Part shown: positions 1-64,000 of the stretch, piece after piece
Numbering within the stretch: position 1 is the stretch's first letter
Layout: every line of letters starts with the position of its first letter
Source of the DNA: Streptomyces composti
GTDB lineage: Bacteria > Actinomycetota > Actinomycetes > Streptomycetales > Streptomycetaceae
Direction of reading: 5' to 3'
DNA length: 64,000 nucleotides
NCBI RefSeq assembly: GCF_012034205.1
Contig: NZ_JAATEM010000016.1
Location: forward strand, 62,001 to 126,000
Made by a program: the position numbers and the translations under genes
The notes under the pieces: generated by a model
Told to the model about the DNA's origin: nothing
Database searches by the model: none
Seen by the model: only the letters and a program-made list of their open reading frames with translations

Positions 1-105
1 TGCCCCTATCCCGGCCCCGGCCAGCCGTGAGCGGGCCCACCGCCTGGCCCGTCCCACCTCAGCGGGGTCGGGCCGGATCTCCAGCTGCACTTGAAGCACC
101 TGCAC
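1..105 (-). CDS. ATP-binding (anti-sigma/HATPase-like) protein, 5' end only
   Basis: Only the first 35 codons lie in the window; the gene continues past the left edge. It starts at a GTG at 105. An in-frame TGA sits two codons upstream, so the start cannot lie further 5'. The visible peptide (VQVLQVQLEIRPDPAEVGRA, then RRWARSRLAGAGIG) has the pattern that opens the small RsbW-like HATPase_c proteins common in Streptomyces: a beta strand, then an arginine-rich helix. Those proteins bind anti-anti-sigma factors or sigma factors. The catalytic N and G boxes are outside the window, so the family call rests on the N-terminal pattern alone. A STAS protein 1.8 kb away is a plausible partner type, but there is no direct evidence of a link. 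Confidence 0.5.
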   Translation of the reverse strand, partial: MQVLQVQLEIRPDPAEVGRARRWARSRLAGAGIGA

Positions 106-529
106 CGCTCACACCATCCGAACCGGCGGACACTTGGACTCGCGCCTCACGAGGGCCACGATCGTAGCCATTTTCTGCATGGCCAGAACAACGGCCGGGT
201 CAGGGGTCACGGAACGTGAATCCCTGTTGGGACAGCATGGTTGACGTACAGTCACGCCAACAAGCGCTTCGGGCATATTCCAGCGCGAAGGAGTACCCGT
301 ACGGCATACTGTGCGACGCTCGCCGCGAGGAGTCGAACAGGCGGCAACCGTCGGCCGGAGCGCCCGATCGGCGCTCACATCCACTCGCATCCCACACAAG
401 GTACCGGAGCAGAGGGCCGACTCCGGGCCGTGACGGGACGTCCCGAGGACACAACCCGGTATCAACGCTCCGTGATCAAGCAATGCCACGATCCGTGACA
501 TCCGCCGGGCGCGCGAGGGCGAGCACCGC
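106..529. other. Gene-poor stretch, possibly decayed
   Basis: No convincing gene was seen. Base composition is lower in GC than the surroundings and open frames lack the usual codon bias. Translations in all frames give no recognisable family. Together with the adjacent remnants this looks like decayed DNA. Confidence 0.4.
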
Positions 530-902
530 AGGCGGCGCCGGTTTCCGCCGTCCCGGGCGAGCAGACCGGCGGCGAGGAGTTTCTCACTGTCCGTCACTCC
601 ACCCGGACGACGGGTGCGCACCCGGGCCCGCTTGAGGTGCAGACGCAGCTCCGCCGCCCAGGTGAAGCCCATGCCGCCGTGCACCTGGAGGCAGTCGCGG
701 GCACCGACCGCGCACCGCGGCCTCGTCGGCGAGCAGCCGGGCGGCGGCGATGTCGGCCGGGTCGGCGGTGACGGTGGCGGCGTAGACGGCGGCGCGCGCC
801 GTCTCGGTCCGCACCTGGATGTCCGCGCACAGATGCGCGACCGCCTGGAAGGCTCCGACGGCCCTGCCGAACTGCTGACGGGTCCGGGCGTGTTGCGCGG
901 TC
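530..902 (-). pseudogene. Acyl-CoA dehydrogenase, C-terminal remnant with frameshift
   Basis: Reading leftward from about 900, one frame gives the acyl-CoA dehydrogenase C-terminal segment RQQFGRAVGAFQAVAHLCAD, continuing through a run of alanine-rich helix to LLADEAAVR. A frameshift near 710 follows, and the next frame continues with CLQVHGGMGFTWAAELRLHL. QVHGGMGFTW is the family signature near the C-terminus; the acidic residue expected right after TW is replaced by alanine. The N-terminal and middle domains are absent, so no active enzyme can be made. The fragment stops abruptly at about 900, exactly where a plus-strand CoA-ligase remnant begins. Confidence 0.75.
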
Positions 903-903
903 G

Positions 904-1113
904 GTGCCCGCGGCGGGCGTCGAGCCGCCGTCGCTGGAGGAGCTGGTGACCTTCCTGCGCGCGGAAGGGCTGTCCGTGCACGAGCTGCCGGAGCGGCTGG
1001 AGGGGACGGAGGCCCTTCCGCGCGGCCGGACGCTGCGCAAAATGCTCAGGCACGAGCTGCGCGAGCGTAACGGCGGTACGGCCGGCGGTGGTTCGGCTAC
1101 TCGGGGACGGTGA
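904..1113 (+). pseudogene. Acyl-CoA synthetase (AMP-binding), C-terminal remnant
   Basis: The 69-codon frame beginning at a GTG at 904 encodes PSLEELVTFLRAEGLSVHEL, then PERLEGTEALPRGRTLRKML and RHELRER. This is the last part of an AMP-forming acyl-CoA synthetase: the C-terminal subdomain with the leader of the catalytic-lysine loop. The usual GKxLKxxLR motif is changed to RTLRKMLRHELR, so the catalytic lysine environment is altered. Everything upstream of the C-terminal subdomain is missing. The end overlaps the stop of the EF-hand gene on the other strand. It looks like a truncated gene rather than a small protein. Confidence 0.65.
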
Positions 1114-1609
1114 AGTAGCGGGCGAAGGCCGGGACGATCTCGTCCTCGACGACCTTGCCGTCGCCGTCGGCGTCGAGGGCGGCGGCGGCCGCGCGGGCGG
1201 TGTCCTCGGCGACGCCGAGAACCTTCAGGACCCGGGCCGCCTCCGCCACGGTCGCCGCCCCGTCACCGTCGGTGTCGGCGACGGCGAGGGCCGCGCTCAG
1301 GAAGGGGCGGGCGATCTCGGCGAACCGGTCCGGGTTGTCGCGCAGCCGCTTGACCGCGCCGTTGACGAACTCCTCGCGGGTGATGCGCTGGTCACCGTCG
1401 CGGTCCGCGATGCCCGCCATGCCCTGCCAGAACGCCTCGGCCCCGATGTACAGGGCCTGGCCCTTGTCGGACCGGGCGGCGGTGCCGAACTCCGCGAGCA
1501 GGGCCTTGGCCGCTTGGCTGAAGTCCTCGCGGTCGATGTACCCGTTGCCGTCCTGGTCGAAGGTGGCGAACCGGGCTGCGATCCTGCGCTCGTACTCGCT
1601 GGTGACCAT
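1097..1609 (-). CDS. EF-hand calcium-binding protein (calerythrin/CabD type)
   Basis: This 170-residue soluble protein has four EF-hand loops at residues 18-29 (DQDGNGYIDRED), 69-80 (DRDGDQRITREE), 112-123 (DTDGDGAATVAE) and 146-157 (DADGDGKVVEDE). Loops 1, 2 and 4 have near-complete calcium ligands. Loop 1 ends in Asp where Glu is usual, and loop 3 is weaker at positions 7 and 9. The size and loop spacing match the calerythrin-like sarcoplasmic Ca-binding proteins of actinomycetes, which act as cytoplasmic calcium buffers or sensors. The ATG start is preceded by GAAGAAGAC. It stands alone, without an evident operon. Confidence 0.9.
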   Translation of the reverse strand: MVTSEYERRIAARFATFDQDGNGYIDREDFSQAAKALLAEFGTAARSDKGQALYIGAEAFWQGMAGIADRDGDQRITREEFVNGAVKRLRDNPDRFAEIARPFLSAALAVADTDGDGAATVAEAARVLKVLGVAEDTARAAAAALDADGDGKVVEDEIVPAFARYFTVPE

Positions 1610-1849
1610 GTCTTCTTCAGGCCGCCTTAGGTCGGGGAACGTCTCGCTCGGAGCGTACGTGAGCGGCGGGGGGCAGGGGGCGCCGGCATCAGGGTTGTGC
1701 CAGGAACGGGAGCATTCCGCGACATCCGTGCACGGACGGGCACGCAGGCGGTGCGGTGCGTGTGCGCAGGCCGGTTCCGGCCGTGTCCCAGGAGGCTCCC
1801 GTGATCTCCTGTGACACCTGGGTACTCGAGGGAAGGCGCTGGGGCGGCG

Positions 1850-2230
1850 TCAGGCGGACAGCGGGCGGGAGTCGTCCGACACCGCGGACGGCACATCGGG
1901 GTGTATGTCGAACAGGCGGCGGACGCCGAGCGCGCCCAGGACCTTGTTGACATGGCTGCCGTCGGCCGCGCCCCGGGCGGGCAGGATCAGCCGCAGACTG
2001 CCCTGGCAGGAGCGCAGCAGCCGGCGGGCGGCGATCAGCACGCCGACCCCGCTGGAGTCGCAGAACCACACCTCGGACAGATCGAGCACGAGGCGGTGCC
2101 TGCCGTCGGCCACGGCGTCGTGCACGCGCTGGCGCAGCACAGGGGACGTCACCAGGTCCAGCTCTCCCGACACCCGGAGCACGGCCCACTCGCCCTGCTC
2201 CATGTCGGTCACTTTGAAACTCACCACCAC
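1850..2230 (-). CDS. STAS-domain anti-anti-sigma factor
   Basis: A 126-residue STAS protein of the SpoIIAA/RsbV/BldG class. The core runs from about residue 12 to 110. Visible landmarks are the ELDLVTSPVL strand-helix and the phosphoacceptor loop LVLDLSEVWFCDSSGVGVLI, in which the serine after CD is the expected site of phosphorylation by a partner HATPase anti-sigma kinase. Unphosphorylated STAS proteins bind that kinase and free its sigma factor. The start is one of three consecutive GTG codons behind GAGGGGC. It is divergent from the ECF sigma gene, separated by 369 nt. The partner is unknown; the ATPase fragment at the left edge is one candidate. Confidence 0.88.
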   Translation of the reverse strand: MVVSFKVTDMEQGEWAVLRVSGELDLVTSPVLRQRVHDAVADGRHRLVLDLSEVWFCDSSGVGVLIAARRLLRSCQGSLRLILPARGAADGSHVNKVLGALGVRRLFDIHPDVPSAVSDDSRPLSA

Positions 2231-2599
2231 GCCCCTCGCTGTCGAAACCGGAAGCAGTGCCTACGCTTCCTTGCTGCGCGGCTGCCCACCGGCCGTTCCC
2301 TGAAACCCGGGCACGGAAACGGTAACCGAACAGAAAAGGCTTGTTTCAGTCGACTTCGAACCGAATCGATCGGTTCCGATCGGCGCCCGCCCGGGCAGGC
2401 GCCGCCCGGACGACCGCCGGCCTGCACGGCGGGGCCCTTTACCATCCCCGGCCCGCCAGGGGGCGCACATTGCCACAAGGGGGCGTGAACTGTCGCACAT
2501 GCCGACTACATTCGTTCAGACTGCGGGCACAGGCTGAATCCGGGCGGCGCGGCACCGGACGGCACGGTGCCGGGGAGGGAACTGGGGGTGAGGAGCCAC
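2231..2599. other. Divergent promoter region between STAS gene and ECF sigma gene
   Basis: No gene was seen. It contains an inverted repeat at 2358-2376 (GAACCGA, five bases, TCGGTTC) that could be a regulator site, and it must hold the promoters of both flanking genes. The strong ribosome binding site GGGGGTGAGGAG at 2585-2596 belongs to the sigma gene. Confidence 0.5.
2358..2376. promoter_or_regulatory. Inverted repeat, possible operator
   Basis: Seven-base arms GAACCGA and TCGGTTC with a five-base spacer, in the divergent STAS/ECF sigma intergenic region. No known regulator consensus was matched. Confidence 0.3.
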
Positions 2600-3199
2600 A
2601 TGGCGACCAGGGACGTATCACCCGTACCGCCTCGCTGGGACCGCACGATGCAGCAGCGGCTGGCCCGCGGGGAGGCGGCAGCCCTGGGCGAGCTCTACGA
2701 CCGGTACGCCTCCCTGGTGCACGGTCTCGCCCACCGCGTCCTCGGCGACGAGCGGGCCGCCGACGCCATCACCCGCGACGTCTTCGCCCACGTCTGGGAG
2801 CACCCCGGCACCTACGACCCCAAGCAGGGCCCGCTGCGCAGCTGGGTGGCGGCGCTCACCCACCGGCTGGCCGTCCAGCGCCTGCGCGCCACCGAGACCG
2901 CGGCCCTCGCCCGCGGCGGCCCCGGCAGCACCGAGGACCTGGAGCGCAAGGTCCGCCGCGCCTCGGTGGCCGCCCGCGCCGACTACATCGTCCAGTCCAT
3001 GCCCGCCCCGCTGCGCGCCGCACTGGAATCGGCCTACTTCAAGCGCCGCGACTACCGCCAGACCGCCGCCGACCTGGGCGTCACCGAGGACGAGGCGCGC
3101 CGCCGCCTCCGGCTCGGCCTCCAGCTCCTCGCCACCGCCCAGGACGCCGCCGCACCCGGCTCCCGCGGCACCCCGCCGGAGATCGGGGGTGCGGCATGA
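2600..3199 (+). CDS. ECF-family RNA polymerase sigma factor
   Basis: This 199-residue group IV sigma factor has sigma region 2 at about residues 25-95 (ALGELYDRYASLVHGLAHRV ... DVFAHVWEHPGTYDPKQG ... LRSWVAALTHRLAVQRLRA) and region 4 at about 130-180 (LRAALESAYFKRRDYRQTAA, then DLGVTEDEARRRLRLGLQLL). It directs RNA polymerase to its own promoter class. The ATG at 2600 is chosen because GAGGAG sits 8 nt upstream; an in-frame start at 2567 has no comparable site. The stop overlaps the start of the next gene (ATGA), a typical sigma/anti-sigma arrangement implying co-translation and stoichiometric control. Confidence 0.93.
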   Translation: MATRDVSPVPPRWDRTMQQRLARGEAAALGELYDRYASLVHGLAHRVLGDERAADAITRDVFAHVWEHPGTYDPKQGPLRSWVAALTHRLAVQRLRATETAALARGGPGSTEDLERKVRRASVAARADYIVQSMPAPLRAALESAYFKRRDYRQTAADLGVTEDEARRRLRLGLQLLATAQDAAAPGSRGTPPEIGGAA

Positions 3200-4446
3200 C
3201 GGAGGACCCCTTCCACGCCTGCGACGACCCCGGCCACCAGGCCCGGGTCCCGCTCCCCCGCGACTCCGTGGAGGACACGGGCGCCCCGCCGCCCGCGCCG
3301 GCCACCGCTGCGCAGAGCGCCGTTCAGCCCCTCACCCTGGAGCATCCGGTGCTGAAGTCGCTGCTGGGCGCCTGGGCGCTGGCCGCCTGCGCCCCGGAGG
3401 AGGCCGCCGCCGTCGAGGAGCACCTCGACGAGTGCGGGGCCTGCGCCGACGAGGCGCTGCGCCTGCGCGAGGCGGTCGGCCTGCTGCAGCGCCCCGAGAG
3501 CCTCGACCTCGACCCCGCGCTGCGCACCCGCGTCCTGGAGTCCTGCCTGGAACGCCGCCCGCCGCGCATCCCCGTCCCCGAGTGGGCCGCCGCCTACGAC
3601 GCCGAGACCGCCCGCCTGGACGCGCTGCTGCAGGACTTCGGCGACGCCGAATGGCACGCCCCGGTGCGGCTGCGCTGGTACGAGGCCGACGAGGCGGCCA
3701 GCCGCCGGACCACCGTCGCCGGGGTCATCGCCCATCTGATGACCGTGGACGGCCTGGTCGCCGTCGCCCTCGGCCTGGACGACCCGCTCGGTGAGGTCAC
3801 CGCCGAGCGGCCCACCCCGTCGGCGCGCACCGAGGCGTACTGGCGGGCCGCCCACTTCCCGCCCACCCGCTCCGTACGGGCGCCCTGGCGTGAGCAGACC
3901 CACAGCCTGGTGCGCACGGTGTCCTTCACCGGCGGCCAGGACGCACGCGGCGGCATGCCCGTGCAGTACGGCGACTTCGAACTGCCGCTGCACGACGCCA
4001 TGCTGGACCGCGCCTTCGAGTGCTGGGTGCACGCGGAGGACATCGCCGACGCGGTCGACTACCCGTACGATCCGCCCTCCGGCCGGCATCTGCACCACAT
4101 GGTCGATCTGGCGGCGCGGCTGCTGCCGTCGGTGCTGCAGGCGCGGCGGCGGTCCGGGCTCGCGGCGCCCGCGGAGCGCCGCCTCGTGGCCGCGGGGGAG
4201 CCCGGGCGCAGCCTGCGGCTGGAGATCGAGGGCTCGGGCGGCGGCGAGTGGCTGATCCCGCTGGACTCGCCCGCGGCGAAGGGCTCCGCCGAGCACGAGG
4301 TGGCGCATGTCGCGCTGGACGGAGCGGAGTTCTGCCGCCTGGCGGCGGGCCACGTCCCTCCGCTGGAAGCGGCGGCCGGTCAAGTGGGTGACCGCGAGGC
4401 CATCAAGGACGTGCTGCTGGCCGCCGCCAGCCTGAGCAGGATGTAG
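3196..4446 (+). CDS. Soluble zinc anti-sigma factor fused to a mycothiol maleylpyruvate isomerase-like domain
   Basis: A 416-residue protein whose ATG overlaps the sigma stop codon. Residues about 46-125 form a zinc-binding anti-sigma domain with the H-x3-C-x2-C signature at His76, Cys80 and Cys83 (HLDECGAC). From about residue 130 it is a DinB/MDMPI-fold domain like mycothiol-dependent maleylpyruvate isomerase, with a helix around VAGVIAHLMTVDGLVA and a WVHAEDIADAV segment; both carry histidines that in the family help bind a metal. No membrane segment is present, so it is cytoplasmic, unlike most anti-sigma factors. By family logic it binds and silences the sigma factor and releases it on a thiol, metal or ligand signal. 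The signal itself is inference. Confidence 0.85.
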   Translation: MTEDPFHACDDPGHQARVPLPRDSVEDTGAPPPAPATAAQSAVQPLTLEHPVLKSLLGAWALAACAPEEAAAVEEHLDECGACADEALRLREAVGLLQRPESLDLDPALRTRVLESCLERRPPRIPVPEWAAAYDAETARLDALLQDFGDAEWHAPVRLRWYEADEAASRRTTVAGVIAHLMTVDGLVAVALGLDDPLGEVTAERPTPSARTEAYWRAAHFPPTRSVRAPWREQTHSLVRTVSFTGGQDARGGMPVQYGDFELPLHDAMLDRAFECWVHAEDIADAVDYPYDPPSGRHLHHMVDLAARLLPSVLQARRRSGLAAPAERRLVAAGEPGRSLRLEIEGSGGGEWLIPLDSPAAKGSAEHEVAHVALDGAEFCRLAAGHVPPLEAAAGQVGDREAIKDVLLAAASLSRM

Positions 4447-4548
4447 CGGCTCGCCGGGCTGTTCTGCTGTTTCGCCGGCGCGTGGGGCGGGTCGTCCGCG
4501 GCTGGTCGCGCAGCCGCCCGGACTCGTCAGGCCCCGGGCTCCCGGAAC

Positions 4549-5439
4549 CTACGCAAAAACGACCGTACGCCTGCCGTTGAGCAGGATCCGCCGCTCCGCG
4601 TGCCACTTCACGGCCCGCGCCAGCGCCTGGCACTCCACATCACGGCCCACCGCCACCAACTGCTCCGGCGTGAGCTCGTGCCCGACCCGTTCGACCTCCT
4701 GCTCGATGATCGGCCCCTCGTCGAGATCCGCGGTCACATAGTGCGCCGTCGCCCCGATCAGCTTCACACCCCGCGCATGCGCCTGGTGATACGGCTTCGC
4801 GCCCTTGAAGCTCGGCAGGAACGAGTGGTGGATGTTGATGATCCGCCCCGACAGCTGCTTGCACAGATCGTCGGAGAGCACCTGCATGTAGCGGGCGAGC
4901 ACGACCAGCTCGACCTGCTCCTCCCGCACGATCTCCAGCAGCCGTGCCTCCGCCTCCGGCTTGGTCTCCTTGGTGACCGGAATGTGGTGGAACGGGATGT
5001 TGTACGAGGCCACCAGCTCGGCGAAGTCCGGGTGGTTGGACACCACCCCGGCGATCTCCACCGGCAGCGCCCCGATCCGCGCCCGGAACAGCAGGTCGTT
5101 CAGGCAGTGCCCGAACTTGCTGACCATGATCAGAATGCGCATCTTCTCGTCGGCGCGGTTGATCTGCCAGTCCATCTGGAAGGAGTCACCGATCGCCGCG
5201 AAGCTCGCCCGCAGTTTGTCCACCGTCACCGGCGACTCCGCCGAGAAGTGCACCCGCATGAAGAACAGCCCGGTGTCGTGGTCGCCGAACTGCTGGCTGT
5301 CCTCGATGTTGCAGCCGGTCATGAACAGGTAGCTCGACACGGCGTGCACGATGCCCTGCTTGTCGGGGCAGGACAGGGTGAGGACGTACTGGTCGGCCTG
5401 GCCGGTACCGGCCGCTGCTCGGGTGGGCTGCTCGCTCAT
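4549..5439 (-). CDS. purU: Formyltetrahydrofolate deformylase
   Basis: PurU hydrolyses 10-formyl-THF to formate and THF, balancing the one-carbon pool. The 296-residue protein has an N-terminal ACT domain (about 16-95) and a formyltransferase-like catalytic domain (about 100-285). The catalytic triad of the family is visible: Asn202 and His204 in RIINIHHSFLPSFKG, and Asp240 in HYVTADLDEGPIIEQ. The ATG at 5439 is preferred over an upstream ATG at 5457 because family members begin just before the ACT domain. No strong ribosome binding site precedes it. It is transcribed alone. No riboswitch was recognised upstream. Confidence 0.96.
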   Translation of the reverse strand: MSEQPTRAAAGTGQADQYVLTLSCPDKQGIVHAVSSYLFMTGCNIEDSQQFGDHDTGLFFMRVHFSAESPVTVDKLRASFAAIGDSFQMDWQINRADEKMRILIMVSKFGHCLNDLLFRARIGALPVEIAGVVSNHPDFAELVASYNIPFHHIPVTKETKPEAEARLLEIVREEQVELVVLARYMQVLSDDLCKQLSGRIINIHHSFLPSFKGAKPYHQAHARGVKLIGATAHYVTADLDEGPIIEQEVERVGHELTPEQLVAVGRDVECQALARAVKWHAERRILLNGRRTVVFA

Positions 5440-5485
5440 GGGAAAAGGTTCCCACACCCGCTCAGGCGACCGGCGTGCCGTCCCG

Positions 5486-5932
5486 TCAGGCGGAACGGGT
5501 CATGATCCGCAGCACCTCGAGGGTGCGCGGCGGCGCGTCCGGGTCCTCCCCGTCGCTGGTGGCCATCCGCACATGGGCGTCCCGCGCGGCCCGCACCGCC
5601 TCCGGCCAGCCGGGGTGCTCCAGATAGGCGGTGACCGGTGCGTCCGGGCCGACCTGGTGCATGATCCGCAGCACCCGCAGCACGGCGGTGTCGACCAGCG
5701 CCGCCTCCTGGGAGTCACGGAAGATCGTGCCGACGTACTTCTCGGCGGACCAGTTGTCCAGCCAGGTGTCCTCGACCAGCCGGTACACGGCGTCGGTGAC
5801 GTCACCGTAGCCGTCCACGCCGGCCAGCCAGACGTCCCGCTGGAACACCGGGTCGGAGAGCATGTGCAGCGCGGAGCGCACATGGCTGCGCCAGCGCCAC
5901 CACGGCATGTCGTTGAGTGGCATGCCGCCCAT
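5486..5932 (-). CDS. SCO4402-family conserved protein of unknown function
   Basis: This 148-residue protein begins MGGMPLNDMPWWRWRSHVRS. It resembles a small cytoplasmic Streptomyces family that has no assigned function (family name SCO4402, from memory). It is rich in Trp and charged residues near the N-terminus, includes VEDTWLDNWSAEKYVGTIFR, and has no membrane segment or known catalytic motif. The start is uncertain. ATG 5932 lacks a ribosome binding site. A GTG at 5980 lies 8 nt downstream of a TACGAT -10 box (5989-5994) and could be a leaderless start adding 16 residues. It lies 46 nt upstream of purU on the same strand, so the two may be co-transcribed. Confidence 0.8.
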   Translation of the reverse strand: MGGMPLNDMPWWRWRSHVRSALHMLSDPVFQRDVWLAGVDGYGDVTDAVYRLVEDTWLDNWSAEKYVGTIFRDSQEAALVDTAVLRVLRIMHQVGPDAPVTAYLEHPGWPEAVRAARDAHVRMATSDGEDPDAPPRTLEVLRIMTRSA

Positions 5933-6104
5933 GGTGGAGGAGCGACGGCCGCGACGGGAAGAGTTCTCCGTACCTTGCACGGTCGTCGATCGTACGTTTC
6001 GCCCCGCAAGCACCTCGCGAGGACCCCGCAATTCACCTGTCGGTAACCGTCCGTCGACCGTGGGTCACCTTCCGGTTGGCCGTGTGACGGCATCGTGCGT
6101 GGCC

Positions 6105-7409
6105 ATGACCGGCAGGCGACGCAACGGCAGCAGGTTCCTCCCCCGTCTCCTCCCCCGGCCCGGCCGCGCCCTGGCCGCGGGCGCCCTGGCGGCGTGCGCG
6201 CCGCTGATCACCGGCTGCGGGATCGTCCCCGGTGTCACGGGGGGCTCCGGGGACGACCCGATCACGGTGATGACCTGGGCGCCCGAGAGCACCGGTGCCG
6301 ACGACAAGCCCGGGATGCCCGCCCTGGCCCGCGCCTACGGCCGCTGGGTCAACACCCGGGGCGGCATCGACGGCCGCGAGCTGCGGGTGCTGACCTGCAA
6401 CGAGCGCAACGACAGCGTGGCCGTGGCCCGCTGCGCCCGGCGCGCGGTGGAGGAGAAGGCGGTCGCCGTCGTCGGCTCCTACAGCCAGCACACCGACTCC
6501 TTCCTCAACACCCTGGAGAGCGCCGGCATCCCCTACATCGGCGGCTACGGCATCACCAACGACGAGTTCACCAGCCCTCTGTCCTACCCGGTCAACGGCG
6601 GGCAGCCGGCGCTGCTGGCCGGACTCGGGCGGGCGCTGGCGGACCGCTGCGGGCCGGTCGCCCTGGTCCGGCCGGACACCATCGCGGGGGACCAGCTGCC
6701 GCCGCTGCTCGACTCGGGCCTGGCGGCCGGCGGTCACGGGCGGGCCGGCGACCAGCGGGCCGCGGAGGACGCCACCGCCTACGACGACCACGTCCGGCAG
6801 GCCCTCCGGCGGGCCACCGCCGAGCCGGGACGGCCCGGGTGCGTGGTCCCCGCCCTCGGCGACCGCACGCCCGTCTTCATGGACTCCTTCCGCCGGGCCC
6901 GCACGGACTTCCCCGAGGTGCGCACCGCGACCGTGCTCGGCAGCGTCGACCAGACCACGATCGACGCCTCCGGCGGGGCGTCGGGCCCCTACGAGGGCGC
7001 GTATGCCACCGGCTGGTACCCGCAGGCGAGCGACGAGCGCTGGGACGCGATGAAGGAGGTCATCGAGCAGGAGGCGTTCGGCGACACCCGGATCGACCCG
7101 GCGGACGCCGGGGTGCAGACCACCTGGATCGCCTACACCGTCCTGCACCGGGTCCTGGACACGCTCGGCGGCGAGGAGGTCAGCGCCGACGCCGTCACCG
7201 ACGCGCTGGACGGCGGGCTGAAGGTGAGCACCGGCGGCCTCACCCCCACCCTGCAGTGGAAGGCGCGGCAGGAGCTGGCCGCCGCGGGCTTCCCGCGCAT
7301 GGTCAACGCCGATGTGACCCAGCAGGTGGTCAGAGACGGGCGGCTGGTGACGGTCGGCCAGGGCTTCACCGACACCACCGAGACCCTTCAGGCGGCCGAC
7401 CTGCTGTGA
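6105..7409 (+). CDS. Periplasmic-binding-fold lipoprotein (branched-chain amino acid type)
   Basis: A 434-residue exported lipoprotein. The N-terminus is Arg-rich, followed by a hydrophobic stretch and lipobox LITGC with the lipidated Cys at residue 38. The mature part is a type I periplasmic binding fold (Peripla_BP_6), with segments such as VAVVGSYSQHTDSFLNTLES and YEGAYATGWYPQ. It would bind a small ligand outside the membrane. There are no permease or ATPase genes beside it, so it is an orphan binding protein and may serve a sensing role. The convergent neighbour is the repeat-bearing membrane protein. ATG 6105 is used; GTG 6099 is an alternative, and neither has a clear ribosome binding site. 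Confidence 0.85.
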   Translation: MTGRRRNGSRFLPRLLPRPGRALAAGALAACAPLITGCGIVPGVTGGSGDDPITVMTWAPESTGADDKPGMPALARAYGRWVNTRGGIDGRELRVLTCNERNDSVAVARCARRAVEEKAVAVVGSYSQHTDSFLNTLESAGIPYIGGYGITNDEFTSPLSYPVNGGQPALLAGLGRALADRCGPVALVRPDTIAGDQLPPLLDSGLAAGGHGRAGDQRAAEDATAYDDHVRQALRRATAEPGRPGCVVPALGDRTPVFMDSFRRARTDFPEVRTATVLGSVDQTTIDASGGASGPYEGAYATGWYPQASDERWDAMKEVIEQEAFGDTRIDPADAGVQTTWIAYTVLHRVLDTLGGEEVSADAVTDALDGGLKVSTGGLTPTLQWKARQELAAAGFPRMVNADVTQQVVRDGRLVTVGQGFTDTTETLQAADLL

Positions 7410-7479
7410 CGGCGGGGCCGGCCGCCCAGGAAGGATCCGGGAGGCGGCGAAGGCGGGGGAAGGGACAGGGAGGGAAACG

Positions 7480-9201
7480 TCACAGCTGGGTCGGCTGGCG
7501 CTCGGTCAGGCCGTACCGGCGCGCCACCGCGTTCCACAGCTGGGAGGCCTTGCCCTTCTGCGCGGTCGCCACCCCGCTGGCCCGGTTCCCGGCCTGGGTC
7601 CGGGGGGTGGAGCGCGCCTGGCCCTTCTTGCACAGCTTGCGCTGCTTCTTGGCGACCTCGTCGGCCCACGCGGCGTAGTGGTTGTCGGCGGAGGCCGAGG
7701 CCCGCCATGCCTTGGTGAGCGCGGTGGTCAGCTCGGTGTGCCGGGGCAGCTTGTCCACGGACAGCTCACGCAGGTCGGTGACCAGTCGGCTGCGCTGCCT
7801 GGCCGCGTCCCGCAGGTTCTTGGACGCCTCGGGCAGATTGCGGCACGCCTTCACGTCGGCCACCGACTTGATCACGGTGGAGCGGCTGTCCCCGCTGGTG
7901 GCGAGCAGCTTGTCCAGCGCCACGGCCTGCTCGCGGGCCGGGTCGGCGGACGGCGAGGGTGAGGGGGAGGCCGACTCGCTCGCGGGAGCGGTGGCCGAGA
8001 CCGTCTGTCTCTTGTCGCCGTCGTCCCCGCCGCCGTCGGCGAGCAGGGCGCCCGCACCGATGCCGACGCCGGCGATCACCACGCCGACCGCGGCGAGCGC
8101 CGGAACGCGTGAGCGGGATCCCCCGCCGCGTCCGCCGCGTCCGCCCGCGCCGACGGAACGGGGCGGCAGGGGTTCGTCGATGCGCGGGAGCTGCTGGGTC
8201 GCCCCCGCGGCGCCGCCGCCGCTGTCGCTGCGGAAGAGATTGTCGAACTCGGCCGGCGGCTGCCGGCTGCCGTCACCGGGCTGTACGCCGTAGGGCCCGC
8301 CGGTGACGGGCGGGATGTACTGGGTGGCCTCGGCGTCGGGATCGCCGGCGGGCGGCTGCGGCCGGCGCAGCGAGCGGGTCTCCTCGGAGTCCTCCCCGGC
8401 GGGCCGCTCCGGCGGCAGCCCGCCCGCGGCGACCGGCGGTATGTACTGCGTCGCGCCCTCGTCGGTGGCGTTGCCGGTCACGGGCGGTATGTACTGCGTG
8501 GCGCCCTCCGGCGAGGCCCCGTGCCCCACGGGGGGTATGTACTGCGTCGCGCCCTCGGGCGAGGCGGCGGGCTGCTGCGGGGCGGCGCCGTAGGCCTGGC
8601 CTCCGCCGTGCGTGCCGTAGCCGGGCTGCTGGGCGGAGTGGCTCCGGCCGCCGTCGGCGGGCGGCAGCGGGCCGGGGCCTGCGTGCCCGGCGGAGGCGGG
8701 CGGCAGCGAGCCCGGCTGCTGGTGCTGCTGCGCGGGCGGGGTGCCGCCGTGCTGGTACGAGGCGGAGGGTGCCGGCGCGCCCTCGGGAGGCAGCGGGCCG
8801 GGCCCGCTCTGCTGCCCGGCCTGGGGCTGCTGCCCGGCCTGGGGCTGCTGTCCGCCCGGCGCGCCCCAGGAGGACGGCGTCCCGGAGTCCCACTGGCCGG
8901 AGCCGTACGCGGCGGACGGAGCCTCGGGCTGGGCCTGCGGCTGCGGCTGGGCCTGCGGCTGCTGCCAGCCCTGGCCGCCGGCCGGGGCCTGCTGCTGCCC
9001 CTCGCCGGGACCCCACGGCTGGCCCCAGCCCTGACCGCCGGGGGGTGCCGAGGCGGGGGGCTGTGCGGACGGCTGGGAGGGCGCGGTGCCGGTCGGGGGC
9101 GTCACGCCCGGCAGCAGGGGCTCACCGCCGTCGGAGGGCAGCACGATGCCTTCGCGCGCGGGGCGCGACGAGGGCTCCTCGCCCTGTCCACTCTGCGTCA
9201 C
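7480..9201 (-). CDS. Single-pass membrane protein with ATQYIPPV repeats and Pro/Gln-rich cytoplasmic arm
   Basis: A 573-residue protein read from GTG 9201, chosen because GGTAGGAG lies 5 nt upstream. Residues 1 to about 360 are Pro/Gln/Gly-rich and probably disordered. They carry four copies of ATQYIPPV (DNA about 8303-8552) plus one variant ATQQLPRI (about 8190). A basic stretch precedes a single membrane helix (VPALAAVGVVIAGVGIGAGA, about 370-390). A Ser/Pro linker and an outer helical domain of about 150 residues follow, with two cysteines (VKACRNLPEA, KKLCKKGQ). Every repeat keeps Thr with Ile or Leu at +3, a pattern typical of kinase sites read by FHA domains. No enzyme domain is present, and the function is unknown. 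Confidence 0.85.
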   Translation of the reverse strand: MTQSGQGEEPSSRPAREGIVLPSDGGEPLLPGVTPPTGTAPSQPSAQPPASAPPGGQGWGQPWGPGEGQQQAPAGGQGWQQPQAQPQPQAQPEAPSAAYGSGQWDSGTPSSWGAPGGQQPQAGQQPQAGQQSGPGPLPPEGAPAPSASYQHGGTPPAQQHQQPGSLPPASAGHAGPGPLPPADGGRSHSAQQPGYGTHGGGQAYGAAPQQPAASPEGATQYIPPVGHGASPEGATQYIPPVTGNATDEGATQYIPPVAAGGLPPERPAGEDSEETRSLRRPQPPAGDPDAEATQYIPPVTGGPYGVQPGDGSRQPPAEFDNLFRSDSGGGAAGATQQLPRIDEPLPPRSVGAGGRGGRGGGSRSRVPALAAVGVVIAGVGIGAGALLADGGGDDGDKRQTVSATAPASESASPSPSPSADPAREQAVALDKLLATSGDSRSTVIKSVADVKACRNLPEASKNLRDAARQRSRLVTDLRELSVDKLPRHTELTTALTKAWRASASADNHYAAWADEVAKKQRKLCKKGQARSTPRTQAGNRASGVATAQKGKASQLWNAVARRYGLTERQPTQL

Positions 9202-9428
9202 CGGGACTCCTACCAATGGGGGACCTTGTGAATCGTCGGGTCACGCTACCGGGTCCCCGGAGCCCGTTTCCACGCAGCACAGGACGTGATCTCCTGCCCT
9301 GTGAGCGCGGTAACAAAACCGCGTCACGGCACGCTGTTTATGTCACTTCCTTCACATCGGCCGCCCGGGACGCGAACGTTCGCCCCGGATGCCCGGCCGT
9401 TCACGTCCCGCGCGGCGGGGCCGCCCGC

Positions 9429-10814
9429 TCAGGCCGCGGCCTGCAGCCTGGTCCGCGCCCCGAACTCCCGTACCACCGGCTCCTCTCCGTACGGTTCGAG
9501 GCGCTGCTGGAAGTCCTCCAGGTACTCGGCGCCGCGGTTGGAGCGGAGCCCGTCGAGGATCTCCACCGCCTTCAGGCCCGTGGCACAGGCCTGTTCGATC
9601 TCCCGCTGCTGCACCTGGGCCGTGGCCAGCAGCACATAGCCGATGGCCCGCCGCCGCGCCCGTGACTCCGGATGCCCGGCGAGCGACTCGCGCGCATAGC
9701 GCGCGGCGGCCTCCGCCTGCCCGAGATCGCGATGGCAGTGCGCCAGCTCGTCCGCCAGATACGCCTCGTCGAAGTGGGCGATCCACGCCGGGTCGTCCCC
9801 GGACGCCGCGTCGGCCGCCTCCATGGCGCTGATCGCGCGCCCGGCCGCCGCCTGCGCGGCGCGCACGTCGCCCAGTACGGCGTGCCCACGCGCCTCCGCC
9901 GCGTGGAACATGGCCTCCGCGCGGGGCGTGACGCGCCCCCGTGCGCCCTCCTGGGCCGCCCGCGCCAACTGGGCGATCTCCCGCGGGTTGCCGAGCTGGG
10001 CGGCCAGGTGGCTCATGGAGGCGGCGAGCACATAGCCGCCGTATCCGCGGTCGCCCGCCGCCTGCGACAGCCTCAGCGCCTGGATGTAGTAGCGCTGCGC
10101 GAGCCCCGGCTGCCCGGTGTCCACCGCCATGTACCCGGCGAGCTCGGTCAACCGGGCGACCGCGGCGAAGAGTTCACGGCCCACCGACTCCCGGTAGGAG
10201 CCGGCCAGCAGCCCCGACACCACGCTGTTGAGGTAGTGCACGACGACCGGCCGCACATGCCCGCTGCCGTACTGGTGGTCGAGCTCCACCAGCGCCCGGG
10301 TCATGTCCCGTACCGCGGCCACGTCGGACCTGCCCACCCGCGGTCCGGCCGAGCGGGCCACCTGGGCGTCCGGCGCGGAGATCAGCCAGTCCCTGCTGGG
10401 CTCCACCAGCGCCGAGGCGGCGACGGCCGAGCCGGACAGGAAGTCCCGCCGGCCCACGTCGCTGCGCCACAGCTCGCAGACCTGCTCGATGGCCCCCAGT
10501 ACCGTCGGCGAGAACTGGAGACCGACCCCGGAGGCGAGGTTCTTGCCGTTGGCCATACCGATCTCGTCGATCGTGACCGTACGGCCCAGTTTGCGGCCCA
10601 GCGCCTCCGCGATGATCGCCGGGGCGCGGCCCCGTGGCTGCTGTCCGCGCAGCCAGCGGGCCACCGACGTCTTGTCGTAGCGCAGGTCGAGGCCGTGCTC
10701 GGCGCCGCACATGTTGACCCTGCGGGCCAGCCCGGCGTTGGAGCATCCGGCTTCCTGGATGAGCGCCTGCAACCGCTCGTTCGGCTGCCGCGCGACGAGA
10801 GGCCTTGCGGCCAT
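9429..10814 (-). CDS. NsdA-like regulator: N-terminal HTH-type region plus TPR-like repeats
   Basis: This 461-residue cytoplasmic protein starts at an ATG preceded by AGGGGG. The N-terminus (about 1-75: NERLQALIQEAGCSNAGLAR, then KTSVARWLRGQQPRGRAPA) looks like a helix-turn-helix of the kind in Streptomyces differentiation regulators. The rest (about 170-440) consists of helical pairs resembling tetratricopeptide repeats, for example AARYARESLAGHP. This architecture is shared with NsdA, a negative regulator of differentiation and antibiotic production. Orthology to a specific member cannot be settled here. It is divergent from the primase-fold gene across a 304 nt spacer. Confidence 0.8.
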   Translation of the reverse strand: MAARPLVARQPNERLQALIQEAGCSNAGLARRVNMCGAEHGLDLRYDKTSVARWLRGQQPRGRAPAIIAEALGRKLGRTVTIDEIGMANGKNLASGVGLQFSPTVLGAIEQVCELWRSDVGRRDFLSGSAVAASALVEPSRDWLISAPDAQVARSAGPRVGRSDVAAVRDMTRALVELDHQYGSGHVRPVVVHYLNSVVSGLLAGSYRESVGRELFAAVARLTELAGYMAVDTGQPGLAQRYYIQALRLSQAAGDRGYGGYVLAASMSHLAAQLGNPREIAQLARAAQEGARGRVTPRAEAMFHAAEARGHAVLGDVRAAQAAAGRAISAMEAADAASGDDPAWIAHFDEAYLADELAHCHRDLGQAEAAARYARESLAGHPESRARRRAIGYVLLATAQVQQREIEQACATGLKAVEILDGLRSNRGAEYLEDFQQRLEPYGEEPVVREFGARTRLQAAA

Positions 10815-11118
10815 GGCGTAACCCCCTGTGGCTACGGTGCCTGCCCACACACCGAGTTGACGTGCTTTCCGTGGCCGTGCTCCTCACGTCCCGGCGAGGA
10901 GTTTCCGGCCGTGAAGATCAATGCCCCGCGGATGTACCGAAAATGCGGGACTTGTGAGGATTGCCGGGGTGACGGCATGCGAGGTCGTCCGCCGGCCCCA
11001 CTCCTGGCTACCCACCCGCGGGCACCGTTCCCCCCGCGCGCCCCCGCCCGTGCACCCGTGCGCCCCGCACGCGGGGCCGATGCTCCGCCCCCGCGCACGC
11101 GCGCGGGCGTAACCACTG
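10815..11118. other. Divergent intergenic region
   Basis: No gene was seen. A TTGACG hexamer at about 10857 could be a plus-strand -35 box. The right part (about 11020-11110) is extremely C-rich, with short GC repeats. Confidence 0.4.
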
Positions 11119-11796
11119 GTGGCGGGCGAAGTTGTGTTCATCGTGGAAGAGACGATCCCGGGCACCGAAGCCGCACAGATCCCGAAGCAGCGCGGGCAAT
11201 CGCTGCTGGACACCGCAGTCCGCTATGCCGAGGAGCGTCACTGGGACGTGTTCCCGGGCACCTGGCTGGAGGCCGCCGACGGGGTGCAGCGCTGCTCGTG
11301 CGGCGACGCGGCCTGCCCCGCGCCCGGCGCGCACCCGGCCCGGCCCGACTGGGCGACGCAGGCGACGGGCAGCGCCACCGTCGCCCGCCGGATGTGGCAG
11401 AAGCAGCCGACCGCCTCGATCCTGCTGCCGACGGGCCGCACCTTCGACGCCATCTCCGTCCCGGAGACGGCCGGCTTCCTCGCCCTCGCGCGCCTGGAGC
11501 GGATGGAACTGACGCTGGGCCCGGTGACGCTGACGCCCGCGCGGCGGATGGAGTTCTTCGTGCTGCCGGGTGCCGCGGCGAAGGTCCCGGAGCTGGTGCG
11601 CGGGCTCGGCTGGTCGCCGGCCTCGATGGATCTGGCCGTGCTCGGCGAGGGCATGTACGTGGCCGCACCGCCCACGCGGGTCGGCTCCCGGGGCGCCGTG
11701 CAGTGGGCCTGCCGTCCGACCCCCGCCAACCGCTGGCTGCCCGACGCGGAGGAGCTGATCCCGGCTCTCGCCTACGCCTGCGGGCGCGACCGCTAG
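11119..11796 (+). CDS. Degenerate bifunctional DNA primase/polymerase-fold (Prim-Pol) protein
   Basis: A 225-residue protein resembling the N-terminal Prim-Pol domain found in plasmid and phage replication proteins. It keeps the opening HWDVFPGTW and a probable zinc knuckle (RCSCGDAACPAPGAHP; Cys59, Cys61, Cys66, His72). Where active enzymes have a conserved acidic DxD after a TG motif, this one has LLPTGRTFDAISVPETAG, so the catalytic acidic pair seems lost. It has no helicase domain. A nucleic-acid-binding or regulatory role is more likely than priming (inference). The start is uncertain: GTG 11119 is used; GTG 11134 and GTG 11143 are alternatives. It is a stand-alone gene. Confidence 0.75.
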   Translation: MAGEVVFIVEETIPGTEAAQIPKQRGQSLLDTAVRYAEERHWDVFPGTWLEAADGVQRCSCGDAACPAPGAHPARPDWATQATGSATVARRMWQKQPTASILLPTGRTFDAISVPETAGFLALARLERMELTLGPVTLTPARRMEFFVLPGAAAKVPELVRGLGWSPASMDLAVLGEGMYVAAPPTRVGSRGAVQWACRPTPANRWLPDAEELIPALAYACGRDR

Positions 11797-11933
11797 CGTC
11801 CGGCCGCGCGGCGGGATCCGCCGGGCAAGGGCCCCGGTCCCCGGCCGTACCTCCTGGTCAGACCGCCCGGCGCGGGCACGCCGGGACCGCCGGCCGGTCC
11901 GGCGACGGCTGCTCGGCGGCGCGGGCGTGCCCG

Positions 11934-11939
11934 TAGGCT
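11934..11939 (+). promoter_or_regulatory. -10 box of leaderless promoter (ABC ATPase gene)
   Basis: TAGGCT lies exactly 6 nt before the ATG at 11946, so transcription should begin at or next to the start codon. No ribosome binding site is present. Confidence 0.6.
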
Positions 11940-11945
11940 GCTGCC

Positions 11946-12737
11946 ATGACGGAGGGAACTCAGGCGGACGGGGCAGCGGTCCGCGTACGGGGACTGTGGA
12001 AGCGGTTCGGCGAGCAGGTGGCCGTCGCGGGGATCGATCTCGACCTGCCGGCGGGGAAGTTCATCGGGCTCGTCGGACCGAACGGGGCGGGCAAGACGAC
12101 GACCCTGTCCATGGTGACCGGGCTGCTGCGGCCGGACCAGGGGACCGTGGAGATCGCCGGGCACGACGTGTGGCGGGACCCGGTGGCGGTCAAGGCCCGG
12201 ATCGGGGTGCTGCCCGAGGGGCTGCGGCTGTTCGAGCGGCTGTCGGGGCGCGAACTCCTGGCCTACAGCGGCCGGTTGCGCGGGCTGCCCGGCGCCGAGG
12301 TCGACAAGCGGGCCACCCAGCTGCTCGACGTCCTCGACCTGGCCGGCGCCCAGCACAAGCTGGTCGTCGACTACTCCACCGGCATGCGCAAGAAGATCGG
12401 GCTGGCCGCGGCGCTGCTGCACAATCCCGAAGTCCTCTTCCTGGACGAGCCGTTCGAGGGCGTCGACCCGGTGTCCGCGCAGACCATCCGGGGCGTGCTC
12501 GAGCGCTACACCGCCTCCGGCGCCACCGTGGTGTTCTCCTCGCATGTGATGGAGCTGGTGGAGTCGCTGTGCGACTGGGTGGCGGTGATGGCCGCCGGGC
12601 GGATCCGGGCGCACGGCCCGCTCGCCGAGGTGCGCGGTGACGCGCCCTCCCTCCAGCGGGCGTTCCTGGAACTCGTCGGCGCGGACGGGCGGGACGCCTC
12701 CTCCGACCTCGACTGGCTGGGCGGCGGTGCCCGGTGA
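11946..12737 (+). CDS. ABC transporter ATP-binding protein
   Basis: This 263-residue ATPase has Walker [10 protein letters not shown] near residue 42, a signature region in STGMRKKIGLAAALLHNPEV (the usual LSGGQ is replaced by STGMRKK), Walker B VLFLDEPFEG, and an H-loop in VVFSSHVMEL. It powers the membrane protein encoded next, whose GTG start overlaps this stop by 4 nt. The pair forms a complete exporter-type system; the degenerate signature motif is common in the CcmA/NatA-like multidrug class. The substrate cannot be predicted. It is probably translated from a leaderless mRNA. Confidence 0.94.
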   Translation: MTEGTQADGAAVRVRGLWKRFGEQVAVAGIDLDLPAGKFIGLVGPNGAGKTTTLSMVTGLLRPDQGTVEIAGHDVWRDPVAVKARIGVLPEGLRLFERLSGRELLAYSGRLRGLPGAEVDKRATQLLDVLDLAGAQHKLVVDYSTGMRKKIGLAAALLHNPEVLFLDEPFEGVDPVSAQTIRGVLERYTASGATVVFSSHVMELVESLCDWVAVMAAGRIRAHGPLAEVRGDAPSLQRAFLELVGADGRDASSDLDWLGGGAR

Positions 12738-14326
12738 GCGCGCCCGCGATCACCCCCGTCGTCGTGCGGCTGAAGCTGTCGCTGCTGCGCAACGGGCTGC
12801 GCCAGTCCGGCGGCCGCCGCGCCGCCTACATCGCCTCCGCCGTCCTGGTGCTGCTCTTCGCCGCGCTGCAGCTGATCGGCCTGATCGCGCTGCGCGGGGT
12901 CGGGCACGCCGAGTCCCTGGTGGTGCTGCTCGTCGCGGTGCTGGGCCTCGGCTGGGCGGTGATGCCGCTGTTCTTCCCCAGCGGCGACGAGACCCTGGAC
13001 CCGACCCGCCTGGTGATGCTGCCGCTGCGGCCCCGCCCGCTGGTGCGGGCGCTCCTGGTGGCCTCGCTGGTGGGCATCGGGCCGCTGTTCACGCTGTGCA
13101 TGTTCACCGGCTCGGTGATCGCGGTCGCCCGGGGTGGTGCCGCCTTCGCGGTCGGGGTGCTCGCCGTCCCGCTGGCGCTGCTGGTGTGCGTGGCGCTGGC
13201 GCGGGCGGTCGCCGCCGCCAACGTGCGGCTGCTGACCAGCCGCAAGGGGCGTGACCTCGCCGTGCTCAGCGGCCTGGTGATCGCCATCGGCGCCCAGGTG
13301 GTCAATTTCGGCGCCCAGCGGCTCGGCTCCTCGGGGCTGGGCGAGCTGGACCCGGTGGCCGGGGTGCTGCAGTGGATCCCGCCCGCCTCCGCGGTCGGCG
13401 CCGTGCACGCGGTGGGCGAGGGCGCCCACGGGACGGCGCTGGCGCAGCTGGCGCTGAGCGTGGCCGCCCTGGTGGTGCTGCTGGCGCTGTGGTCGCGGTC
13501 GCTGACCCGGCTGATGACGGCGCCGGACGGCTCCACCCTGCAGACCGGTGAGAAGGCGGTGCGGGAGCGCTCCGCGAGCGGCCTGGCCCGGCTGCTGCCG
13601 GCCGGGCGCACCGGCACGGTGGTGGAGCGCAGCCTGCGTTATGTGTGGCGCGACCCGAAGACCAAGGCGGCCTGGGTGACCTCGCTGGCCATCGGGCTGA
13701 TCGTGCCGGTATTCAACGCCTGGCAGGGCACCGGCTCGGTGTACTTCGCCTGCTTCGCGGCCGGCATGCTCGGCATCCAGATGTACAACCAGTTCGGCCA
13801 GGACACCTCGGCGTTCTGGATGGTCGCCATGACCATCTCCACCACCCGTGACGCCTACGCCGAGCTGCGCGCCCGTGCCCTGGCCCTGCTGCTGATCACC
13901 CTGCCGTACGCCACGCTGGTGACCGTGCTGACCACGGCCATGCTGGGCGCCTGGCGGCGGCTGCCGGAGACGCTGGGGCTGTCGTTCGCGCTGCTGGGCG
14001 CCATGCTCGCGACCGGCGCCTGGACCTCGGCGCGGTTCCCGTACTCCATCCCGCAGGAGGGTCACAAGAACGTCGCGCCGGGGCAGGTGGGCCTGGCCTG
14101 GATCTCCATCTTCGGCGGCATGATCGCGGCGGCGGTGCTGTGCGCCCCGGTCATCGCTCTGACCATCTGGTGGAACCTCAGCGCCGACGGCCAGGACCTG
14201 CTGTGGCTGCTGCTGCCGGTCGGCACGGCCTACGGTGCGCTGCTGACCCTGCTCGGGCTGAGGCTGGCCGCACCGCAGACGGCACGGCGGCTGCCGGAGA
14301 TCCTCACGGCGGTCAGCAAGGGCTGA
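12734..14326 (+). CDS. ABC transporter permease
   Basis: A 530-residue integral membrane protein with many hydrophobic helices (roughly 12), for example AAYIASAVLVLLFAALQLIG and SLVVLLVAVLGLGWAVMPLF near the N-terminus and LLWLLLPVGTAYGALLTLLG near the end. A long soluble loop lies around residues 250-300. It overlaps the ATPase gene by 4 nt and would form the membrane channel of that transporter. The layout resembles large actinobacterial exporter permeases (ABC-2-like). The substrate is unknown. No sensor or kinase gene is adjacent to hint at regulation. Confidence 0.9.
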   Translation: MSAPAITPVVVRLKLSLLRNGLRQSGGRRAAYIASAVLVLLFAALQLIGLIALRGVGHAESLVVLLVAVLGLGWAVMPLFFPSGDETLDPTRLVMLPLRPRPLVRALLVASLVGIGPLFTLCMFTGSVIAVARGGAAFAVGVLAVPLALLVCVALARAVAAANVRLLTSRKGRDLAVLSGLVIAIGAQVVNFGAQRLGSSGLGELDPVAGVLQWIPPASAVGAVHAVGEGAHGTALAQLALSVAALVVLLALWSRSLTRLMTAPDGSTLQTGEKAVRERSASGLARLLPAGRTGTVVERSLRYVWRDPKTKAAWVTSLAIGLIVPVFNAWQGTGSVYFACFAAGMLGIQMYNQFGQDTSAFWMVAMTISTTRDAYAELRARALALLLITLPYATLVTVLTTAMLGAWRRLPETLGLSFALLGAMLATGAWTSARFPYSIPQEGHKNVAPGQVGLAWISIFGGMIAAAVLCAPVIALTIWWNLSADGQDLLWLLLPVGTAYGALLTLLGLRLAAPQTARRLPEILTAVSKG

Positions 14327-14360
14327 GGCGCACCCGGCGGGCGCCCGGTACGCCTCCGGT

Positions 14361-15224
14361 TCAGCTCTCGCGCAGGGAGGCCAGGAACGGTTCGATCGCC
14401 GCGCGCCAGCCCTCGGGCTGGTCGTAGTGGACCAGGTGGCCGGCGTCGGCGACCTCCGCGTACTGCCCGCGCGGCAGGACCCGGACCATCTCCTGGGCCT
14501 CCGCGCGGCCCAGCTCCCCGTCGAGGCCCCGCACCACCAGGGCGGGGCAGCGGACCTGGGCCAGCTCCTCCCAGTGCGCGTCGTACACCCAGGTCTCGCG
14601 GGAGCGGAGCATCACCTCCTGGTCGAAGACCGGGCGCCAGCCGTCCGGGGACTCGGCCATCACCTCGGCGTAGAACTCGCCGCGGGCCGGGTTGGGCCGC
14701 TCCACCCAGGGGTCGTCCTCGCCGAACCACTTGCGGACGTCGGCGAGGGTGGCGAACGGAACCGGCCACGCCCGGAACCACTCCTCCCACTCGCGCTGCG
14801 AGGCCGCGCCGAGCGCGGAGGCCCGCATGTCGCAGATGACCACGCCGCGGACCAGGTCGGGGCGCCTGGCGGCCAGTTGCCAGGCGGTCAGGGCGCCCAT
14901 GGCGTGGCCGATGAGGACGGCGGGGGCGAGATCCAGCTGCTCGAGGGCGGCCTCGGCGTCGTCGACGTAGGCCTCCCGGCTGTAGGAGGCGTGCGGGGGC
15001 TTCTCGCTGCGGCCGTGGCCGCGCTGGTCGAGGGCGACCGCGCGGTACCGCTCGGAGAGCCAGCGGGCGGTGGACGCCCAGTGCGAGGCGCGCCCCATCA
15101 GTCCGTGCAGTAAGAGCACGCCGGGGGCGGCCTCGGCCTCGGTGCCCGTCTTGGGCGGGTCGCCGAACTCCCAGGCGGCGAGCTGCACGCCGTCCGCCCC
15201 GGTCACGCCGATGCGTCGCGCCAT
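14361..15224 (-). CDS. Alpha/beta-fold hydrolase
   Basis: A 287-residue alpha/beta hydrolase. The oxyanion region is VLLLHGLMGRASHWAST. The nucleophile elbow is in VLIGHAMGALTAWQLA, where the usual Gly-x-Ser-x-Gly reads GHAMGA, with Ala in place of Ser. An RGHGRSEKP segment, an acidic residue near VVRGLDGELG and a C-terminal His in VADAGHLVHYDQP complete the fold. Ser to Ala at the elbow suggests it is not a classical serine esterase; related proteins may act by other chemistry or be non-catalytic. ATG 15224 is used, with a G-run about 10 nt upstream. It is monocistronic. Confidence 0.85.
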   Translation of the reverse strand: MARRIGVTGADGVQLAAWEFGDPPKTGTEAEAAPGVLLLHGLMGRASHWASTARWLSERYRAVALDQRGHGRSEKPPHASYSREAYVDDAEAALEQLDLAPAVLIGHAMGALTAWQLAARRPDLVRGVVICDMRASALGAASQREWEEWFRAWPVPFATLADVRKWFGEDDPWVERPNPARGEFYAEVMAESPDGWRPVFDQEVMLRSRETWVYDAHWEELAQVRCPALVVRGLDGELGRAEAQEMVRVLPRGQYAEVADAGHLVHYDQPEGWRAAIEPFLASLRES

Positions 15225-15780
15225 TCTCCAGGCACCCCCCAAGCTCGCTGTCTGCCGTGCCGGACCTGTCTGCCGTACCGCGCCAGATTATCGAATACGT
15301 TTTCGAGAACGGAGTTCCGGCGGGCAACACCCCTCAATCGAGTGACACGCCGCCAGGAATGATCGCCGCGCCCCAGGGGAGATCTTCAGCGGGAGGCGGA
15401 CCGCTCGGGGAAACCGGTCCGAGGGGAATGACCCTGAGAGCTCGGGGCTCCGGGTCAGTACAGGGGAGGACAAGCCCCGGCGCCCTGCGGCGCCGGGGCT
15501 CCTCACATGCTCACGGCCCATCCTCCCCGCCCCTCCCCGGCCGGGTGACATCGCTGTCAGGACCGACACCGCGCCCGACCGCGAACCCCGGGTCATGCCT
15601 CATGCGACAGCCTGGCACGCGATCCGGGCGCGCGCTGCGATTCCCCGCACTGGATCTTCGAAACGACGGGATCACATCGGTGGCCGTACGGATCCGTGCG
15701 GCGCGGCCCCCCCGGTCCGCGGGCACACGGTTCGCGCGCGACGTCAGGGAGGTGTCAGGGCTCGGTCCACCCGGCCCGGC
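15225..15780. other. 556-nt spacer between hydrolase gene and dmdR1
   Basis: No protein gene was recognised. It contains a perfect 12-bp-stem hairpin (15473-15500). The space on both sides of the hairpin could hold a small RNA or a long 3' untranslated region of dmdR1. Confidence 0.4.
15473..15500. terminator. Strong GC hairpin, probable terminator
   Basis: Twelve-base arms (AGCCCCGGCGCC / GGCGCCGGGGCT) pair perfectly around a CTGC loop. There is no U-tract, as usual in Streptomyces. It probably ends dmdR1 transcripts about 280 nt after the stop codon, or an unannotated RNA. Confidence 0.65.
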
Positions 15781-16494
15781 TCAGGGCTTGGCGACGAACA
15801 CATGGGAGGCCACGTCCGGCTGGAGCTCGGCCGCCTCGCCGCTGCTGCCGACCATCACGCCGCCGCCCGCCGACTCGGTCACACTCACCACCGAGCCCGG
15901 CTGCACCCCCGCGCGGCGCAGCGTGTACATCAGCTGCGCATCCGTCTGGATGGGCTCGCCGATCCGGCGCACCACGACCGTCTTGCCCTCGTTGCCGGGG
16001 TCGAGATCGGCCAGCGACACCATGCCCTCGTCCAGGAACGGGTCCGCGCCGTCCGTCTCGCCCAGCTCCTCCAGGCCCGGGATCGGGTTGCCGTACGGCG
16101 ACTCCGTCGGGTGCCGCAGCAGCTCGAGCACGCGGCGTTCGACCGCCTCGCTCATCACGTGCTCCCAGCGGCAGGCCTCCGCGTGCACCTGCTCCCACTC
16201 CAGGCCGATCACATCGACCAGCAGGCACTCGGCCAGGCGGTGCTTGCGCATCACCCGCGTGGCCAGGCGGCGGCCCTCGTCGGTCAGCTCCAGATGACGG
16301 TCGCTCGCCACGGAGACCAGGCCGTCCCGCTCCATCCGCGCCACCGTCTGGCTGACGGTCGGACCGCTCTGATCGAGCCGTTCCGCGATCCGGGCGCGCA
16401 TGGGGACCACACCTTCCTCCTCCAGCTCGAGGATGGTGCGGAGATACATCTCCGTGGTGTCGATCAGTCCGGACATACGTGCCCCTTGATGTGA
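15595..16494 (+). other. Long ORF antisense to dmdR1 (candidate Adm counterpart)
   Basis: A 299-codon open frame starting at an ATG at 15595 lies fully opposite dmdR1. In S. coelicolor an antiparallel gene, adm, overlapping dmdR1 has been reported to encode a protein that affects antibiotic production. The frame here is rich in His, Arg and Leu, as expected for a GC-rich shadow, so the sequence alone cannot tell a real gene from an artefact. It is kept because of that precedent. Confidence 0.2.
15781..16476 (-). CDS. dmdR1: Iron-dependent repressor DmdR1 (DtxR family)
   Basis: DmdR1 is the iron sensor that represses siderophore (desferrioxamine) and other iron-uptake genes when Fe2+ is bound. 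This 231-residue protein has an N-terminal winged helix (about 1-70), a dimerisation/metal domain (about 71-140) and an SH3-like C-terminal domain (about 150-231). All DtxR metal ligands are at identical positions: Met10, Cys102, Glu105 and His106 for the primary site, and His79, Glu83 and His98 for the ancillary site. ATG 16476 is preceded by AGGGG. It is divergent from the SIS gene, with a dre-like site between them. The symbol follows the conserved dmdR1/SIS neighbourhood of S. coelicolor. Confidence 0.93.
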   Translation of the reverse strand: MSGLIDTTEMYLRTILELEEEGVVPMRARIAERLDQSGPTVSQTVARMERDGLVSVASDRHLELTDEGRRLATRVMRKHRLAECLLVDVIGLEWEQVHAEACRWEHVMSEAVERRVLELLRHPTESPYGNPIPGLEELGETDGADPFLDEGMVSLADLDPGNEGKTVVVRRIGEPIQTDAQLMYTLRRAGVQPGSVVSVTESAGGGVMVGSSGEAAELQPDVASHVFVAKP

Positions 16495-16715
16495 TCTGCG
16501 ATTGGCTCTGCCGGAGGCCGGCCGGCTCACCGGCACATGCGCTGGCCCAGGACTCAATTCTGACGCATGTCACTGACAAGCGTGCGGCGCCGTGGAAACG
16601 GGGTGCTTCAGGGGGCTTTGGCCACCGGTGCGTCGGGTTCCGGCCAAGCCCGCATCCGCCGCCGGGCACGCCCGCGCCGCCGTGGCCGGGCACGGCACCA
16701 CCGTATTGACACGGC

Positions 16716-16731
16716 AGTGGTCCAGACCGCA
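16716..16731. promoter_or_regulatory. DasR-responsive element (dre) candidate
   Basis: AGTGGTCCAGACCGCA matches the dre consensus ACTGGTCTAGACCACT at 12 of 16 positions by eye, including the TGGTC and AGACC half-sites. It lies just after a TTGACA hexamer (16706-16711) in front of the SIS gene and opposite the dmdR1 promoter side. DasR control of dmdR1 by N-acetylglucosamine metabolism has been reported in S. coelicolor. Confidence 0.6.
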
Positions 16732-16768
16732 CCGTGATCCGCAACACAGCCACCCGAAGGGATACCGC

Positions 16769-17524
16769 ATGAGCGACCGCACGCCGGCCGACCGGTTCCT
16801 CGACGCCGCGATCGACCTGCTGCACCGGGTCCGCGACGAGGAGGCCGGCTCCATCACGGCCGCCGGCACGCTGCTCGCCGACACGGTCGCGGACGGCGGA
16901 CGGCTCTTCGCCTTCGGCGCCGGCCACTCCTCGCTCGCTGCGCAGGACATCGTCTACCGCGCGGGCGGCCTCGCCCTGATGAACCTGCTCGCCGTGCCCG
17001 GCGCCGTCGGCGTCGACGTCACGCCCGCGACGCTCGGCTCCGCCCTGGAGCGCGTCGACGGGCTCGCCACCGCCGTGCTCGGTTCCTCACCGCTGCGCGC
17101 CGGCGACGCGCTGGTGATCATCTCGCTGTCCGGGCGCAACGCCCTGCCCGTGGAGATGGCCATGCGCGCCCGCGCCCTGGGCGTGAAGGTGATCGGCGTG
17201 ACCTCGGTCGCCTACGCCACGGAGACCGCCTCGCGGCACTCCTCGGGGACCTTCCTGAAGGACCACTGCGACGTCGTACTGGACTCCAAGATCGCGGTCG
17301 GCGACGCGGAGCTCACCCTCGACAACGTCCCCGCGCCGTTCGCCCCCGCGTCCACGGTCGTCACCTCGGCCCTCCTCCAGGCCGTGATGGCCACCGCCGC
17401 CGCCACCCTCGCCGAACGCGGCATCGAGCCCCCGCTGCTGCGCTCCGGCAACGTGGACGGCGGCCACGAGTGGAACGCCCGCATCTTCGAGCAGTACGGG
17501 GACCGCATCTTCTACCGGCACTGA
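16769..17524 (+). CDS. SIS-domain phosphosugar-binding protein
   Basis: A 251-residue cytoplasmic protein with one sugar isomerase (SIS) domain: FAFGAGHSSLAAQDIVYRAG forms the first phosphosugar loop and LVIISLSGRNALPVEMAMRA the second. Family members bind amino-sugar phosphates as isomerases or as sensors. The dre-like site upstream suggests a link to N-acetylglucosamine use. ATG 16769 is preceded by GAAGGG at good spacing. It is monocistronic, divergent from dmdR1, and followed by tandem repeats. The exact substrate is unknown. Confidence 0.9.
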   Translation: MSDRTPADRFLDAAIDLLHRVRDEEAGSITAAGTLLADTVADGGRLFAFGAGHSSLAAQDIVYRAGGLALMNLLAVPGAVGVDVTPATLGSALERVDGLATAVLGSSPLRAGDALVIISLSGRNALPVEMAMRARALGVKVIGVTSVAYATETASRHSSGTFLKDHCDVVLDSKIAVGDAELTLDNVPAPFAPASTVVTSALLQAVMATAAATLAERGIEPPLLRSGNVDGGHEWNARIFEQYGDRIFYRH

Positions 17525-17549
17525 GGACCGGGCCCTCCCCCGCGGGACC

Positions 17550-17640
17550 GGGCCGGGACCGGATCCGGGCCCTCCTGCGGCACCGGGCCGGGACCGGATC
17601 CGGGCCCTCCTGCGGCACCGGGCCGGGACCGGATCACCGG
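17550..17640. repeat. 35-bp tandem repeat, about 2.6 copies
   Basis: The unit beginning GGGCCGGGACCGGATC starts at 17550, 17585 and 17620, a constant period of 35. It occupies the gap between the convergent SIS and PAS genes. Its dyad-rich content (CCGG, GGATCC) could help stop transcription from both sides. Confidence 0.8.
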
Positions 17641-17659
17641 TCCTGAGCACCGGTCCGGG

Positions 17660-19093
17660 TCACCGGTCCTCCTCGCCCTGCCCGCGCTCCACCAGCCCCG
17701 CCAGATCCAGCGCGGACGCGATCCGCACCGCCACGTCCTCCGCGTACAGGATGTCGGAGCGCTCGAAGGGCGTCCGCCCGGCGCCCCGCAGAAACGTCAC
17801 GGCACCCAGGGTGCGCCCGCGGCTGCGCAACGCCGTGCACAGGGCGTGCACCGTGTCCGGCGGCCACTGGCGCGCCTGAGCCCAGGCCCGCCGCTCCTCG
17901 GGGCCCACCTTTCCGGCGTTCGCCCGCACCGAACCGGCCCGCTCCACGCACTGCAGCGCCGGATGCCCCCGCTCGTAGCGCACCGGCAGCCCCGCACCGC
18001 CCCCGAGACTGCTCGGCCCCGGCGCCCCGGAGGGCGTGGCCGCGATCCGCACCAGCCGGACCGGGCCCTCCCCCTCGCCGTCCCGCGCCGGGCTCCCCGC
18101 CGCCTCTGCGACCCGGTCGATCAGCGCATGATCGGCGAACCCGGCCAGCGCGAAGTCCAGATGGACCGTCGCCGCCTCCGCCGGGTCCTCGCACTCCGCC
18201 GCCGCCCGCGCCGCCCGGTGCAGCTGCTGCGTGCGGAACTTCAGCAGCGAGGCCTCCTGCTCCGCCTGCTTGGACTCGGTCACGTCCTGGAACAGCCAGC
18301 CGACGCCCAGCGGAACGGGCTCCTCCGCCAGCGGCGAGGACAACCGCAGGAAGCCGCTGCGCCAGCAGCGCCGCCGCTCGCCCTCCGGCGTGCGCACACT
18401 CACCCAGATCTCCGCCGGAGCCGGCGGAGCGCCCTCCGCCAGCACATGCGTCAGCGCGCTCTCCAGCTCCTCCACACCCTGCGCCAGCAGCTCACCCAGC
18501 GGCCGGCCGAGCACCGAGGTGCGCCCCGTGCCCAGTGCCTTGGCCGCCGCCGTGTTCACCACCGCAGGACGCAGATCGGCGTCCACCAGCACCACGCCCC
18601 AGGAGGCGTCCTCGAGCAGCGCCTCGCTCAGCGCGATCGACCGCTCCAGATCGATCTGCGCGTGCACCTCGCTGAACGCGCAGTACACGCCGGCCGGCTT
18701 GCCGTCCGGGCCGCGCACCGCCGCCGACTGGGTGCGCACCAGCACCCGGCGGCCGTCCTTGGTCAGCAGCGCGAACTCGTGCACCTGCCGGCCCGGCGCG
18801 TCCATCGCCGACATCAGCCGGGCCTGGACCTCCTCGGCGTCCTCGGGCCGTACCGCCCAGCCCGCGAAGCCCTGCCGCCCGACCGCCTCCTCGGCGCTCC
18901 AGCCCAGAATCCGCTCCGCCTCACGGTTCCAGTGGGTGACCACCCCGTCCGCGTCGAAGGCGCACAGGGCGGCGTCCATGCCGTCCAGCAGAGCGGCGAG
19001 CAGATCGGACCCGTCCGAGCCGTCCCTGCTCTCCCGCTCGGGCTCGTCGGGCCCCAGTTCGTCCTTGGTTCCAGTACGCCGGGAAGCACTCAC
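17660..19093 (-). CDS. PAS-PAS-GAF sensor protein lacking an output domain
   Basis: A 477-residue cytoplasmic protein. The first PAS domain (about 32-150) includes FDADGVVTHWNREAERILGW. The second (about 160-280) includes VVLVDADLRPAVVNTAAAKA. A GAF-like region follows (about 300-470) with LRSRGRTLGAVTFLRG and a C-terminal helix AEDVAVRIASALDLAGLVER. This layout is the sensory half of Streptomyces SpoIIE/RsbU-type phosphatases, but the PP2C phosphatase domain is absent and the protein ends just after the GAF helix. It may act by binding a partner. The GTG start is preceded by a GGGGG run. Confidence 0.85.
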   Translation of the reverse strand: MSASRRTGTKDELGPDEPERESRDGSDGSDLLAALLDGMDAALCAFDADGVVTHWNREAERILGWSAEEAVGRQGFAGWAVRPEDAEEVQARLMSAMDAPGRQVHEFALLTKDGRRVLVRTQSAAVRGPDGKPAGVYCAFSEVHAQIDLERSIALSEALLEDASWGVVLVDADLRPAVVNTAAAKALGTGRTSVLGRPLGELLAQGVEELESALTHVLAEGAPPAPAEIWVSVRTPEGERRRCWRSGFLRLSSPLAEEPVPLGVGWLFQDVTESKQAEQEASLLKFRTQQLHRAARAAAECEDPAEAATVHLDFALAGFADHALIDRVAEAAGSPARDGEGEGPVRLVRIAATPSGAPGPSSLGGGAGLPVRYERGHPALQCVERAGSVRANAGKVGPEERRAWAQARQWPPDTVHALCTALRSRGRTLGAVTFLRGAGRTPFERSDILYAEDVAVRIASALDLAGLVERGQGEEDR

Positions 19094-19401
19094 CTGGACC
19101 CCCTGCAGGCTGCGTGCGCACTACGGCGCGACGGTTCACTCACTCGCAATCATTCAACTTGAACGTGATCCACCGCACATCGAGTTCCCGGAAGATTGAG
19201 TCGATCGTTGTACACGGCCGATTCCTCGCCCGCCCGGCCCGCTCCGCCTGCCCGCCCCGTCATCTGCCATGACGGCAGTCCGAGTGATCTCCGCCGGCCG
19301 GCTGGGAGAAATTCCGGAAAAGGGATCGCAAAAAGCGGTTGCTGCGCGAGGGAGGCGCTTCTTAGGGTTCCAGGTACACGAGAAGGGAGGTGGTTCGGCA
19401 G

Positions 19402-19440
19402 ATGTATGACTACCGGACGCGTGAGGTGGCTGCGGGCTAG
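19402..19440 (+). CDS. 12-residue mini-ORF with very strong ribosome binding site
   Basis: An ATG at 19402 follows AAGGGAGGTGG (19383-19393), one of the best Shine-Dalgarno matches in the window, with 8 nt spacing. The encoded peptide is MYDYRTREVAAG. No plus-strand gene follows until pdxH 1.5 kb away. It may be a small peptide gene, a leader peptide, or part of a regulatory RNA. No known leader peptide was recognised. Confidence 0.3.
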   Translation: MYDYRTREVAAG

Positions 19441-19521
19441 CGGTCCGCCACCACACTCAGTGCGGTGCCGGACCAGCTCGTGAACGAGACGGGCAGCCGG
19501 CCCAATCCCAAGCAGTCACCC

Positions 19522-19586
19522 GACCCGCGAGTCGCCGGTACGTCCGGCCGGCTCCTCCCGTTGCGGAGGACCCAGGCTCGCGGGTC
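19522..19586. terminator. Nested two-stem structure
   Basis: Outer arms GACCCGCGAG (19522-19531) and CTCGCGGGTC (19577-19586) pair perfectly. Inside them TCCTCC (19553-19558) and GGAGGA (19565-19570) form a second stem. It lies 21 nt after the citrate synthase stop on the minus strand and at the end of the possible mini-ORF transcript, so it may terminate either or be a functional RNA. Confidence 0.5.
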
Positions 19587-19606
19587 GTCTGCGTCTCGGG
19601 GCCCGG

Positions 19607-20707
19607 TCAGTGGGCGATCTCGGCGTAGCCCTCGACCTCGCGCGGGTCGCGCGGGCCCGGGCCCACATAGCGGGCGGAGGGACGGACCAGGCGGCCGGTG
19701 CGCTTCTGCTCCAGGATGTGGGCGGACCAGCCGGCCGTGCGGGCGCAGGTGAACATGGACGTGAACATGTGCGCCGGGACCTCGGCGAAGTCGAGGACGA
19801 TCGCCGCCCAGAACTCCACGTTGGTGGCCAGCACCCGGTCGGGGCGGCGGGCGTGCAGCTCGGCCAGGGCGGCCTTCTCCAGCGCCTCGGCGACCTCGTA
19901 GCGGGGGGCGCCCAGTTCCCGCGCGGTGCGGCGCAGCACGCGGGCGCGGGGGTCCTCGGCGCGGTAGACGCGGTGGCCGAAGCCCATGATGCGCTCGCCC
20001 TTGTCGAGGGCCTTCTTGACGTAGCCCTCGGCGTCGCCGGTGCGCTCGATCTCCTCGATCATGCCGAGCACCCGGGAGGGGGCGCCGCCGTGCAGCGGGC
20101 CGGACATGGCGCCGACGGCTCCGGACAGGGCGGCGGCCACGTCGGCGCCGGTGGAGGCGATGACGCGGGCGGTGAAGGTGGAGGCGTTCATGCCGTGCTC
20201 GGCGGCGGAGGTCCAGTAGGCGTCGACGGCGGCGACATGCCTGGGGTCGGGCTCACCGCGCCAGCGGATCATGAAGCGCTCGACGACAGACTGGGCCTTG
20301 TCTATCTCGCGCTGCGGCACCATGGGCAGGCCCTGGCCGCGGGCCGACTGGGCGACGTAGGACAGCGCCATGACGGCGGCGCGGGCGAGGTCGTCGCGGG
20401 CCTGCTTCTCGTCGATGTCGAGGAGCGGTTTCAGGCCCCAGACGGGGGCCAGCATGGCAAGGGCGGACTGCACGTCGACGCGGATGTCCCCGGAGTGGAC
20501 CGGGATGGGGAAGGGCTCGGCCGGCGGCAGGCCGGGGTTGAAGGCACCGTCGACGAGCAGGCCCCACACGTTGCCGAAGGACACATGGCCGACGAGGTCC
20601 TCGATGTCGACGCCGCGGTAGCGGAGCGCGCCGCCCTCCTTGTCCGGTTCGGCGATCTCCGTCTCGAACGCGATGACTCCTTCGAGCCCGGGTACGAAGT
20701 CGGACAT
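19607..20707 (-). CDS. Citrate synthase family protein
   Basis: A 366-residue citrate synthase/methylcitrate synthase family enzyme, condensing acetyl-CoA (or propionyl-CoA) with oxaloacetate. Catalytic motifs are present: [18 protein letters not shown] with the first His, [19 protein letters not shown] with the second His and substrate arginines, and a C-terminal [17 protein letters not shown] segment. The length fits the compact type used by Gram-positive bacteria. The ATG follows GAGGAGCCGCC. Its preference for acetyl- or propionyl-CoA cannot be told. It is divergent from pdxH. Confidence 0.93.
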
Positions 20708-20968
20708 CAGGCGGCTCCTCGTGATGTGGACAGATGCGATGCGCTGCGGCAGGCGGTTGTGCGTCCGGTGGATCCGCGGACCCGTCGAGGTGACGCGCGG
20801 TTCGGACGTACCCCTGTGATGCCCGGTTGGCGGTCACCCAACCGGATCAGTGGCAGCACGATATCCCCGGGTGCCACGCTTGGGGAGAGTTCGCGGCACT
20901 CAGTGCCACTCAGTGACGAAGGCCACCGTGGGCCCCACCGATCTGGGGGGATGCGGCAGGATGACGGC

Positions 20969-21637
20969 GTGACCGATCGAGATGCCGCACCGTTCGATCT
21001 CGCCGCGATGCGCAAGCAGTACCGGAGCGAGGGTCTTCTGGAGTCGGACCTCGCCGCCACACCCGTCGAGCAGTTCGCACGCTGGTTCAAGCAGGCCGCG
21101 ACGGAGGGCGGTCTGTTCGAGCCGAACGCGATGATCGTGTCCACGGCGGACGCCCGGGGCCGGCCCAGCTCACGGACGGTGCTGCTGAAGCACTTCGACG
21201 ACGAGGGGTTCGTGTTCTACACGAACTACGAGTCCCGCAAGGGCCGCGACCTGGCGGAGAACCCGTATGTGTCGCTGCTGTTCCCCTGGCACGGGATGGC
21301 CCGGCAGGTGATCGTGAACGGTGTGGCGCGGCGGACCGGCCGGGACGAGACGGCCGCGTACTTCCGCACCCGTCCGCACGGCTCGCAGCTGGGCGCGTGG
21401 GCCAGCGCCCAGTCGCGGGTGGTGGCCGCACGCGAGGAGCTGGACGCCGCCTACGCCGAGCTGGCGGCGCGCTATCCGGAGGGCGAGCAGGTGCCGGTGC
21501 CGCCGCACTGGGGCGGCTTCCGGGTCGAACCGGAGACGGTGGAGTTCTGGCAGGGGCGGGAGAACCGGCTGCACGACCGGCTGCGGTACGTGGCGGAGCC
21601 GGGCGGCGGCTGGCGGGTGGAGCGGCTTGCTCCCTGA
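20969..21637 (+). CDS. pdxH: Pyridoxamine 5'-phosphate oxidase
   Basis: PdxH oxidises pyridoxine or pyridoxamine 5'-phosphate to PLP using FMN and O2. This 222-residue protein has the conserved N-terminal [19 protein letters not shown]-binding [20 protein letters not shown] and [19 protein letters not shown], then [15 protein letters not shown] and the C-terminal signature [18 protein letters not shown] 20969 matches the family N-terminus; ATG 20951 is in frame but has a G-run immediately against it. The last codons and stop are copied in the tandem repeats that follow. Confidence 0.95.
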
Positions 21638-21728
21638 GCACAAGCGGCCCGCCCCCGGGCGAGAGCGGCTTGCTCCCCGGGCGAGAGCGGCTCGCTCCCC
21701 GGGCGTGAACGGCCGGCTCCCTGCGTGC
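21620..21728. repeat. 22-bp imperfect tandem repeats, five copies
   Basis: Copies start near 21620, 21642, 21663, 21685 and 21707. The first is the end of pdxH (GAGCGGCTTGCTCCCTGA); later ones read GAGCGGCTTGCTCCCCGG and variants. The array appears to have grown from the 3' end of the gene. It fills the convergent pdxH/TetR gap. Confidence 0.75.
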
Positions 21729-21750
21729 GGCCCCCGCCCCGTCCGGATGC

Positions 21751-22368
21751 CTAGCCGTCGAGGACGTCGTCGAGCAGCCGGGCCCACTGCTCCACCACAC
21801 GGGCCCGGCGGGCGGAGTCGTCGGTGAGGAGGTTGGCGAGGCCGAGGCCGCGGGCCATGTCGAGCAGGCCCTGGACGGTCTCGCGGACGCCGGGGCGGGT
21901 CTCGTCGGCGCCGAGGAGGTCCACGGCGATGCGGTGGCTCTCGCGGCCGACGCGGGTCTCCAGCTCGGTGACGCGGGCGCGCAGCTGCTCCTCGTTGGTG
22001 GCGGCGACCCACAGGTGCAGGGCGGCGCGGAACAGGGGGCCGGTGTAGAGGTCGACGAGGGCGGCGACCACGGCATGGCGGTCGGCGGCCCCCGCGCCCT
22101 CGGGGAAGAGGGCGCGCAGCGCGGTGGAGCGTTCCTCGGCGACGTACTCGACGGCGGCGGTGAACAGGTCCTCGCGGGTCGGGAAGTGGTGCTGGGCGGC
22201 ACCCCGGGAGACACCGGCGCGTTCGGCGACGACGGAGACCGTGGAGCCCGCCCAGCCGTGTTCGGCCAGGCAGGCCACGGCGGCCTCCAGGAGGCGCTGC
22301 CGGGTGAGCCGGCTGCGGTCCTGCTTGGGGACTCGTTCGGCACGGTCTGCCGTGCTCACACCACCCAT
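21751..22368 (-). CDS. TetR-family transcriptional regulator
   Basis: A 205-residue regulator. The N-terminal HTH (about 15-65) includes RQRLLEAAVACLAEHGWAGS and AGVSRGAAQHHFPTREDLFT. The C-terminal helical domain binds a ligand, probably an acyl-CoA or aromatic intermediate given the context. It is the last gene of the catabolic operon and overlaps the enoyl-CoA hydratase stop by 13 nt, so it is co-transcribed with the pathway and is a good candidate for its local repressor. ATG 22368 is used; an in-frame GTG at 22359 is an alternative start. Confidence 0.92.
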   Translation of the reverse strand: MGGVSTADRAERVPKQDRSRLTRQRLLEAAVACLAEHGWAGSTVSVVAERAGVSRGAAQHHFPTREDLFTAAVEYVAEERSTALRALFPEGAGAADRHAVVAALVDLYTGPLFRAALHLWVAATNEEQLRARVTELETRVGRESHRIAVDLLGADETRPGVRETVQGLLDMARGLGLANLLTDDSARRARVVEQWARLLDDVLDG

Positions 22369-23102
22369 TCCGCATCCCGTCGTTCGAGGAAGGCCGTCAT
22401 CCCCTCGCGCGCCTCGGCGGAGGCGAAGAGGCGGGCCGAGAGCGCGGTGAGGTCGGCCGCGTCCTGGTCGAATGTCTCCAGCACCCTAGCCGTGAGCAGC
22501 CGCTTCGTCTCGGCCAGGGCCCGGGGTGAGGCCCGGCGGATCCCGTCGAGGACGGGTTCGAGCACGGCGTCCACGTCAACTGCGTCATCCTCGCCCGCGG
22601 CGGTGACCAGGCCGAGCCGGGCGGCCTCCACCGCGCCGAACCGCTCGCCGGTGAGGTAGTAGCGGGCGAGGGCGCGGGGGTCGGTGCGGGGCAGCAGGGT
22701 GAGGGAGATGACGGCGGGGGCGACGCCGATGCGCACCTCGGTGAAGGCGAAGGTCGCCTGGGCGGAGGCGGCGGCGATGTCGCAGGCGGCGAGCAGGCCG
22801 AGACCGCCGGCGCGGACGTGGCCGGTGACCCGGGCGACGACCGGTTTGGGCAGTTCGACGATCTGCCGCAGCAGGCCGACCAGGGCGTCGGGCTCCGGCG
22901 GGTCGCGCAGGTCGGCGCCGGCGCTGAAGGTGTTGCCGGTGTGGGTGAGCAGCACGGCGCGGACGCCGGGATCCTTGCCGGCGTCGGTGAGCGCGGCGGC
23001 GAGGTCGCCGACGAGGGCGGCGGAGAGGGCGTTGCGGTTCTGCGGGGAGTCGAGCGTGAGGGTCTCGACCCCCCGCGTCCGCGTGCGGTGGACCAGGGTC
23101 AT
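22356..23102 (-). CDS. Enoyl-CoA hydratase/isomerase family protein
   Basis: A 248-residue crotonase-fold protein. The oxyanion-hole segments are NTFSAGADLRDPPEPD (first) and RVTGHVRAGGLGLLAACDIA (second). In classical hydratases two glutamates flank the active site. Here the first Glu region reads LLAACDIAAASAQATFAFTE and the second EVRIGVAPAVISLT, leaving at most partial conservation. The likely step is hydration of an unsaturated acyl-CoA made by the upstream dehydrogenase or ligase. The start overlaps the CoA ligase stop by 4 nt. Confidence 0.9.
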   Translation of the reverse strand: MTLVHRTRTRGVETLTLDSPQNRNALSAALVGDLAAALTDAGKDPGVRAVLLTHTGNTFSAGADLRDPPEPDALVGLLRQIVELPKPVVARVTGHVRAGGLGLLAACDIAAASAQATFAFTEVRIGVAPAVISLTLLPRTDPRALARYYLTGERFGAVEAARLGLVTAAGEDDAVDVDAVLEPVLDGIRRASPRALAETKRLLTARVLETFDQDAADLTALSARLFASAEAREGMTAFLERRDAEWVV

Positions 23103-24667
23103 GTGCGTTCCCTCAGTTCGCGGCGGAGGATCTTGCCGCTGGCGGCGCGGGGCACGGCGTCGATGAAGGTGACGCGCCGGATGCGCTTGTAGGGGGCGAC
23201 GCGTTCGGCGACGTACATCATCACCTCGCCCTCGGAGAGTCCGGGTGCGGAGGGCTGGCGGACGACATGGGCGTGCGGGACCTCGTTGCCGTCGTCGTCA
23301 TAGGCGCCGATGACGGCGGCGTCGGCGATGCCCGGGTGGGTGAGCAGCAGGGCCTCGAGTTCGGCGGGGGCGACCTGGAAGCCCTTGTACTTGATCAGTT
23401 CCTTGACGCGGTCGACGACGAAGAGCCAGCCGTCCTCGTCGACGTGTCCGACGTCGCCGGTGTGCAGCCAGCCGTCCTCGTCGATCATGGCGGCGGTCTC
23501 GTCGGGGCGGCCGAGGTAGCCCTTCATCACCTGGGGGCCGCGGATGAGGATCTCCCCGGACTCGCCGGGGCCGAGGTCCTTGCCGGGGTCGTCGAGGGAG
23601 ACGATGCGCATATCGGTGCCGGCGATGAGCTTGCCGACGGTGCCGGGCGGGGCCTCGCGCATGGAGTCGAGGGGCACGACGTGGGTGCCGGGGGAGAGTT
23701 CGGTCATGCCGTAGGCCTGGCCGACGGGTGGCAGGCCGAGCCGTTCGGCGCAGGCGACGGCGAGCCGGGCGTCCAGGGGTGCGGCGGCGCTGATGATGTA
23801 CTTCAGGGAGCTGAGGTCGTACTGGGTGACCAGCGGGTGCTTGGCGAGGGCCAGCACGATGGGCGGGGCCACGTACAGGCCGGTGATGCGGTGGTTCTGG
23901 ATGGCGGCGAGGAACGTCTCCAGCTCGAAGCGGGGCAGCACCACCACGGTGGCGCCGTGCCGCAGGGGGGCGTTCATCAGGGCGGTCAGCCCGTAGATGT
24001 GGAAGAACGGCAGCACGGCGAGGATGCGGTCGCCGGGGCCGGCGCTGATCGCCGCGTTGAGCTGGGCGAGGTTGGTGGCGATCTGCCGGTGGGTGAGCAT
24101 CACGCCCTTGGGGGTGCCGGTGGTGCCGGAGGAGTACGGCAGGGCGGCGACGTCCTCGGCCGGGTCGATGGCCGCCTCGGGCTCGGGCGCGGTGCTGCCG
24201 AGCATGTCGATCAGCGAGCGGTGTCCGGGCGCGCTGTCGCAGACGAAGATCTCCTGCACGCCGCTGGCGATGTCGGCGGCGCGGCGGGCGGTGTCCAGCA
24301 GCGGGGAGACGGTGACGATCCAGCGGGCCGAGCAGTCCTTGAGCTGTTTGCCGAACTCCTCGGCGGTGGCGAGCGGGTGCACGGTGGTGACCGAGGCTCC
24401 CGCCCGGGTGGCGGCGTAGAAGGCGGTGGGGAAGGCGATGGTGTTGGGGCTGTGCAGGGCGAGCACGTCGCCCTTGCGCACGCCGGCCTCGGCGAGCGCG
24501 GCGGCGATCCGCCGGTGGAACCGGTCCACCTGCTCGTAGGAGAGAGTGGTGCCGTCGGTGCCGTCGATCAGGGCGGGGGCGTCGCCGAACTCGGCGGCGC
24601 GTCCCAGGACGGCCTCGTGGATGGGGAGTTCGACGGGCGGGACGTCTGCGTACTCGCTGCGGAACAT
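23099..24667 (-). CDS. 4-coumarate/cinnamate:CoA ligase family protein
   Basis: A 522-residue ATP-dependent acyl-CoA ligase. The A3 motif PYSSGTTGTPKGVMLTH lies at about residues 170-190. The A5 region reads GQAYGMTELSPGTHVVPLD, the A7/A8 region GWLHTGDVGHVDEDGWLFVV and DRVKELIKYKGFQVAPAELE, and the A10 lysine is in PRAASGKILRRELRE. The S. coelicolor enzyme in this context (SCO4383) was shown to activate cinnamate and 4-coumarate, so a similar aromatic acid is likely. ATG 24667 follows GGAGGAACG. It lies 23 nt downstream of the acyl-CoA dehydrogenase in the operon. Confidence 0.93.
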   Translation of the reverse strand: MFRSEYADVPPVELPIHEAVLGRAAEFGDAPALIDGTDGTTLSYEQVDRFHRRIAAALAEAGVRKGDVLALHSPNTIAFPTAFYAATRAGASVTTVHPLATAEEFGKQLKDCSARWIVTVSPLLDTARRAADIASGVQEIFVCDSAPGHRSLIDMLGSTAPEPEAAIDPAEDVAALPYSSGTTGTPKGVMLTHRQIATNLAQLNAAISAGPGDRILAVLPFFHIYGLTALMNAPLRHGATVVVLPRFELETFLAAIQNHRITGLYVAPPIVLALAKHPLVTQYDLSSLKYIISAAAPLDARLAVACAERLGLPPVGQAYGMTELSPGTHVVPLDSMREAPPGTVGKLIAGTDMRIVSLDDPGKDLGPGESGEILIRGPQVMKGYLGRPDETAAMIDEDGWLHTGDVGHVDEDGWLFVVDRVKELIKYKGFQVAPAELEALLLTHPGIADAAVIGAYDDDGNEVPHAHVVRQPSAPGLSEGEVMMYVAERVAPYKRIRRVTFIDAVPRAASGKILRRELRERT

Positions 24668-24690
24668 CGTTCCTCCAAGGCGGCGACGGC

Positions 24691-25857
24691 CTAGTACGAC
24701 TTCGGAAGGCCCAGGGTCTGGTGGGACACGTAGTTGAGAATCATCTCCCGGCTGACCGGTGCGATACGAGACACGCGCGCGGCCGTCACCATGGAGGCGA
24801 GCCCGAACTCGCGGGTGAGGCCGTTGCCGCCGAGGGTGTGCACGGCCTGGTCGACGGCGTGCACGCAGGCCTCCGCTGCCGCGTACTTGGCCATGTTGGC
24901 GGCCTCCCCCGCGCCCACGTCGTCGCCGGCGTCGTAGAGGTGGGCGGCCTTCTGCATCATCAGGCGGGCCAGTTCGAGCTCGATGTGTGCCTGGGCGAGC
25001 GGGTGGGCGATGGCCTGGTGGGCGCCGATCGGGGTCTTCCAGACGGTGCGTTCGCGGGCGTACTCGACGGCCCGGCCGAGCGCGTGGCGGCCCATGCCGA
25101 TGGCGAACGCGGCGGTCATGATGCGCTCGGGGTTGAGGCCGGCGAACAGCTGGAGCAGCCCCGCGTCCTCGTCGCCGACCAGCGCGTCGGCGGGCAGCCG
25201 CACATCGTCCAGGACCAGCTCGAACTGCTTCTCGGCGGCGTTGAGCTCCATGTCGATGGGCCGCCGCTGGAAGCCGGGCGTCTCGCGCGGGACGATGAAC
25301 AGGCAGGGCTTGAGGCGTCCGGTGCGGGCGTCCTCGGTGCGGCCGACGATGAGGGTGGCGTCGGCGAAGTCGACGCCGGAGACGAACACCTTGCGGCCGT
25401 TGAGGATCCAGTCGCCGGAGCCGGGGTCGCGGCGGGCCGTGGTGGTGATGCGGTGGCTGTTGGAGCCGGCGTCGGGTTCGGTGATGCCGAAGGCCATGAT
25501 GCGGCTGCCGTCGGCCAGGCCGGGCAGCCAGTCGCGCTTCTGCTGCTCGGTGCCGAAGCGGGCGATGACGGTGCCGCAGATGGCGGGCGAGACGATCAGC
25601 ATCAGCAGCGGCGAGCCGGCCGCGCCGAGTTCCTCCAGGACGAGGGAGAGTTCGGCGATGCCGCCGCCTCCGCCGCCGTACTCCTCGGGGAGGTTGACGC
25701 CCAGGTAGCCGAGCTTGGCCGCGTCCTGCCACAGCTCGGCGGGGTGGCGGCCCTCGGCGACGGTGCGGGTGAAGTAGTCGCGGCCGTAGCGCTTGCCGAA
25801 GGCGGCGACGGCTTCTCTCAGTGCCTTGTGCTCGTCGGATTCGATGTGGGTGGTCAC
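24691..25857 (-). CDS. Acyl-CoA dehydrogenase
   Basis: A 388-residue FAD flavoenzyme that forms a double bond at C2-C3 of an acyl-CoA and passes electrons to ETF. The N-terminal helical domain is followed by FAD/substrate contacts MAFGITEPDAGSNSHRITTT and the C-terminal helical domain with YAREREVW-like text (here YARERTVWKTPIGAHQAIAH) and AVHTLGGNGLTREFGLASMV. GTG 25857 follows GGAGGACCGC. It sits between the carboxylase alpha gene and the CoA ligase in one transcription unit, fitting breakdown of a branched or aromatic-derived acyl-CoA. Confidence 0.94.
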   Translation of the reverse strand: MTTHIESDEHKALREAVAAFGKRYGRDYFTRTVAEGRHPAELWQDAAKLGYLGVNLPEEYGGGGGGIAELSLVLEELGAAGSPLLMLIVSPAICGTVIARFGTEQQKRDWLPGLADGSRIMAFGITEPDAGSNSHRITTTARRDPGSGDWILNGRKVFVSGVDFADATLIVGRTEDARTGRLKPCLFIVPRETPGFQRRPIDMELNAAEKQFELVLDDVRLPADALVGDEDAGLLQLFAGLNPERIMTAAFAIGMGRHALGRAVEYARERTVWKTPIGAHQAIAHPLAQAHIELELARLMMQKAAHLYDAGDDVGAGEAANMAKYAAAEACVHAVDQAVHTLGGNGLTREFGLASMVTAARVSRIAPVSREMILNYVSHQTLGLPKSY

Positions 25858-25921
25858 GCGGTCCTCCGGGTGTGGGTTGTCTGTGACCGGGCCGCAGGCG
25901 CGGGGGCGCCTGAGCCCTCGC

Positions 25922-25960
25922 TCCCTGGGCGGGATCCCTGGGCGGGCATCCCTAGGCGGG
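25922..25960. repeat. Short direct repeats at the carboxylase alpha 3' end
   Basis: Three copies of about 12 bp (TCCCTGGGCGGG and a variant TCCCTAGGCGGG) start at 25922, 25935 and 25949. The last copy contains the stop codon of the alpha-subunit gene on the minus strand. Confidence 0.6.
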
Positions 25961-27793
25961 TTGCACCACGGCCAGCACCGTGCCGGGCTCGACCTGCTGT
26001 CCCGGCTTGGCGTTGAGGCTGGTGAGGGTGCCGTCGGCGGGGGCGGTGATCTTGTGCTGCATCTTCATGGCCTCCAGCCACAGCAGGGGCTGCCCCGCCT
26101 GGACCGGGGCGCCCTCGGTGAGCCCCTCGGCGACGCGGACGACCACGCCGGGCATGGGGGCCAGCAAAGACCCCGGTGCGTGCTGGCCGGCCGGGTCGGG
26201 GAAGCGGGGCAGCGCGGTGAGGCGGGTGGCGTTCACGAAGACGGTGTCGCCGTACCTGGCCACCTCGAACCGGCGCCGCACTCCCTCGGCTTCGAGGACG
26301 ACGAGCCCGGCGTCCGCGTGCACCACCCGTACCCCCTCGGCCTCCAGTCCGGCCCGGGTGTGCCGGTAGCGGACCTCGTGCTCCTCGCCGTCGACGGCGT
26401 ACCGCTTGATCTGCGGAGCGGACGGCAGATTGCGCCAGCCGCCGAAGCGGGAGCGGCCGTGGGCGTCGGCGAGGGCGGCGGCCAGCGGGGCGAGCGCGTC
26501 GGGGGCGGGCCGGGTGAGGTCGGGCAGATGGCGCTCGTAGAAGCCGGTGTCCATCCGCCCCTCGGTGAACTCCGGGTGCCGCAGGGAGCGGACCAGCAGG
26601 TCCCGGTTCGTCACCGGGCCGTGGATCGCCGCGCGTTCCAGGGCGGCGGCCAGCTTGCGGATGGCTTCCACGCGGGTGGGCGCATGGGCGACGACCTTGG
26701 CGAGCATCGGGTCGTAGTGGACGCCGATGTCGTCGCCGTCGGTGTAGCCGGTGTCCAGGCGCACACCGCCGGGGACGGAGAGACGATGCAGCCGTCCGGT
26801 CTGCGGGGCCCACTCGCGCGCGGGGTCCTCGGCGTACAGCCGGACCTCGACGGCGTGACCGTGCGCGGACGGGGGCCCGGCCGCCAGCGCATGCCCCTCG
26901 GCGACGCGGATCTGCTCGGCGACCAGGTCGACGCCGAACACCGCCTCGGTGACCGGGTGTTCCACCTGCAGCCGGGTGTTCATCTCGAGGAAGTGCGCCC
27001 GGTCGCCCGCGACGAGGAACTCCACGGTCCCGGCGCCCACGTAGTCCACCGCGCGGGCGGCGCGCACGGCGAGGTCGTGGAGCTCCGCCGTGAGGGTCTC
27101 CGACAGCCCCGGAGCCGGGGCCTCCTCGACGACCTTCTGGTGGCGCCGCTGCAGGGAGCAGTCGCGGGTGCCGAGCGCCCAGACCGTGCCGTGGGTGTCG
27201 GCGAGGATCTGCACCTCGACATGGCGCCCGCCCTCCACATAGGGCTCGACGAACACCTCGCCGTCGCCGAAGGCGCTCGCCGCCTCCGCCCGGGCGGCTG
27301 CCAGCTCCGCGTCCAGGTCGGCGAGTTCGCGCACGATACGCATGCCGCGTCCGCCGCCGCCCGCCGCGGCCTTCACCAGCACCGGCAGGTCGGCCTCGGT
27401 GACCTCGCGCAGCGGCTCGATGCCCATGAGCTGCTTGGCACGGGTCTTGGAGGCCATCGCCTCGATCGCCTCCGGGGGCGGCCCGATCCACACCAGGCCC
27501 GCGTCCTGGACGGCACGGGCGAAACCGGCGTTCTCGGAGAGGAAGCCGTAGCCGGGGTGCACCGCGTCCGCCCCCGCGGTGAGCGCCGCCTTCACGATCA
27601 GCTCGCCGCGCAGATAGGTGTCGGCGGGTGCCGAACCCGGCAGCCGTACGGCGCTGTCGGCCAGGCGGACGTGCAGGGCCCCCGCGTCGGCGTCCGAGTG
27701 CACGGCGACGGTGCGGATGCCCAGCTCGCGGCAGGTGCGGACGATCCGGCAGGCGATCTCGCCCCGGTTCGCGACAAGCACGGAATCAATCAC
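25952..27793 (-). CDS. Acyl-CoA carboxylase alpha subunit (biotin carboxylase plus biotin carrier)
   Basis: A 613-residue biotin-dependent carboxylase subunit. The biotin carboxylase domain (about 1-440) opens MIDSVLVANRGEIACRIVRT and has the ATP-grasp glycine loop VKAAAGGGGRGMRIVRELAD and RDCSLQRRHQKVVEEAPAPG. The carboxyl carrier domain lies at the C-terminus, with biotinyl lysine in LLWLEAMKMQHKITAPADG. It carboxylates biotin with bicarbonate and ATP, for transfer by the beta subunit encoded 7 nt upstream in the operon. The domain order matches methylcrotonyl-/geranyl-CoA carboxylases; the actual acyl-CoA is not determined by sequence alone. Confidence 0.95.
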   Translation of the reverse strand: MIDSVLVANRGEIACRIVRTCRELGIRTVAVHSDADAGALHVRLADSAVRLPGSAPADTYLRGELIVKAALTAGADAVHPGYGFLSENAGFARAVQDAGLVWIGPPPEAIEAMASKTRAKQLMGIEPLREVTEADLPVLVKAAAGGGGRGMRIVRELADLDAELAAARAEAASAFGDGEVFVEPYVEGGRHVEVQILADTHGTVWALGTRDCSLQRRHQKVVEEAPAPGLSETLTAELHDLAVRAARAVDYVGAGTVEFLVAGDRAHFLEMNTRLQVEHPVTEAVFGVDLVAEQIRVAEGHALAAGPPSAHGHAVEVRLYAEDPAREWAPQTGRLHRLSVPGGVRLDTGYTDGDDIGVHYDPMLAKVVAHAPTRVEAIRKLAAALERAAIHGPVTNRDLLVRSLRHPEFTEGRMDTGFYERHLPDLTRPAPDALAPLAAALADAHGRSRFGGWRNLPSAPQIKRYAVDGEEHEVRYRHTRAGLEAEGVRVVHADAGLVVLEAEGVRRRFEVARYGDTVFVNATRLTALPRFPDPAGQHAPGSLLAPMPGVVVRVAEGLTEGAPVQAGQPLLWLEAMKMQHKITAPADGTLTSLNAKPGQQVEPGTVLAVVQPA

Positions 27794-27800
27794 TGTTGCC

Positions 27801-29399
27801 TCACATCCGGAAGACGCCGAAGCCGCCGCGTGCGCCCTCGTAGGGCGCGGTGTGGATGGCGGACAGGCACAGGCCGAGGACGGTGCGGGTGTCGCGCGGG
27901 TCGATGACGCCGTCGTCGTAGAGCCGGCCGGAGAGGAACATCGGCAGCGACTCGGACTCGATCTGCTGCTCCACCATGGCGCGCAGCGCCGCGTCCGCCT
28001 CCTCGTCGTACGGCTTGCCCTTCGCCGCGGCGGACTGGCGGGCGACGATGGACAGCACCCCGGCGAGCTGCTGCGGGCCCATCACCGCGGACTTGGCGCT
28101 GGGCCAGGCGAACAGGAAGCGGGGGTCGTAGGCCCGCCCGCACATGCCGTAGTGGCCCGCGCCGTACGAGGCCCCCATGAGCACCGACAGATGGGGCACC
28201 TTCGAGTTGCTGACCGCATTGATCATCATGGCGCCGTGCTTGATGATGCCGCCCTGCTCGTACTCCTTGCCGACCATGTAACCGGTGGTGTTGTGCAGGA
28301 ACAGCAGCGGGATGTCGCGCTGGTTGGCGAGCTGGATGAACTGGGCGGCCTTCTGCGACTCCTCGGAGAACAGCACCCCCTGGGCGTTGGCGAGGATGCC
28401 CACCGGATAGCCGTGCAGGGTGGCCCAGCCGGTGGTGAGGCTCCTGCCGTACAGCGGCTTGAACTCGTCGAAGTCGGAGGCGTCGACGATACGGGCGATG
28501 ACCTCGCGCGGATCGAAGGGGATCTTGAGGTCGTCCGGGACGATGCCGAGCAGTTCCTCCGGGTCGTACTTGGGGGGCTCGGCCGGGCCCGGATCGGGGT
28601 AGGCCTTGCGGTGGTTGAGGCGGGCGACGACGCGGCGGGCCTGGCGCAGCGCGTCCGTCTCGTCGAGGGCGAAGTAGTCGGCGAGGCCCGACACCCGCGC
28701 GTGCATCTCGGCGCCGCCCAGGGACTCGTCGTCGCTCTCCTCGCCGGTCGCCATCTTCACCAGCGGCGGACCGCCGAGGAACACCTTCGCCCGCTCCTTG
28801 ACCATGATCACGTGGTCGGACATGCCGGGGACGTAGGCGCCGCCGGCCGTGGAGTTGCCGAAGACGACGGCGACGGTGGGGATGCCGGCGGCGGAGAGCC
28901 GGGTGAGATCGCGGAAGATGGCCCCGCCCGGGATGAAGATCTCCTTCTGGGACGGCAGATCCGCACCGCCGGACTCGACCAGGCTGATGAGGGGCAGCCG
29001 GTTGGCGAACGCGATCTCATGGGCGCGCAGCGCCTTCTTCAGGCTCCACGGATTGCTGGCACCGCCGCGCACGGTCGGATCGTTGGCGGTGATCAGACAC
29101 TCCACACCCTCGACCACGCCGATGCCGGTGACCAGAGAGGCCCCGACGGTGTAGTCGCTCCCCCAGCCGGCCAGCGGGGAGAGCTCCAGGAACGGCGTGT
29201 CCGGATCGAGCAGCAGCTCGATCCGCTCCCGGGCGAGCAGCTTGCCGCGCTTGCGGTGCCGTTCGATGTACTTCTCCCCGCCGCCCGCTAGGGCCTTGGC
29301 GTGCTCGGCGTCGAGTTCGGCGAGCTTGGCGAGCATCGCCTCGCGCTGCGCCCGGTGTTCGGGGCTGTGGGTGTCCACGGCGGTGTCGAGAACCGTCAC
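27801..29399 (-). CDS. Acyl-CoA carboxylase beta subunit (carboxyltransferase)
   Basis: A 532-residue carboxyltransferase moving CO2 from biotin to an acyl-CoA. It has the MCCB-type landmarks RHRKRGKLLARERIELLLD, the first oxyanion-hole region in VFGNSTAGGAYVPGMSDHVI, GGPPLVKMATGEESDDESLG, and the second in LMGASYGAGHYGMCGRAYDP. The closest pattern is methylcrotonyl-CoA or geranyl-CoA carboxylase beta. GTG 29399 overlaps the AtuA-like stop by 4 nt; longer in-frame extensions upstream are antisense noise. The AtuA-like neighbour favours an acyclic terpene or branched acyl substrate (inference). Confidence 0.95.
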   Translation of the reverse strand: MTVLDTAVDTHSPEHRAQREAMLAKLAELDAEHAKALAGGGEKYIERHRKRGKLLARERIELLLDPDTPFLELSPLAGWGSDYTVGASLVTGIGVVEGVECLITANDPTVRGGASNPWSLKKALRAHEIAFANRLPLISLVESGGADLPSQKEIFIPGGAIFRDLTRLSAAGIPTVAVVFGNSTAGGAYVPGMSDHVIMVKERAKVFLGGPPLVKMATGEESDDESLGGAEMHARVSGLADYFALDETDALRQARRVVARLNHRKAYPDPGPAEPPKYDPEELLGIVPDDLKIPFDPREVIARIVDASDFDEFKPLYGRSLTTGWATLHGYPVGILANAQGVLFSEESQKAAQFIQLANQRDIPLLFLHNTTGYMVGKEYEQGGIIKHGAMMINAVSNSKVPHLSVLMGASYGAGHYGMCGRAYDPRFLFAWPSAKSAVMGPQQLAGVLSIVARQSAAAKGKPYDEEADAALRAMVEQQIESESLPMFLSGRLYDDGVIDPRDTRTVLGLCLSAIHTAPYEGARGGFGVFRM

Positions 29400-31108
29400 A
29401 GCAGGACCTCCGGTATGTCCAGGTGGCGGGAGCGCAGCCATTCGCCGAGTGCCTTGGCCTGCGGGTCGAAACGGTGCTGGGCGGCGACGCCCGCGCCGAG
29501 GATCCCCTCGACGACGAAGTTCAGGGCGCGCAGGTTGGGCAGGACGTGGCGGGTCACGGGAAGACCGGCGGCCTCCGGGATCAGCTCCCGGAACCGCTCC
29601 GCGGTCAGGTGATGCGCGAGCCATCGCCAGGCCTGCTCGCTGACCGCCCAGACACCGACGTTGGCGTCCCCGCCCTTGTCCCCGCTGCGGGCCCCGGCGA
29701 CGAGACCCAGGGGTGCTCTGCGGGTGGGCCCGGCCGGCAGCGGCTCGGGCAGCGGCGGCTCGGGCACGGCCGTGAGCGGAGCGGTGTTCTCCGGCGGTGG
29801 CACCGGGATGCGGCGCCCGTCGGGGAGGACGGCGGCGTGCTCGACGGCGTCCTGCGCCACGTACGCCGCCTCGAACACCCCGTAGGGCGAGCCCTTCCCG
29901 GGCGGCGCCGGCACATGGAAGCCGGGGTAGCTGGCGAGCGCCAGCTCGATGGCGGCGCCGCTGAGCGCCCGCCCCACCTTCGCCTCGTCCGTGTCCCGTA
30001 CGACGAGCCGCAGCAGGGCACTCGCGGTCTCCTCGGTGCCGGCGTCGGGCCGGTCGGTGCGCACCAGGTCCCAGCGCACCTCGGCGGGCGGCGACTTGGC
30101 GAGCGCCTCGCCCATCTGTGCCTTGACCAGCTCGGCCTTGGCCTCGATGTCGAGCCCGGTGAGCACGAAGACGACCTCGTTGCGGAATCCGCCGAGCCGG
30201 TTGAGCCCCACCTTGAGGGTGGGCGGCGGTGCCTCGCCCCGCACCCCGTCGATGCGCACCCGGTCGGTCCCCTCCCGGCTGAGCCGCACGGTGTCGAGCC
30301 GGGCAGTGACATCGGGCCCCGCGTACCGGGCTCCCCCGGTCTCGTAGAGCAGCTGCGCGGTGACGGTGCCGGGGTCGACGAAGCCGCCGGTGCCGGGGTG
30401 CTTGGTGATGACGCTGCTGCCGTCGGCGTGGATCTCGGCGAGCGGGAAGCCGGGGTGCCGGACGTCGCCGTCCCGGAAGAAGGAGTAGTTGCCGCCGGTC
30501 GCCTGGGTGCCGCACTCCAGCACATGCCCGGCGATCACGGCGCCCGCGAGCTGGTCGTGGTCCTCCGGGGTCCAGCCGAAACGGGCGGCTGCGGGGCCGG
30601 TGACCAGGGCCGCGTCGGTGACCCGTCCGGTGACCACGACGTCGGCGCCCTCGCGCAGACAGGCGGCGATGCCGAAGCCGCCGAGGTAGGCGTGGGCGGC
30701 CAGGGCGCCCGGGTGGGCGGCGGTGAGGTCGTCGCCCTCGACATGGGCGACGCGCACCGGCACACCGGCCTCGGCGGCCAGCTTGCGCACGGCGTCCGCG
30801 AGACCGGCCGGGTTGAGCCCGCCGGCATTGCTGACGATCTTCACGCCCCGCTCGTGGGCCAGGCCCAGGCACTCCTCGAGCTGCCGCAGGAAGGTGCGGG
30901 CATATCCGGCGTCCGGGTTCTTCAGCCGGTCCCGGGCCAGGATGAGCATGGTCAGCTCGGCGAGATAGTCGCCGGTGAGGACGTCCAGGTCGCCGCCGGT
31001 GAGCATCTCGCGCATCGCGTCGAAGCGGTCGCCGTAGAAGCCGGAGGCGTTACCGATGCGCAGGGGCGGCCCGGCCTTCGGCGTCCCGGCGGTCGTCGTG
31101 TCCGTCAC
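29396..31108 (-). CDS. AtuA-family protein (acyclic terpene utilisation, DUF1446)
   Basis: A 570-residue protein. The N-terminal DUF1446 domain (about 15-440) shows [60 protein letters not shown] and [20 protein letters not shown]. The C-terminal 110 residues ([20 protein letters not shown] ...) form the AtuA-C-terminal-like domain, here fused in one chain. AtuA is needed in Pseudomonas for citronellol/geranyl-CoA breakdown, but its reaction is unknown. Overlaps of 4 nt with both neighbours show tight co-translation with the carboxylase. Confidence 0.92.
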
Positions 31109-31932
31109 GGGGCGGCCTCCCCTTCCGCCTCGGGCTCACGCCCGCTCGTGCCGGGCTCACGTCCGCCGCCCGGGGGCCCGGCGAAGGCCTGGGCGATGTC
31201 CAGCCAGCGGTCGGCGTCGGGGCCGTGGGCGGTGAGGGCGAGGTCGCTGCGGTGGGCGCGCTGGGTGACCAGCAGACAGAAGTCGAGCGCGGGGCCGGTG
31301 ACGGACTGGGAGGCGTCCTCGGGTCCGTACACCCACCGGTTCTCGCCGTCCGGTGCCGTGAGCTCGACCCGGAAGGGCTCGGCGGGCGGGGTGAGCCGGT
31401 GCACCGCGTAGGCGAAGTCCCGGGTGCGGACGCCGAGCCGGGCCACGTGCCGGAGCCGGTCCGTGGGCGGGCGCACCACACCGAGCGCGTCGGCGATGTC
31501 CAGGCCGTGCGCCCAGGTCTCCATGAGCCGGGCGGTGGCCATGGAGGCGGCGGACATGGGCGGGCCGTACCAGGGGAAGCGAGCCCCGGCGGGAGCGGCC
31601 CGCAGGGCGCCGGCGAGTGCGGCACGGTCCTCTCGCCACCTGGCCAGCAGCGCGGCGGGCTCGGCCCGGGCTCCCTCCTCGGCACTCTCGTCCACGAACG
31701 AGTGCGGAGCGGCGAGGGCCGCCTCGACGAGCTTCTGGAAGCCGTCGGCGTCGGTGACGGCGAGCAGCGCGGACCGGTCGGTCCAGGCGAGGTGCGCGAT
31801 CTGATGAGCGACCGTCCAGCCGGGCGCGGGAGTCGGCAGCCTCCAGCCGTCCTCCCCCAGCCCGGCCACCAGCCGGTCGAGTTCGTCGCTCTCGGCACAC
31901 AGGTCGTCGATGACGGGCGTCGGGTCGGCCAT
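31105..31932 (-). CDS. TIGR03084-type mycothiol/DinB-fold protein
   Basis: A 275-residue DinB-fold protein of the actinobacterial TIGR03084 group, related to mycothiol-dependent maleylpyruvate isomerase. The helix [20 protein letters not shown] and the segment [20 protein letters not shown] carry the histidines and glutamate that typically hold a metal. It may handle a mycothiol conjugate in the same catabolic route. It is the first gene of the eight-gene operon. The start is uncertain: ATG 31932 matches the family N-terminus, ATG 31944 is 4 codons earlier, and neither has a ribosome binding site, so a short or absent leader is likely. Confidence 0.85.
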
Positions 31933-31965
31933 GAGGGGGAGCATGGCAGTGACCCACTAAACAAT

Positions 31966-31977
31966 CAAGCATGCTTG
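31966..31977. promoter_or_regulatory. Perfect 12-bp palindrome at the catabolic operon promoter
   Basis: CAAGCATGCTTG lies about 22 nt upstream of the first possible start of the operon. Its position relative to a TTTAGT -10-like hexamer on the minus strand would let a bound protein block transcription. The operon's own TetR regulator is the obvious candidate. Confidence 0.55.
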
Positions 31978-32079
31978 CATGAATTTTTCCCGGGCGCCGC
32001 AAGCCTCCTCGAGCCACGCGCCCCGGGACGGAACAGGCGGGGCGTCACGGACGGCGTCCGCCCCCGCCCCGAAGGGCCC

Positions 32080-33036
32080 CTATGCCCCGGACTCCCCCTC
32101 GCGCCTGCTCGGCCGCCGCCCCGCCTGGGTCCGCACCGCGCCCATGCTCGCCACGATGACCAGGGCGATGGCGGCGGCCTCGGGAGCGGTGAGGGTCTGG
32201 TCCAGGAGCAGGAAGCCCGCGGTCGCGGCGATGGCCGGCTCCAGGCTCATCAGAATGGCGAAGGTGGAGGCGGGCAGGCGCCGCAGGGCGAGCAGCTCCA
32301 GGGTGTAGGGCAGCACGGAGGAGAGCATCGCGACCGCTCCGCCGAGGGCGATGGTCGTCGGGTCGAGCAGCCTGGTGCCGGCCTCGGTGACGCCCAGCGG
32401 CAGGAAGAGCACCGCCGCCACGGCCATGGCGAGGGCGAGCCCGTCGGCCTGCGGGAAGCGCCGGCCGGTACGGGCGCTGAAGACGATGTACGCGGCCCAC
32501 ATCCCGCCGGCCCCCAGGGCGAAGAGGACACCCAGCGGATCGAGACCGCTGAACCCTCCCCCGCCGAGCAGGAACACGCCGACCAGGGCCAGCGCGGCCC
32601 ACACCAGGTTGATCGCCCGGCGGGAGGCGACGACGGAGAGGATGAGCGGCCCGAGGACCTCCAGGGTGACCGCGGGGCCGAGCGGAATGCGGTCGACGGA
32701 CTGATAGAACAGCCCGTTCATCCCGGCCATGGTGATCCCGAAGACGACGACCGTCCCCCAGTCGGTCCGCGAGTGTCCGCGCAGCCGGGGCCGGCAGACC
32801 GCCATCAGCACCACGGCGGCCACCAGCAGCCGCAGCGTGACCACCCCGAGCGCGCCGGCCCGGGGCATCAGCATCACCGCGAGCGCGCCGCCGAACTGCA
32901 CGGATATCCCGCCGGCGAGCACCAGCCCGACCGGCCCGAGGGACGCCAGGCCGCGCGGGGCGCCACCCGGCACCGAGGCAGGGTCCTGGCCCGCCGGGGC
33001 GACGGTGGACGGGGTGGCGGTGCTGGGCGTGGTCAC
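32080..33036 (-). CDS. EamA/RhtA-type exporter (drug/metabolite transporter superfamily)
   Basis: A 318-residue integral membrane protein with about ten helices in two EamA halves, for example LASLGPVGLVLAGGISVQFG near the start, VTLEVLGPLILSVVASRRAI mid-protein and LPASTFAILMSLEPAIAATA in the second half (the EamA signature region). RhtA-like members export threonine, homoserine or other amino acids. GTG 33036 is chosen because AGGAAGG lies 5 nt upstream; a longer frame to 33078 lacks a site. It is transcribed alone. The substrate is unproven. Confidence 0.9.
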   Translation of the reverse strand: MTTPSTATPSTVAPAGQDPASVPGGAPRGLASLGPVGLVLAGGISVQFGGALAVMLMPRAGALGVVTLRLLVAAVVLMAVCRPRLRGHSRTDWGTVVVFGITMAGMNGLFYQSVDRIPLGPAVTLEVLGPLILSVVASRRAINLVWAALALVGVFLLGGGGFSGLDPLGVLFALGAGGMWAAYIVFSARTGRRFPQADGLALAMAVAAVLFLPLGVTEAGTRLLDPTTIALGGAVAMLSSVLPYTLELLALRRLPASTFAILMSLEPAIAATAGFLLLDQTLTAPEAAAIALVIVASMGAVRTQAGRRPSRREGESGA

Positions 33037-33389
33037 GGGGCCTTCCTGAGCGTCGGTACCGCGAGACAAGGGGTTCACCCTGCCGATGGTGCAACATGAT
33101 GCACCGCACAGTCCACTGGATTGATCTGAGTCAGGACCGTGAACCGCTTACATGCCTGACCATGCGACCCCCGCCCCTCCCCGGTCAAGCCGGTCCGGCA
33201 TACGGACAGCCCCGCGCGTCCCCTCGCCCGCCCGCCGAGGCGGCGTCCCGGCGGCCAGGCCCCCAGCCGCCCGGGTGATCCCTGAGCACCTGGTGGCTTC
33301 TGGCGTCCTGGAGCGCCGTTGATCAGTCCTGACCTTGCATAGCTCGCTACATCTAGCCGCATTTCGCCACAGCGCGGAGCATTGATCAT
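33037..33389. other. Divergent spacer between exporter and GntR genes
   Basis: No gene was seen. Just before the GntR gene are TTGATC (about 33318), a TAGC-TC-GCTA palindrome (about 33340-33349) and CTAG-containing text. These suggest a promoter with an operator of the self-regulating type found ahead of small GntR genes in integrative elements. Confidence 0.4.
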
Positions 33390-33623
33390 GTGGAACTGGA
33401 CCCGACCCGCGCGAAGTGGACTCAGATTGCCGCCGAGATCGAGCGGCGCATCGACGCGGGCGTGTACCCAGCGGGCGCGAAGCTTCCCGGCATTCTGGCC
33501 TTGTGCGCTGAGTTCGGCGTCGCCCAGGTGACCGCGCGGAAGGCACTTGCCGATCTGCGTGAGCGCGGGCTGATCCGTACCGAGAACGGCATCGGTTCGT
33601 TCGTCACTGGGCGCCCCGACTAG
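33390..33623 (+). CDS. Small GntR-family regulator (HTH domain only)
   Basis: A 77-residue protein consisting of one GntR winged helix: WTQIAAEIERRIDAGVYPAG, then LCAEFGVAQVTARKALADLR and RGLIRTENGIGSFVTGRPD. No effector domain is present. Such short GntR genes are typical of actinomycete integrative elements (pSAM2-like), where they control transfer and replication genes. Codon usage and local GC are somewhat less extreme than in neighbouring core genes. The GTG start lies near GGAG. It is probably a left-over from a mobile element, since no integrase, replication or transfer gene accompanies it. Confidence 0.82.
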   Translation: MELDPTRAKWTQIAAEIERRIDAGVYPAGAKLPGILALCAEFGVAQVTARKALADLRERGLIRTENGIGSFVTGRPD

Positions 33624-33711
33624 GCGTTGCCGTAAGAGGGTTGTGCGGCACAACGCCAGGTCGCGGCGGGTCGCTGCCGTACATGGTGAGTCCTCACCCT
33701 TCGGATACGAG

Positions 33712-33903
33712 GTGGCGCTGATCGACATCTTCACCGGCGCCCACGAGGGCGTGCCGCCCCTGGTCCGCTGCGTGTTCATCCTGGGCGCCCCGGTCTCCAT
33801 CAGTGCGGTGTGCCTGTGGGAACTGCGCCGCCTGCGCCTGTACTGCGGGCGGGACCCGCGCGGGCTGCCGATGCGCTGGGGATCCCGGCGCGCGGCCGGC
33901 CTC
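33712..33903 (+). pseudogene. Fragment encoding a hydrophobic segment, probably truncated
   Basis: The frame from GTG 33712 reads VALIDIFTGAHEGVPPLVRC, then a hydrophobic stretch VFILGAPVSISAVCLWELRR and a basic tail RLRLYCGRDPRGLPMRWGSR. It then runs without a stop into sequence antisense to the next gene, whose stop is at 33904. It looks like the start of a small membrane protein cut by recombination, fitting the mobile-element remnant idea. The family was not recognised. Confidence 0.4.
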
Positions 33904-36804
33904 TCAGGCGTCCGGCCCGTCGGGCAGGTCGTCCAGCCCCTCCGCCAGCACCTCCGCCAGGTGGCGGCCCCGTACGCCGGCCAGTTGGTGCAGCTGGGTG
34001 CGGCAGGAGAAGCCGTCGGCCAGGACCACCGCCGTCGCTCCGGCTGTGCGGACCGCGGGGAGGAGCTGTTCCTCGGCGCAGGCGGCCGAGATGTCGTAAT
34101 GGCCGTTCTCGAAGCCGAAGTTGCCGGCGAGGCCGCAGCAGCCGCCGGTCAGGTCACCGGTGAGGCCGGCGGCGGTGCGCAGCCGCCGGTCGGCGGCGTC
34201 GCCGAGCACCGCGTGCTGGTGGCAGTGGGTCTGGCCGGTGACGGGACGGTCCAGTCTCGGCGGGCTCCAGCGCGGGGCGTACTGCTCCAGCGTCTCGGCG
34301 AAGGTACGGACGCGGGACGCCAGGCGCGCGGCCCTCGGATCGTCGTGCAGCAGTTCCGGCGCGTCCGCGCGCAGGGCAGCGGCGCAGCTCGGTTCCAGGA
34401 CGACCACCGGGGCGTCCGTCTCCAGGACCGGTTCCAGCAGGTCCAGGGTGCGGCGCAGCACCGAGCGCGCCCGGTCGAGCTGGCCGGTGGAGATGTAGGT
34501 CAGCCCGCAGCAGACCCGGCCGCGCCGCGCGGTCAGCAGCCGTGCCGCCGACCGTGAGCGCGCGTCCCCCACCGGCCGGCCGCGCAGCCGCAGCGACGGG
34601 GGCAGGGCCACCCGCAGGCCCGCCGCCTCGAGCACCCGCACGGCCGCCCGCCCCACCGACGGCGACAGATGCTCGGTGAAGGTGTCGGGCCAGAGCACCA
34701 CCAGGGGACCGTCCGCCCGGGCCCCGGAGCCGCGGCTCCGCCACCAGTGCGTGAAGGTGCGGCCCGCGATCCGCGGCAGCTCCCGCTGCGGTGCGATGCC
34801 GCCGAGACGTTTCCCCAGCCGGGCCAGCGGCCGCACCGACGCCAGCGCGTTGACCAGGGCCGCCGTCCGGGTCCGGGCCACCAGGCGCAGCCAGACGGGC
34901 AGCCGGCCCATGGAGTAGTGGGCGGCCGGGCGGCGGCGGCCGGCGTAGTGGTGGTGCAGGAACTCGGCCTTGTAGGTGGCCATGTCGACCCCGACGGGGC
35001 AGTCCGAGCGGCAGCCCTTGCAGGACAGGCACAGATCGAGCGCGTCCCGCACCTCGGTGGAGCGCCAGCCGTCCGTCACCAGTTCCCCGGCGAGCATCTC
35101 GTGCAGCAGCCGGGCGCGCCCGCGCGTGGAGTGCTCCTCGGCGCCGGTCGCCCGGAAGGAGGGGCACATCACCGCCGGCCCGGACACCGAGGTGGTACGG
35201 CACTTGGCGACGCCCACGCAGCGGCGCACCGCGGCCGAGAAGTCGCCGCCGTCGGCCGGGTAGCCGAAGGCGACGTCGACCGGCTCGCGGGGCAGCACGG
35301 CGAAGCGCAGCTGGGTGTCCAGCGGGGCGGGGCGGACCAGCATGCCCGGGTTCAGCAGGTCGCCGGGGTCCCAGAGGGCCTTGGTCCGCTCGAAGAGGGC
35401 CACCATCTCCGCGCCGTACATCCGCGGCAGCAGTTCGGCCCGCGCCTGCCCGTCGCCGTGCTCACCGGACAGCGAGCCGCCGTGTGCCACGACCAGGCCG
35501 GCCAGCTCCTCGGAGAAGCGGCGGAAGCGGGCGATGCCGGGCTCGGTGAGCAGGTCGAAGTCGATGCGGACGTGGATGCAGCCGTCCCCGAAGTGCCCGT
35601 AGGGGGTGCCGCGCAGGCCGTGGTCGGCCAGCAGGGCACGGAAGTCCCGCAGATAGGCGCCGAGGCGGGCGGGCGGCACCGCGCAGTCCTCCCAGCCGGG
35701 CCAGGCCTCGGTGCCGTCCGGCATCCGGGTGGCCGTGCCGCTCGCGTCCTCCCGGATCCGCCACAGCGCCCGCTGCCGCGCCGGGTCGGTCACCACCAGG
35801 TGGTCCACGACGTCGGCCGCGCGCACGATCGCCTCCGCCCGTGCCCGCGCCTCGTTCTCGGTGTCGCCGCCGGTCTCCACGAACAGCCATGCCCCGCCGC
35901 GCGGCAGGCCGGCCGGCGACGGCACCAGGTCGGCCGCCATGCCCTCCACCGTCAGCGGTCCGTACGGCAGCAGCCCGGCCGCCGCCTCGGCGGCCCCGCT
36001 CTCGTCCGCGTAGCCCAGCACCGCGAGCGCCCGCACCCGCGGCATCGGAACCAGCTCCACCACCGCCTCCGTCAGCACGCCCAGGGTGCCCTCGGACCCG
36101 CAGAAGAAGCGGGCCACATCGGCGCCCCGCTCCGGCAGCAGCGCGTCCAGTGCGTAGCCGGAGATGCGCCGGGGCAGCTCGGGGAATCCGGTGCGCAGCC
36201 GGGCCAGCTCGCCCTGCACCAGCTCCCGCAGCCCGGCCGGCGCCCCCGCCCATCCCCGGCCGAGCTCCAGCCGCTCGCCTCCCGGGGTGACGACCGACAG
36301 CGCGCGCACGCTGTCCGCCGTCGTCCCCCAGGCGACGGAGTGGGAGCCGCAGGAGTTGTTGCCGATCATTCCGCCGATGGTGCAGCGGGAGTGGGTGGAC
36401 GGATCGGGGCCGAAGCGCAGGCCGTACGGGGCGGCGGCCTCCTGGAGGCGGTCGAGCACGAGCCCCGGCTGGACGACGGCGGTGCGCGCCCCGGGGTCGA
36501 GGCGCAGGATGCGGTTCATGTGCCGGGTGAAGTCCAGCACCACCCCGGTGCCGGTCGCCTGCCCCGCGATCGATGTCCCGCCGCCGCGCGCCACCACCGG
36601 CACGCCGTGCTCCCGGCAGACCGCGAGCGCGGCGGCCACGTCGTCGGCGTCCCGTGGCGCGACCACACCGAGCGGGACCCTCCGGTAGTTGGAGGCGTCC
36701 ATGGTGTTCAGCGCCCGGGCGGTGACGCCGAAGTCCACGGACCCGCGTACGGCCCTGGCCAGCTCGTCCCGCAGCTGTCGGTGCTCCGTCGTTCCGGTGG
36801 TCAT
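33904..36804 (-). CDS. FAD-linked oxidase / Fe-S oxidoreductase fusion (D-lactate dehydrogenase-like)
   Basis: A 966-residue two-part enzyme. Residues about 25-560 form a GlcD-type FAD domain: PVVARGGGTSIAGQATGTGV and DPSTHSRCTIGGMIGNNSCG bind FAD, and GHFGDGCIHVRIDFDL and LSGEHGDGQARAELLPRMYG lie near the substrate. The rest is a GlcF-type domain with Fe-S ligands in LCLSCKGCRSDCPVGVDMAT and a CCG-type domain near the C-terminus (GGCCGLAGNFGFENGHYD). Family members oxidise D-2-hydroxy acids such as D-lactate and pass electrons to the membrane. ATG 36804, with GGGGGA before it, is preferred over a repeat-derived extension to 36882. Confidence 0.92.
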   Translation of the reverse strand: MTTGTTEHRQLRDELARAVRGSVDFGVTARALNTMDASNYRRVPLGVVAPRDADDVAAALAVCREHGVPVVARGGGTSIAGQATGTGVVLDFTRHMNRILRLDPGARTAVVQPGLVLDRLQEAAAPYGLRFGPDPSTHSRCTIGGMIGNNSCGSHSVAWGTTADSVRALSVVTPGGERLELGRGWAGAPAGLRELVQGELARLRTGFPELPRRISGYALDALLPERGADVARFFCGSEGTLGVLTEAVVELVPMPRVRALAVLGYADESGAAEAAAGLLPYGPLTVEGMAADLVPSPAGLPRGGAWLFVETGGDTENEARARAEAIVRAADVVDHLVVTDPARQRALWRIREDASGTATRMPDGTEAWPGWEDCAVPPARLGAYLRDFRALLADHGLRGTPYGHFGDGCIHVRIDFDLLTEPGIARFRRFSEELAGLVVAHGGSLSGEHGDGQARAELLPRMYGAEMVALFERTKALWDPGDLLNPGMLVRPAPLDTQLRFAVLPREPVDVAFGYPADGGDFSAAVRRCVGVAKCRTTSVSGPAVMCPSFRATGAEEHSTRGRARLLHEMLAGELVTDGWRSTEVRDALDLCLSCKGCRSDCPVGVDMATYKAEFLHHHYAGRRRPAAHYSMGRLPVWLRLVARTRTAALVNALASVRPLARLGKRLGGIAPQRELPRIAGRTFTHWWRSRGSGARADGPLVVLWPDTFTEHLSPSVGRAAVRVLEAAGLRVALPPSLRLRGRPVGDARSRSAARLLTARRGRVCCGLTYISTGQLDRARSVLRRTLDLLEPVLETDAPVVVLEPSCAAALRADAPELLHDDPRAARLASRVRTFAETLEQYAPRWSPPRLDRPVTGQTHCHQHAVLGDAADRRLRTAAGLTGDLTGGCCGLAGNFGFENGHYDISAACAEEQLLPAVRTAGATAVVLADGFSCRTQLHQLAGVRGRHLAEVLAEGLDDLPDGPDA

Positions 36805-36840
36805 TCCCCCAGCATGCCCGCAGGAGCCGCCCGCGCCTCC

Positions 36841-36933
36841 CGCCGCATGCCCCGCGCCCTTCTTCCGCCGCATGCCCCGCACGCCCCGCGCCCCTCTTCC
36901 GCCGCATGCCCCGCACGCCCCGCGCCCGTCTCA
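36841..36933. repeat. Tandem repeat between oxidoreductase and serC
   Basis: Units begin CGCCGCATGCCCCGC at 36841, 36866 and 36900. The last two are 34 bp long; the first lacks 9 bp. The array lies between divergent starts, and spurious reading through it produces false N-terminal extensions of the oxidoreductase gene. Confidence 0.75.
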
Positions 36934-36972
36934 CCGGACGGACGACGTTTCGCCCGGCTTTCGCGGAGCCGC

Positions 36973-38103
<1,131 letters not shown>

Positions 38104-38144
38104 CGGACGCGTCCGCCGGCGCGGTGCGCTGACGGAAGGTGCGC

Positions 38145-38177
38145 AAGGGGCGCCCGGCTGCTCGCCGGGCGCCCCTT
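38145..38177. terminator. Bidirectional terminator hairpin after serC
   Basis: Perfect 14-bp arms AAGGGGCGCCCGGC / GCCGGGCGCCCCTT around a 5-nt loop, placed between the convergent serC and ABC permease genes. Confidence 0.85.
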
Positions 38178-38220
38178 CGTCCGTCCGGGCTTCGATCCGC
38201 CTCCTGCCGCGAACTGCCGC

Positions 38221-39030
38221 CTACCGGCTCAGCCGCTGGAAGCGCCGCACCGCCAGCGGCAGGAAGAGGACCGTCAGCACCGCCGGCCACAGCCCCGCCA
38301 TCAGCAGCGCGTGCTGCTCGACCCAGGAGTCCCCTCCGCCGACCGGCGTGCCGAACAGCTCACGCGTGGCCGCGGACGTGGAGGAGAGTGGGTTCCAGGC
38401 CGCCACCCAGCCGAGCCAGTCGGGCATCAGCTGCGGCGCCACGAAGATGCTGGAGATCATGGTCAGCGGGAAGGCCACCGCGAACAGCCCGCCCGCCGCC
38501 TCCGGGTTGGGCACCAGCAGGCCCAGCCAGACGCCGAGCCAGATCAGCGCGAACCGCAGCCAGAGCAGCAGCCCGAACGCGGCGAGGAACTCCCAGCCGC
38601 CGTCCGGCCGCCAGCCCATGACCAGCGCGGTGAGCATCATGATGGCCAGCTCCGCGCAGGCGATGATCAGGTCGGTCACGCCGCGCCCGGCCACCACGGC
38701 CGAGGACGCCATCGGCATCGAGCGGAACCGGTCGATGACCCCCTTGGTGGAGTCGTAGACCACCACCGTCGCGGTGTTGATGAAGCCGAAGGCCATGGTC
38801 ATCACGAACATGCCCGGCATCAGGAAGTCCTTGTAGTCCCCGCCGCCCGGCACCTGCATCGCACTGCCGAAGACATAGCCGTAGAGCAGCACGGAGAGGA
38901 TCGGAAAGCCCAGCTGCCAGGCGATGTTGACCGGCTGGCGCTGGTAGTGGGTCAGTCCGCGGCGGACGATGTTCCACACGTCGGACAGCACCCAGAACGT
39001 ACGGCCGTGCGCGGCCTCGACAGCGCTCAT
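38221..39030 (-). CDS. ABC-2 type permease (DrrB-like)
   Basis: A 269-residue ABC-2 membrane protein with six helices, among them [40 protein letters not shown] and [20 protein letters not shown]. The DrrB-type loop [20 protein letters not shown] after helix 2 is conserved in daunorubicin-type exporters. Its start overlaps the ATPase stop by 4 nt. With the ATPase it forms an efflux system, probably repressed by the divergent TetR protein. The substrate is unknown; the class commonly exports antibiotics or lipids. Confidence 0.93.
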
Positions 39031-40079
39031 GCGCGGGTCCCCTTCCCCTTGTCCTCGACGGTCTCGGCGGTCTCGGCGGCCCTGTGGCCCTTGCCGCCGG
39101 TCCGCGCCGTTCCCGTCCTCGTGCCGTCCGTCTGCTCGGCCCGGTGGCCGGTGAGCCGCAGGAACACGTCGTCGAGACTCGGCCGGCGCAGTCCGATGTC
39201 CTCGACCCGCACGCCCTCGTCCTGCAGGGTGCGCGCCACCTCGGTCAGCGCGGACACCCGGTCGGTGACCGAGGCGTGCACCCGCAGCGCCTCGTCCTCG
39301 GCCTCGGGCTCCCCGTCGGCGACCCGGGCGACCACCTTCATCACCCGCGGGATCTCGGCGCGTTCGGCGACCACGACCTCGATGCGGTCGCCGCCCACGC
39401 GGTTCTTCAGGCCCTCCGGGGTGTCGTCGGCGATGGCCCGGCCCTGGTCGATGACGGTGATCCGGGAGGCCAGCCTGTCGGCCTCCTCCAGGTACTGCGT
39501 GGTCAGCAGCACCGTGGTCCCGTCGGCCACCAGCGCCCGCACCGACTCCCACACCTCGCCGCGGCTGCGCGGATCCAGCCCCGTGGTCGGCTCGTCCAGG
39601 AAGAGCACGGCCGGGGCGAGGATCATCGAGGCGGCGAGGTCGAGCCGCCGCCGCATGCCGCCGCTGTAGTCGCCGACGCCCTTGTCGGCGGCGTCCGTCA
39701 GGTCGAACTGCTCCAGCAGCTCGCCCGCCCGCGCCCTGGCCCGCCTGCCGCCCAGGTGGAACAGCCGGCCGAACATCTCCAGGTTCTGCCGCCCGGTGAG
39801 CACCTCGTCCACCGCCGCGTACTGCCCGGTGAGCCCGATTCGCGCCCGCACCTCGCGCGGCTGCCGGGCGACGTCCAGCCCGGCGACCGCGGCACGCCCG
39901 CCGTCGAGCCGGATCAGCGTGGACAGGATGCGCACCGCGGTGGTCTTGCCGGCGCCGTTGGGCCCGAGCAGCCCGTGCACGGTGCCCGCGCGCACGGCGA
40001 GGTCGAAGCCGTCCAGGGCGCGCTTGTCGCCGTAGCGCTTCTCGAGCCCCTCGGCCCGTACCGCGTATCCGTCGTTCAT
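39027..40079 (-). CDS. ABC transporter ATP-binding protein (DrrA-like)
   Basis: This 350-residue ATPase has Walker [21 protein letters not shown] near residue 40, signature [16 protein letters not shown], Walker [21 protein letters not shown], and H-loop region [20 protein letters not shown]. The DrrA-type C-terminal domain (about 230-320) is followed by a charged Thr/Gly tail. ATG 40079 follows GGAAGGGGGACCC. It is transcribed from the twin-operator region shared with the divergent TetR gene, so it is probably induced by a compound that releases that repressor. Confidence 0.94.
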
Positions 40080-40095
40080 GGGTCCCCCTTCCAAT

Positions 40096-40139
40096 AACTG
40101 AGTACACCGTACCCGATTACGCGTACGCCGTACTCAGTT
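40096..40139. promoter_or_regulatory. Twin palindromic operator in the drr-like/TetR intergenic region
   Basis: The 44-bp segment is an almost perfect inverted repeat. Outer arms AACTGAGTAC (40096-40105) and GTACTCAGTT (40130-40139) match exactly. Each half is itself a small palindrome: GAGTACACCGTACCC at left and GCGTACGCCGTACTC at right. This suits two dimers of the adjacent TetR regulator covering both divergent promoters. Confidence 0.75.
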
Positions 40140-40153
40140 TTTTGCGGGAGACC

Positions 40154-40159
40154 TAGACT
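40154..40159 (+). promoter_or_regulatory. -10 box of leaderless TetR-gene promoter
   Basis: TAGACT lies 6 nt before ATG 40166. The twin operator ends 14 nt upstream, so it overlaps the expected -35 zone, supporting autorepression. Confidence 0.6.
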
Positions 40160-40165
40160 GCCCTC

Positions 40166-41020
40166 ATGACGAGCGGTAGGCAGACCAGCGGCAGCGGTGA
40201 CATCGCCCGGACTCTCGACCTGCTCTGGGACACCGGACCGCGCCCCAGCCGGGGCCCGAAGCCCGGGCTGACCCTGGACCGCATCGTGGAGACCGCCGTC
40301 GGCATCGCGGACCGCGAGGGTCTCGACGCGGTGTCGATGCGCCGGATCGCCACCGAGCTGGGCACCGGCACGATGTCCCTCTACCGCTACGTCCCCGGCA
40401 AGGCGGAGCTGCTCGATCTGATGCTGGACCGCGTGCAGCGCCCCTCCGACGAGCCGGCCGGCCCGGGAGAGGTGGACTGGCGGACCGCCCTGGAGGCGCT
40501 CGGCCGCAGCATGCTCGACCTCTACCGGCGTCACCCCTGGCTGCTGGAGGTCAACCAGGCCCGTCCGATCCTCGGCCCCAACGCCCTGGAGAACATGGAG
40601 AACACGCTCGCCCGGATCCGGCCGATGGGCCTGACCGACCCCGAGCTGGTCTCGGTGATCATCCTGATCGACGGGTACGTGGTGGGCGCGGCCCGCACCC
40701 GGATCTTCGAGGAGGAGGCCGAGCGCAGAACCGGGATGACCGACACCGAGTTCTGGGAGGCGCAGCGGCCGGCCCTGGAAAAGGCGATGCACAGCGGCCG
40801 GTACCCGGTGCTGGCCTCGCTCTCCGAGGACGCCTTCAGCCCCGGGTTCGACCACTTCGAGTTCGGGCTGCAGCGCATCCTGGACGGCCTGGAGACGTGC
40901 GTCGAGGCGCGCCGCGCGGCCGCGGACGGCGGCTCTTCGGCGCGGGCTGCCGCGGACGCGTGCTCAGCCCCGGCGCCCGATGGCCCCTCCTCAGCCCCGT
41001 CGGCGGAACAGCCGTCGTAG
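40166..41020 (+). CDS. TetR-family regulator with TetR_C tetracycline-repressor-like C-terminal domain
   Basis: A 284-residue regulator. The HTH region (about 30-85) is LTLDRIVETAVGIADREGLD, AVSMRRIATELGTGTMSLYR and YVPGKAELLDLMLDRV. The larger C-terminal domain (about 95-250) matches the TetR_C_1 type, which often senses drugs. An Ala/Ser-rich tail (about 255-284) follows and overlaps the stop end of the next gene by 30 nt in convergent orientation. It very likely represses the divergent drr-like exporter and itself through the palindromes between them. Confidence 0.94.
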   Translation: MTSGRQTSGSGDIARTLDLLWDTGPRPSRGPKPGLTLDRIVETAVGIADREGLDAVSMRRIATELGTGTMSLYRYVPGKAELLDLMLDRVQRPSDEPAGPGEVDWRTALEALGRSMLDLYRRHPWLLEVNQARPILGPNALENMENTLARIRPMGLTDPELVSVIILIDGYVVGAARTRIFEEEAERRTGMTDTEFWEAQRPALEKAMHSGRYPVLASLSEDAFSPGFDHFEFGLQRILDGLETCVEARRAAADGGSSARAAADACSAPAPDGPSSAPSAEQPS

Positions 41021-41989
41021 CCCGAGGAACACGGCGATCCCGGTGATCACCGCGACCGCCCCCGAAGTCAGCACCGGGGGCACGGACTTGCCGTCACCGG
41101 AGGCGTCCGCGTCCCCCCTGCCGGAGGAGGACCCCTTGCTGCCGCCGGAGCCGCCCGGGGCCTCCCGTGCCACGACTCCGCTGCGCTCCCCCTCGCTGCC
41201 GAACAGCAGGTGCGAGCCGTCGGCGGAGTAGGTGACGGACTCCCCCTGGGGCTGGATGGGCACGCTCAGCCGCCCCCTGCGGCGCAGCTTCCCGCCGTTC
41301 CACTCGTAGTGCACGCCGCCGAAGTAGCCGCGCACGACCAGGTGTTCGCCGTCCGGCGAGAGCGCGGCGTCGGTCGCCCACATCTCCACGTCGGCGACCG
41401 GCCGGAAGACATTGGCGCCCGAGGGGCTCAACTCGGCGGGCCCCGCGTAGAGATGCCCGCCCTCCTCCTGCTTGTCGATGATGTACACGCGCCCGGTCTT
41501 CGGGTGCACGACCATCGACTCGGCGTCGCGGCTTCCGTCCGAGTACTTCACCACGTACTGGGTGGCCCGGACCGACTGGTCCTTGAGCACCTTCGGCTCG
41601 GGCAGCCGGTAGATCCACACATACGGCCACTGCACACCGTCGTTGTCGCCGATGTCGCCGACGTAGAGCTGGTCGTCCGGTCCCATCGAGATCGCCTCGA
41701 CGTCGCGCGGGGTGCCGACCCCGGTCATGGTGATCGTCGCGACGGTCTCGCCGGTGCGGCTGTCCACGGCGTAGAGGAAGGCGCCCCGGTCCTGGTCGTT
41801 GTGCGTCCAGTAGATGCCCTTGTGGCGGCGGGAGGCGGCCAGCCCGCTGGACTCGGTGATGCGCGGATCCTTGATCTGGAACCCGCCGTCACCGTCGTCG
41901 CCGCCGGCGGCGGAAGCGGTCGGGACGGCGGCTCCGGCGAGGGCACCCGTCAGAAGTCCCGCGACGAGCAGGGCGAAAGATCGGCGCAT
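40991..41989 (-). CDS. Secreted beta-propeller-like protein with C-terminal membrane anchor
   Basis: A 332-residue exported protein. The signal peptide is MRRSFALLVAGLLTGALAGA, with a likely cut after TASA. The middle (about 40-270) has propeller-like repeats such as TESSGLAASRRHKGIYWTHN, DVEAISMGPDDQLYVGDIGD, VHPKTGRVYIIDKQEEGGHL and TDAALSPDGEHLVVRGYFGG. A Gly/Ser linker, one membrane helix (LTSGAVAVITGIAVFLGLRR) and an Arg tail finish the chain. No sortase LPxTG-type motif was seen. The role is unknown; it may be a surface binding or scaffold protein. Its 3' end overlaps the TetR gene. Confidence 0.82.
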   Translation of the reverse strand: MRRSFALLVAGLLTGALAGAAVPTASAAGGDDGDGGFQIKDPRITESSGLAASRRHKGIYWTHNDQDRGAFLYAVDSRTGETVATITMTGVGTPRDVEAISMGPDDQLYVGDIGDNDGVQWPYVWIYRLPEPKVLKDQSVRATQYVVKYSDGSRDAESMVVHPKTGRVYIIDKQEEGGHLYAGPAELSPSGANVFRPVADVEMWATDAALSPDGEHLVVRGYFGGVHYEWNGGKLRRRGRLSVPIQPQGESVTYSADGSHLLFGSEGERSGVVAREAPGGSGGSKGSSSGRGDADASGDGKSVPPVLTSGAVAVITGIAVFLGLRRLFRRRG

Positions 41990-42066
41990 GTCCCAAGAGT
42001 GCCACCCCGCGCGGCGGTACGAGGGCTGGTGGCCGGACTCACATCGCGGCGACCGGCGGTTTCGTC

Positions 42067-42072
42067 CATGAT
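42067..42072 (+). promoter_or_regulatory. Possible -10 box of leaderless SGNH-hydrolase promoter
   Basis: CATGAT lies 6 nt before GTG 42079, and no ribosome binding site is present. Confidence 0.4.
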
Positions 42073-42078
42073 GATCGT

Positions 42079-42774
42079 GTGCTCAGGTTGATGCCCGTAG
42101 GCGACTCGATGACCATCGGGAGCGCGGGTGAACACACCTGGCGTTACCGGCTGTGGCAGCACCTGTGCGGGGCGTACGGCGGGCCCTTCACCTTCGTCGG
42201 ACCGCGCGAGGCGCTGCGCGACCCGGCGACGGACGAACCCACCTCGTACGCCTACGCCGACCCCGACTTCCCGCGGGCGCATCTGGCCGGCTGGGGCGAG
42301 GGCTGGTGCCACATGGCCCCCCTGATCGGCGAGGCGGTCCGCACCTTCCGTGCGGACGTGCTGCTCGTCTCCCTCGGCCTGATCGACCTGGGCTTCTACA
42401 CCAACGCCGAGCAGACGGCGGCCAACGTCCGCACCTTCGTGGACGAGGCGCGGGCCGCCCGCCCCGGCATCCGGATGGTGCTGCTGCCGGTGATCCCCAA
42501 CATCCGCGCCCAGCAGGACGCGCCCTTCGCCGCCCAGGTCACCGAGTTCAACGAGCGCCTGGCCAAGACCGCGGCCGACCTGGACACCCCCGCCTCCCCC
42601 GTGCTGCTGGCCACCCCGGCCCCCTCCTACGACATCCACACCGACACCTACGACGGCACGCATCCCAACGCCAGCGGCGAGCACAAGCTGGCGGCGTCCT
42701 TCGCGGACGCGATGTGGCAGAGCTGGGACCTGGGCGGCCCCTACGAGGTGCGGGACCGCGGCAACGGCCGCTGA
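42079..42774 (+). CDS. SGNH/GDSL-family hydrolase
   Basis: A 231-residue SGNH hydrolase without a signal peptide, so probably cytoplasmic. Block I is LMPVGDSMTIGSAGEHTWRY, with the nucleophile Ser in GDS. The block V Asp/His pair is in YDGTHPNASGEHKLAASFAD. The oxyanion Gly and Asn blocks are weaker (VSLGLIDLGFYTNA). Such enzymes cleave acyl or acetyl esters from sugars or lipids; the substrate cannot be inferred. It appears to be leaderless and lies alone between convergent and divergent neighbours. Confidence 0.88.
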   Translation: MLRLMPVGDSMTIGSAGEHTWRYRLWQHLCGAYGGPFTFVGPREALRDPATDEPTSYAYADPDFPRAHLAGWGEGWCHMAPLIGEAVRTFRADVLLVSLGLIDLGFYTNAEQTAANVRTFVDEARAARPGIRMVLLPVIPNIRAQQDAPFAAQVTEFNERLAKTAADLDTPASPVLLATPAPSYDIHTDTYDGTHPNASGEHKLAASFADAMWQSWDLGGPYEVRDRGNGR

Positions 42775-42812
42775 CCCTCGTCGCGTCACCGCTGCCGAGC
42801 GAGCGCCGGCCC

Positions 42813-43589
42813 TCACCGGGCGACCGCTGCCCGGCCGGCGCCGGCGGCCCCGATCGCCCGCACCAGGAAGCGGGCGGCGGGCGCGATCCCGTCCCGCAGC
42901 TCCTCCCACCGCTCCTGCTTCTCCTCCCCCGTGCAGACCGCCCTGGCGTGCGCGACGACCGCCCGGTGACGGGCGTGGGGGATCCGCTCGAGCGCCCAGC
43001 CGGCCGCCGCCTCCTTCGACCGGATCTCCCCGGTGCTGAAGGTCAGCCAGATGCGGCACAGGGTGAGCAGCACATTGCGGGTGTCGGTCTCCAGCCCGGC
43101 GAGCAGATCCGGGATTCCGTCCCTCATGGCGCGCAGCACGTCGGTGTGCGGCACGGGGTCGAGCAGCCGGGCGGGCGGAGGGCCGTACACGGGTGCGCCC
43201 GCACCGAGCACCACGGTGAGCAGGAGCGCGAGATCCGGGCACGGCCCGGGCAGCGGGACCGCCCCGCGCTCGTACTCCTCGCGCCGCCACTCCCCGTACA
43301 GGAAGTCGCACTCCGGTGGATACCGCCAGGGCCGCACCGCGTCCCGCACGACACAGCTCAGCTCCACGGGCCGCCGCCCGCCGCCGGACACCCGCATCAA
43401 CGCGTCGGTCAGCGCCCGGCGCCGGACCTCTCCCAGGGAACGCCGGGTCACCACGAGCAGATCGATGTCGCTGTGCGGGCGCAGCCCGCCCAGGGTGGCG
43501 GAGCCGTGCAGATACGCACCGAGCACGTCGTCCCCGAGGTGCCGCAGCACCAGCTCCGCCAGCCGGCCGACGCCGCTCCCGTCCGGCAT
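42813..43589 (-). CDS. Aminoglycoside adenylyltransferase-like nucleotidyltransferase
   Basis: A 258-residue protein of the AadA/ANT(3'')-ANT(9) type. The nucleotidyltransferase motif GS-x10-DxD is intact: LHGSATLGGLRPHSDIDLLV, around residues 28-45. A further acidic residue lies in VELSCVVRD, and a C-terminal helical DUF4111-like domain contains GAPVYGPPPARLLDPVP and VLLTLCRIWLTFSTGEIRSK. The family adenylylates streptomycin/spectinomycin. Chromosomal copies in Streptomyces are often of unknown activity, so resistance is only a possibility. ATG 43589 follows AAGGGGG. Confidence 0.85.
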   Translation of the reverse strand: MPDGSGVGRLAELVLRHLGDDVLGAYLHGSATLGGLRPHSDIDLLVVTRRSLGEVRRRALTDALMRVSGGGRRPVELSCVVRDAVRPWRYPPECDFLYGEWRREEYERGAVPLPGPCPDLALLLTVVLGAGAPVYGPPPARLLDPVPHTDVLRAMRDGIPDLLAGLETDTRNVLLTLCRIWLTFSTGEIRSKEAAAGWALERIPHARHRAVVAHARAVCTGEEKQERWEELRDGIAPAARFLVRAIGAAGAGRAAVAR

Positions 43590-43699
43590 ACGCGTCCCCC
43601 TTCGTCCCTCGTCCCGTTGTACTCCGTGCCCGGCGTCCAGGGGCCCTCGCGGAACGTCCCCTTGCCTAGAGCGCACTCCACGACGTTGGCTGGACGGTC

Positions 43700-44692
43700 A
43701 TGAAGTACACGCAGCTCGGACGCACCGGACTCAAGGTCAGCCGACTCGTCCTCGGCACGATGAACTTCGGTCCGCAGACCGACGAGGCCGGCAGCCACGC
43801 CATCATGGACGCGGCGCTGGACGCCGGGATCAACTTCTTCGACACCGCCAACGTCTACGGCTGGGGTGAGAACAAGGGCCGCACCGAGAGCATCATCGGC
43901 AACTGGTTCGCCAAGGGCGGCGGCCGGCGGGACAAGGTCGTCATCGCCACCAAGGTGTACGGGAACATGGGCGCCGACGGCGAGGTCTGGCCCAACCACG
44001 ACAAGCTCTCCGCGGTCAACATCCGCCGGGCCGTGGACGCCAGCCTCAAGCGGCTCCAGACGGACCACATCGACCTCTACCAGTTCCACCACATCGACCG
44101 GGCCACCCCGTTCGAGGAGATCTGGCAGGCCATCGACGTCCTGATCCAGCAGGGCAAGATCCTCTACGTCGGCTCCTCCAACTTCCCCGGATACAAGATC
44201 GCCCAGGCCAACGAGCTGGCCGCCCGCCGCAGCGGCACCATCGGACTGGTCAGCGAGCAGTGCCTGTACAACCTCTACGAGCGGCGCGCCGAGATGGAGG
44301 TCATCCCGGCCGCACAGGACTACGGGCTCGGGGTGATCCCCTGGTCGCCGCTGCACGGCGGGCTGCTGGGCGGCGTGCTGAAGAAGCAGGCCGAGGGCGC
44401 CCGGCGGGCCTCGGGGCGCGCCGCGGAGACGCTGCAGGACCCGGCCGCGCGCGCGAAGATCCAGGCGTACGAGGATCTGGCCGACAAGCACGGCCTGGAG
44501 CCCGGCGAGCTGGCCCTGGCCTGGCTGCTCACCCGACCCGGCGTCACCGGCCCGATCGTCGGCCCGCGCACCGCGGAGCAGCTGGCCTCCGCGCTGCGGG
44601 CGGCGGAGCTGGAGCTGAGCGAGGAGCTGCTGGCCGGCCTGGACGAGATCTTCCCCGGCCCGGGCCCGTCCCCGGAGGCCTTCGCCTGGTAG
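43700..44692 (+). CDS. Aldo/keto reductase
   Basis: A 330-residue NADPH-dependent TIM-barrel reductase. The catalytic tetrad is visible: Asp and Tyr in NFFDTANVYGWGENKG, Lys in VVIATKVYGNMG, and His in LYQFHHIDRATPFEEIW. Cofactor residues lie in GVTGPIVGPRTAEQLASALR near the C-terminus. It resembles the YajO/YghZ type that acts on aldehydes and sugar-derived carbonyls. It is divergent from the adenylyltransferase gene with a 110-nt spacer. No partner gene indicates a pathway. Confidence 0.94.
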   Translation: MKYTQLGRTGLKVSRLVLGTMNFGPQTDEAGSHAIMDAALDAGINFFDTANVYGWGENKGRTESIIGNWFAKGGGRRDKVVIATKVYGNMGADGEVWPNHDKLSAVNIRRAVDASLKRLQTDHIDLYQFHHIDRATPFEEIWQAIDVLIQQGKILYVGSSNFPGYKIAQANELAARRSGTIGLVSEQCLYNLYERRAEMEVIPAAQDYGLGVIPWSPLHGGLLGGVLKKQAEGARRASGRAAETLQDPAARAKIQAYEDLADKHGLEPGELALAWLLTRPGVTGPIVGPRTAEQLASALRAAELELSEELLAGLDEIFPGPGPSPEAFAW

Positions 44693-44740
44693 TAGCGGGC
44701 GGGACCGGACGTCACCCGCACCCGGTGGCGGGCGGCGGCG

Positions 44741-44830
44741 CTACTTCCCGAGCACCGCCGCCAGCGCCACCACGACGAACATCAGCACGAGCGCACCGGC
44801 CATGATCCGGTTACGGGTCTTCGGGTCCAC
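44741..44830 (-). CDS. 29-residue membrane miniprotein
   Basis: GTG 44830 begins VDPKTRNRIMAGALVLMFVV, continues VALAAVLGK and stops at TAG. A basic N-terminus is followed by one hydrophobic helix of about 18 residues. It starts 9 nt after the thpR stop on the same strand, with CGAGG close upstream, so it may be translated from the same mRNA. It is similar in style to tiny transporter-associated or respiratory membrane peptides of Streptomyces, but no family is certain. Confidence 0.55.
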   Translation of the reverse strand: MDPKTRNRIMAGALVLMFVVVALAAVLGK

Positions 44831-44839
44831 GCCTCGAGC

Positions 44840-45412
44840 CTAACCGGCCGCCCCGAGCGCCCGGCGCGCGACCGCCTCGTAGCGGGGCTGCTCGCCCGGC
44901 ACCCCGCTCACCGGCAGATTGCTGCGCACCAGCGCCAGCTCGGCCACGGTCCAGGTACGGCTGCGGAAGGCGCGCAGCCGCGCGACGAAGGGCCTGACGT
45001 CGATGCCGTCCCGGCTGCGGGCCACCGTCAGATGCGGCTTGTACCTGCGGTGCTCCCCCATGTCGATGCCCGCCTTGCGCGCCGCCGCCTCGGCCCGCCC
45101 GGCGAGCACCCCGAGGGCCCGCACATCCCCGTCCGCCCCAGCCCACAGGGCCCTCCCGCGCCCGAACTGCCCCCCGCCGCCGAGCGCCAGCGCGAACGGC
45201 TCCGTACGGGACGCGGCCCGCCCGAGCCGCTCGGTCAGCGCGGGCACCAGCGCGTCGTCGACCTCCCCGTAGAAGGCCAGCGTGAAATGCCACCCCGGCC
45301 GCCCGGTCCACCGCAGCCCCTCGGCCCCGGGCAGCCTCCTCAGCCGGGCCACCTCGGCGGCGAGCTCCTCGGCGACGTCCTCGGGCGGCAGCACGGCGGC
45401 GAACAGTCTCAT
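44840..45412 (-). CDS. thpR: RNA 2',3'-cyclic phosphodiesterase (2'-5' RNA ligase family)
   Basis: A 190-residue 2H phosphoesterase. Both HxTx motifs are intact: GWHFTLAFYGEVDD and YKPHLTVARSRDG. The N-terminus is MRLFAAVLPPEDVAEELAAE. Family members open 2',3'-cyclic phosphates on RNA ends and can also ligate tRNA halves in vitro. The ATG start has CAGACT 6 nt upstream and no ribosome binding site, so it is probably leaderless. A membrane miniprotein follows directly. Confidence 0.93.
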   Translation of the reverse strand: MRLFAAVLPPEDVAEELAAEVARLRRLPGAEGLRWTGRPGWHFTLAFYGEVDDALVPALTERLGRAASRTEPFALALGGGGQFGRGRALWAGADGDVRALGVLAGRAEAAARKAGIDMGEHRRYKPHLTVARSRDGIDVRPFVARLRAFRSRTWTVAELALVRSNLPVSGVPGEQPRYEAVARRALGAAG

Positions 45413-45418
45413 GGGTCC

Positions 45419-45424
45419 AGTCTG
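45419..45424 (-). promoter_or_regulatory. -10 box of leaderless thpR promoter
   Basis: On the minus strand CAGACT lies 6 nt before the ATG at 45412. Confidence 0.45.
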
Positions 45425-45521
45425 CCGGGTGTGCCCCGGTCACCGTGCGCAGCGTCGCACCGCACGGCCGCACAGGCATCGAGCGGCGCCCCGGCCACCG
45501 GCCGCTGTACCGCCCCGGCCG

Positions 45522-46883
45522 CTACACCGCCCGGGCCAGCGCCTTCTCCGGCTGCTCGCGGGGGACGAAGCGGATGTGGGGGTGGCCGTGGTGCCAGCCG
45601 ACGGTGAGGCGGAGGTTGCCCACGCGGGCGAGGATCAGGCCGATGACGGCGGCGGCGGTGATGGCGACGGTGCCGCCCGCGGCGAACCCGACGCGGGCGC
45701 CGTAGGTGTCGGTGAGCCAGCCGACGACGGGCGCGCCGACGGGGGAGCCACCGAGGAAGACCATCATGTAGAGGGCCATGACACGGCCGCGGACGGCCGG
45801 GTCGGTGGACATCTGGATGGAGGTGTTCGTGGTGACGTTGACCGTCATCGCGAACAGGCCGATGGGGATCATCAGCAGGGCGAACATCCACAGCTCGGGG
45901 GCGGCCGCGGCGAGGATCTCCAGCGTGCCGAAGGCCAGCGCGGCCAGGATCAGCAGGCGCAGCCGGGCCGTGCCGCGGCGGGCGGCGAGCAGGGCGCCGG
46001 CCAGCGAGCCGACCGCCATCAGCGTGTTGAACATGCTGTAGACGCCCGCGTCCCCGTGGAAGACGTCGTCGGCGAAGGCGGAGAGGTAGACGGGGAAGTT
46101 GAAGGCGAAGGTGCCGATGAAGCCGATCAGCACGATCGGCCAGATCAGCTCGGGCCGGCCGGCCACGTAGCGCAGGCCCTCCCGCAGCTGGCCCTTGCCG
46201 CGTGGCGCGCGTTCCACGGCGTGCAGCTCGCGGGAGCGCATCAGCAGCAGGCCGGTGAGCGGTGCCACGAAGGACAGGCCGTTGAGGAGGAACGCCCAGC
46301 CCGTGCCGACGCCGGTGATCAGCAGGCCGGCGACGGCGGGGCCGACCAGGCGGGCGGACTGGAAGTTCGCGGAGTTCAGGCTGACCGCGTTCTGCAGCTG
46401 CTCGGGGCCGACCAGCTCGGAGACGAAGGACTGGCGGGCCGGGTTGTCGACCACGGTGGCCAGGCCGACGGCGAAGGCGGCGACGTAGACGTGCCAGACC
46501 TGCACCTGCCCGGTCAGGGTGAGGACGGCGAGCGCGATCGCGGTGAGGGCCATCGCGGACTGGGTGACGACGAGCGTGGGGCGCTTGCGCAGGCGGTCGA
46601 CGAGCACGCCGCCGTACAGGCCGAACAGCAGCATCGGCAGGAACTGCAGGGCGGTGGTGATGCCGACGGCGGCGGCGGAGCCGGTGAGGCTGAGCACCAG
46701 CCAGTCCTGGGCGATGCGCTGCATCCAGGTGCCGATGTTGGAGACGACCTGGCCGAGGAAGAACAGGCGGTAGTTCCTGATCCTCAGGGAGGAGAACATC
46801 GACGTCTTGCGGGGGGTGGTCTCGCGGGCGGGTTCGTGGGTGTCCGGTGCGGGGGCGGAAGGTGCTCCGGGTCCCGTACTCAA
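45522..46883 (-). CDS. MFS transporter (EntS-like)
   Basis: A 453-residue, roughly 12-helix major facilitator of the EntS-type exporter class. Landmarks are RNYRLFFLGQVVSNIGTWMQ in helix 1, a loop-2/3 motif in YGGVLVDRLRKRPTLVVTQS, and helix 5 region NPARQSFVSELVGPEQLQNA. The start is TTG 46883: GAGGAGG sits about 8 nt upstream, and the next in-frame ATG would remove the N-terminal tail. It lies 27 nt downstream of the MarR gene on the same strand, so it is probably an efflux pump controlled by that regulator. Confidence 0.92.
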   Translation of the reverse strand: MSTGPGAPSAPAPDTHEPARETTPRKTSMFSSLRIRNYRLFFLGQVVSNIGTWMQRIAQDWLVLSLTGSAAAVGITTALQFLPMLLFGLYGGVLVDRLRKRPTLVVTQSAMALTAIALAVLTLTGQVQVWHVYVAAFAVGLATVVDNPARQSFVSELVGPEQLQNAVSLNSANFQSARLVGPAVAGLLITGVGTGWAFLLNGLSFVAPLTGLLLMRSRELHAVERAPRGKGQLREGLRYVAGRPELIWPIVLIGFIGTFAFNFPVYLSAFADDVFHGDAGVYSMFNTLMAVGSLAGALLAARRGTARLRLLILAALAFGTLEILAAAAPELWMFALLMIPIGLFAMTVNVTTNTSIQMSTDPAVRGRVMALYMMVFLGGSPVGAPVVGWLTDTYGARVGFAAGGTVAITAAAVIGLILARVGNLRLTVGWHHGHPHIRFVPREQPEKALARAV

Positions 46884-46910
46884 AAGGTTCGCCTCCTCGC
46901 GAATCGACGT

Positions 46911-47348
46911 CTACAGGTGCGCCAGCTTCTCCAGCACCGGGGCCGCGACGCGCAGCTTGGCCCACTCCTCCTCGTCGAGCTCCTCCACCAGGGAGGCCAG
47001 GAAGGCGTTGCGCTTGCGGCGGCTCTCCTCGAGCATCGCCTCGGCCCGCTCGGTCTGCGTCACGACCTTCTGGCGCCGGTCGTCCGGATGCGGCTCCAGC
47101 CGGACCAGCCCTTTGGACTCCAGCAGTGCCACGATGCGGGTCATCGACGGCGGCTGCACGTGTTCCCTGCGGGCCAGCTCGCCCGGGGTGGCGCTGCCGC
47201 AGCGGGCCAGGGTGCCGAGCACCGACATCTCGGTGGGGCTGAGCGACTCGTCGACCCGCTGGTGCTTGAGCCGACGGGACAGCCGCATCACGGCGGATCG
47301 GAGTGCGTTCACGGCGGCCGCGTCGTCGCCATGGCTGAGGTCCGGCAT
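46911..47348 (-). CDS. MarR-family transcriptional regulator
   Basis: A 145-residue winged-helix regulator: LSPTEMSVLGTLARCGSATP, the recognition helix zone LARREHVQPPSMTRIVALLE, and a wing in GLVRLEPHPDDRRQKVVTQT. Dimerisation helices flank both ends. MarR proteins release DNA on binding phenolic or drug ligands. It is leaderless, with TAACCT 7 nt before the ATG. A pseudo-palindrome overlapping that -10 box is a likely autoregulatory operator. It drives the downstream MFS exporter. Confidence 0.95.
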   Translation of the reverse strand: MPDLSHGDDAAAVNALRSAVMRLSRRLKHQRVDESLSPTEMSVLGTLARCGSATPGELARREHVQPPSMTRIVALLESKGLVRLEPHPDDRRQKVVTQTERAEAMLEESRRKRNAFLASLVEELDEEEWAKLRVAAPVLEKLAHL

Positions 47349-47355
47349 GTTGTTT

Positions 47356-47361
47356 AGGTTA
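47356..47361 (-). promoter_or_regulatory. -10 box of leaderless marR promoter
   Basis: Minus-strand TAACCT lies 7 nt before ATG 47348. Confidence 0.6.
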
Positions 47362-47371
47362 TCTCATTACC
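47357..47371. promoter_or_regulatory. Candidate MarR operator
   Basis: GGTTATCTCATTACC is a 15-bp near-palindrome (GGTwAT - CTC - ATwACC) that overlaps the -10 box of the MarR gene. Its position fits autorepression, and it could also affect the divergent plus-strand transcript. Confidence 0.55.
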
Positions 47372-47398
47372 CTGGCTAAAGACCACCGGAGAGGATCC

Positions 47399-47449
47399 AT
47401 GGTGCCCGTGACGACCGCCACTCATACACCGGATCACTCATTTGGGTGA
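47399..47449 (+). CDS. 16-residue upstream mini-ORF
   Basis: ATG 47399 follows GGAGAGGA with about 4 nt spacing and encodes MVPVTTATHTPDHSFG. Its stop codon lies inside the palindrome at 47431-47452, ahead of the ribbon-helix-helix gene. It may be a leader peptide whose translation affects folding of the downstream hairpins. No amino-acid run typical of classic attenuators is present. Confidence 0.3.
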   Translation: MVPVTTATHTPDHSFG

Positions 47450-47452
47450 TCC
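47431..47452. repeat. Inverted repeat ahead of the RHH gene
   Basis: GGATCAC and GTGATCC arms enclose 8 nt. The dyad could be a protein-binding site or an RNA hairpin. Confidence 0.6.
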
Positions 47453-47471
47453 TTCAACGGAACCTGACACA

Positions 47472-47489
47472 CCGCACCGAAGGGTGCGG
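47472..47489 (+). promoter_or_regulatory. Hairpin 15 nt upstream of the RHH start codon
   Basis: CCGCACC and GGTGCGG (7 bp) enclose a GAAG tetraloop. No ribosome binding site lies between it and ATG 47505, so it may influence initiation. Confidence 0.5.
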
Positions 47490-47504
47490 CAACGCTCATG
47501 AGCC

Positions 47505-47687
47505 ATGGGGACCGATGTGCTCAGCCTCCGCATAGATCACGAACTGCTCGAACGACTCAGGGAACATGCCGCCAAACGCGGCATGAGCGTCCAGGACTAT
47601 GTCGTCCGGACGCTCATGCGCGATGACTTCGACCAGCGGTTCCAGGCCGCCGTCGAGGAGACGGAGAAGTTCTACGGGGTCACCTGA
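47505..47687 (+). CDS. Small ribbon-helix-helix (CopG-like) protein
   Basis: This 60-residue protein opens with the beta strand VLSLRIDHELLERLREHAAK and continues RGMSVQDYVVRTLMRDDFDQ, a clear RHH/Arc-type fold that dimerises to bind DNA. The last 20 residues are an acidic helix that might contact a partner. It resembles antitoxins, but no toxin gene follows: the next gene is a convergent permease. It may therefore be a stand-alone regulator. The upstream structured leader and palindrome suggest autoregulation. Confidence 0.85.
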   Translation: MGTDVLSLRIDHELLERLREHAAKRGMSVQDYVVRTLMRDDFDQRFQAAVEETEKFYGVT

Positions 47688-47766
47688 CCCCGCCGGGTGC
47701 GCGGGCGGGGACCCGCCGGCCGGGTCGGGCCCGTCCGAGGGCGGCCCCGGGTTCCGCGGTGCCGGA

Positions 47767-49218
47767 TCAGGTCAGGCCCAGAGCCGGCATCAGGTAGTAG
47801 AAGGCGAAGACCGCCGCCACCACGTACATCGCCGGCGGGACCTCCCGGCCGCGCCCGACCGCGAGGCGCAGCACCGCGAAGGTGATGAAGCCCATGCCGA
47901 TGCCGTTGGTGATCGAGTAGGTGAACGGCATCATCAGCATCGTCACGAAGGCCGGCACGGCGATCGTGTAGTCCGCCCAGTCGATCTCCTTGACCGACCC
48001 GGCCAGGATCAGGAAGCCCACCGCGACCAGCGCGGGCGTGGCCGCCTGCGAGGGGACCATGGTGGCGACCGGGGTGAGGAACAGCGCCACGGCGAACAGC
48101 GCACCGGTGACCACATTGGCGAAGCCGGTGCGCGCGCCCTCGCCGACACCGGCGGTGGACTCCACGAAGCAGGTGGTGGCCGAGGCCGAGCTGGCACCGC
48201 CCGCGGCGACCGCGACACCGTCGACGAAGAGCACCTTGTTGATGCCGGGCATCTGGCCCTCGCCGTCGGTCAGCTTCGCCTCGTCGCTGACCCCCATGAT
48301 CGTGCCCATCGCGTCGAAGAAGCACGACAGCAGCACGGTGAAGACGAACAGCACACCGGTCAGCACCCCGACCTTGCCGAACCCGCCGAACAGGCTGACC
48401 TCGCCGATCAGGCCGAAGTCGGGGGTGGCCACCGGGTTGCCGGGCCAGACCGGGTTGGTCAGGCCCCAGGAGGGGATGTCGGCGACGGCGTTGATGATCA
48501 TGGCGACGACCGTCATCACCACGATCGACAGCAGGATCGCTCCGGGCACCCGGCGCACGATCAGCGCCAGCGTGAGCAGCGCGCCGAGCACGAAGACCAG
48601 CACCGGCCAGCCGGTGAGGTGGCCGTCCGCGCCGAGCTGCAGCGGGACGGTGGTCCGGGCGGCGTCGGGGATGCGGGAGACGAAGCCGGCGTCCACCAGG
48701 CCGATCAGCATGATGAACAGGCCGATACCGATCGCGATGGCCTTGCGCAGCCCGTAGGGCACGGCGTTCATCACGCGCTCACGCAGACCGGTGGCCACCA
48801 GCAGCATCACCACGAAACCGGCCAGCACCACCATGCCCATCGCGTCCGGCCAGGACATCCGCGGGGCGAGCTGGAGCGCGACGACCGAGTTCACGCCGAG
48901 ACCCGCGGCCAGCGCGATCGGGACGTTGCCGATGACGCCCATCAGCAGCGTGGTGAACGCCGCGGTCAGCGCGGTCGCGGTGACCAGCTGGCCGTTGTCC
49001 AGCTGGTGGCCGTACATGTCCTTCGCACTGCCGAGGATGATCGGGTTCAGCACGATGATGTAGGCCATCGCGAAGAAGGTGGCGAATCCGCCGCGCACCT
49101 CGCGGGCGAGGGTGCTGCCGCGCTCGGAGATCTTGAAGAAGCGGTCGAGCGCTCCGGTGGCGGGGCCGGACCCCGGCTGATCGGGACTGGGGGCCTTGGC
49201 GGGTGCCGAGGTGGACAT
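47767..49218 (-). CDS. NCS2-family purine permease (AzgA/PbuG-like)
   Basis: A 483-residue permease with about 13 helices. Features of the hypoxanthine/guanine (AzgA-like) group are the N-terminal ALDRFFKISERGSTLAREVR, GGFATFFAMAYIIVLNPIIL, SASATTCFVESTAGVGEGAR in the substrate site, and FDAMGTIMGVSDEAKL. It imports purine bases by proton symport. ATG 49218 follows GATGAGGTCCCGC. No purine riboswitch core was found in the leader; a small palindrome lies in the divergent spacer. Confidence 0.94.
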   Translation of the reverse strand: MSTSAPAKAPSPDQPGSGPATGALDRFFKISERGSTLAREVRGGFATFFAMAYIIVLNPIILGSAKDMYGHQLDNGQLVTATALTAAFTTLLMGVIGNVPIALAAGLGVNSVVALQLAPRMSWPDAMGMVVLAGFVVMLLVATGLRERVMNAVPYGLRKAIAIGIGLFIMLIGLVDAGFVSRIPDAARTTVPLQLGADGHLTGWPVLVFVLGALLTLALIVRRVPGAILLSIVVMTVVAMIINAVADIPSWGLTNPVWPGNPVATPDFGLIGEVSLFGGFGKVGVLTGVLFVFTVLLSCFFDAMGTIMGVSDEAKLTDGEGQMPGINKVLFVDGVAVAAGGASSASATTCFVESTAGVGEGARTGFANVVTGALFAVALFLTPVATMVPSQAATPALVAVGFLILAGSVKEIDWADYTIAVPAFVTMLMMPFTYSITNGIGMGFITFAVLRLAVGRGREVPPAMYVVAAVFAFYYLMPALGLT

Positions 49219-49329
49219 GCGGGACCTCATCACCAGCGGGCCTCCCCCACGGCCCTTTGGCGTTTCCTACGAACAGAAGCGGTCAGAAGCAAACGGATTC
49301 AGTATGAACATATAGCCGCCGCAAATCCA

Positions 49330-49343
49330 TCTACTCGCGTAGA
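49330..49343. promoter_or_regulatory. Palindrome in the NCS2/DUF2530 divergent spacer
   Basis: TCTAC and GTAGA arms around TCGC. It lies 14 nt upstream of the DUF2530 gene's -10 box and about 110 nt upstream of the purine permease start, so it could regulate either. Confidence 0.4.
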
Positions 49344-49356
49344 GACGCGGGCCCCG

Positions 49357-49362
49357 TAAGCT
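49357..49362 (+). promoter_or_regulatory. -10 box of leaderless DUF2530-gene promoter
   Basis: TAAGCT lies 7 nt before ATG 49370, with no ribosome binding site. Confidence 0.55.
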
Positions 49363-49369
49363 GTCGCTC

Positions 49370-49651
49370 ATGGCAGGGCTTTTCTCGGGAACCCCGATCA
49401 GGCACGAGGCGCCGGAGCCCCTGGAGGGGCCGGTCGTCGCCACCGTCGTCGGCGGCACGATCGTCTGGTTCGTCCTCTTCCTGGTGCAGCTGCCCTTCTA
49501 CGGCTGGTTCGAAGAGCACGGCCACACCTGGTGGCTGTGGACCTGCCTGGTCGGCGGCGGACTCGGGCTGATCGGCATCTGGTACGTGCGCAGGCGGGAC
49601 GCGGCGATCAAGCGCGCGCGGGCGGAGCGCGAGGAGCAGCAGACCCCCTAG
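49370..49651 (+). CDS. DUF2530 small membrane protein
   Basis: A 93-residue protein with two membrane helices (VVATVVGGTIVWFVLFLVQL and WWLWTCLVGGGLGLIGIWYV) separated by PFYGWFEEHGHTW, and a basic C-terminal tail RRRDAAIKRARAEREEQQ. It matches the actinobacterial DUF2530 family, which has no known function. It is divergent from the purine permease and leaderless. The tail is expected in the cytoplasm by the positive-inside rule. Confidence 0.9.
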   Translation: MAGLFSGTPIRHEAPEPLEGPVVATVVGGTIVWFVLFLVQLPFYGWFEEHGHTWWLWTCLVGGGLGLIGIWYVRRRDAAIKRARAEREEQQTP

Positions 49652-49784
49652 CCCCCGTCGCGTGACCGCCGCCGGCCCACCGCCCCCGCCCCCTCGTACG
49701 ACCACGGCACGACAAGGCACCGGGCCCCGTCCTACCGAGGTCTGAACTCCGCGGCTCCGGCGGGTGAATGCCCCCGTCCGCACG

Positions 49785-49790
49785 TACCGT
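49785..49790 (+). promoter_or_regulatory. -10 box of leaderless P-type ATPase promoter
   Basis: TACCGT lies 7 nt before ATG 49798, and no ribosome binding site is present. Confidence 0.5.
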
Positions 49791-49797
49791 CGAATGC

Positions 49798-52200
49798 ATG
49801 ACGCATCTCGACGCGGGCACCCAGGCCGACGTCGCACGACCCGGCACCGGATCCACCACCCCGGCGAGCGGACTGACCTCCGCCGAGGTCGCCGAGCGGG
49901 TGGCCCGCGGCCAGGTCAACGACGTACCAGTGCGCAGCAGCCGGTCGCTGACCGACATCGTCCGCGCCAACGTCTTCACCCGCTTCAACGCGATCATCGG
50001 CGTGCTCTGGGTGATCATGCTGGCGGTCGCGCCCATCCAGGACAGCCTGTTCGGCTTCGTGATCCTCGCCAACACCGGCATCGGCATCGTGCAGGAGTGG
50101 CGGGCGAAGAAGACCCTCGACTCGCTGGCGCTGATCGGCGAGGCGCGTCCCACGGTCCGCAGGGACGGCACGGCCACCGAGGTCAGCACCTCCGAGATCG
50201 TGCTCGACGACCTCATAGAGATCGGGCCGGGCGACAAGATCGTCGTCGACGGGGTGTGCGTCGAGACGGACATGCTGGAGATCGACGAGTCGCTGCTCAC
50301 CGGCGAGGCCGACCCGGTGGTCAAGCGTCCCGGCGACCAGGTGCTGTCCGGCAGTTTCGTGGTCGCGGGCGGCGGCGCCTTCCAGGCGACCAAGGTGGGC
50401 CGCGAGGCGTACGCGGCGCAGCTCGCCGAGGAGGCCTCCCGCTTCACCCTGGTCCACTCCGAGCTGCGCTCGGGCATCTCCACGATCCTCAAGTACGTGA
50501 CGTGGATGATGATTCCGACCGCGATCGGTCTGATCGTCAGCCAGCTGGTGGTGAAGGACAACGAGCTGAAGGACTCCATCGCCCGCACCGTCGGCGGCAT
50601 CGTGCCGATGGTCCCGGAAGGGCTGGTGCTGCTCACCTCCATAGCCTTCGCCATCGGCGTGATCCGGCTCGGCCGCAAGCAGTGCCTGGTGCAGGAGCTG
50701 CCCGCCATCGAGGGGCTGGCCCGGGTGGACACGGTGTGCCTGGACAAGACCGGCACCCTGACCGAGGGCGGCATGGACGTCGCCGAGCTGCGGGTCTTCG
50801 AGGGGTTCGAGGAGCCGTACGTGCACCGGGTACTCGGGGCGCTGGGCGCCTCCGACCCCCGCCCCAACGCCTCCCTCCAGGCGATCATCGACCGCTTCCC
50901 GTCCGACGGCGGCTGGCGCTGCACCGAGGCGCTGCCCTTCTCCTCCGCCCGCAAGTACAGCGGGGCGGTGCTCGAGGAGGACGGCGACCGCGGCGAGAGC
51001 GTCACCTGGCTGCTCGGGGCACCCGACGTCCTGCTGCCCGCCCGCCACCCCGCCCTGAACGACACCGACCGCCTCAACCGGCAGGGGCTCAGGGTGCTGC
51101 TGCTGGCCCGCACCGACCGTGCCCTGACCGCGGCGGACGTCGCCGAGGGCGTCCGGCCGGCCGCGCTGGTGGTGCTGGAGCAGCGGCTGCGCCCGGACGC
51201 CGCCGACACCCTGCGCTACTTCGAGGAGCAGAACGTCCGTGCCAAGGTCATCTCCGGCGACAACGCGGTGTCGGTGGGGGCGGTCGCCGCGAAGCTCGGC
51301 CTCGAGGGCAGGACGGTCGACGCGCGCCGGCTGCCCGCCGACCGGGACGAGATGGCCGAGGCGCTGGACGAGGCGACCGTCTTCGGCCGGGTCACCCCGC
51401 AGCAGAAGCGGAACATGGTCGGCGCGCTCCAGTCGCACGGGCACACCGTGGCGATGACCGGCGACGGCGTGAACGACGTGCTGGCGCTGAAGGACGCGGA
51501 CATCGGCGTGGCGATGGGCTCGGGCTCGGAGGCGACCCGGGCCGTCGCGCAGATCGTGCTGCTGAACAACAGCTTCGCCACACTGCCGTCGGTGGTGGCG
51601 GAGGGCCGCCGGGTCATCGGCAACATCACGCGCGTGGCCACGCTGTTCCTGGTGAAGACGGTCTACTCGGTGCTGCTGGCCATCCTGGTGGTCTGCTCCC
51701 AGGTGGAGTACCCGTTCCTGCCCCGCCACCTGACCCTGCTGTCCACGCTGACCATCGGCGTCCCCGCCTTCTTCCTGGCCCTCGCCCCCAACCGCGAGCG
51801 GGCCCGCCCCCACTTCGTCCGCCGGGTCATGCGGTACGCCGTGCCCGGCGGCGCACTGGCCGCGCTCGCCACCTTCGCGACCTATCTGCTGGCCCGCTCC
51901 CACTACTCCGGCGAGGGCGCGCTGGAGGCCGAGACCAGCGCGGCGACCCTGACCCTCTTCCTCATCTCCATCTGGGTCCTGGCGGTCATCGCCCGCCCCT
52001 ACACCTGGTGGCGGATCGCCCTGGTCGCGGCGATGGCGGGAGCCTTCCTGCTGGTGCTCGCGGTGCCCTGGCTGCAGGAGTTCTTCGCCCTGAGGCTGGT
52101 CGGCATGACGCTGCCGTGGATCGCGGTGGGCGTGGCCGTCGTGGCGGCGGTCGCCCTGGAGTTCCTGTGGAAGTGGGTGGACCGCCGCTTCCCCGCCTGA
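49798..52200 (+). CDS. P-type cation ATPase (CtpE-like)
   Basis: An 800-residue P-type ATPase. The TGE loop is in ESLLTGEADPVVKRPGDQVL. The phosphorylated Asp is in VCLDKTGTLTEGGMDVAEL, around residue 316. The hinge GDGVND is around 556-561 (AMTGDGVNDVLALKDADIGV). The M4 motif is GGIVPMVPEGLVLLTSIAFA. The PEGL motif, lack of a heavy-metal-binding domain and compact size match mycobacterial CtpE, a calcium uptake ATPase, better than heavy-metal or Kdp pumps. About ten helices are present. ATG 49798 is leaderless. A strong terminator follows. Confidence 0.92.
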   Translation: MTHLDAGTQADVARPGTGSTTPASGLTSAEVAERVARGQVNDVPVRSSRSLTDIVRANVFTRFNAIIGVLWVIMLAVAPIQDSLFGFVILANTGIGIVQEWRAKKTLDSLALIGEARPTVRRDGTATEVSTSEIVLDDLIEIGPGDKIVVDGVCVETDMLEIDESLLTGEADPVVKRPGDQVLSGSFVVAGGGAFQATKVGREAYAAQLAEEASRFTLVHSELRSGISTILKYVTWMMIPTAIGLIVSQLVVKDNELKDSIARTVGGIVPMVPEGLVLLTSIAFAIGVIRLGRKQCLVQELPAIEGLARVDTVCLDKTGTLTEGGMDVAELRVFEGFEEPYVHRVLGALGASDPRPNASLQAIIDRFPSDGGWRCTEALPFSSARKYSGAVLEEDGDRGESVTWLLGAPDVLLPARHPALNDTDRLNRQGLRVLLLARTDRALTAADVAEGVRPAALVVLEQRLRPDAADTLRYFEEQNVRAKVISGDNAVSVGAVAAKLGLEGRTVDARRLPADRDEMAEALDEATVFGRVTPQQKRNMVGALQSHGHTVAMTGDGVNDVLALKDADIGVAMGSGSEATRAVAQIVLLNNSFATLPSVVAEGRRVIGNITRVATLFLVKTVYSVLLAILVVCSQVEYPFLPRHLTLLSTLTIGVPAFFLALAPNRERARPHFVRRVMRYAVPGGALAALATFATYLLARSHYSGEGALEAETSAATLTLFLISIWVLAVIARPYTWWRIALVAAMAGAFLLVLAVPWLQEFFALRLVGMTLPWIAVGVAVVAAVALEFLWKWVDRRFPA

Positions 52201-52242
52201 TCCCGGTCGGACCGCGGCCCGCGTCGGCATCCGGGTGGCGGT

Positions 52243-52277
52243 GAGGGGCGCCGCCGGTGTTCACGGCGGCGCCCCTC
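52243..52277. terminator. Bidirectional terminator after the P-type ATPase gene
   Basis: Perfect 14-bp arms GAGGGGCGCCGCCG / CGGCGGCGCCCCTC with a 7-nt loop, lying between two convergent genes. Confidence 0.85.
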
Positions 52278-52290
52278 GTTCGTTCCGGCC

Positions 52291-55200
52291 TCAGTCGAAC
52301 CAGCGGTCGCGGGCCAGTTCCTCCGTGCGGGACGGGTCTTCCAGGAGGGCTGCCACCTCGAAGCGGCGGGGCCACTGCCCCGCGGCCCAGGCGAGGCCGG
52401 CGGCGACGCCCTCGAGGGTGGCGGCGTGCACGACGCCGTCGTCGGTGAGGCGCCAGTCGATCTCGACGCCGTCGACGACGAGTTCCTCGTGCTCCACGTA
52501 GCTGGAGGGCGTGCGCGGGCCGAGGAGGACGCGGACGGAGTCCGGGACCTCGTGCTCGGTGCCCTTGCTGTGCACCTCGCCGGTGACGGACTCGCTCAGG
52601 CGGCGCACCTGGAAGAGCTCGGCGAGTTCGGCGGCGCGGGCCGGGCGGACCGGGAGAAGCGGGACGCCCTCGGTGAAGGGCAGCAGGTCGGGCGAGTCGA
52701 CGACCACCGCGTCGGCCGCGTCCACGACCCGGACCTCCCCGTCGACGACCGCGCGCAGCTCGTCCGGCAGGGTCACCTGCTCGGGGTCCAGGTCGGCCAA
52801 CGCGGTGTACAGGGCGTGCAGTTGAGGTGCGGTGACCTCGCGGTCGGGGTCGGCGAGGCGGTCGAGGAGTTCGGCCGCGCCGCCCGGCTCGTCGAGCAGG
52901 GCGGCCACGGAGGTGCGCACGCCGAGTGCGCGCAGTACCTGTTCGTCGTCGAAGCCGGTGGCGTCGGCCTCGTCGTAGAGCCCCCGCAGCAGCAGGTCGC
53001 CGCCGGCGGCGCGCAGTCCAGCCGGGCGGCGTCCGTCGAGCACGGGGTGGCCGCGCAGCCACCAGGCGGTGTAGGGCCGCACGACCTCGTGGGTGCCGTC
53101 CGGCAGCAGGATCCGCACCGGCTGGATGAGCGCGTCCCGCAGCGGCGGCCGGGACAGCAGGGCCAGGGCGCGCGGCCACTGGTCGTCGTCGACCAGGTCC
53201 AGGTCGCGGACGGCGACGATCTCGGTGGCGACCGGCGGCACAGGGGTGTCGGGGAAGCGGTCGAGGATGTCCTCGCACCACACGTCCACCGCGTCCAGCA
53301 GCCCGGCGTCGTCCGGCTCGGGGTAGTCGCCCTCGCGCGGCTCGAGTTCGTCGGGGTCGAGGACGACGTCGGTGGCGCGGATCAGGGTGAAGTTCACCAG
53401 GACGCCGCAGGCGGCCAGCGGCTGCTCGCCCCACCGTTCGGCCAGCTCGGCGTCGACGGCGGCGAGTTCGCCCTCGCGCATCACGGAGGCGAACGGGCCG
53501 CCGGGGAAGACCAGTTCGCAGGCGGGGGACAGCTCGCCGTCCTCGTCGGGCAGCGCCAGGGCGCCCAGCCAGGGCTCGTCGCCGGGCTCGAGACCCGCGT
53601 CGCGCACCAGGCCGAGCACGGTGTCGGCCAGCTCCTCGGCGTCGAGACCGTCCTCCTCCCAGTTCAGCGGCCCCTCGTCGTCCAGCGAGGCGGCGACGGC
53701 GGCCCGCACCTGCGGGGTGGTGAGCACGGCGCGCGGGGTCGCCGGGAGCGCGCCCAGCTTCTCCAGCAGGGGGTGGGCGGCGTCCGGGTGGGCGACCTTC
53801 AGGCCGAGCCGGCCCAGCACCTCCGGGTCGATCCGGGCGGCGTCCGGGCCCGGCAGCAGCACCTGTCGCGGCCCGATGGTGGTGCGCCCGTCGGCGAGCG
53901 GCACCGGAAGCCCCGACAGCCGGTCGGGGTCGACACCGGCGAGGCTCTCGTAGAGCTGCCGCCACCAGTCGGGAGCCTTCTCCAGGCCGGCCAGCCGGTC
54001 GATCGCGTCGGTGAGCGGGACGCGGGCGACGCCGAGCGTGCGCAGCTCCACCCGCCGCTCCAGACCGGCGGGCAGCAGCGTCGGCAGCACCTGGGCCAGC
54101 ACCCGTACGGTGTCCGCCCCCGCGCCCTCGACGATCTCGGCGTCCCGCGGCCGCAGCGCCTCCGGCAGTTCGCCGTCGTCGCCCTCGCCGCGCGGGGCGG
54201 CCGGCGGCAGGAACGCGGTGCGCGGCAGCCGCTCCAGGATGGCCCGGCGCAGCGCCCCGTCCAGCTCGCCCTTGCCGAGGGGGCCGGGCACCAGGCCGAT
54301 GATCCCGGTGGTCACGGGCCGCCACTCGGCGAGGAGTTCGGCGTAGGCGTCGGCGGCGCGCTCGACCAGGAAGTCGGTGAGCGGGCCGGGGGCGGCGTGC
54401 CGCCGGGTGGAGTCGAGCGGGAAGGAGGCGATCAGCAGGGCCGGGATGCCGAGCGGCTCGTCGCTGGGCGTGGGGGCGTGCAGGACGGGGCTGGTGCGGG
54501 GCCGGCCGGGGCCGCCGTCGGGTTCGGCGGGGACGGCCCAGGTCACGGACCAGTGCGGGCGCAGCCGCTCCTCGACGGGCCGGTCGGCGAGCAGTTCGGG
54601 GGCGGTCGGGCCGTGCGCGGTGGCGGTGCGCCACCGGGTGGTCCCGTCCCTGGAGTCCTCCACGACGGTGAGACCGGCCTCGGTGCGCCGCCGCAGGGTG
54701 CGGGGCTGGTCGTCACCGGCCTCGATGACGACCTCCTCGAGGCCGGGCAGGGTGAGCAGCAGCGCGTCGTCGACGGCGTGCAGCAGACGCTCGGCGAGGT
54801 CGGTGGCCGCGGCGTCGCGCAGCGGCAGGATGACGGCGGTGTCGTACGGGGCGGGCGGGATGCCCTCGGCGGCGAAGGGCAGCCGCAGCAGGGGCACATG
54901 ACCGTCACGGCGCCGGATCTCGTCGCCCAGGCCGGGGCTGTGCCGGGCGGTCTCCTGGGCCAGCTCCCGCGCCTCCGCGAGGGACCAGCGCACGCCGCCG
55001 TGCCGGCCGACGACGGCGGGCTCGTCGGAGACGGCGAGCACGGCGGCGAAGCCGACGCCGAACCGTCCCACGGCCCGCTCCGGTTCGTCCCGCTTGGCGG
55101 AGGCGCGCAGCGTGGACAGCGACTCGACACCGGCGGCGTCCAGCGGGGCGCCGGTGTTGGCGGCGACCAGTACACCGTCCCGCAGGGTCAGCCGGAGCCG

Positions 55201-55419
55201 GCCCGGTACTCCGGCGCGGGCGGCGGCGTCGGCGGCGTTCTGTGCGAGCTCGACGACGAGCCGGTCCCGGTAGCCGCCGAGGACCAGGTCCTCCTCGGCG
55301 TTGGCGTCCTCCCGGAACCGCGCGGGGCTGGTGGCCCAGGCGTCCAGCACCCCTCGCCGCAACCGGGCCGTCCCGAACGGATCGGCCCCCTCTGCGGCGG
55401 GCCGCACGAACATGCTCAC
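52291..55419 (-). CDS. Large sacsin/Hsp90-type ATP-binding protein
   Basis: A 1042-residue soluble protein. The N-terminus is a Bergerat (GHKL) ATPase like the sacsin repeat and Hsp90. The helix-1 motif is Glu57-Asn61-Asp64 in RLVVELAQNAADAAARAGVP. The ANTGAPLDAAGVESL segment replaces DxGxG, and the lid glycines are in ERAVGRFGVGFAAVLAV (118-124). The remaining 800 residues are acidic, with no recognisable enzyme motif, and may bind client proteins. GTG 55419 follows GGAGGAGAG at ideal spacing. It is not in an operon. By fold it may be a chaperone-like or conflict-related ATPase; the real role is unknown. Confidence 0.88.
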   Translation of the reverse strand: MSMFVRPAAEGADPFGTARLRRGVLDAWATSPARFREDANAEEDLVLGGYRDRLVVELAQNAADAAARAGVPGRLRLTLRDGVLVAANTGAPLDAAGVESLSTLRASAKRDEPERAVGRFGVGFAAVLAVSDEPAVVGRHGGVRWSLAEARELAQETARHSPGLGDEIRRRDGHVPLLRLPFAAEGIPPAPYDTAVILPLRDAAATDLAERLLHAVDDALLLTLPGLEEVVIEAGDDQPRTLRRRTEAGLTVVEDSRDGTTRWRTATAHGPTAPELLADRPVEERLRPHWSVTWAVPAEPDGGPGRPRTSPVLHAPTPSDEPLGIPALLIASFPLDSTRRHAAPGPLTDFLVERAADAYAELLAEWRPVTTGIIGLVPGPLGKGELDGALRRAILERLPRTAFLPPAAPRGEGDDGELPEALRPRDAEIVEGAGADTVRVLAQVLPTLLPAGLERRVELRTLGVARVPLTDAIDRLAGLEKAPDWWRQLYESLAGVDPDRLSGLPVPLADGRTTIGPRQVLLPGPDAARIDPEVLGRLGLKVAHPDAAHPLLEKLGALPATPRAVLTTPQVRAAVAASLDDEGPLNWEEDGLDAEELADTVLGLVRDAGLEPGDEPWLGALALPDEDGELSPACELVFPGGPFASVMREGELAAVDAELAERWGEQPLAACGVLVNFTLIRATDVVLDPDELEPREGDYPEPDDAGLLDAVDVWCEDILDRFPDTPVPPVATEIVAVRDLDLVDDDQWPRALALLSRPPLRDALIQPVRILLPDGTHEVVRPYTAWWLRGHPVLDGRRPAGLRAAGGDLLLRGLYDEADATGFDDEQVLRALGVRTSVAALLDEPGGAAELLDRLADPDREVTAPQLHALYTALADLDPEQVTLPDELRAVVDGEVRVVDAADAVVVDSPDLLPFTEGVPLLPVRPARAAELAELFQVRRLSESVTGEVHSKGTEHEVPDSVRVLLGPRTPSSYVEHEELVVDGVEIDWRLTDDGVVHAATLEGVAAGLAWAAGQWPRRFEVAALLEDPSRTEELARDRWFD

Positions 55420-55673
55420 GTTGATCTCTCCTCCGGGGCCCACATCGGCGCGTGTGGTCGAAGGTACCGCCCCGGCGACCACACCCACCAAGATCCGCGG
55501 GGCAGCCGGACGGGCGAGCACCCCTGCCGGGTCCGCCCTGGTGGCCGCCGGGCCCGGCGAGCACCCCTCACTCGCACGGGTGAACCTCCCGCGATCCCCC
55601 GCACACCACCCCGGACAACTCCCCTACGCTCGCGCCGAGTTCCCCCTGGCATATGCAATAGGCAAGGAAGCGC

Positions 55674-56734
55674 ATGGTCGGCCCACCGCACGAAGCGACG
55701 CATCGCGTCTTCCAGCACGACCCCGGCCTCTTCAGCCGTGTCTCGCGCTTCCTGGGTGTCGACATGCCACCTCCGGTGGGCGCCGCGATCCTCCCCACCG
55801 ACCTCACCGAGGCGAGCCCCGTCGAACGCCGGGTGGACACGCTCCTTCGCCTGGAGACCGCCGAGCAGGGATCCTTCCTCCTGGCCGTCGAGGCCCAGGG
55901 GAAGAAGCACCCGGAGAAGCAGGCGAGCTGGGCCTACTACGTCTCGTACCTGTGGACGAAGTACCGGCTGCCCACCGCCCTCCTGGTGGTCTGCCAGGAC
56001 CACACCACCGCCAAGTGGGCCGGACAGCAGGTCAGCAGCGGGCCCGCCCAGGTGCCCACGCTCACCCTGCGCCCCCTGGTCGCCGGCCCGCACAACATGC
56101 CGGTCATCACCGACCCGGAGGAAGCCCGCGCCGATCTCGTCCTGACCAGCCTGTCGGCCATCACGCACGCCGCCGAACCGGCCGTCAACGGGATACTGAA
56201 GGCCCTGTCCGCAGGGTTGCAGAACGCGCCGGAGGCCGTCGCGGATCCCATCATCGAATTCACCGCTCAAGGCCTGGCAGAAGCCCGGCCAAGGATCTCT
56301 GGAGGAACCTGGTGGCCGTGGACCTGTCCTTCTACAAGTCGTACATCGCCGAGGAGATCCGCGAGGAAGGACGCACCGAGGGACGCGCCCAGGATGTCCT
56401 GCTCGTCCTCGAGCAGCGCGGTCTCGACATCCCCGACGCCGTACGCAGCCGCGTCCTGGACTGCCACGACCCCGAGATTTTCCGCCAATGGCTCGCACGA
56501 GCGGTGACCGCGGCCGAGGCGGAGGGAATCTTCGGGACGAGTGAGCCTGCGCCCCGGGGCGGCTACGAGTGGCCCAGTTCCGCCGAGTCCTCGTCCTGCG
56601 TGGCGGGGACGGAGCCGGAGTCGGGGGACGGGCGGAGGGGGAAGGGGTCGATCCGGGTCTCGTCGATGACCGGCGGGGCCGGGCGGGGCGGCTTCGGCAT
56701 GACCGCCGCCTCGGAGTGGCCGCCGCAGCCGTAG
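55674..56734 (+). pseudogene. Rpn/PD-(D/E)XK nuclease-like gene with a single-base frameshift
   Basis: The first frame from ATG 55674 (AAGGAAG upstream) encodes a PD-(D/E)XK-type protein with RRVDTLLRLETAEQGSFLLA and VEAQGKKHPEKQASWAYYVS. It should continue past about 56280 with AKDLWRNLVAVDLSFYKSYI and AEEIREEGRTEGRAQDVLLV, but that text is in another frame; one base is missing in GAAGCCCGGCC. The unshifted frame ends at 56507. The shifted frame runs on to 56734 over the 3' end of the DUF3027 gene. Homologues resemble the Rpn recombination-promoting nuclease/putative transposase group. It is probably inactive unless a -1 shift occurs. Confidence 0.7.
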
Positions 56735-57483
56735 GCGAGGGAGACCACGCGGCCGTCGGCCGGGGAGTACTCGTTGGCGCAGATGCCGAAGGCCTGGCCG
56801 AGGGAGCCGCCGATGGGGACGAGGAAGCCGCAGCTGACACAGGAGGCGGGGGCCGCCTGGGCCATCGGGGTCTTGGGGCCGAAGGCCTCCTCCCAGCGGT
56901 CGGCCGCGCTGTGCAGGCCGTAGCGGGACAGGACGCGGGCGCGGCCCATGCCCAGTTCCTCGGCGACCGCGGCGATGGACCCGCGCGCCGGGGCGGGCTG
57001 GTGCGCGGGCGTGCCCGGGGTGACCTCCGCGTCCTCCGCCTCGGCCAGGTCGGCGAACTCCCCGGAGAGCACCGAGTTGGGCGGGACCTCGTCCACGCCC
57101 GTGTAGCCGGGCTCGAGCCGCAGGTCCTCCGCGTCGGTGGGGAGCAGGTCGCCGGGGCCGAGATCGCCGGGGCGCAGCCGCTCGCTCCACGGCACCCACT
57201 CGGGTGCGAGCAGCGCGTCGGGGCCGGGCAGCAGCACCGCCTCGTCCACCGTGACGATCCTGGCGCGGGAGGCGCGGGCGACGGTGACGGCCCAGCGCCA
57301 GCCGCGGTAGCCGAGTTCCTTGCACTCGAAGAAGTGCGTGACGACCCGGTCGCCCTCGGAGACACAGCCTTCGTACTCGCCCACGACCCCGGGCGCGGCG
57401 GCTTCCTCGGCTGCGGCGCGCGCGAGGTCGACCGCCTCGGCGCACAGACGGTCGGGGGTCCGGCTTCGCGTTGCTGCGCTCAC
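56563..57483 (-). CDS. DUF3027 zinc-ribbon-like protein
   Basis: A 306-residue actinobacterial DUF3027 protein. The N-terminal part has DRVVTHFFECKELGYRGWRW, AVTVARASRARIVTVDEAVL and LLPGPDALLAPEWVPWSERL. The C-terminal part has a likely metal site with CVSCGFLVPIGGSLGQAFGI, then CANEYSP and YGCGGHSE (four cysteines and a His). A predicted regulator-like helix (VAEELGMGRARVLSRYGL) lies in the middle. The function is unknown. GTG 57483 follows GGAGAGAAG. Its 3' end overlaps the frameshifted nuclease-like frame on the opposite strand. Confidence 0.9.
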   Translation of the reverse strand: MSAATRSRTPDRLCAEAVDLARAAAEEAAAPGVVGEYEGCVSEGDRVVTHFFECKELGYRGWRWAVTVARASRARIVTVDEAVLLPGPDALLAPEWVPWSERLRPGDLGPGDLLPTDAEDLRLEPGYTGVDEVPPNSVLSGEFADLAEAEDAEVTPGTPAHQPAPARGSIAAVAEELGMGRARVLSRYGLHSAADRWEEAFGPKTPMAQAAPASCVSCGFLVPIGGSLGQAFGICANEYSPADGRVVSLAYGCGGHSEAAVMPKPPRPAPPVIDETRIDPFPLRPSPDSGSVPATQDEDSAELGHS

Positions 57484-57787
57484 AGGTATCGCTTCTCTCC
57501 TACGCCGTCTCACGAGTGCGCCGCTCAAGCGCGGGGGGCGGACGGAGCGGACCGCTGGACCGCGTCGACATCCGCGCCGAATCGTGCTCGGGCGCGCCTC
57601 CATCCATTCTGCGGGATGGCTGAGATACGCACGCTACCTTCTCGCGTCCGCTGGGCCTACACCGACGGTTGATCTCGCCGTCCCGCGCGCCGCCGTCCGC
57701 CTCCGCCGTTGCGCCGGACAGCCCCACCGCCGCCGCGTCCGGGCCGACGGAGCACTAGAGAGCGCCGCGACGGGGCACTATGGCGTC
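57484..57787. other. Divergent spacer between DUF3027 and MFS genes
   Basis: No gene was seen. It ends in CACTAT 6 nt before the MFS start, a probable leaderless promoter. Confidence 0.4.
57776..57781 (+). promoter_or_regulatory. -10 box of leaderless MFS promoter
   Basis: CACTAT lies 6 nt before GTG 57788, with no ribosome binding site. Confidence 0.45.
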
Positions 57788-59197
57788 GTGGCTACCGCGA
57801 GGACACCCCGGGGCGCCACCGGGAGCGGTGGGCCGGAAGGGGTCAAGGCAAGGCGGGCGGGCCGTCTCCGTGCGGTCGGCCGCGCGCTGCATCTCCCGTT
57901 CACCGGGGCCGCGCGCGGGATCCGCAAGGCCACCCATGCGCACGGCGCCGGGGAGTCCGGCCTCGGCAAGCTGATCGAGCTGCACGGCGTGAACGGCGCC
58001 GGCGACGTGATGATCACCGTGGCGCTCGCGTCGACCGTCTTCTTCTCCGTGCCGACGGACGAGGCCCGCGGGCGGGTCGCCCTCTACCTCGCCATCACCA
58101 TGCTGCCCTTCACCCTGCTCGCCCCGGTCGTCGGCCCGCTGCTCGACCGGCTGCCGCACGGCCGCCGCGCGGCGATGGCCGGCGCGATGCTCGCCCGGGC
58201 GCTGCTGGCGCTGGTGCTGTCCGGGGCGGTCGTCAGCGGCAGCCTCCAGCTGTATCCGGCGGCGCTCGGCGTGCTGGTCGCCTCCAAGGCGTACGGGGTG
58301 GTCAGGAGCGCGGTCGTGCCGAGGCTGCTGCCGCCCACGTTCTCCCTGGTCAAGGCGAACTCGCGGGTCACCCTCGGCGGGCTGCTCGCCACCGGGATCG
58401 CCGCGCCGATCGGCGCCGGGCTGCAGCAGATCGGGCCTCGCTGGCCGCTCTACGGCGCGTTTGTGATCTTCGTCGCGGGGACGGTGCTGTCGTTCACCCT
58501 GCCGCCGAAGGTGGACTCCGCCAAGGGCGAGGACACCGCCCTGCTCGCCGCGGACGCCCGGCATCTGCACGGACCGCACCTGAAGCCGGTCAAGCGGCCG
58601 GGGCTGCGCACGGTCGGCCCGGCCGTCATCAACGCGCTCGGCGCCAACGCCTCGATCCGCTGCCTCACCGGCTTTCTGATCTTCTTCCTGGCGTTCCTGC
58701 TGCGCGAGCATCCGATGACCGGTCAGAGTGCCGCCGTGTCGCTGGGGATAGTGGGCGTGGCGGCAGGCACCGGCAACGCGCTCGGCACGGCGGTCGGCGC
58801 CTGGCTGAGATCGCGCGCCCCGGAGATCATCATCGTCACCGTGGTGGCCTGCGTCGCGGGGGCCGCGATCACCGCCGCGGTGTTCTTCGGCGCGTTCCTG
58901 GTCGCCTGTCTCGCCGCGATCGCCGGGTTCGCGCAGGCGCTGGCCAAGCTGTCCCTGGACGCGCTGATCCAGCGGGACGTGCCGGAGCTGGTGCGCACCT
59001 CGGCGTTCGCCCGCTCCGAGACGACGCTGCAGATGTCGTGGGTGCTGGGCGGCGCCATCGGCATCCTCATGCCGCTGATCGGCCCGCTGGGCCTCGCGGT
59101 CGGCGCGGGGATCGTCGGCACGGGCTGGCTGCTCACCGTCCGGGCGCTGATCGGTTCGGCCCGGCACGGGGGTACCCGGCGGGCGCGAGTGGCGTAA
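57788..59197 (+). CDS. MFS transporter-like membrane protein
   Basis: A 469-residue membrane protein of the major facilitator fold. A basic cytoplasmic N-terminus of about 55 residues precedes the helices. Helix regions include GAGDVMITVALASTVFFSVP, LYLAITMLPFTLLAPVVGPL and WVLGGAIGILMPLIGPLGLA; a loop LLDRLPHGRRAAMAGAMLAR stands at the usual motif A position. GTG 57788 is chosen from the leaderless -10 box; the long upstream frame is the shadow of DUF3027. The substrate is unknown. It is followed 64 nt later by the DUF2771 lipoprotein gene, which has its own promoter. Confidence 0.88.
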   Translation: MATARTPRGATGSGGPEGVKARRAGRLRAVGRALHLPFTGAARGIRKATHAHGAGESGLGKLIELHGVNGAGDVMITVALASTVFFSVPTDEARGRVALYLAITMLPFTLLAPVVGPLLDRLPHGRRAAMAGAMLARALLALVLSGAVVSGSLQLYPAALGVLVASKAYGVVRSAVVPRLLPPTFSLVKANSRVTLGGLLATGIAAPIGAGLQQIGPRWPLYGAFVIFVAGTVLSFTLPPKVDSAKGEDTALLAADARHLHGPHLKPVKRPGLRTVGPAVINALGANASIRCLTGFLIFFLAFLLREHPMTGQSAAVSLGIVGVAAGTGNALGTAVGAWLRSRAPEIIIVTVVACVAGAAITAAVFFGAFLVACLAAIAGFAQALAKLSLDALIQRDVPELVRTSAFARSETTLQMSWVLGGAIGILMPLIGPLGLAVGAGIVGTGWLLTVRALIGSARHGGTRRARVA

Positions 59198-59248
59198 CGC
59201 TCCGGCCACGCCGCACCCCCGCGTGGGAAGCGGACCGGATGCGCCCTA

Positions 59249-59254
59249 TAGCCT
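59249..59254 (+). promoter_or_regulatory. -10 box of leaderless DUF2771-gene promoter
   Basis: TAGCCT lies 7 nt before ATG 59262, with no ribosome binding site. Confidence 0.55.
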
Positions 59255-59261
59255 TCGTGCC

Positions 59262-59735
59262 ATGACCAGGTTGCAATCCGCTGTGCGACGCCGCCGCGCT
59301 GTCGCCGCCGCCGGCGCCGTATCCGCCGGACTGCTCGTCCTGTCGGCCTGTGACAAGCCCACGCCGCTGGCCACGATCACCGTGGGCGACTCCTCGGTGA
59401 GCTCCGAGGCCACCTGCGGCGGCGAGGGCGGGACGCTCAGGCCCGACGACATCAACAAGTGCCTGAAGGACAAGGGCGTCGAGGAGATCAAGGTCGATCC
59501 GGACGCCACCGTGCGCTTCGGTGTGGACCCGGACATCGCCGACGAGGGCTGGACCATCCTGATGAACGGCCGCCCGCTGACCGACTCCAGCACCAAGACG
59601 TACCGGACCATCCCCGGCAGCGTGTTCTTCAACGAGCAGTACGGCGCCCAGGGCGACTCGACCCTCGTGTCGATCAAGGAGGGCGAGGGCGACGCCACCG
59701 GCCTGTGGTCCTTCCGGCTGAAGAAGGACGCCTGA
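59262..59735 (+). CDS. DUF2771 lipoprotein
   Basis: A 157-residue exported lipoprotein. The signal sequence is Arg-rich, then hydrophobic, and ends in lipobox LSAC (LLVLSACDKPTPLATI). The mature domain includes RFGVDPDIADEGWTILMNGR and RTIPGSVFFNEQYGAQGDST, the DUF2771 pattern found across actinobacteria. The function is unknown. Its stop overlaps the start zone of mqnB, and the end of this gene supplies the ribosome binding site AAGGA for mqnB, so the three genes to mqnD appear co-transcribed. Confidence 0.9.
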   Translation: MTRLQSAVRRRRAVAAAGAVSAGLLVLSACDKPTPLATITVGDSSVSSEATCGGEGGTLRPDDINKCLKDKGVEEIKVDPDATVRFGVDPDIADEGWTILMNGRPLTDSSTKTYRTIPGSVFFNEQYGAQGDSTLVSIKEGEGDATGLWSFRLKKDA

Positions 59736-60454
59736 TCACGACGTCCGCACGCATCCTCGTGGCCGCCGCGGTCCCCGCCGAACGGGACGCGGTGGCCCGG
59801 GCGTTCCCGGGGCGGGTGCGCGAGAGCGCCCTGCCCGGTGCGGCGCTGCACCGGATCACCGGCGGCCCCGACCTGCTCGCCGCCGGGGTCGGCCCGGCGC
59901 TCGCCGCCGCCTCCACCGCCGCCGCGCTCACCGCCGCGGCGCTGGACGGCCGTCCCTACGCCCTGGTGGTCTCCGCCGGGATCGCCGGGGGCTTCGCCCC
60001 GCGGGCGGCCGTCGGCTCCCTCGTCCTGGCCGACGAGATCACCGCCGCCGACCTGGGCGCCGAGACCGCCGAGGGCTTCGTGCCGGTGACCGGCCTCGGC
60101 TTCGGCACCGTCACCCACCGACCGCCGGCCGCCCTGGTGCGTGAGGTCGCCGCCGCGACCGGTGCGCTCACCGGCACCGTCCTGACCGTCTCCACGGTGA
60201 CCGGCACCGCCGCCCGCGCCGAGGAGCTGCGCTCCCGCCATCCGCGGGCCCTGGCCGAGGCGATGGAGGGCTTCGGGGTCGCCGAGGCCGCCGCCGCGCA
60301 CGGCGTGCCGGTGCTGGAGCTGCGGGCGGTGTCGAACCCCGTCGGCCCGCGCGACCGTGCCGCCTGGCGCATCGGCGACGCCCTGAGCGCCCTCACCGAG
60401 GGCTTCGGGAAGCTCGCGCCCGTCCTGCAGAGTTGGAACCCGCATGAGCAGTGA
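59732..60454 (+). CDS. mqnB: Futalosine hydrolase
   Basis: MqnB removes hypoxanthine from futalosine in the alternative menaquinone pathway. The 240-residue nucleoside-phosphorylase-fold protein has ILVAAAVPAERDAVARAFPG, ALVVSAGIAGGFAPRAAVGS, ADEITAADLGAETAEGF and the substrate-site Glu in EAMEGFGVAEAAAAHGVPVL, then RAVSNPVGPRDRAAWRIGDA. The start is unusual. The first beta strand (RILVAAAV) is needed, yet no ATG/GTG lies just before it. CTG 59732, overlapping the previous TGA and preceded by AAGGACG, is the best-placed codon. GTG 59705 (longer) and GTG 59759 (loses the strand) are alternatives. Confidence 0.9.
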   Translation: MITTSARILVAAAVPAERDAVARAFPGRVRESALPGAALHRITGGPDLLAAGVGPALAAASTAAALTAAALDGRPYALVVSAGIAGGFAPRAAVGSLVLADEITAADLGAETAEGFVPVTGLGFGTVTHRPPAALVREVAAATGALTGTVLTVSTVTGTAARAEELRSRHPRALAEAMEGFGVAEAAAAHGVPVLELRAVSNPVGPRDRAAWRIGDALSALTEGFGKLAPVLQSWNPHEQ

Positions 60455-61307
60455 GCAGAACCAGCGGCAGCGGCTGCGGATCGCGTACTCGCCCTGCCCC
60501 AACGACACCTTCGTCTTCGACGCGCTCGCCCACGGCCGCGTCCCCGGCGCGCCCGCGCTGGACGTCACCTTCGCCGACATCGACATCACCAACGGCATGG
60601 CCGAACGCGGTGAGCTCGACGTGCTGAAGGTGTCCTACGCGGTGCTGCCGTACGTCCTGGACGACTACGCGCTGCTGCCCTGCGGGGGCGCGCTGGGCCG
60701 CGGCTGCGGGCCGCTGGTGCTGACCCGGGAGCCGGGCGCCGCCCTGGCGGGCGGCACCGTCGCCGTGCCGAGCGAGAAGTCCACGGCGTATCTGCTGTTC
60801 CGGCTGTGGGCGGCGGACGTGCTGCCGGACGGGGTGGGCCGGATCGTGGTGATGCCGTTCCACGAGATCATGCCGGCCGTGCGGGACGGCAAGGTCGACG
60901 CGGGCCTGGTCATCCACGAGGCGCGCTTCACGTACCAGAACTACGGGCTGCACAAGCTCGCCGACATGGGCGAGCACTGGGAGCACACCACCGGGCTGCC
61001 GATCCCGCTGGGCGCGATCATCGCCAGGCGGTCGCTGGGCGCGGATGCGCTGACGCGGCTCGCCGACGCCGTCCGCGCCTCGGTGCGGATGGCCTGGGAC
61101 GACCCGGCCGCCTCCCGCCCCTACGTGATGGAGCACGCCCAGGAGATGGATCCGGCCGTCGCCGACCAGCACATCGGGCTGTATGTGAACGAGTTCACCG
61201 CGGCACTCGGCGAGGACGGCTATGCGGCCGTGCGGGGGCTGCTCACCCGTGCGGCGGCCGAGGGACTGGTACCGCCCCTCGGCCCCGACGCCCTGCGTTT
61301 TCCGTAG
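60444..61307 (+). CDS. mqnD: 1,4-dihydroxy-6-naphthoate synthase
   Basis: MqnD converts cyclic dehypoxanthine futalosine to 1,4-dihydroxy-6-naphthoate in the futalosine menaquinone pathway. The 287-residue periplasmic-binding-fold enzyme opens with LRIAYSPCPNDTFVFDALAH and contains DVTFADIDITNGMAERGELD, LKVSYAVLPYVLDDYALLPC, RIVVMPFHEIMPAVRDGKVD and GLVIHEARFTYQNYGLHKLA, including the conserved catalytic His. ATG 60444 overlaps the end of mqnB by 11 nt, showing translational coupling. Other mqn genes are not in this window. Confidence 0.96.
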   Translation: MSSEQNQRQRLRIAYSPCPNDTFVFDALAHGRVPGAPALDVTFADIDITNGMAERGELDVLKVSYAVLPYVLDDYALLPCGGALGRGCGPLVLTREPGAALAGGTVAVPSEKSTAYLLFRLWAADVLPDGVGRIVVMPFHEIMPAVRDGKVDAGLVIHEARFTYQNYGLHKLADMGEHWEHTTGLPIPLGAIIARRSLGADALTRLADAVRASVRMAWDDPAASRPYVMEHAQEMDPAVADQHIGLYVNEFTAALGEDGYAAVRGLLTRAAAEGLVPPLGPDALRFP

Positions 61308-61335
61308 GTCTTCGTTCCGGGCCGTGCACCGTGCC

Positions 61336-61716
61336 TCAGACGTCCAGCTGGTCGGCGACCGCGCGCAGCAGGCCGGCGATCTTCTTGCCGGCCGCCTTGT
61401 CGGGGTAGCGGCCCCGCTCCAGCATCGGGGTGATGTTCTCCAGGAGCGTCGTCAGGTCCTGCACGATGGAGGCCAGCTCGTCGGGCTTCTTGCGCTGGGC
61501 CGCCGCGACCGACGGGGTCTCCAGGAGCGTCAGGGACAGGGCCTGGTCGCCGCGCTGCCCGGCGACCACGCCGAACTCCACGCGCTGACCCGGCTTGAGT
61601 GTCTCGACTCCGGCGGGGAGGACCGAGGAATGCACGAAGACGTCGCCGCCGTCGTCACGGGAGAGAAAGCCGAAGCCCTTCTCGCTGTTGAACCACTTGA
61701 CCTTGCCGGTAGGCAC
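61336..61716 (-). CDS. Cold-shock-domain protein with C-terminal helical extension
   Basis: A 126-residue protein. Residues 1-66 are a cold-shock domain with both RNA-binding motifs: KVKWFNSEKGFGFLSRDDGG (RNP1 region) and DVFVHSSVL (RNP2). Typical CspA proteins end here, but this one has about 55 more residues: a linker, then KPDELASIVQDLTTLLENIT and KAAGKKIAGLLRAVADQLDV. It would bind single-stranded RNA/DNA and perhaps dimerise through the tail. GTG 61716 follows GAGGACGGAC. It is monocistronic with a leader that could be structured. Confidence 0.93.
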   Translation of the reverse strand: MPTGKVKWFNSEKGFGFLSRDDGGDVFVHSSVLPAGVETLKPGQRVEFGVVAGQRGDQALSLTLLETPSVAAAQRKKPDELASIVQDLTTLLENITPMLERGRYPDKAAGKKIAGLLRAVADQLDV

Positions 61717-61847
61717 GTCCGTCCTCGTCCTCGTACTCGTCGGAAAACTGCTTCTGAAACGGCTCTTGATAGCACTCGGGCGGGCCTGGTGACCCGCCGG
61801 TACCAAGGCTAATGGTCTCCAGGCCGGTGACAAGACGTCACCCGGTT

Positions 61848-61867
61848 GTTCCCCACGCGCTGGGAAC
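61848..61867. promoter_or_regulatory. Inverted repeat upstream of small membrane protein gene
   Basis: GTTCCC and GGGAAC arms with an 8-nt spacer end immediately before the TACCCT -10 box (61868-61873), so a bound protein would block that promoter. Confidence 0.45.
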
Positions 61868-61873
61868 TACCCT
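61868..61873 (+). promoter_or_regulatory. -10 box of leaderless small membrane protein promoter
   Basis: TACCCT lies 6 nt before GTG 61880, with no ribosome binding site. Confidence 0.55.
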
Positions 61874-61879
61874 GGTCGG

Positions 61880-62128
61880 GTGCGTGACAAAACCCAAGCG
61901 AATTCCGCCGCGCCCGGTGACGGCCTGGTCCGTGCCGGTGCCGTCGTCTTCTTCATCGGCGCCGTGGCCACACTGGTCACGGTGGCCCCGCTGTTCCTCG
62001 GAACGGAGCCCTTTCCGACGTACATGTTCGGATTGAGCATGCTCATGGCGGTCGGATTCCTGATGGCGGGCGCGGGGGTTCTGCGCTCGGTCGCGGCGGG
62101 ACGGCGTCAGGCCCGGGCGGGACGATAG
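61880..62128 (+). CDS. Small two-helix membrane protein
   Basis: An 82-residue protein with two hydrophobic helices, VRAGAVVFFIGAVATLVTVA and MFGLSMLMAVGFLMAGAGVL, joined by PLFLGTEPFPTY. The N-terminus is polar and the C-terminus basic (RRQARAGR). No family name is certain; similar small proteins are common next to this cold-shock gene in Streptomyces. The last 22 nt overlap the 3' end of the HAD gene on the other strand. Confidence 0.82.
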   Translation: MRDKTQANSAAPGDGLVRAGAVVFFIGAVATLVTVAPLFLGTEPFPTYMFGLSMLMAVGFLMAGAGVLRSVAAGRRQARAGR

Positions 62129-62763
62129 TCCTCGCAGTAGTCCGAAAACCACCGGGGAAATTCCTGCAGATCGGCCAGAACGATGTCCGCACCGGCCGCG
62201 CGGAGCTCGTCCGGATTGCAGGGTCCGGTGGCGACGGCGACCGAGACCGCGCCGGCGGCCCTGGCTCCGCGCACGTCCCCGACGTGATCGCCCACATAGA
62301 CGCTCGCACCGTGCTCGCGCAGGGCCACGGCCTTCTGCTCGGCCCACAGGTCGCCGATCACGGCGTCCGGCTCGAGGCCGAGGTGCTCCAGGTGCAGCTT
62401 GGCGTTCGGTTCGTGCTTGGCCGTGACGACGAGGGCGCGGCCGCCCGCCCGCTGCACGGCGCTGATCGCCTCACGGGCGCCGCTGAGGGCGAGCGTGGGC
62501 TCGATCGCGTACGCCGGGTACATGGACCGGTACAGCGCGGCCATCTCCTCCACCTGCTCGGCGGGGAACCAGTTGGCCATCTCCTCCGTCAGGGGCGGGC
62601 CCAGGCGGGTGACGGCGAGGTCGGCGTCGATGGGGGTGCCGGTGCGTTCCGCCAGCGCGACGTAGCAGGCGTGGATCCCCGGGCGGGAGTCGATCAGCGT
62701 CATGTCGAGATCGAATCCCACGGTGGGACCGGGCGGGGGGACGTGCACGTCGGTGGAAGCCAT
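62107..62763 (-). CDS. HAD-family hydrolase
   Basis: A 218-residue phosphatase-type HAD protein. Motif I is VGFDLDMTLIDSRPGIHACY, with the nucleophile Asp in DLDMT. Motif II lies in RALVVTAKHEPNAKL, the motif III lysine is probably in AEQKAVALREHG, and motif IV is VYVGDHVGDVRGARAAGAVS. The cap domain is of the helical phosphoglycolate phosphatase type. ATG 62763 has GACAAT 7 nt upstream and no ribosome binding site, so it appears leaderless. The substrate is unknown. Confidence 0.92.
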   Translation of the reverse strand: MASTDVHVPPPGPTVGFDLDMTLIDSRPGIHACYVALAERTGTPIDADLAVTRLGPPLTEEMANWFPAEQVEEMAALYRSMYPAYAIEPTLALSGAREAISAVQRAGGRALVVTAKHEPNAKLHLEHLGLEPDAVIGDLWAEQKAVALREHGASVYVGDHVGDVRGARAAGAVSVAVATGPCNPDELRAAGADIVLADLQEFPRWFSDYCEDYRPARA

Positions 62764-62770
62764 GGGTGCC

Positions 62771-62776
62771 ATTGTC
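62771..62776 (-). promoter_or_regulatory. -10 box of leaderless HAD-gene promoter
   Basis: Minus-strand GACAAT lies 7 nt before ATG 62763. Confidence 0.45.
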
Positions 62777-62852
62777 CAGGTCGGCTCCGGCCGCCCTTCC
62801 GGCGGAGGCGCACCGGCGCGCGTGCGGGCCGGCGCGGGCCGCACGGCCCGGG

Positions 62853-63929
62853 TCACCTGCGGCGCTGGGAGCGCCAGATCAGGAAGAGCGCGGAGGCGAG
62901 GGCGGCGCCGCGGACGACCCAGGGCCAGGTTCCGGCGATCGCCTCGTTCATCGCGCCCTCGGCGATCGGTTCGCCCCAGCGCCGGTCGGCCCTGCCCCAC
63001 AGCCACACCACGCCCGACGTGAGCGCGAGGCCCGGCAGGATGACGACCGCCCACTTGACCTCCGCCGGGGTCAGCCGCCGCGAGGCGTAGGCGATCAGCC
63101 AGCCGAAGAGAAGAGCGAAGAGGTTGCCGAGCACCGTCCCGGCGATCAGCAGGCCTGCGGCGAGCAGGAGCATGGGGTTCTGCCAGCCCCGTTCGCGGGA
63201 GAGCAGGCGCAGGCGCCGGCGCCGGGAAGCCGCGGCGACCTCGGCCTGCGCCTCGAGCTCGCCCTCGGTCTCCGTCTCCGCCTGCTTCTCCTCCGGCTCC
63301 CTCGGCTGCGGCGGCCTGAGGAGTTCGGGGATCTCGATCCCGCCGGTGAAGCCGGGGACCTCGTCACCCACCCCGAGCGGGCCGCGGGCCTGCCACCAGT
63401 CGGGGCCGCGCGAGGCGTCCCCCAGCTCATCCATGCCGGCCCGGTGGGGCGGGGAGGGCCCGTCCGTTCGCGTTCGCTGTTCCCGCGCGGCCGGGGTGGC
63501 GGCCGTGGTGGAGGAGGCCGGCGCCTCCGCAGCGGCGTCCGGCAGGTCCGCGGGGCGGGTGCGGGGGACGACCTTCCGGAGCACACCCCTGCCGAACGTG
63601 CCCCGCCCGGCCTCCTCGCCGTGCTCACCCCGCTCACGGTCCCGCTGCAGCGGCACCGCCGCCCGCGCCTCCGGAGCCGCCGGCTTCGCGGCATCCTGCG
63701 CCCCCTCGGCGACCGCGGAGACCACCTCGTCCGGCGTGCCCAGGCGGGAGATGATCCGGCGGACCGCGGCCGGTGAGTCGACGACCGCCCTGGCCCGCCG
63801 CCGGTCGATCTCGTCCCGCAGCCGGGCGACCAGCCGCATGCGGTCCGACGACGGCAACTGCCGCTGCTGCGCCACGTCGCCGACCCGGCTCAGATACTCG
63901 TAGACGACCTGGTCACTCTCGATCCCCAC
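62853..63929 (-). CDS. Membrane protein with long charged cytoplasmic N-terminal region
   Basis: A 358-residue protein. Residues 1-75 form a helical segment (DQVVYEYLSRVGDVAQQRQL, RMRLVARLRDEIDRRRA, RRIISRLGTPDEVVSAVAEG) like the short HAAS/YvrI-type domain that precedes membrane parts in signalling proteins. A long Pro/Ala/Glu-rich disordered stretch (about 80-240) follows. Four or so helices end the chain, for example MLLLAAGLLIAGTVLGNLFA and WAVVILPGLALTSGVVWLWG. GTG 63929 is chosen because GGAGGGGAC lies 6 nt upstream. The function is unknown. Confidence 0.85.
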   Translation of the reverse strand: MGIESDQVVYEYLSRVGDVAQQRQLPSSDRMRLVARLRDEIDRRRARAVVDSPAAVRRIISRLGTPDEVVSAVAEGAQDAAKPAAPEARAAVPLQRDRERGEHGEEAGRGTFGRGVLRKVVPRTRPADLPDAAAEAPASSTTAATPAAREQRTRTDGPSPPHRAGMDELGDASRGPDWWQARGPLGVGDEVPGFTGGIEIPELLRPPQPREPEEKQAETETEGELEAQAEVAAASRRRRLRLLSRERGWQNPMLLLAAGLLIAGTVLGNLFALLFGWLIAYASRRLTPAEVKWAVVILPGLALTSGVVWLWGRADRRWGEPIAEGAMNEAIAGTWPWVVRGAALASALFLIWRSQRRR

Positions 63930-64000
63930 GAAGTCCCCTCCGGGGCTGAAGTATTGGGACACCCGGTCGCACGACCGTATCGCGAGTCGCACCGGCCGAC

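Follow-up and report, generated by a model that had tools for sequence, protein, structure and literature searches.

The systems closest to the protein described here are the juxtamembrane phosphothreonine (pThr) arms of Mycobacterium tuberculosis PknB, with FhaA, and of Streptococcus pneumoniae StkP, in which a disordered cytoplasmic arm with several threonines adjoins a single membrane helix and docking of FHA or other partners has been proposed (PMC12077195). In S. pneumoniae, whose genus lacks FHA domains, the phosphorylated arm recruits division proteins (PMC12077195). Rv1747-type FHA ligands follow the pT+3 rule, a Thr with an aliphatic residue at +3 (PMC5549992), while targets of PknA and PknB feature E-x-x-pT (PMC5845002) together with pT-x-P and an aliphatic +3 (PMC5845002, PMC7164672). 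Of the phosphopeptides lost when PknA/PknB were inhibited in M. tuberculosis, Thr accounted for 88%, and Leu and Val are enriched at +3 of PknA-dependent sites (PMC5845002/PMC7164672). Streptomyces genomes encode dozens of Ser/Thr kinases and several FHA proteins. Few docking sites are known.

The window, i.e. the whole 64,000-nucleotide stretch of DNA that was analysed, encodes a 573-residue membrane protein (Table 1), here called the array protein, which resembles the PknB and StkP arms in its predicted disordered cytoplasmic arm, single membrane helix and multiple threonines. It differs from them in lacking a kinase domain, in the length of its arm (about 370 residues) and in that its sites are copies of one conserved motif. 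Like Rv1747-type ligands, the sites combine Thr with an aliphatic +3, and the genome itself encodes an ABC transporter with two FHA domains; unlike them, they form an array on a membrane protein instead of a single site, and their binding is putative. The acidic residue before Thr and the aliphatic +3 are shared with PknA/PknB substrates, whereas the array sites carry Pro at +4/+5 instead of +2, and Gln at +1.

Table 1. Features of the array protein and its neighbours, in window coordinates.
Feature	Positions	Strand	Basis or remark
Array-protein gene	7480..9201	minus	573 aa; putative GTG start at 9201
Conserved N-terminal stretch REGIVLPSDGGEPLLPG, residues 16-32	9106..9156	minus	Regex and alignment
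ATQYIPPV copy 1, residues 218-225, Thr219	8527..8550	minus	Open reading frame, alignment
ATQYIPPV copy 2, residues 234-241	8479..8502	minus	Open reading frame
ATQYIPPV copy 3, residues 250-257	8431..8454	minus	Open reading frame
ETRSLRR, residues 274-280, sixth T-x-x-L site	8362..8382	minus	Orthologues have ESTQFLGRR and similar
ATQYIPPV copy 4, residues 292-299	8305..8328	minus	Thr293 invariant in 14-row alignment A2
EFDNLFR, residues 318-324, second conserved linear motif of the arm	8230..8250	minus	
ATQQLPRI, residues 334-341	8179..8202	minus	Thr335 invariant in 14-row alignment A2
Transmembrane helix, residues 369-387	8041..8097	minus	Hydropathy; N-terminal flank Arg-rich
Putative extracytoplasmic four-helix bundle, about residues 414-573	7483..7962	minus	One invariant and one nearly invariant Cys
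NsdA-family TPR-like regulator	9429..10850	minus	NF053720, 1.6e-149; immediately upstream of array gene, same strand
Binding-protein-like lipoprotein (by reading)	6122..7409	plus	Convergent with array gene; a neighbour mainly within the genus

We infer the GTG start at 9201 from its ribosome-binding site and conservation; the codon is preceded by GGTAGGAG and lies two codons inside the listed open reading frame P0001, whose stop is at 7480-7482. The protein matched nothing in Pfam or NCBIfam at 0.01, nor in the plasmid collection searched. Gly, Pro, Gln and Ala abound in residues 1-366, from which Lys and Cys are absent; with AlphaFold pLDDT block means of 34-50 over residues 1-410, the arm is predicted to be disordered, and the outer four-helix bundle is predicted with confidence. 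A sequence-only reading of this DNA had listed four ATQYIPPV copies and one ATQQLPRI copy, most of them with an acidic residue ahead of Thr. All five are present in one minus-strand frame within the predicted disordered arm, and four have the acidic residue, at -2 to -4, ATQQLPRI being the copy without it. That list lacked EETRSLRR (8362-8382), which makes a sixth such site. In all, 6 of the 16 threonines in this arm have I/L/M/V at +3, more than chance would give (hypergeometric P 0.0004). At the sequence level the array is confirmed, and stronger than first stated. Copies 1-3 of ATQYIPPV look like recent tandem duplicates because they share the Ile codon ATA and a 48-bp period.

Within the 6.5-Mb genome, the pattern [AS]TQ[YF][ILM] gave seven matches, four of them in the array gene (reversed-pattern control, 0); by reading, the other three fall within two secreted-type proteins and one antisense-looking open reading frame. 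A search for further proteins of the ATQxIPPV type, suggested by the sequence-only reading, found the strict motif nearly private to the array gene, and its use as a proteome-wide tag was rejected. The looser acidic-T[QR]x[ILM]P gave 10 matches, three in the array gene, against 8 for the reversed control; its other good examples are a few single cases, namely the arm of a carboxypeptidase (L258/L266) and a second array (L262/L265), both described below.

Arm length and order differ widely between orthologues, and residue contexts were therefore compared instead. Four sets were used: 36 same-genus loci (own included) and 80 named Streptomyces loci, which overlap, at least four contigs having equal length in both, and are not independent; 21 loci from 16 further genera within the family; and 11 loci from f3, a more distant family. 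The same-genus loci (L016-L051; G032, matched in its N-terminal part only, was excluded) yielded 33 arms after removal of L023 (frame broken) and of L027 and L042 (contig ends), with the partial arms of L020, L028 and L038 included; the leave-one-out scan took all 36. The 61 named arms are the 80 named loci minus 19 without a start-regex match, many of them at contig ends, and 7 of the 11 distant-family loci were analysed, the other 4 having no phmmer match. Since these arms include sequences related by descent and duplication, the counts outline a pattern and cannot be treated as independent trials.

An aliphatic residue at +3 is far commoner after Thr than after Ser. In the 33 same-genus arms, I/L/M/V follows at +3 for 182/413 Thr vs 31/485 Ser (background 7.8%). 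In the 61 named arms, each of which has 3-8 such Thr, the shares are 36% for Thr (n = 989) and 6.7% for Ser (n = 1235); the 21 other-genus arms give 70/197 Thr vs 15/233 Ser. When only I/L/M were counted, the rise for Thr at +3 was 0.32 and 0.30, compared with maxima of 0.084 and 0.146 at other offsets; the aliphatic excess after Thr sits at +3 and, in Streptomyces, at +6 too, where it is mostly Val. An acidic residue at -1 to -4 accompanies 152/182 aliphatic-+3 sites vs 59/231 other Thr in the 33 arms. Conversely, when sites were picked by context alone (acidic residue, Q/R at +1, I/L/M at +3, P/A/G at +4), position 0 was Thr in 119/125, 262/267, 29/41 and 4/4 cases in the four sets, i.e. Thr in 414/437 and Ser in 0/437, the first two sets overlapping. 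Under the looser context Q-x-[ILM]-P, with no acidic residue required, Ser occurred in 3/121, 9/255, 0/35 and 0/13 (12/424). The leave-one-out scan found Thr in 117/118 cases when six other positions matched, and in 155/193, with Ser once, when five did.

Copies that have drifted elsewhere keep Thr and +3 intact, such as eight EATTVLPP[VI] in L051 and six EATAL[MI][PS]PV in L049. Beyond the genus, acidic-(0-3)-T-x-x-[ILM] is present in 18/21 arms from 16 genera, against 2.8 in shuffled arms; the acidic form is missing from 3/21, and no site is present in L224, which is truncated by a contig end. In the distant family, PTQALPP[AV] and HTQ[AS]IPRV are kept in 4/7 arms, with one site in L056 and none in L055 and L057. 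Poor conservation of Thr and +3 in orthologues, named beforehand in the sequence-only reading as telling against its claim, was looked for; both positions were found to be kept, and the claim was not refuted on this count. The way the orthologues evolved gives strong support, across several sets that overlap in part, to its motif logic of Thr, aliphatic +3 and a preceding acidic residue, and selection on Thr and +3 appears visible in the arm.

A profile of the outer bundle matches 61/61 family genomes searched (17 genera) and 42/296 genomes of the class; some of the class matches are weak and confined to the membrane part. The proteins of seven loci (L187, L188, L189, L191, L192, L195, L200) have, ahead of the bundle homologue, a membrane helix and a divergent protein-kinase domain. 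Pfam kinase families did not match these fused domains, and a single-sequence PDB search with one of them gave weak kinase matches (best E 0.0097); they were assigned as kinases because they share GG.G-, GD....N- and DCD-type motifs, and because a profile search at E 0.01 or better matched 153 PDB sequences, the best 60 of which (best E 2e-6) are protein kinases, including PknA and PknE. The array protein itself has a predicted disordered arm and no Pfam match to a kinase domain; only homologues of its outer domain carry one. Since these homologues place the kinase domain on the arm's side of the helix, the arm is probably cytoplasmic and the bundle extracytoplasmic.

Enrichment at +3 was absent from the paralogues, whether kinase-fused (24/143 Thr vs 11/90 Ser), amidase-linked (9/135 vs 8/109) or other (8/98 vs 14/113). 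The bundle aligns with the up-and-down four-helix ligand-binding domains of Tar, Tsr and PcaY_PP at Z 8.5-10.6 and 7-14% identity, domains from which the array protein differs in having one transmembrane helix. A clear fold relative was not found with Foldseek, where no chain fell below E 0.4 (best E 0.43), or with VIA-align, where the best row was a designed protein at Z 11.5, a value common for helical bundles.

The genome offers both writers and readers for such sites, with 30 protein-kinase matches (27 over the cut-off) and 10 FHA domains over the cut-off, 7 of whose loci show the GR..S..H..NG-type pThr-binding signature by a simple regex while 3 do not. In the C-terminal parts of its own kinases, the +3 rule is weak (81/511 Thr vs 49/436 Ser, with 9 of 30 loci dropped for want of an HRD match and one kinase, represented by the overlapping L225 and L234, having its sites counted twice). 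Sites of related form do occur in two kinases: PTSMLPP in the linker of the kinase at the fhaA-pknB locus, and DADPTQVLP and ADPTAVMPPV in another kinase, near which an FHA domain was matched on the contig. Between the gene for the FHA x2-ABC transporter and a gene for a Ser/Thr kinase lies one for a 320-aa protein that has seven sites of the PT[HQRE]V[VM] type, the three genes forming a same-strand run (L265:8750-13181). A search of 31 genomes, this one among them, gave homologues in 17, and several of the homologues have a single such site or none; the protein is a candidate second pThr array in a kinase-FHA setting.

On balance, we lean towards the explanation that the array protein is a kinase-less membrane adaptor that is phosphorylated in trans and recruits pThr readers. 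Its outer part would be a four-helix-bundle domain whose family also occurs in fusion with divergent membrane kinases, while several acidic-x-Thr-x-x-[Ile/Leu/Met] sites would sit on its disordered arm in the cytoplasm. One or more Hanks-type Ser/Thr kinases may phosphorylate the arm threonines, on which an FHA-domain protein or another pThr reader could then dock, and the multiple copies may provide avidity and tolerance to changes in copy number. This docking reading appears well supported as sequence logic and is putative as biochemistry. Speaking against it, the Pro at +2 that marks mycobacterial kinase targets is rare: of 356 sites in the named arms, 6 have Pro there and 317 have Y, Q or F, although Streptomyces kinases may not follow this mycobacterial signature. 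The reading makes the array protein a concrete, mutable candidate hub, with a bundle in every family genome searched and an arm selected at Thr and +3. The Thr-versus-Ser and +3-offset comparison could be applied to whole actinobacterial proteomes in the search for other pThr docking arrays.

The FHA reading is hard to separate by sequence from a simpler one, in which the threonines are multi-site kinase targets without an FHA reader, Thr and +3 being kept for the kinase. Phosphorylation would then alter the arm's charge and behaviour, or the arm would serve as a sink or gauge of kinase activity. The 27 kinase domains over the cut-off provide candidate writers, PknA and PknB prefer Thr and PknA-dependent sites have an aliphatic +3 (PMC5845002, PMC7164672), and the pneumococcal arm recruits division proteins where FHA domains are lacking (PMC12077195). 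As kinases themselves favour Thr with an aliphatic +3, conservation alone does not point to an FHA reader. We regard this alternative as unlikely, though it must be taken seriously; FHA domains are present in the genome, and the one other clear array adjoins both an FHA gene and a kinase gene. Another possibility is a phosphorylation-independent linear motif, an extended ATQYIPPV bound by a folded partner with Thr kept for a hydrogen bond. It would account for the conservation of the Streptomyces motif over eight residues, with +2, +4, +5 and +6 conserved as well as Thr and +3, and it agrees with the fact that no phosphosite of this protein was seen. An FHA domain is not known to need these further positions. 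However, Thr, +3 and usually Pro at +4 survive drift of the flanks (TALMPPV, TTVLPPV, PTQALPPA, DETEYLPAY); the acidic residue ahead of Thr is usually retained and, as noted above, Ser never takes position 0 in the strict context, so that direct binding seems rather unlikely to us.

Two further explanations would remove phosphorylation from the account altogether. Streptomyces O-mannosylate outer proteins rich in Thr and Pro, and the repeats would be glycosylation sites if the arm lay outside the cell. This is very improbable given the Arg-rich flank before the helix, the kinase domain that homologues carry on the arm's side of it and an N-terminal sequence in which no signal peptide is visible by eye. 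Nor is the +3 rule known as a glycosylation rule. The 48-bp period of copies 1-3 could also suggest neutral slippage within a G+C-rich coding region as the source of the repeats. Such an origin is hardly credible for the array as a whole, because the acidic-Thr-x-x-[ILM] form recurs at 18 of 21 loci in 16 other genera and partly in a second family, far beyond the shuffled expectation, and because, even in an alignment of Streptomyces proteins, the motif is kept within an arm whose other parts mostly vary in sequence and length.

The gene neighbourhood changes the choice of partner for the preferred adaptor. The sequence-only reading had suggested that the adjacent lipoprotein, which has no Pfam or NCBIfam match at 0.01, might supply an outside signal. 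It is present in 76 of the 80 named Streptomyces loci, and the full order ABC transporter, Prim-Pol, NsdA-like, array gene, lipoprotein, SCO4402 family, purU is found in 52/80. The suggestion is not supported, since the lipoprotein gene is convergent and was not found beside the orthologue in 20/21 other-genus loci (mostly with ~0.9-1 kb of downstream flank, so that genes farther away would be missed) and in 11/11 distant-family loci. The NsdA-family gene, in turn, precedes the array gene in 66/80 named loci (many of the rest being contig ends) and, on the same strand, in 18/21 other-genus and 10/11 distant loci; the two genes are a conserved same-strand pair in two families. Among six same-genus loci checked, L048 and L051 lack the lipoprotein and L048 also lacks the NsdA-like gene. 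Because of this synteny outside the genus, the lipoprotein is an unlikely signal partner and the NsdA-family regulator a better candidate, and the conserved pairing suggests where a signal may go. In five other-genus loci (L184, L207, L212, L217, L219), a SCO4402-family gene lies directly downstream of the array gene.

A fuller scheme would have the bundle sense an envelope cue, a trans-acting kinase mark the array, FHA proteins assemble on it, and EFDxLFR tether a partner, possibly the NsdA-family regulator, with the state of the envelope thereby gating development or the production of antibiotics; as a whole, it is speculative and quite doubtful. LAT is a eukaryotic kinase-less single-pass membrane adaptor with a disordered tail of phospho-docking motifs. 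That the array protein is a bacterial counterpart of a kinase-less receptor or a LAT-like adaptor is equally doubtful; LAT works through Tyr and SH2 where Thr and FHA are proposed here, and the comparison is one of analogy, with no homology claimed. The S. coelicolor orthologue likely lies near SCO4400, as the neighbouring gene belongs to the NCBIfam SCO4402 family, and a placement at SCO4110-SCO4114 was dropped for this reason. A literature search for SCO4398-SCO4402 led to one paper, PMC2267785, which contains SCO4401. Searches for the array protein itself returned no paper, a weak absence for an unnamed protein whose locus tag is a guess, and no phosphosite of it was seen in the paper texts covered.

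Several observations on the arm and on related genes deserve mention. The EG[IV]xLPxxG-type N-terminal regex matches 61/61 named Streptomyces arms. EFDxLFR is found by regex in 54/61 named arms and EFDHLFRD in 7/7 distant-family arms analysed, while the looser xLFR occurs in 11/21 other-genus arms; PEDLFRP, a counterpart of EFDNLFR, lies near the N-terminus in some of these. On the window's contig, about 31-34 kb left of the window start, a D-Ala-D-Ala carboxypeptidase gene (L266:451-3648; Peptidase_S11 from about residue 739) encodes a long low-complexity N-terminal arm with DTATQVLP, ADATTALPQ, DQPTAVFK and DQATTMLR. Next to the kinase-fused loci, a VWA-like gene below the Pfam cut-off was found in both of the two tested and a PP2C phosphatase in one; at L192:920-4500, VWA-like, PP2C and divergent-kinase genes stand in a row and the kinase ends in the outer bundle, a candidate receptor-kinase system. 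Finally, the paralogues with a VWDPTA..GGWVR-like N-terminus (L190, L194, L201, L204) adjoin N-acetylmuramoyl-L-alanine amidase genes in 4/4 loci tested, which hints at envelope biology for that class.
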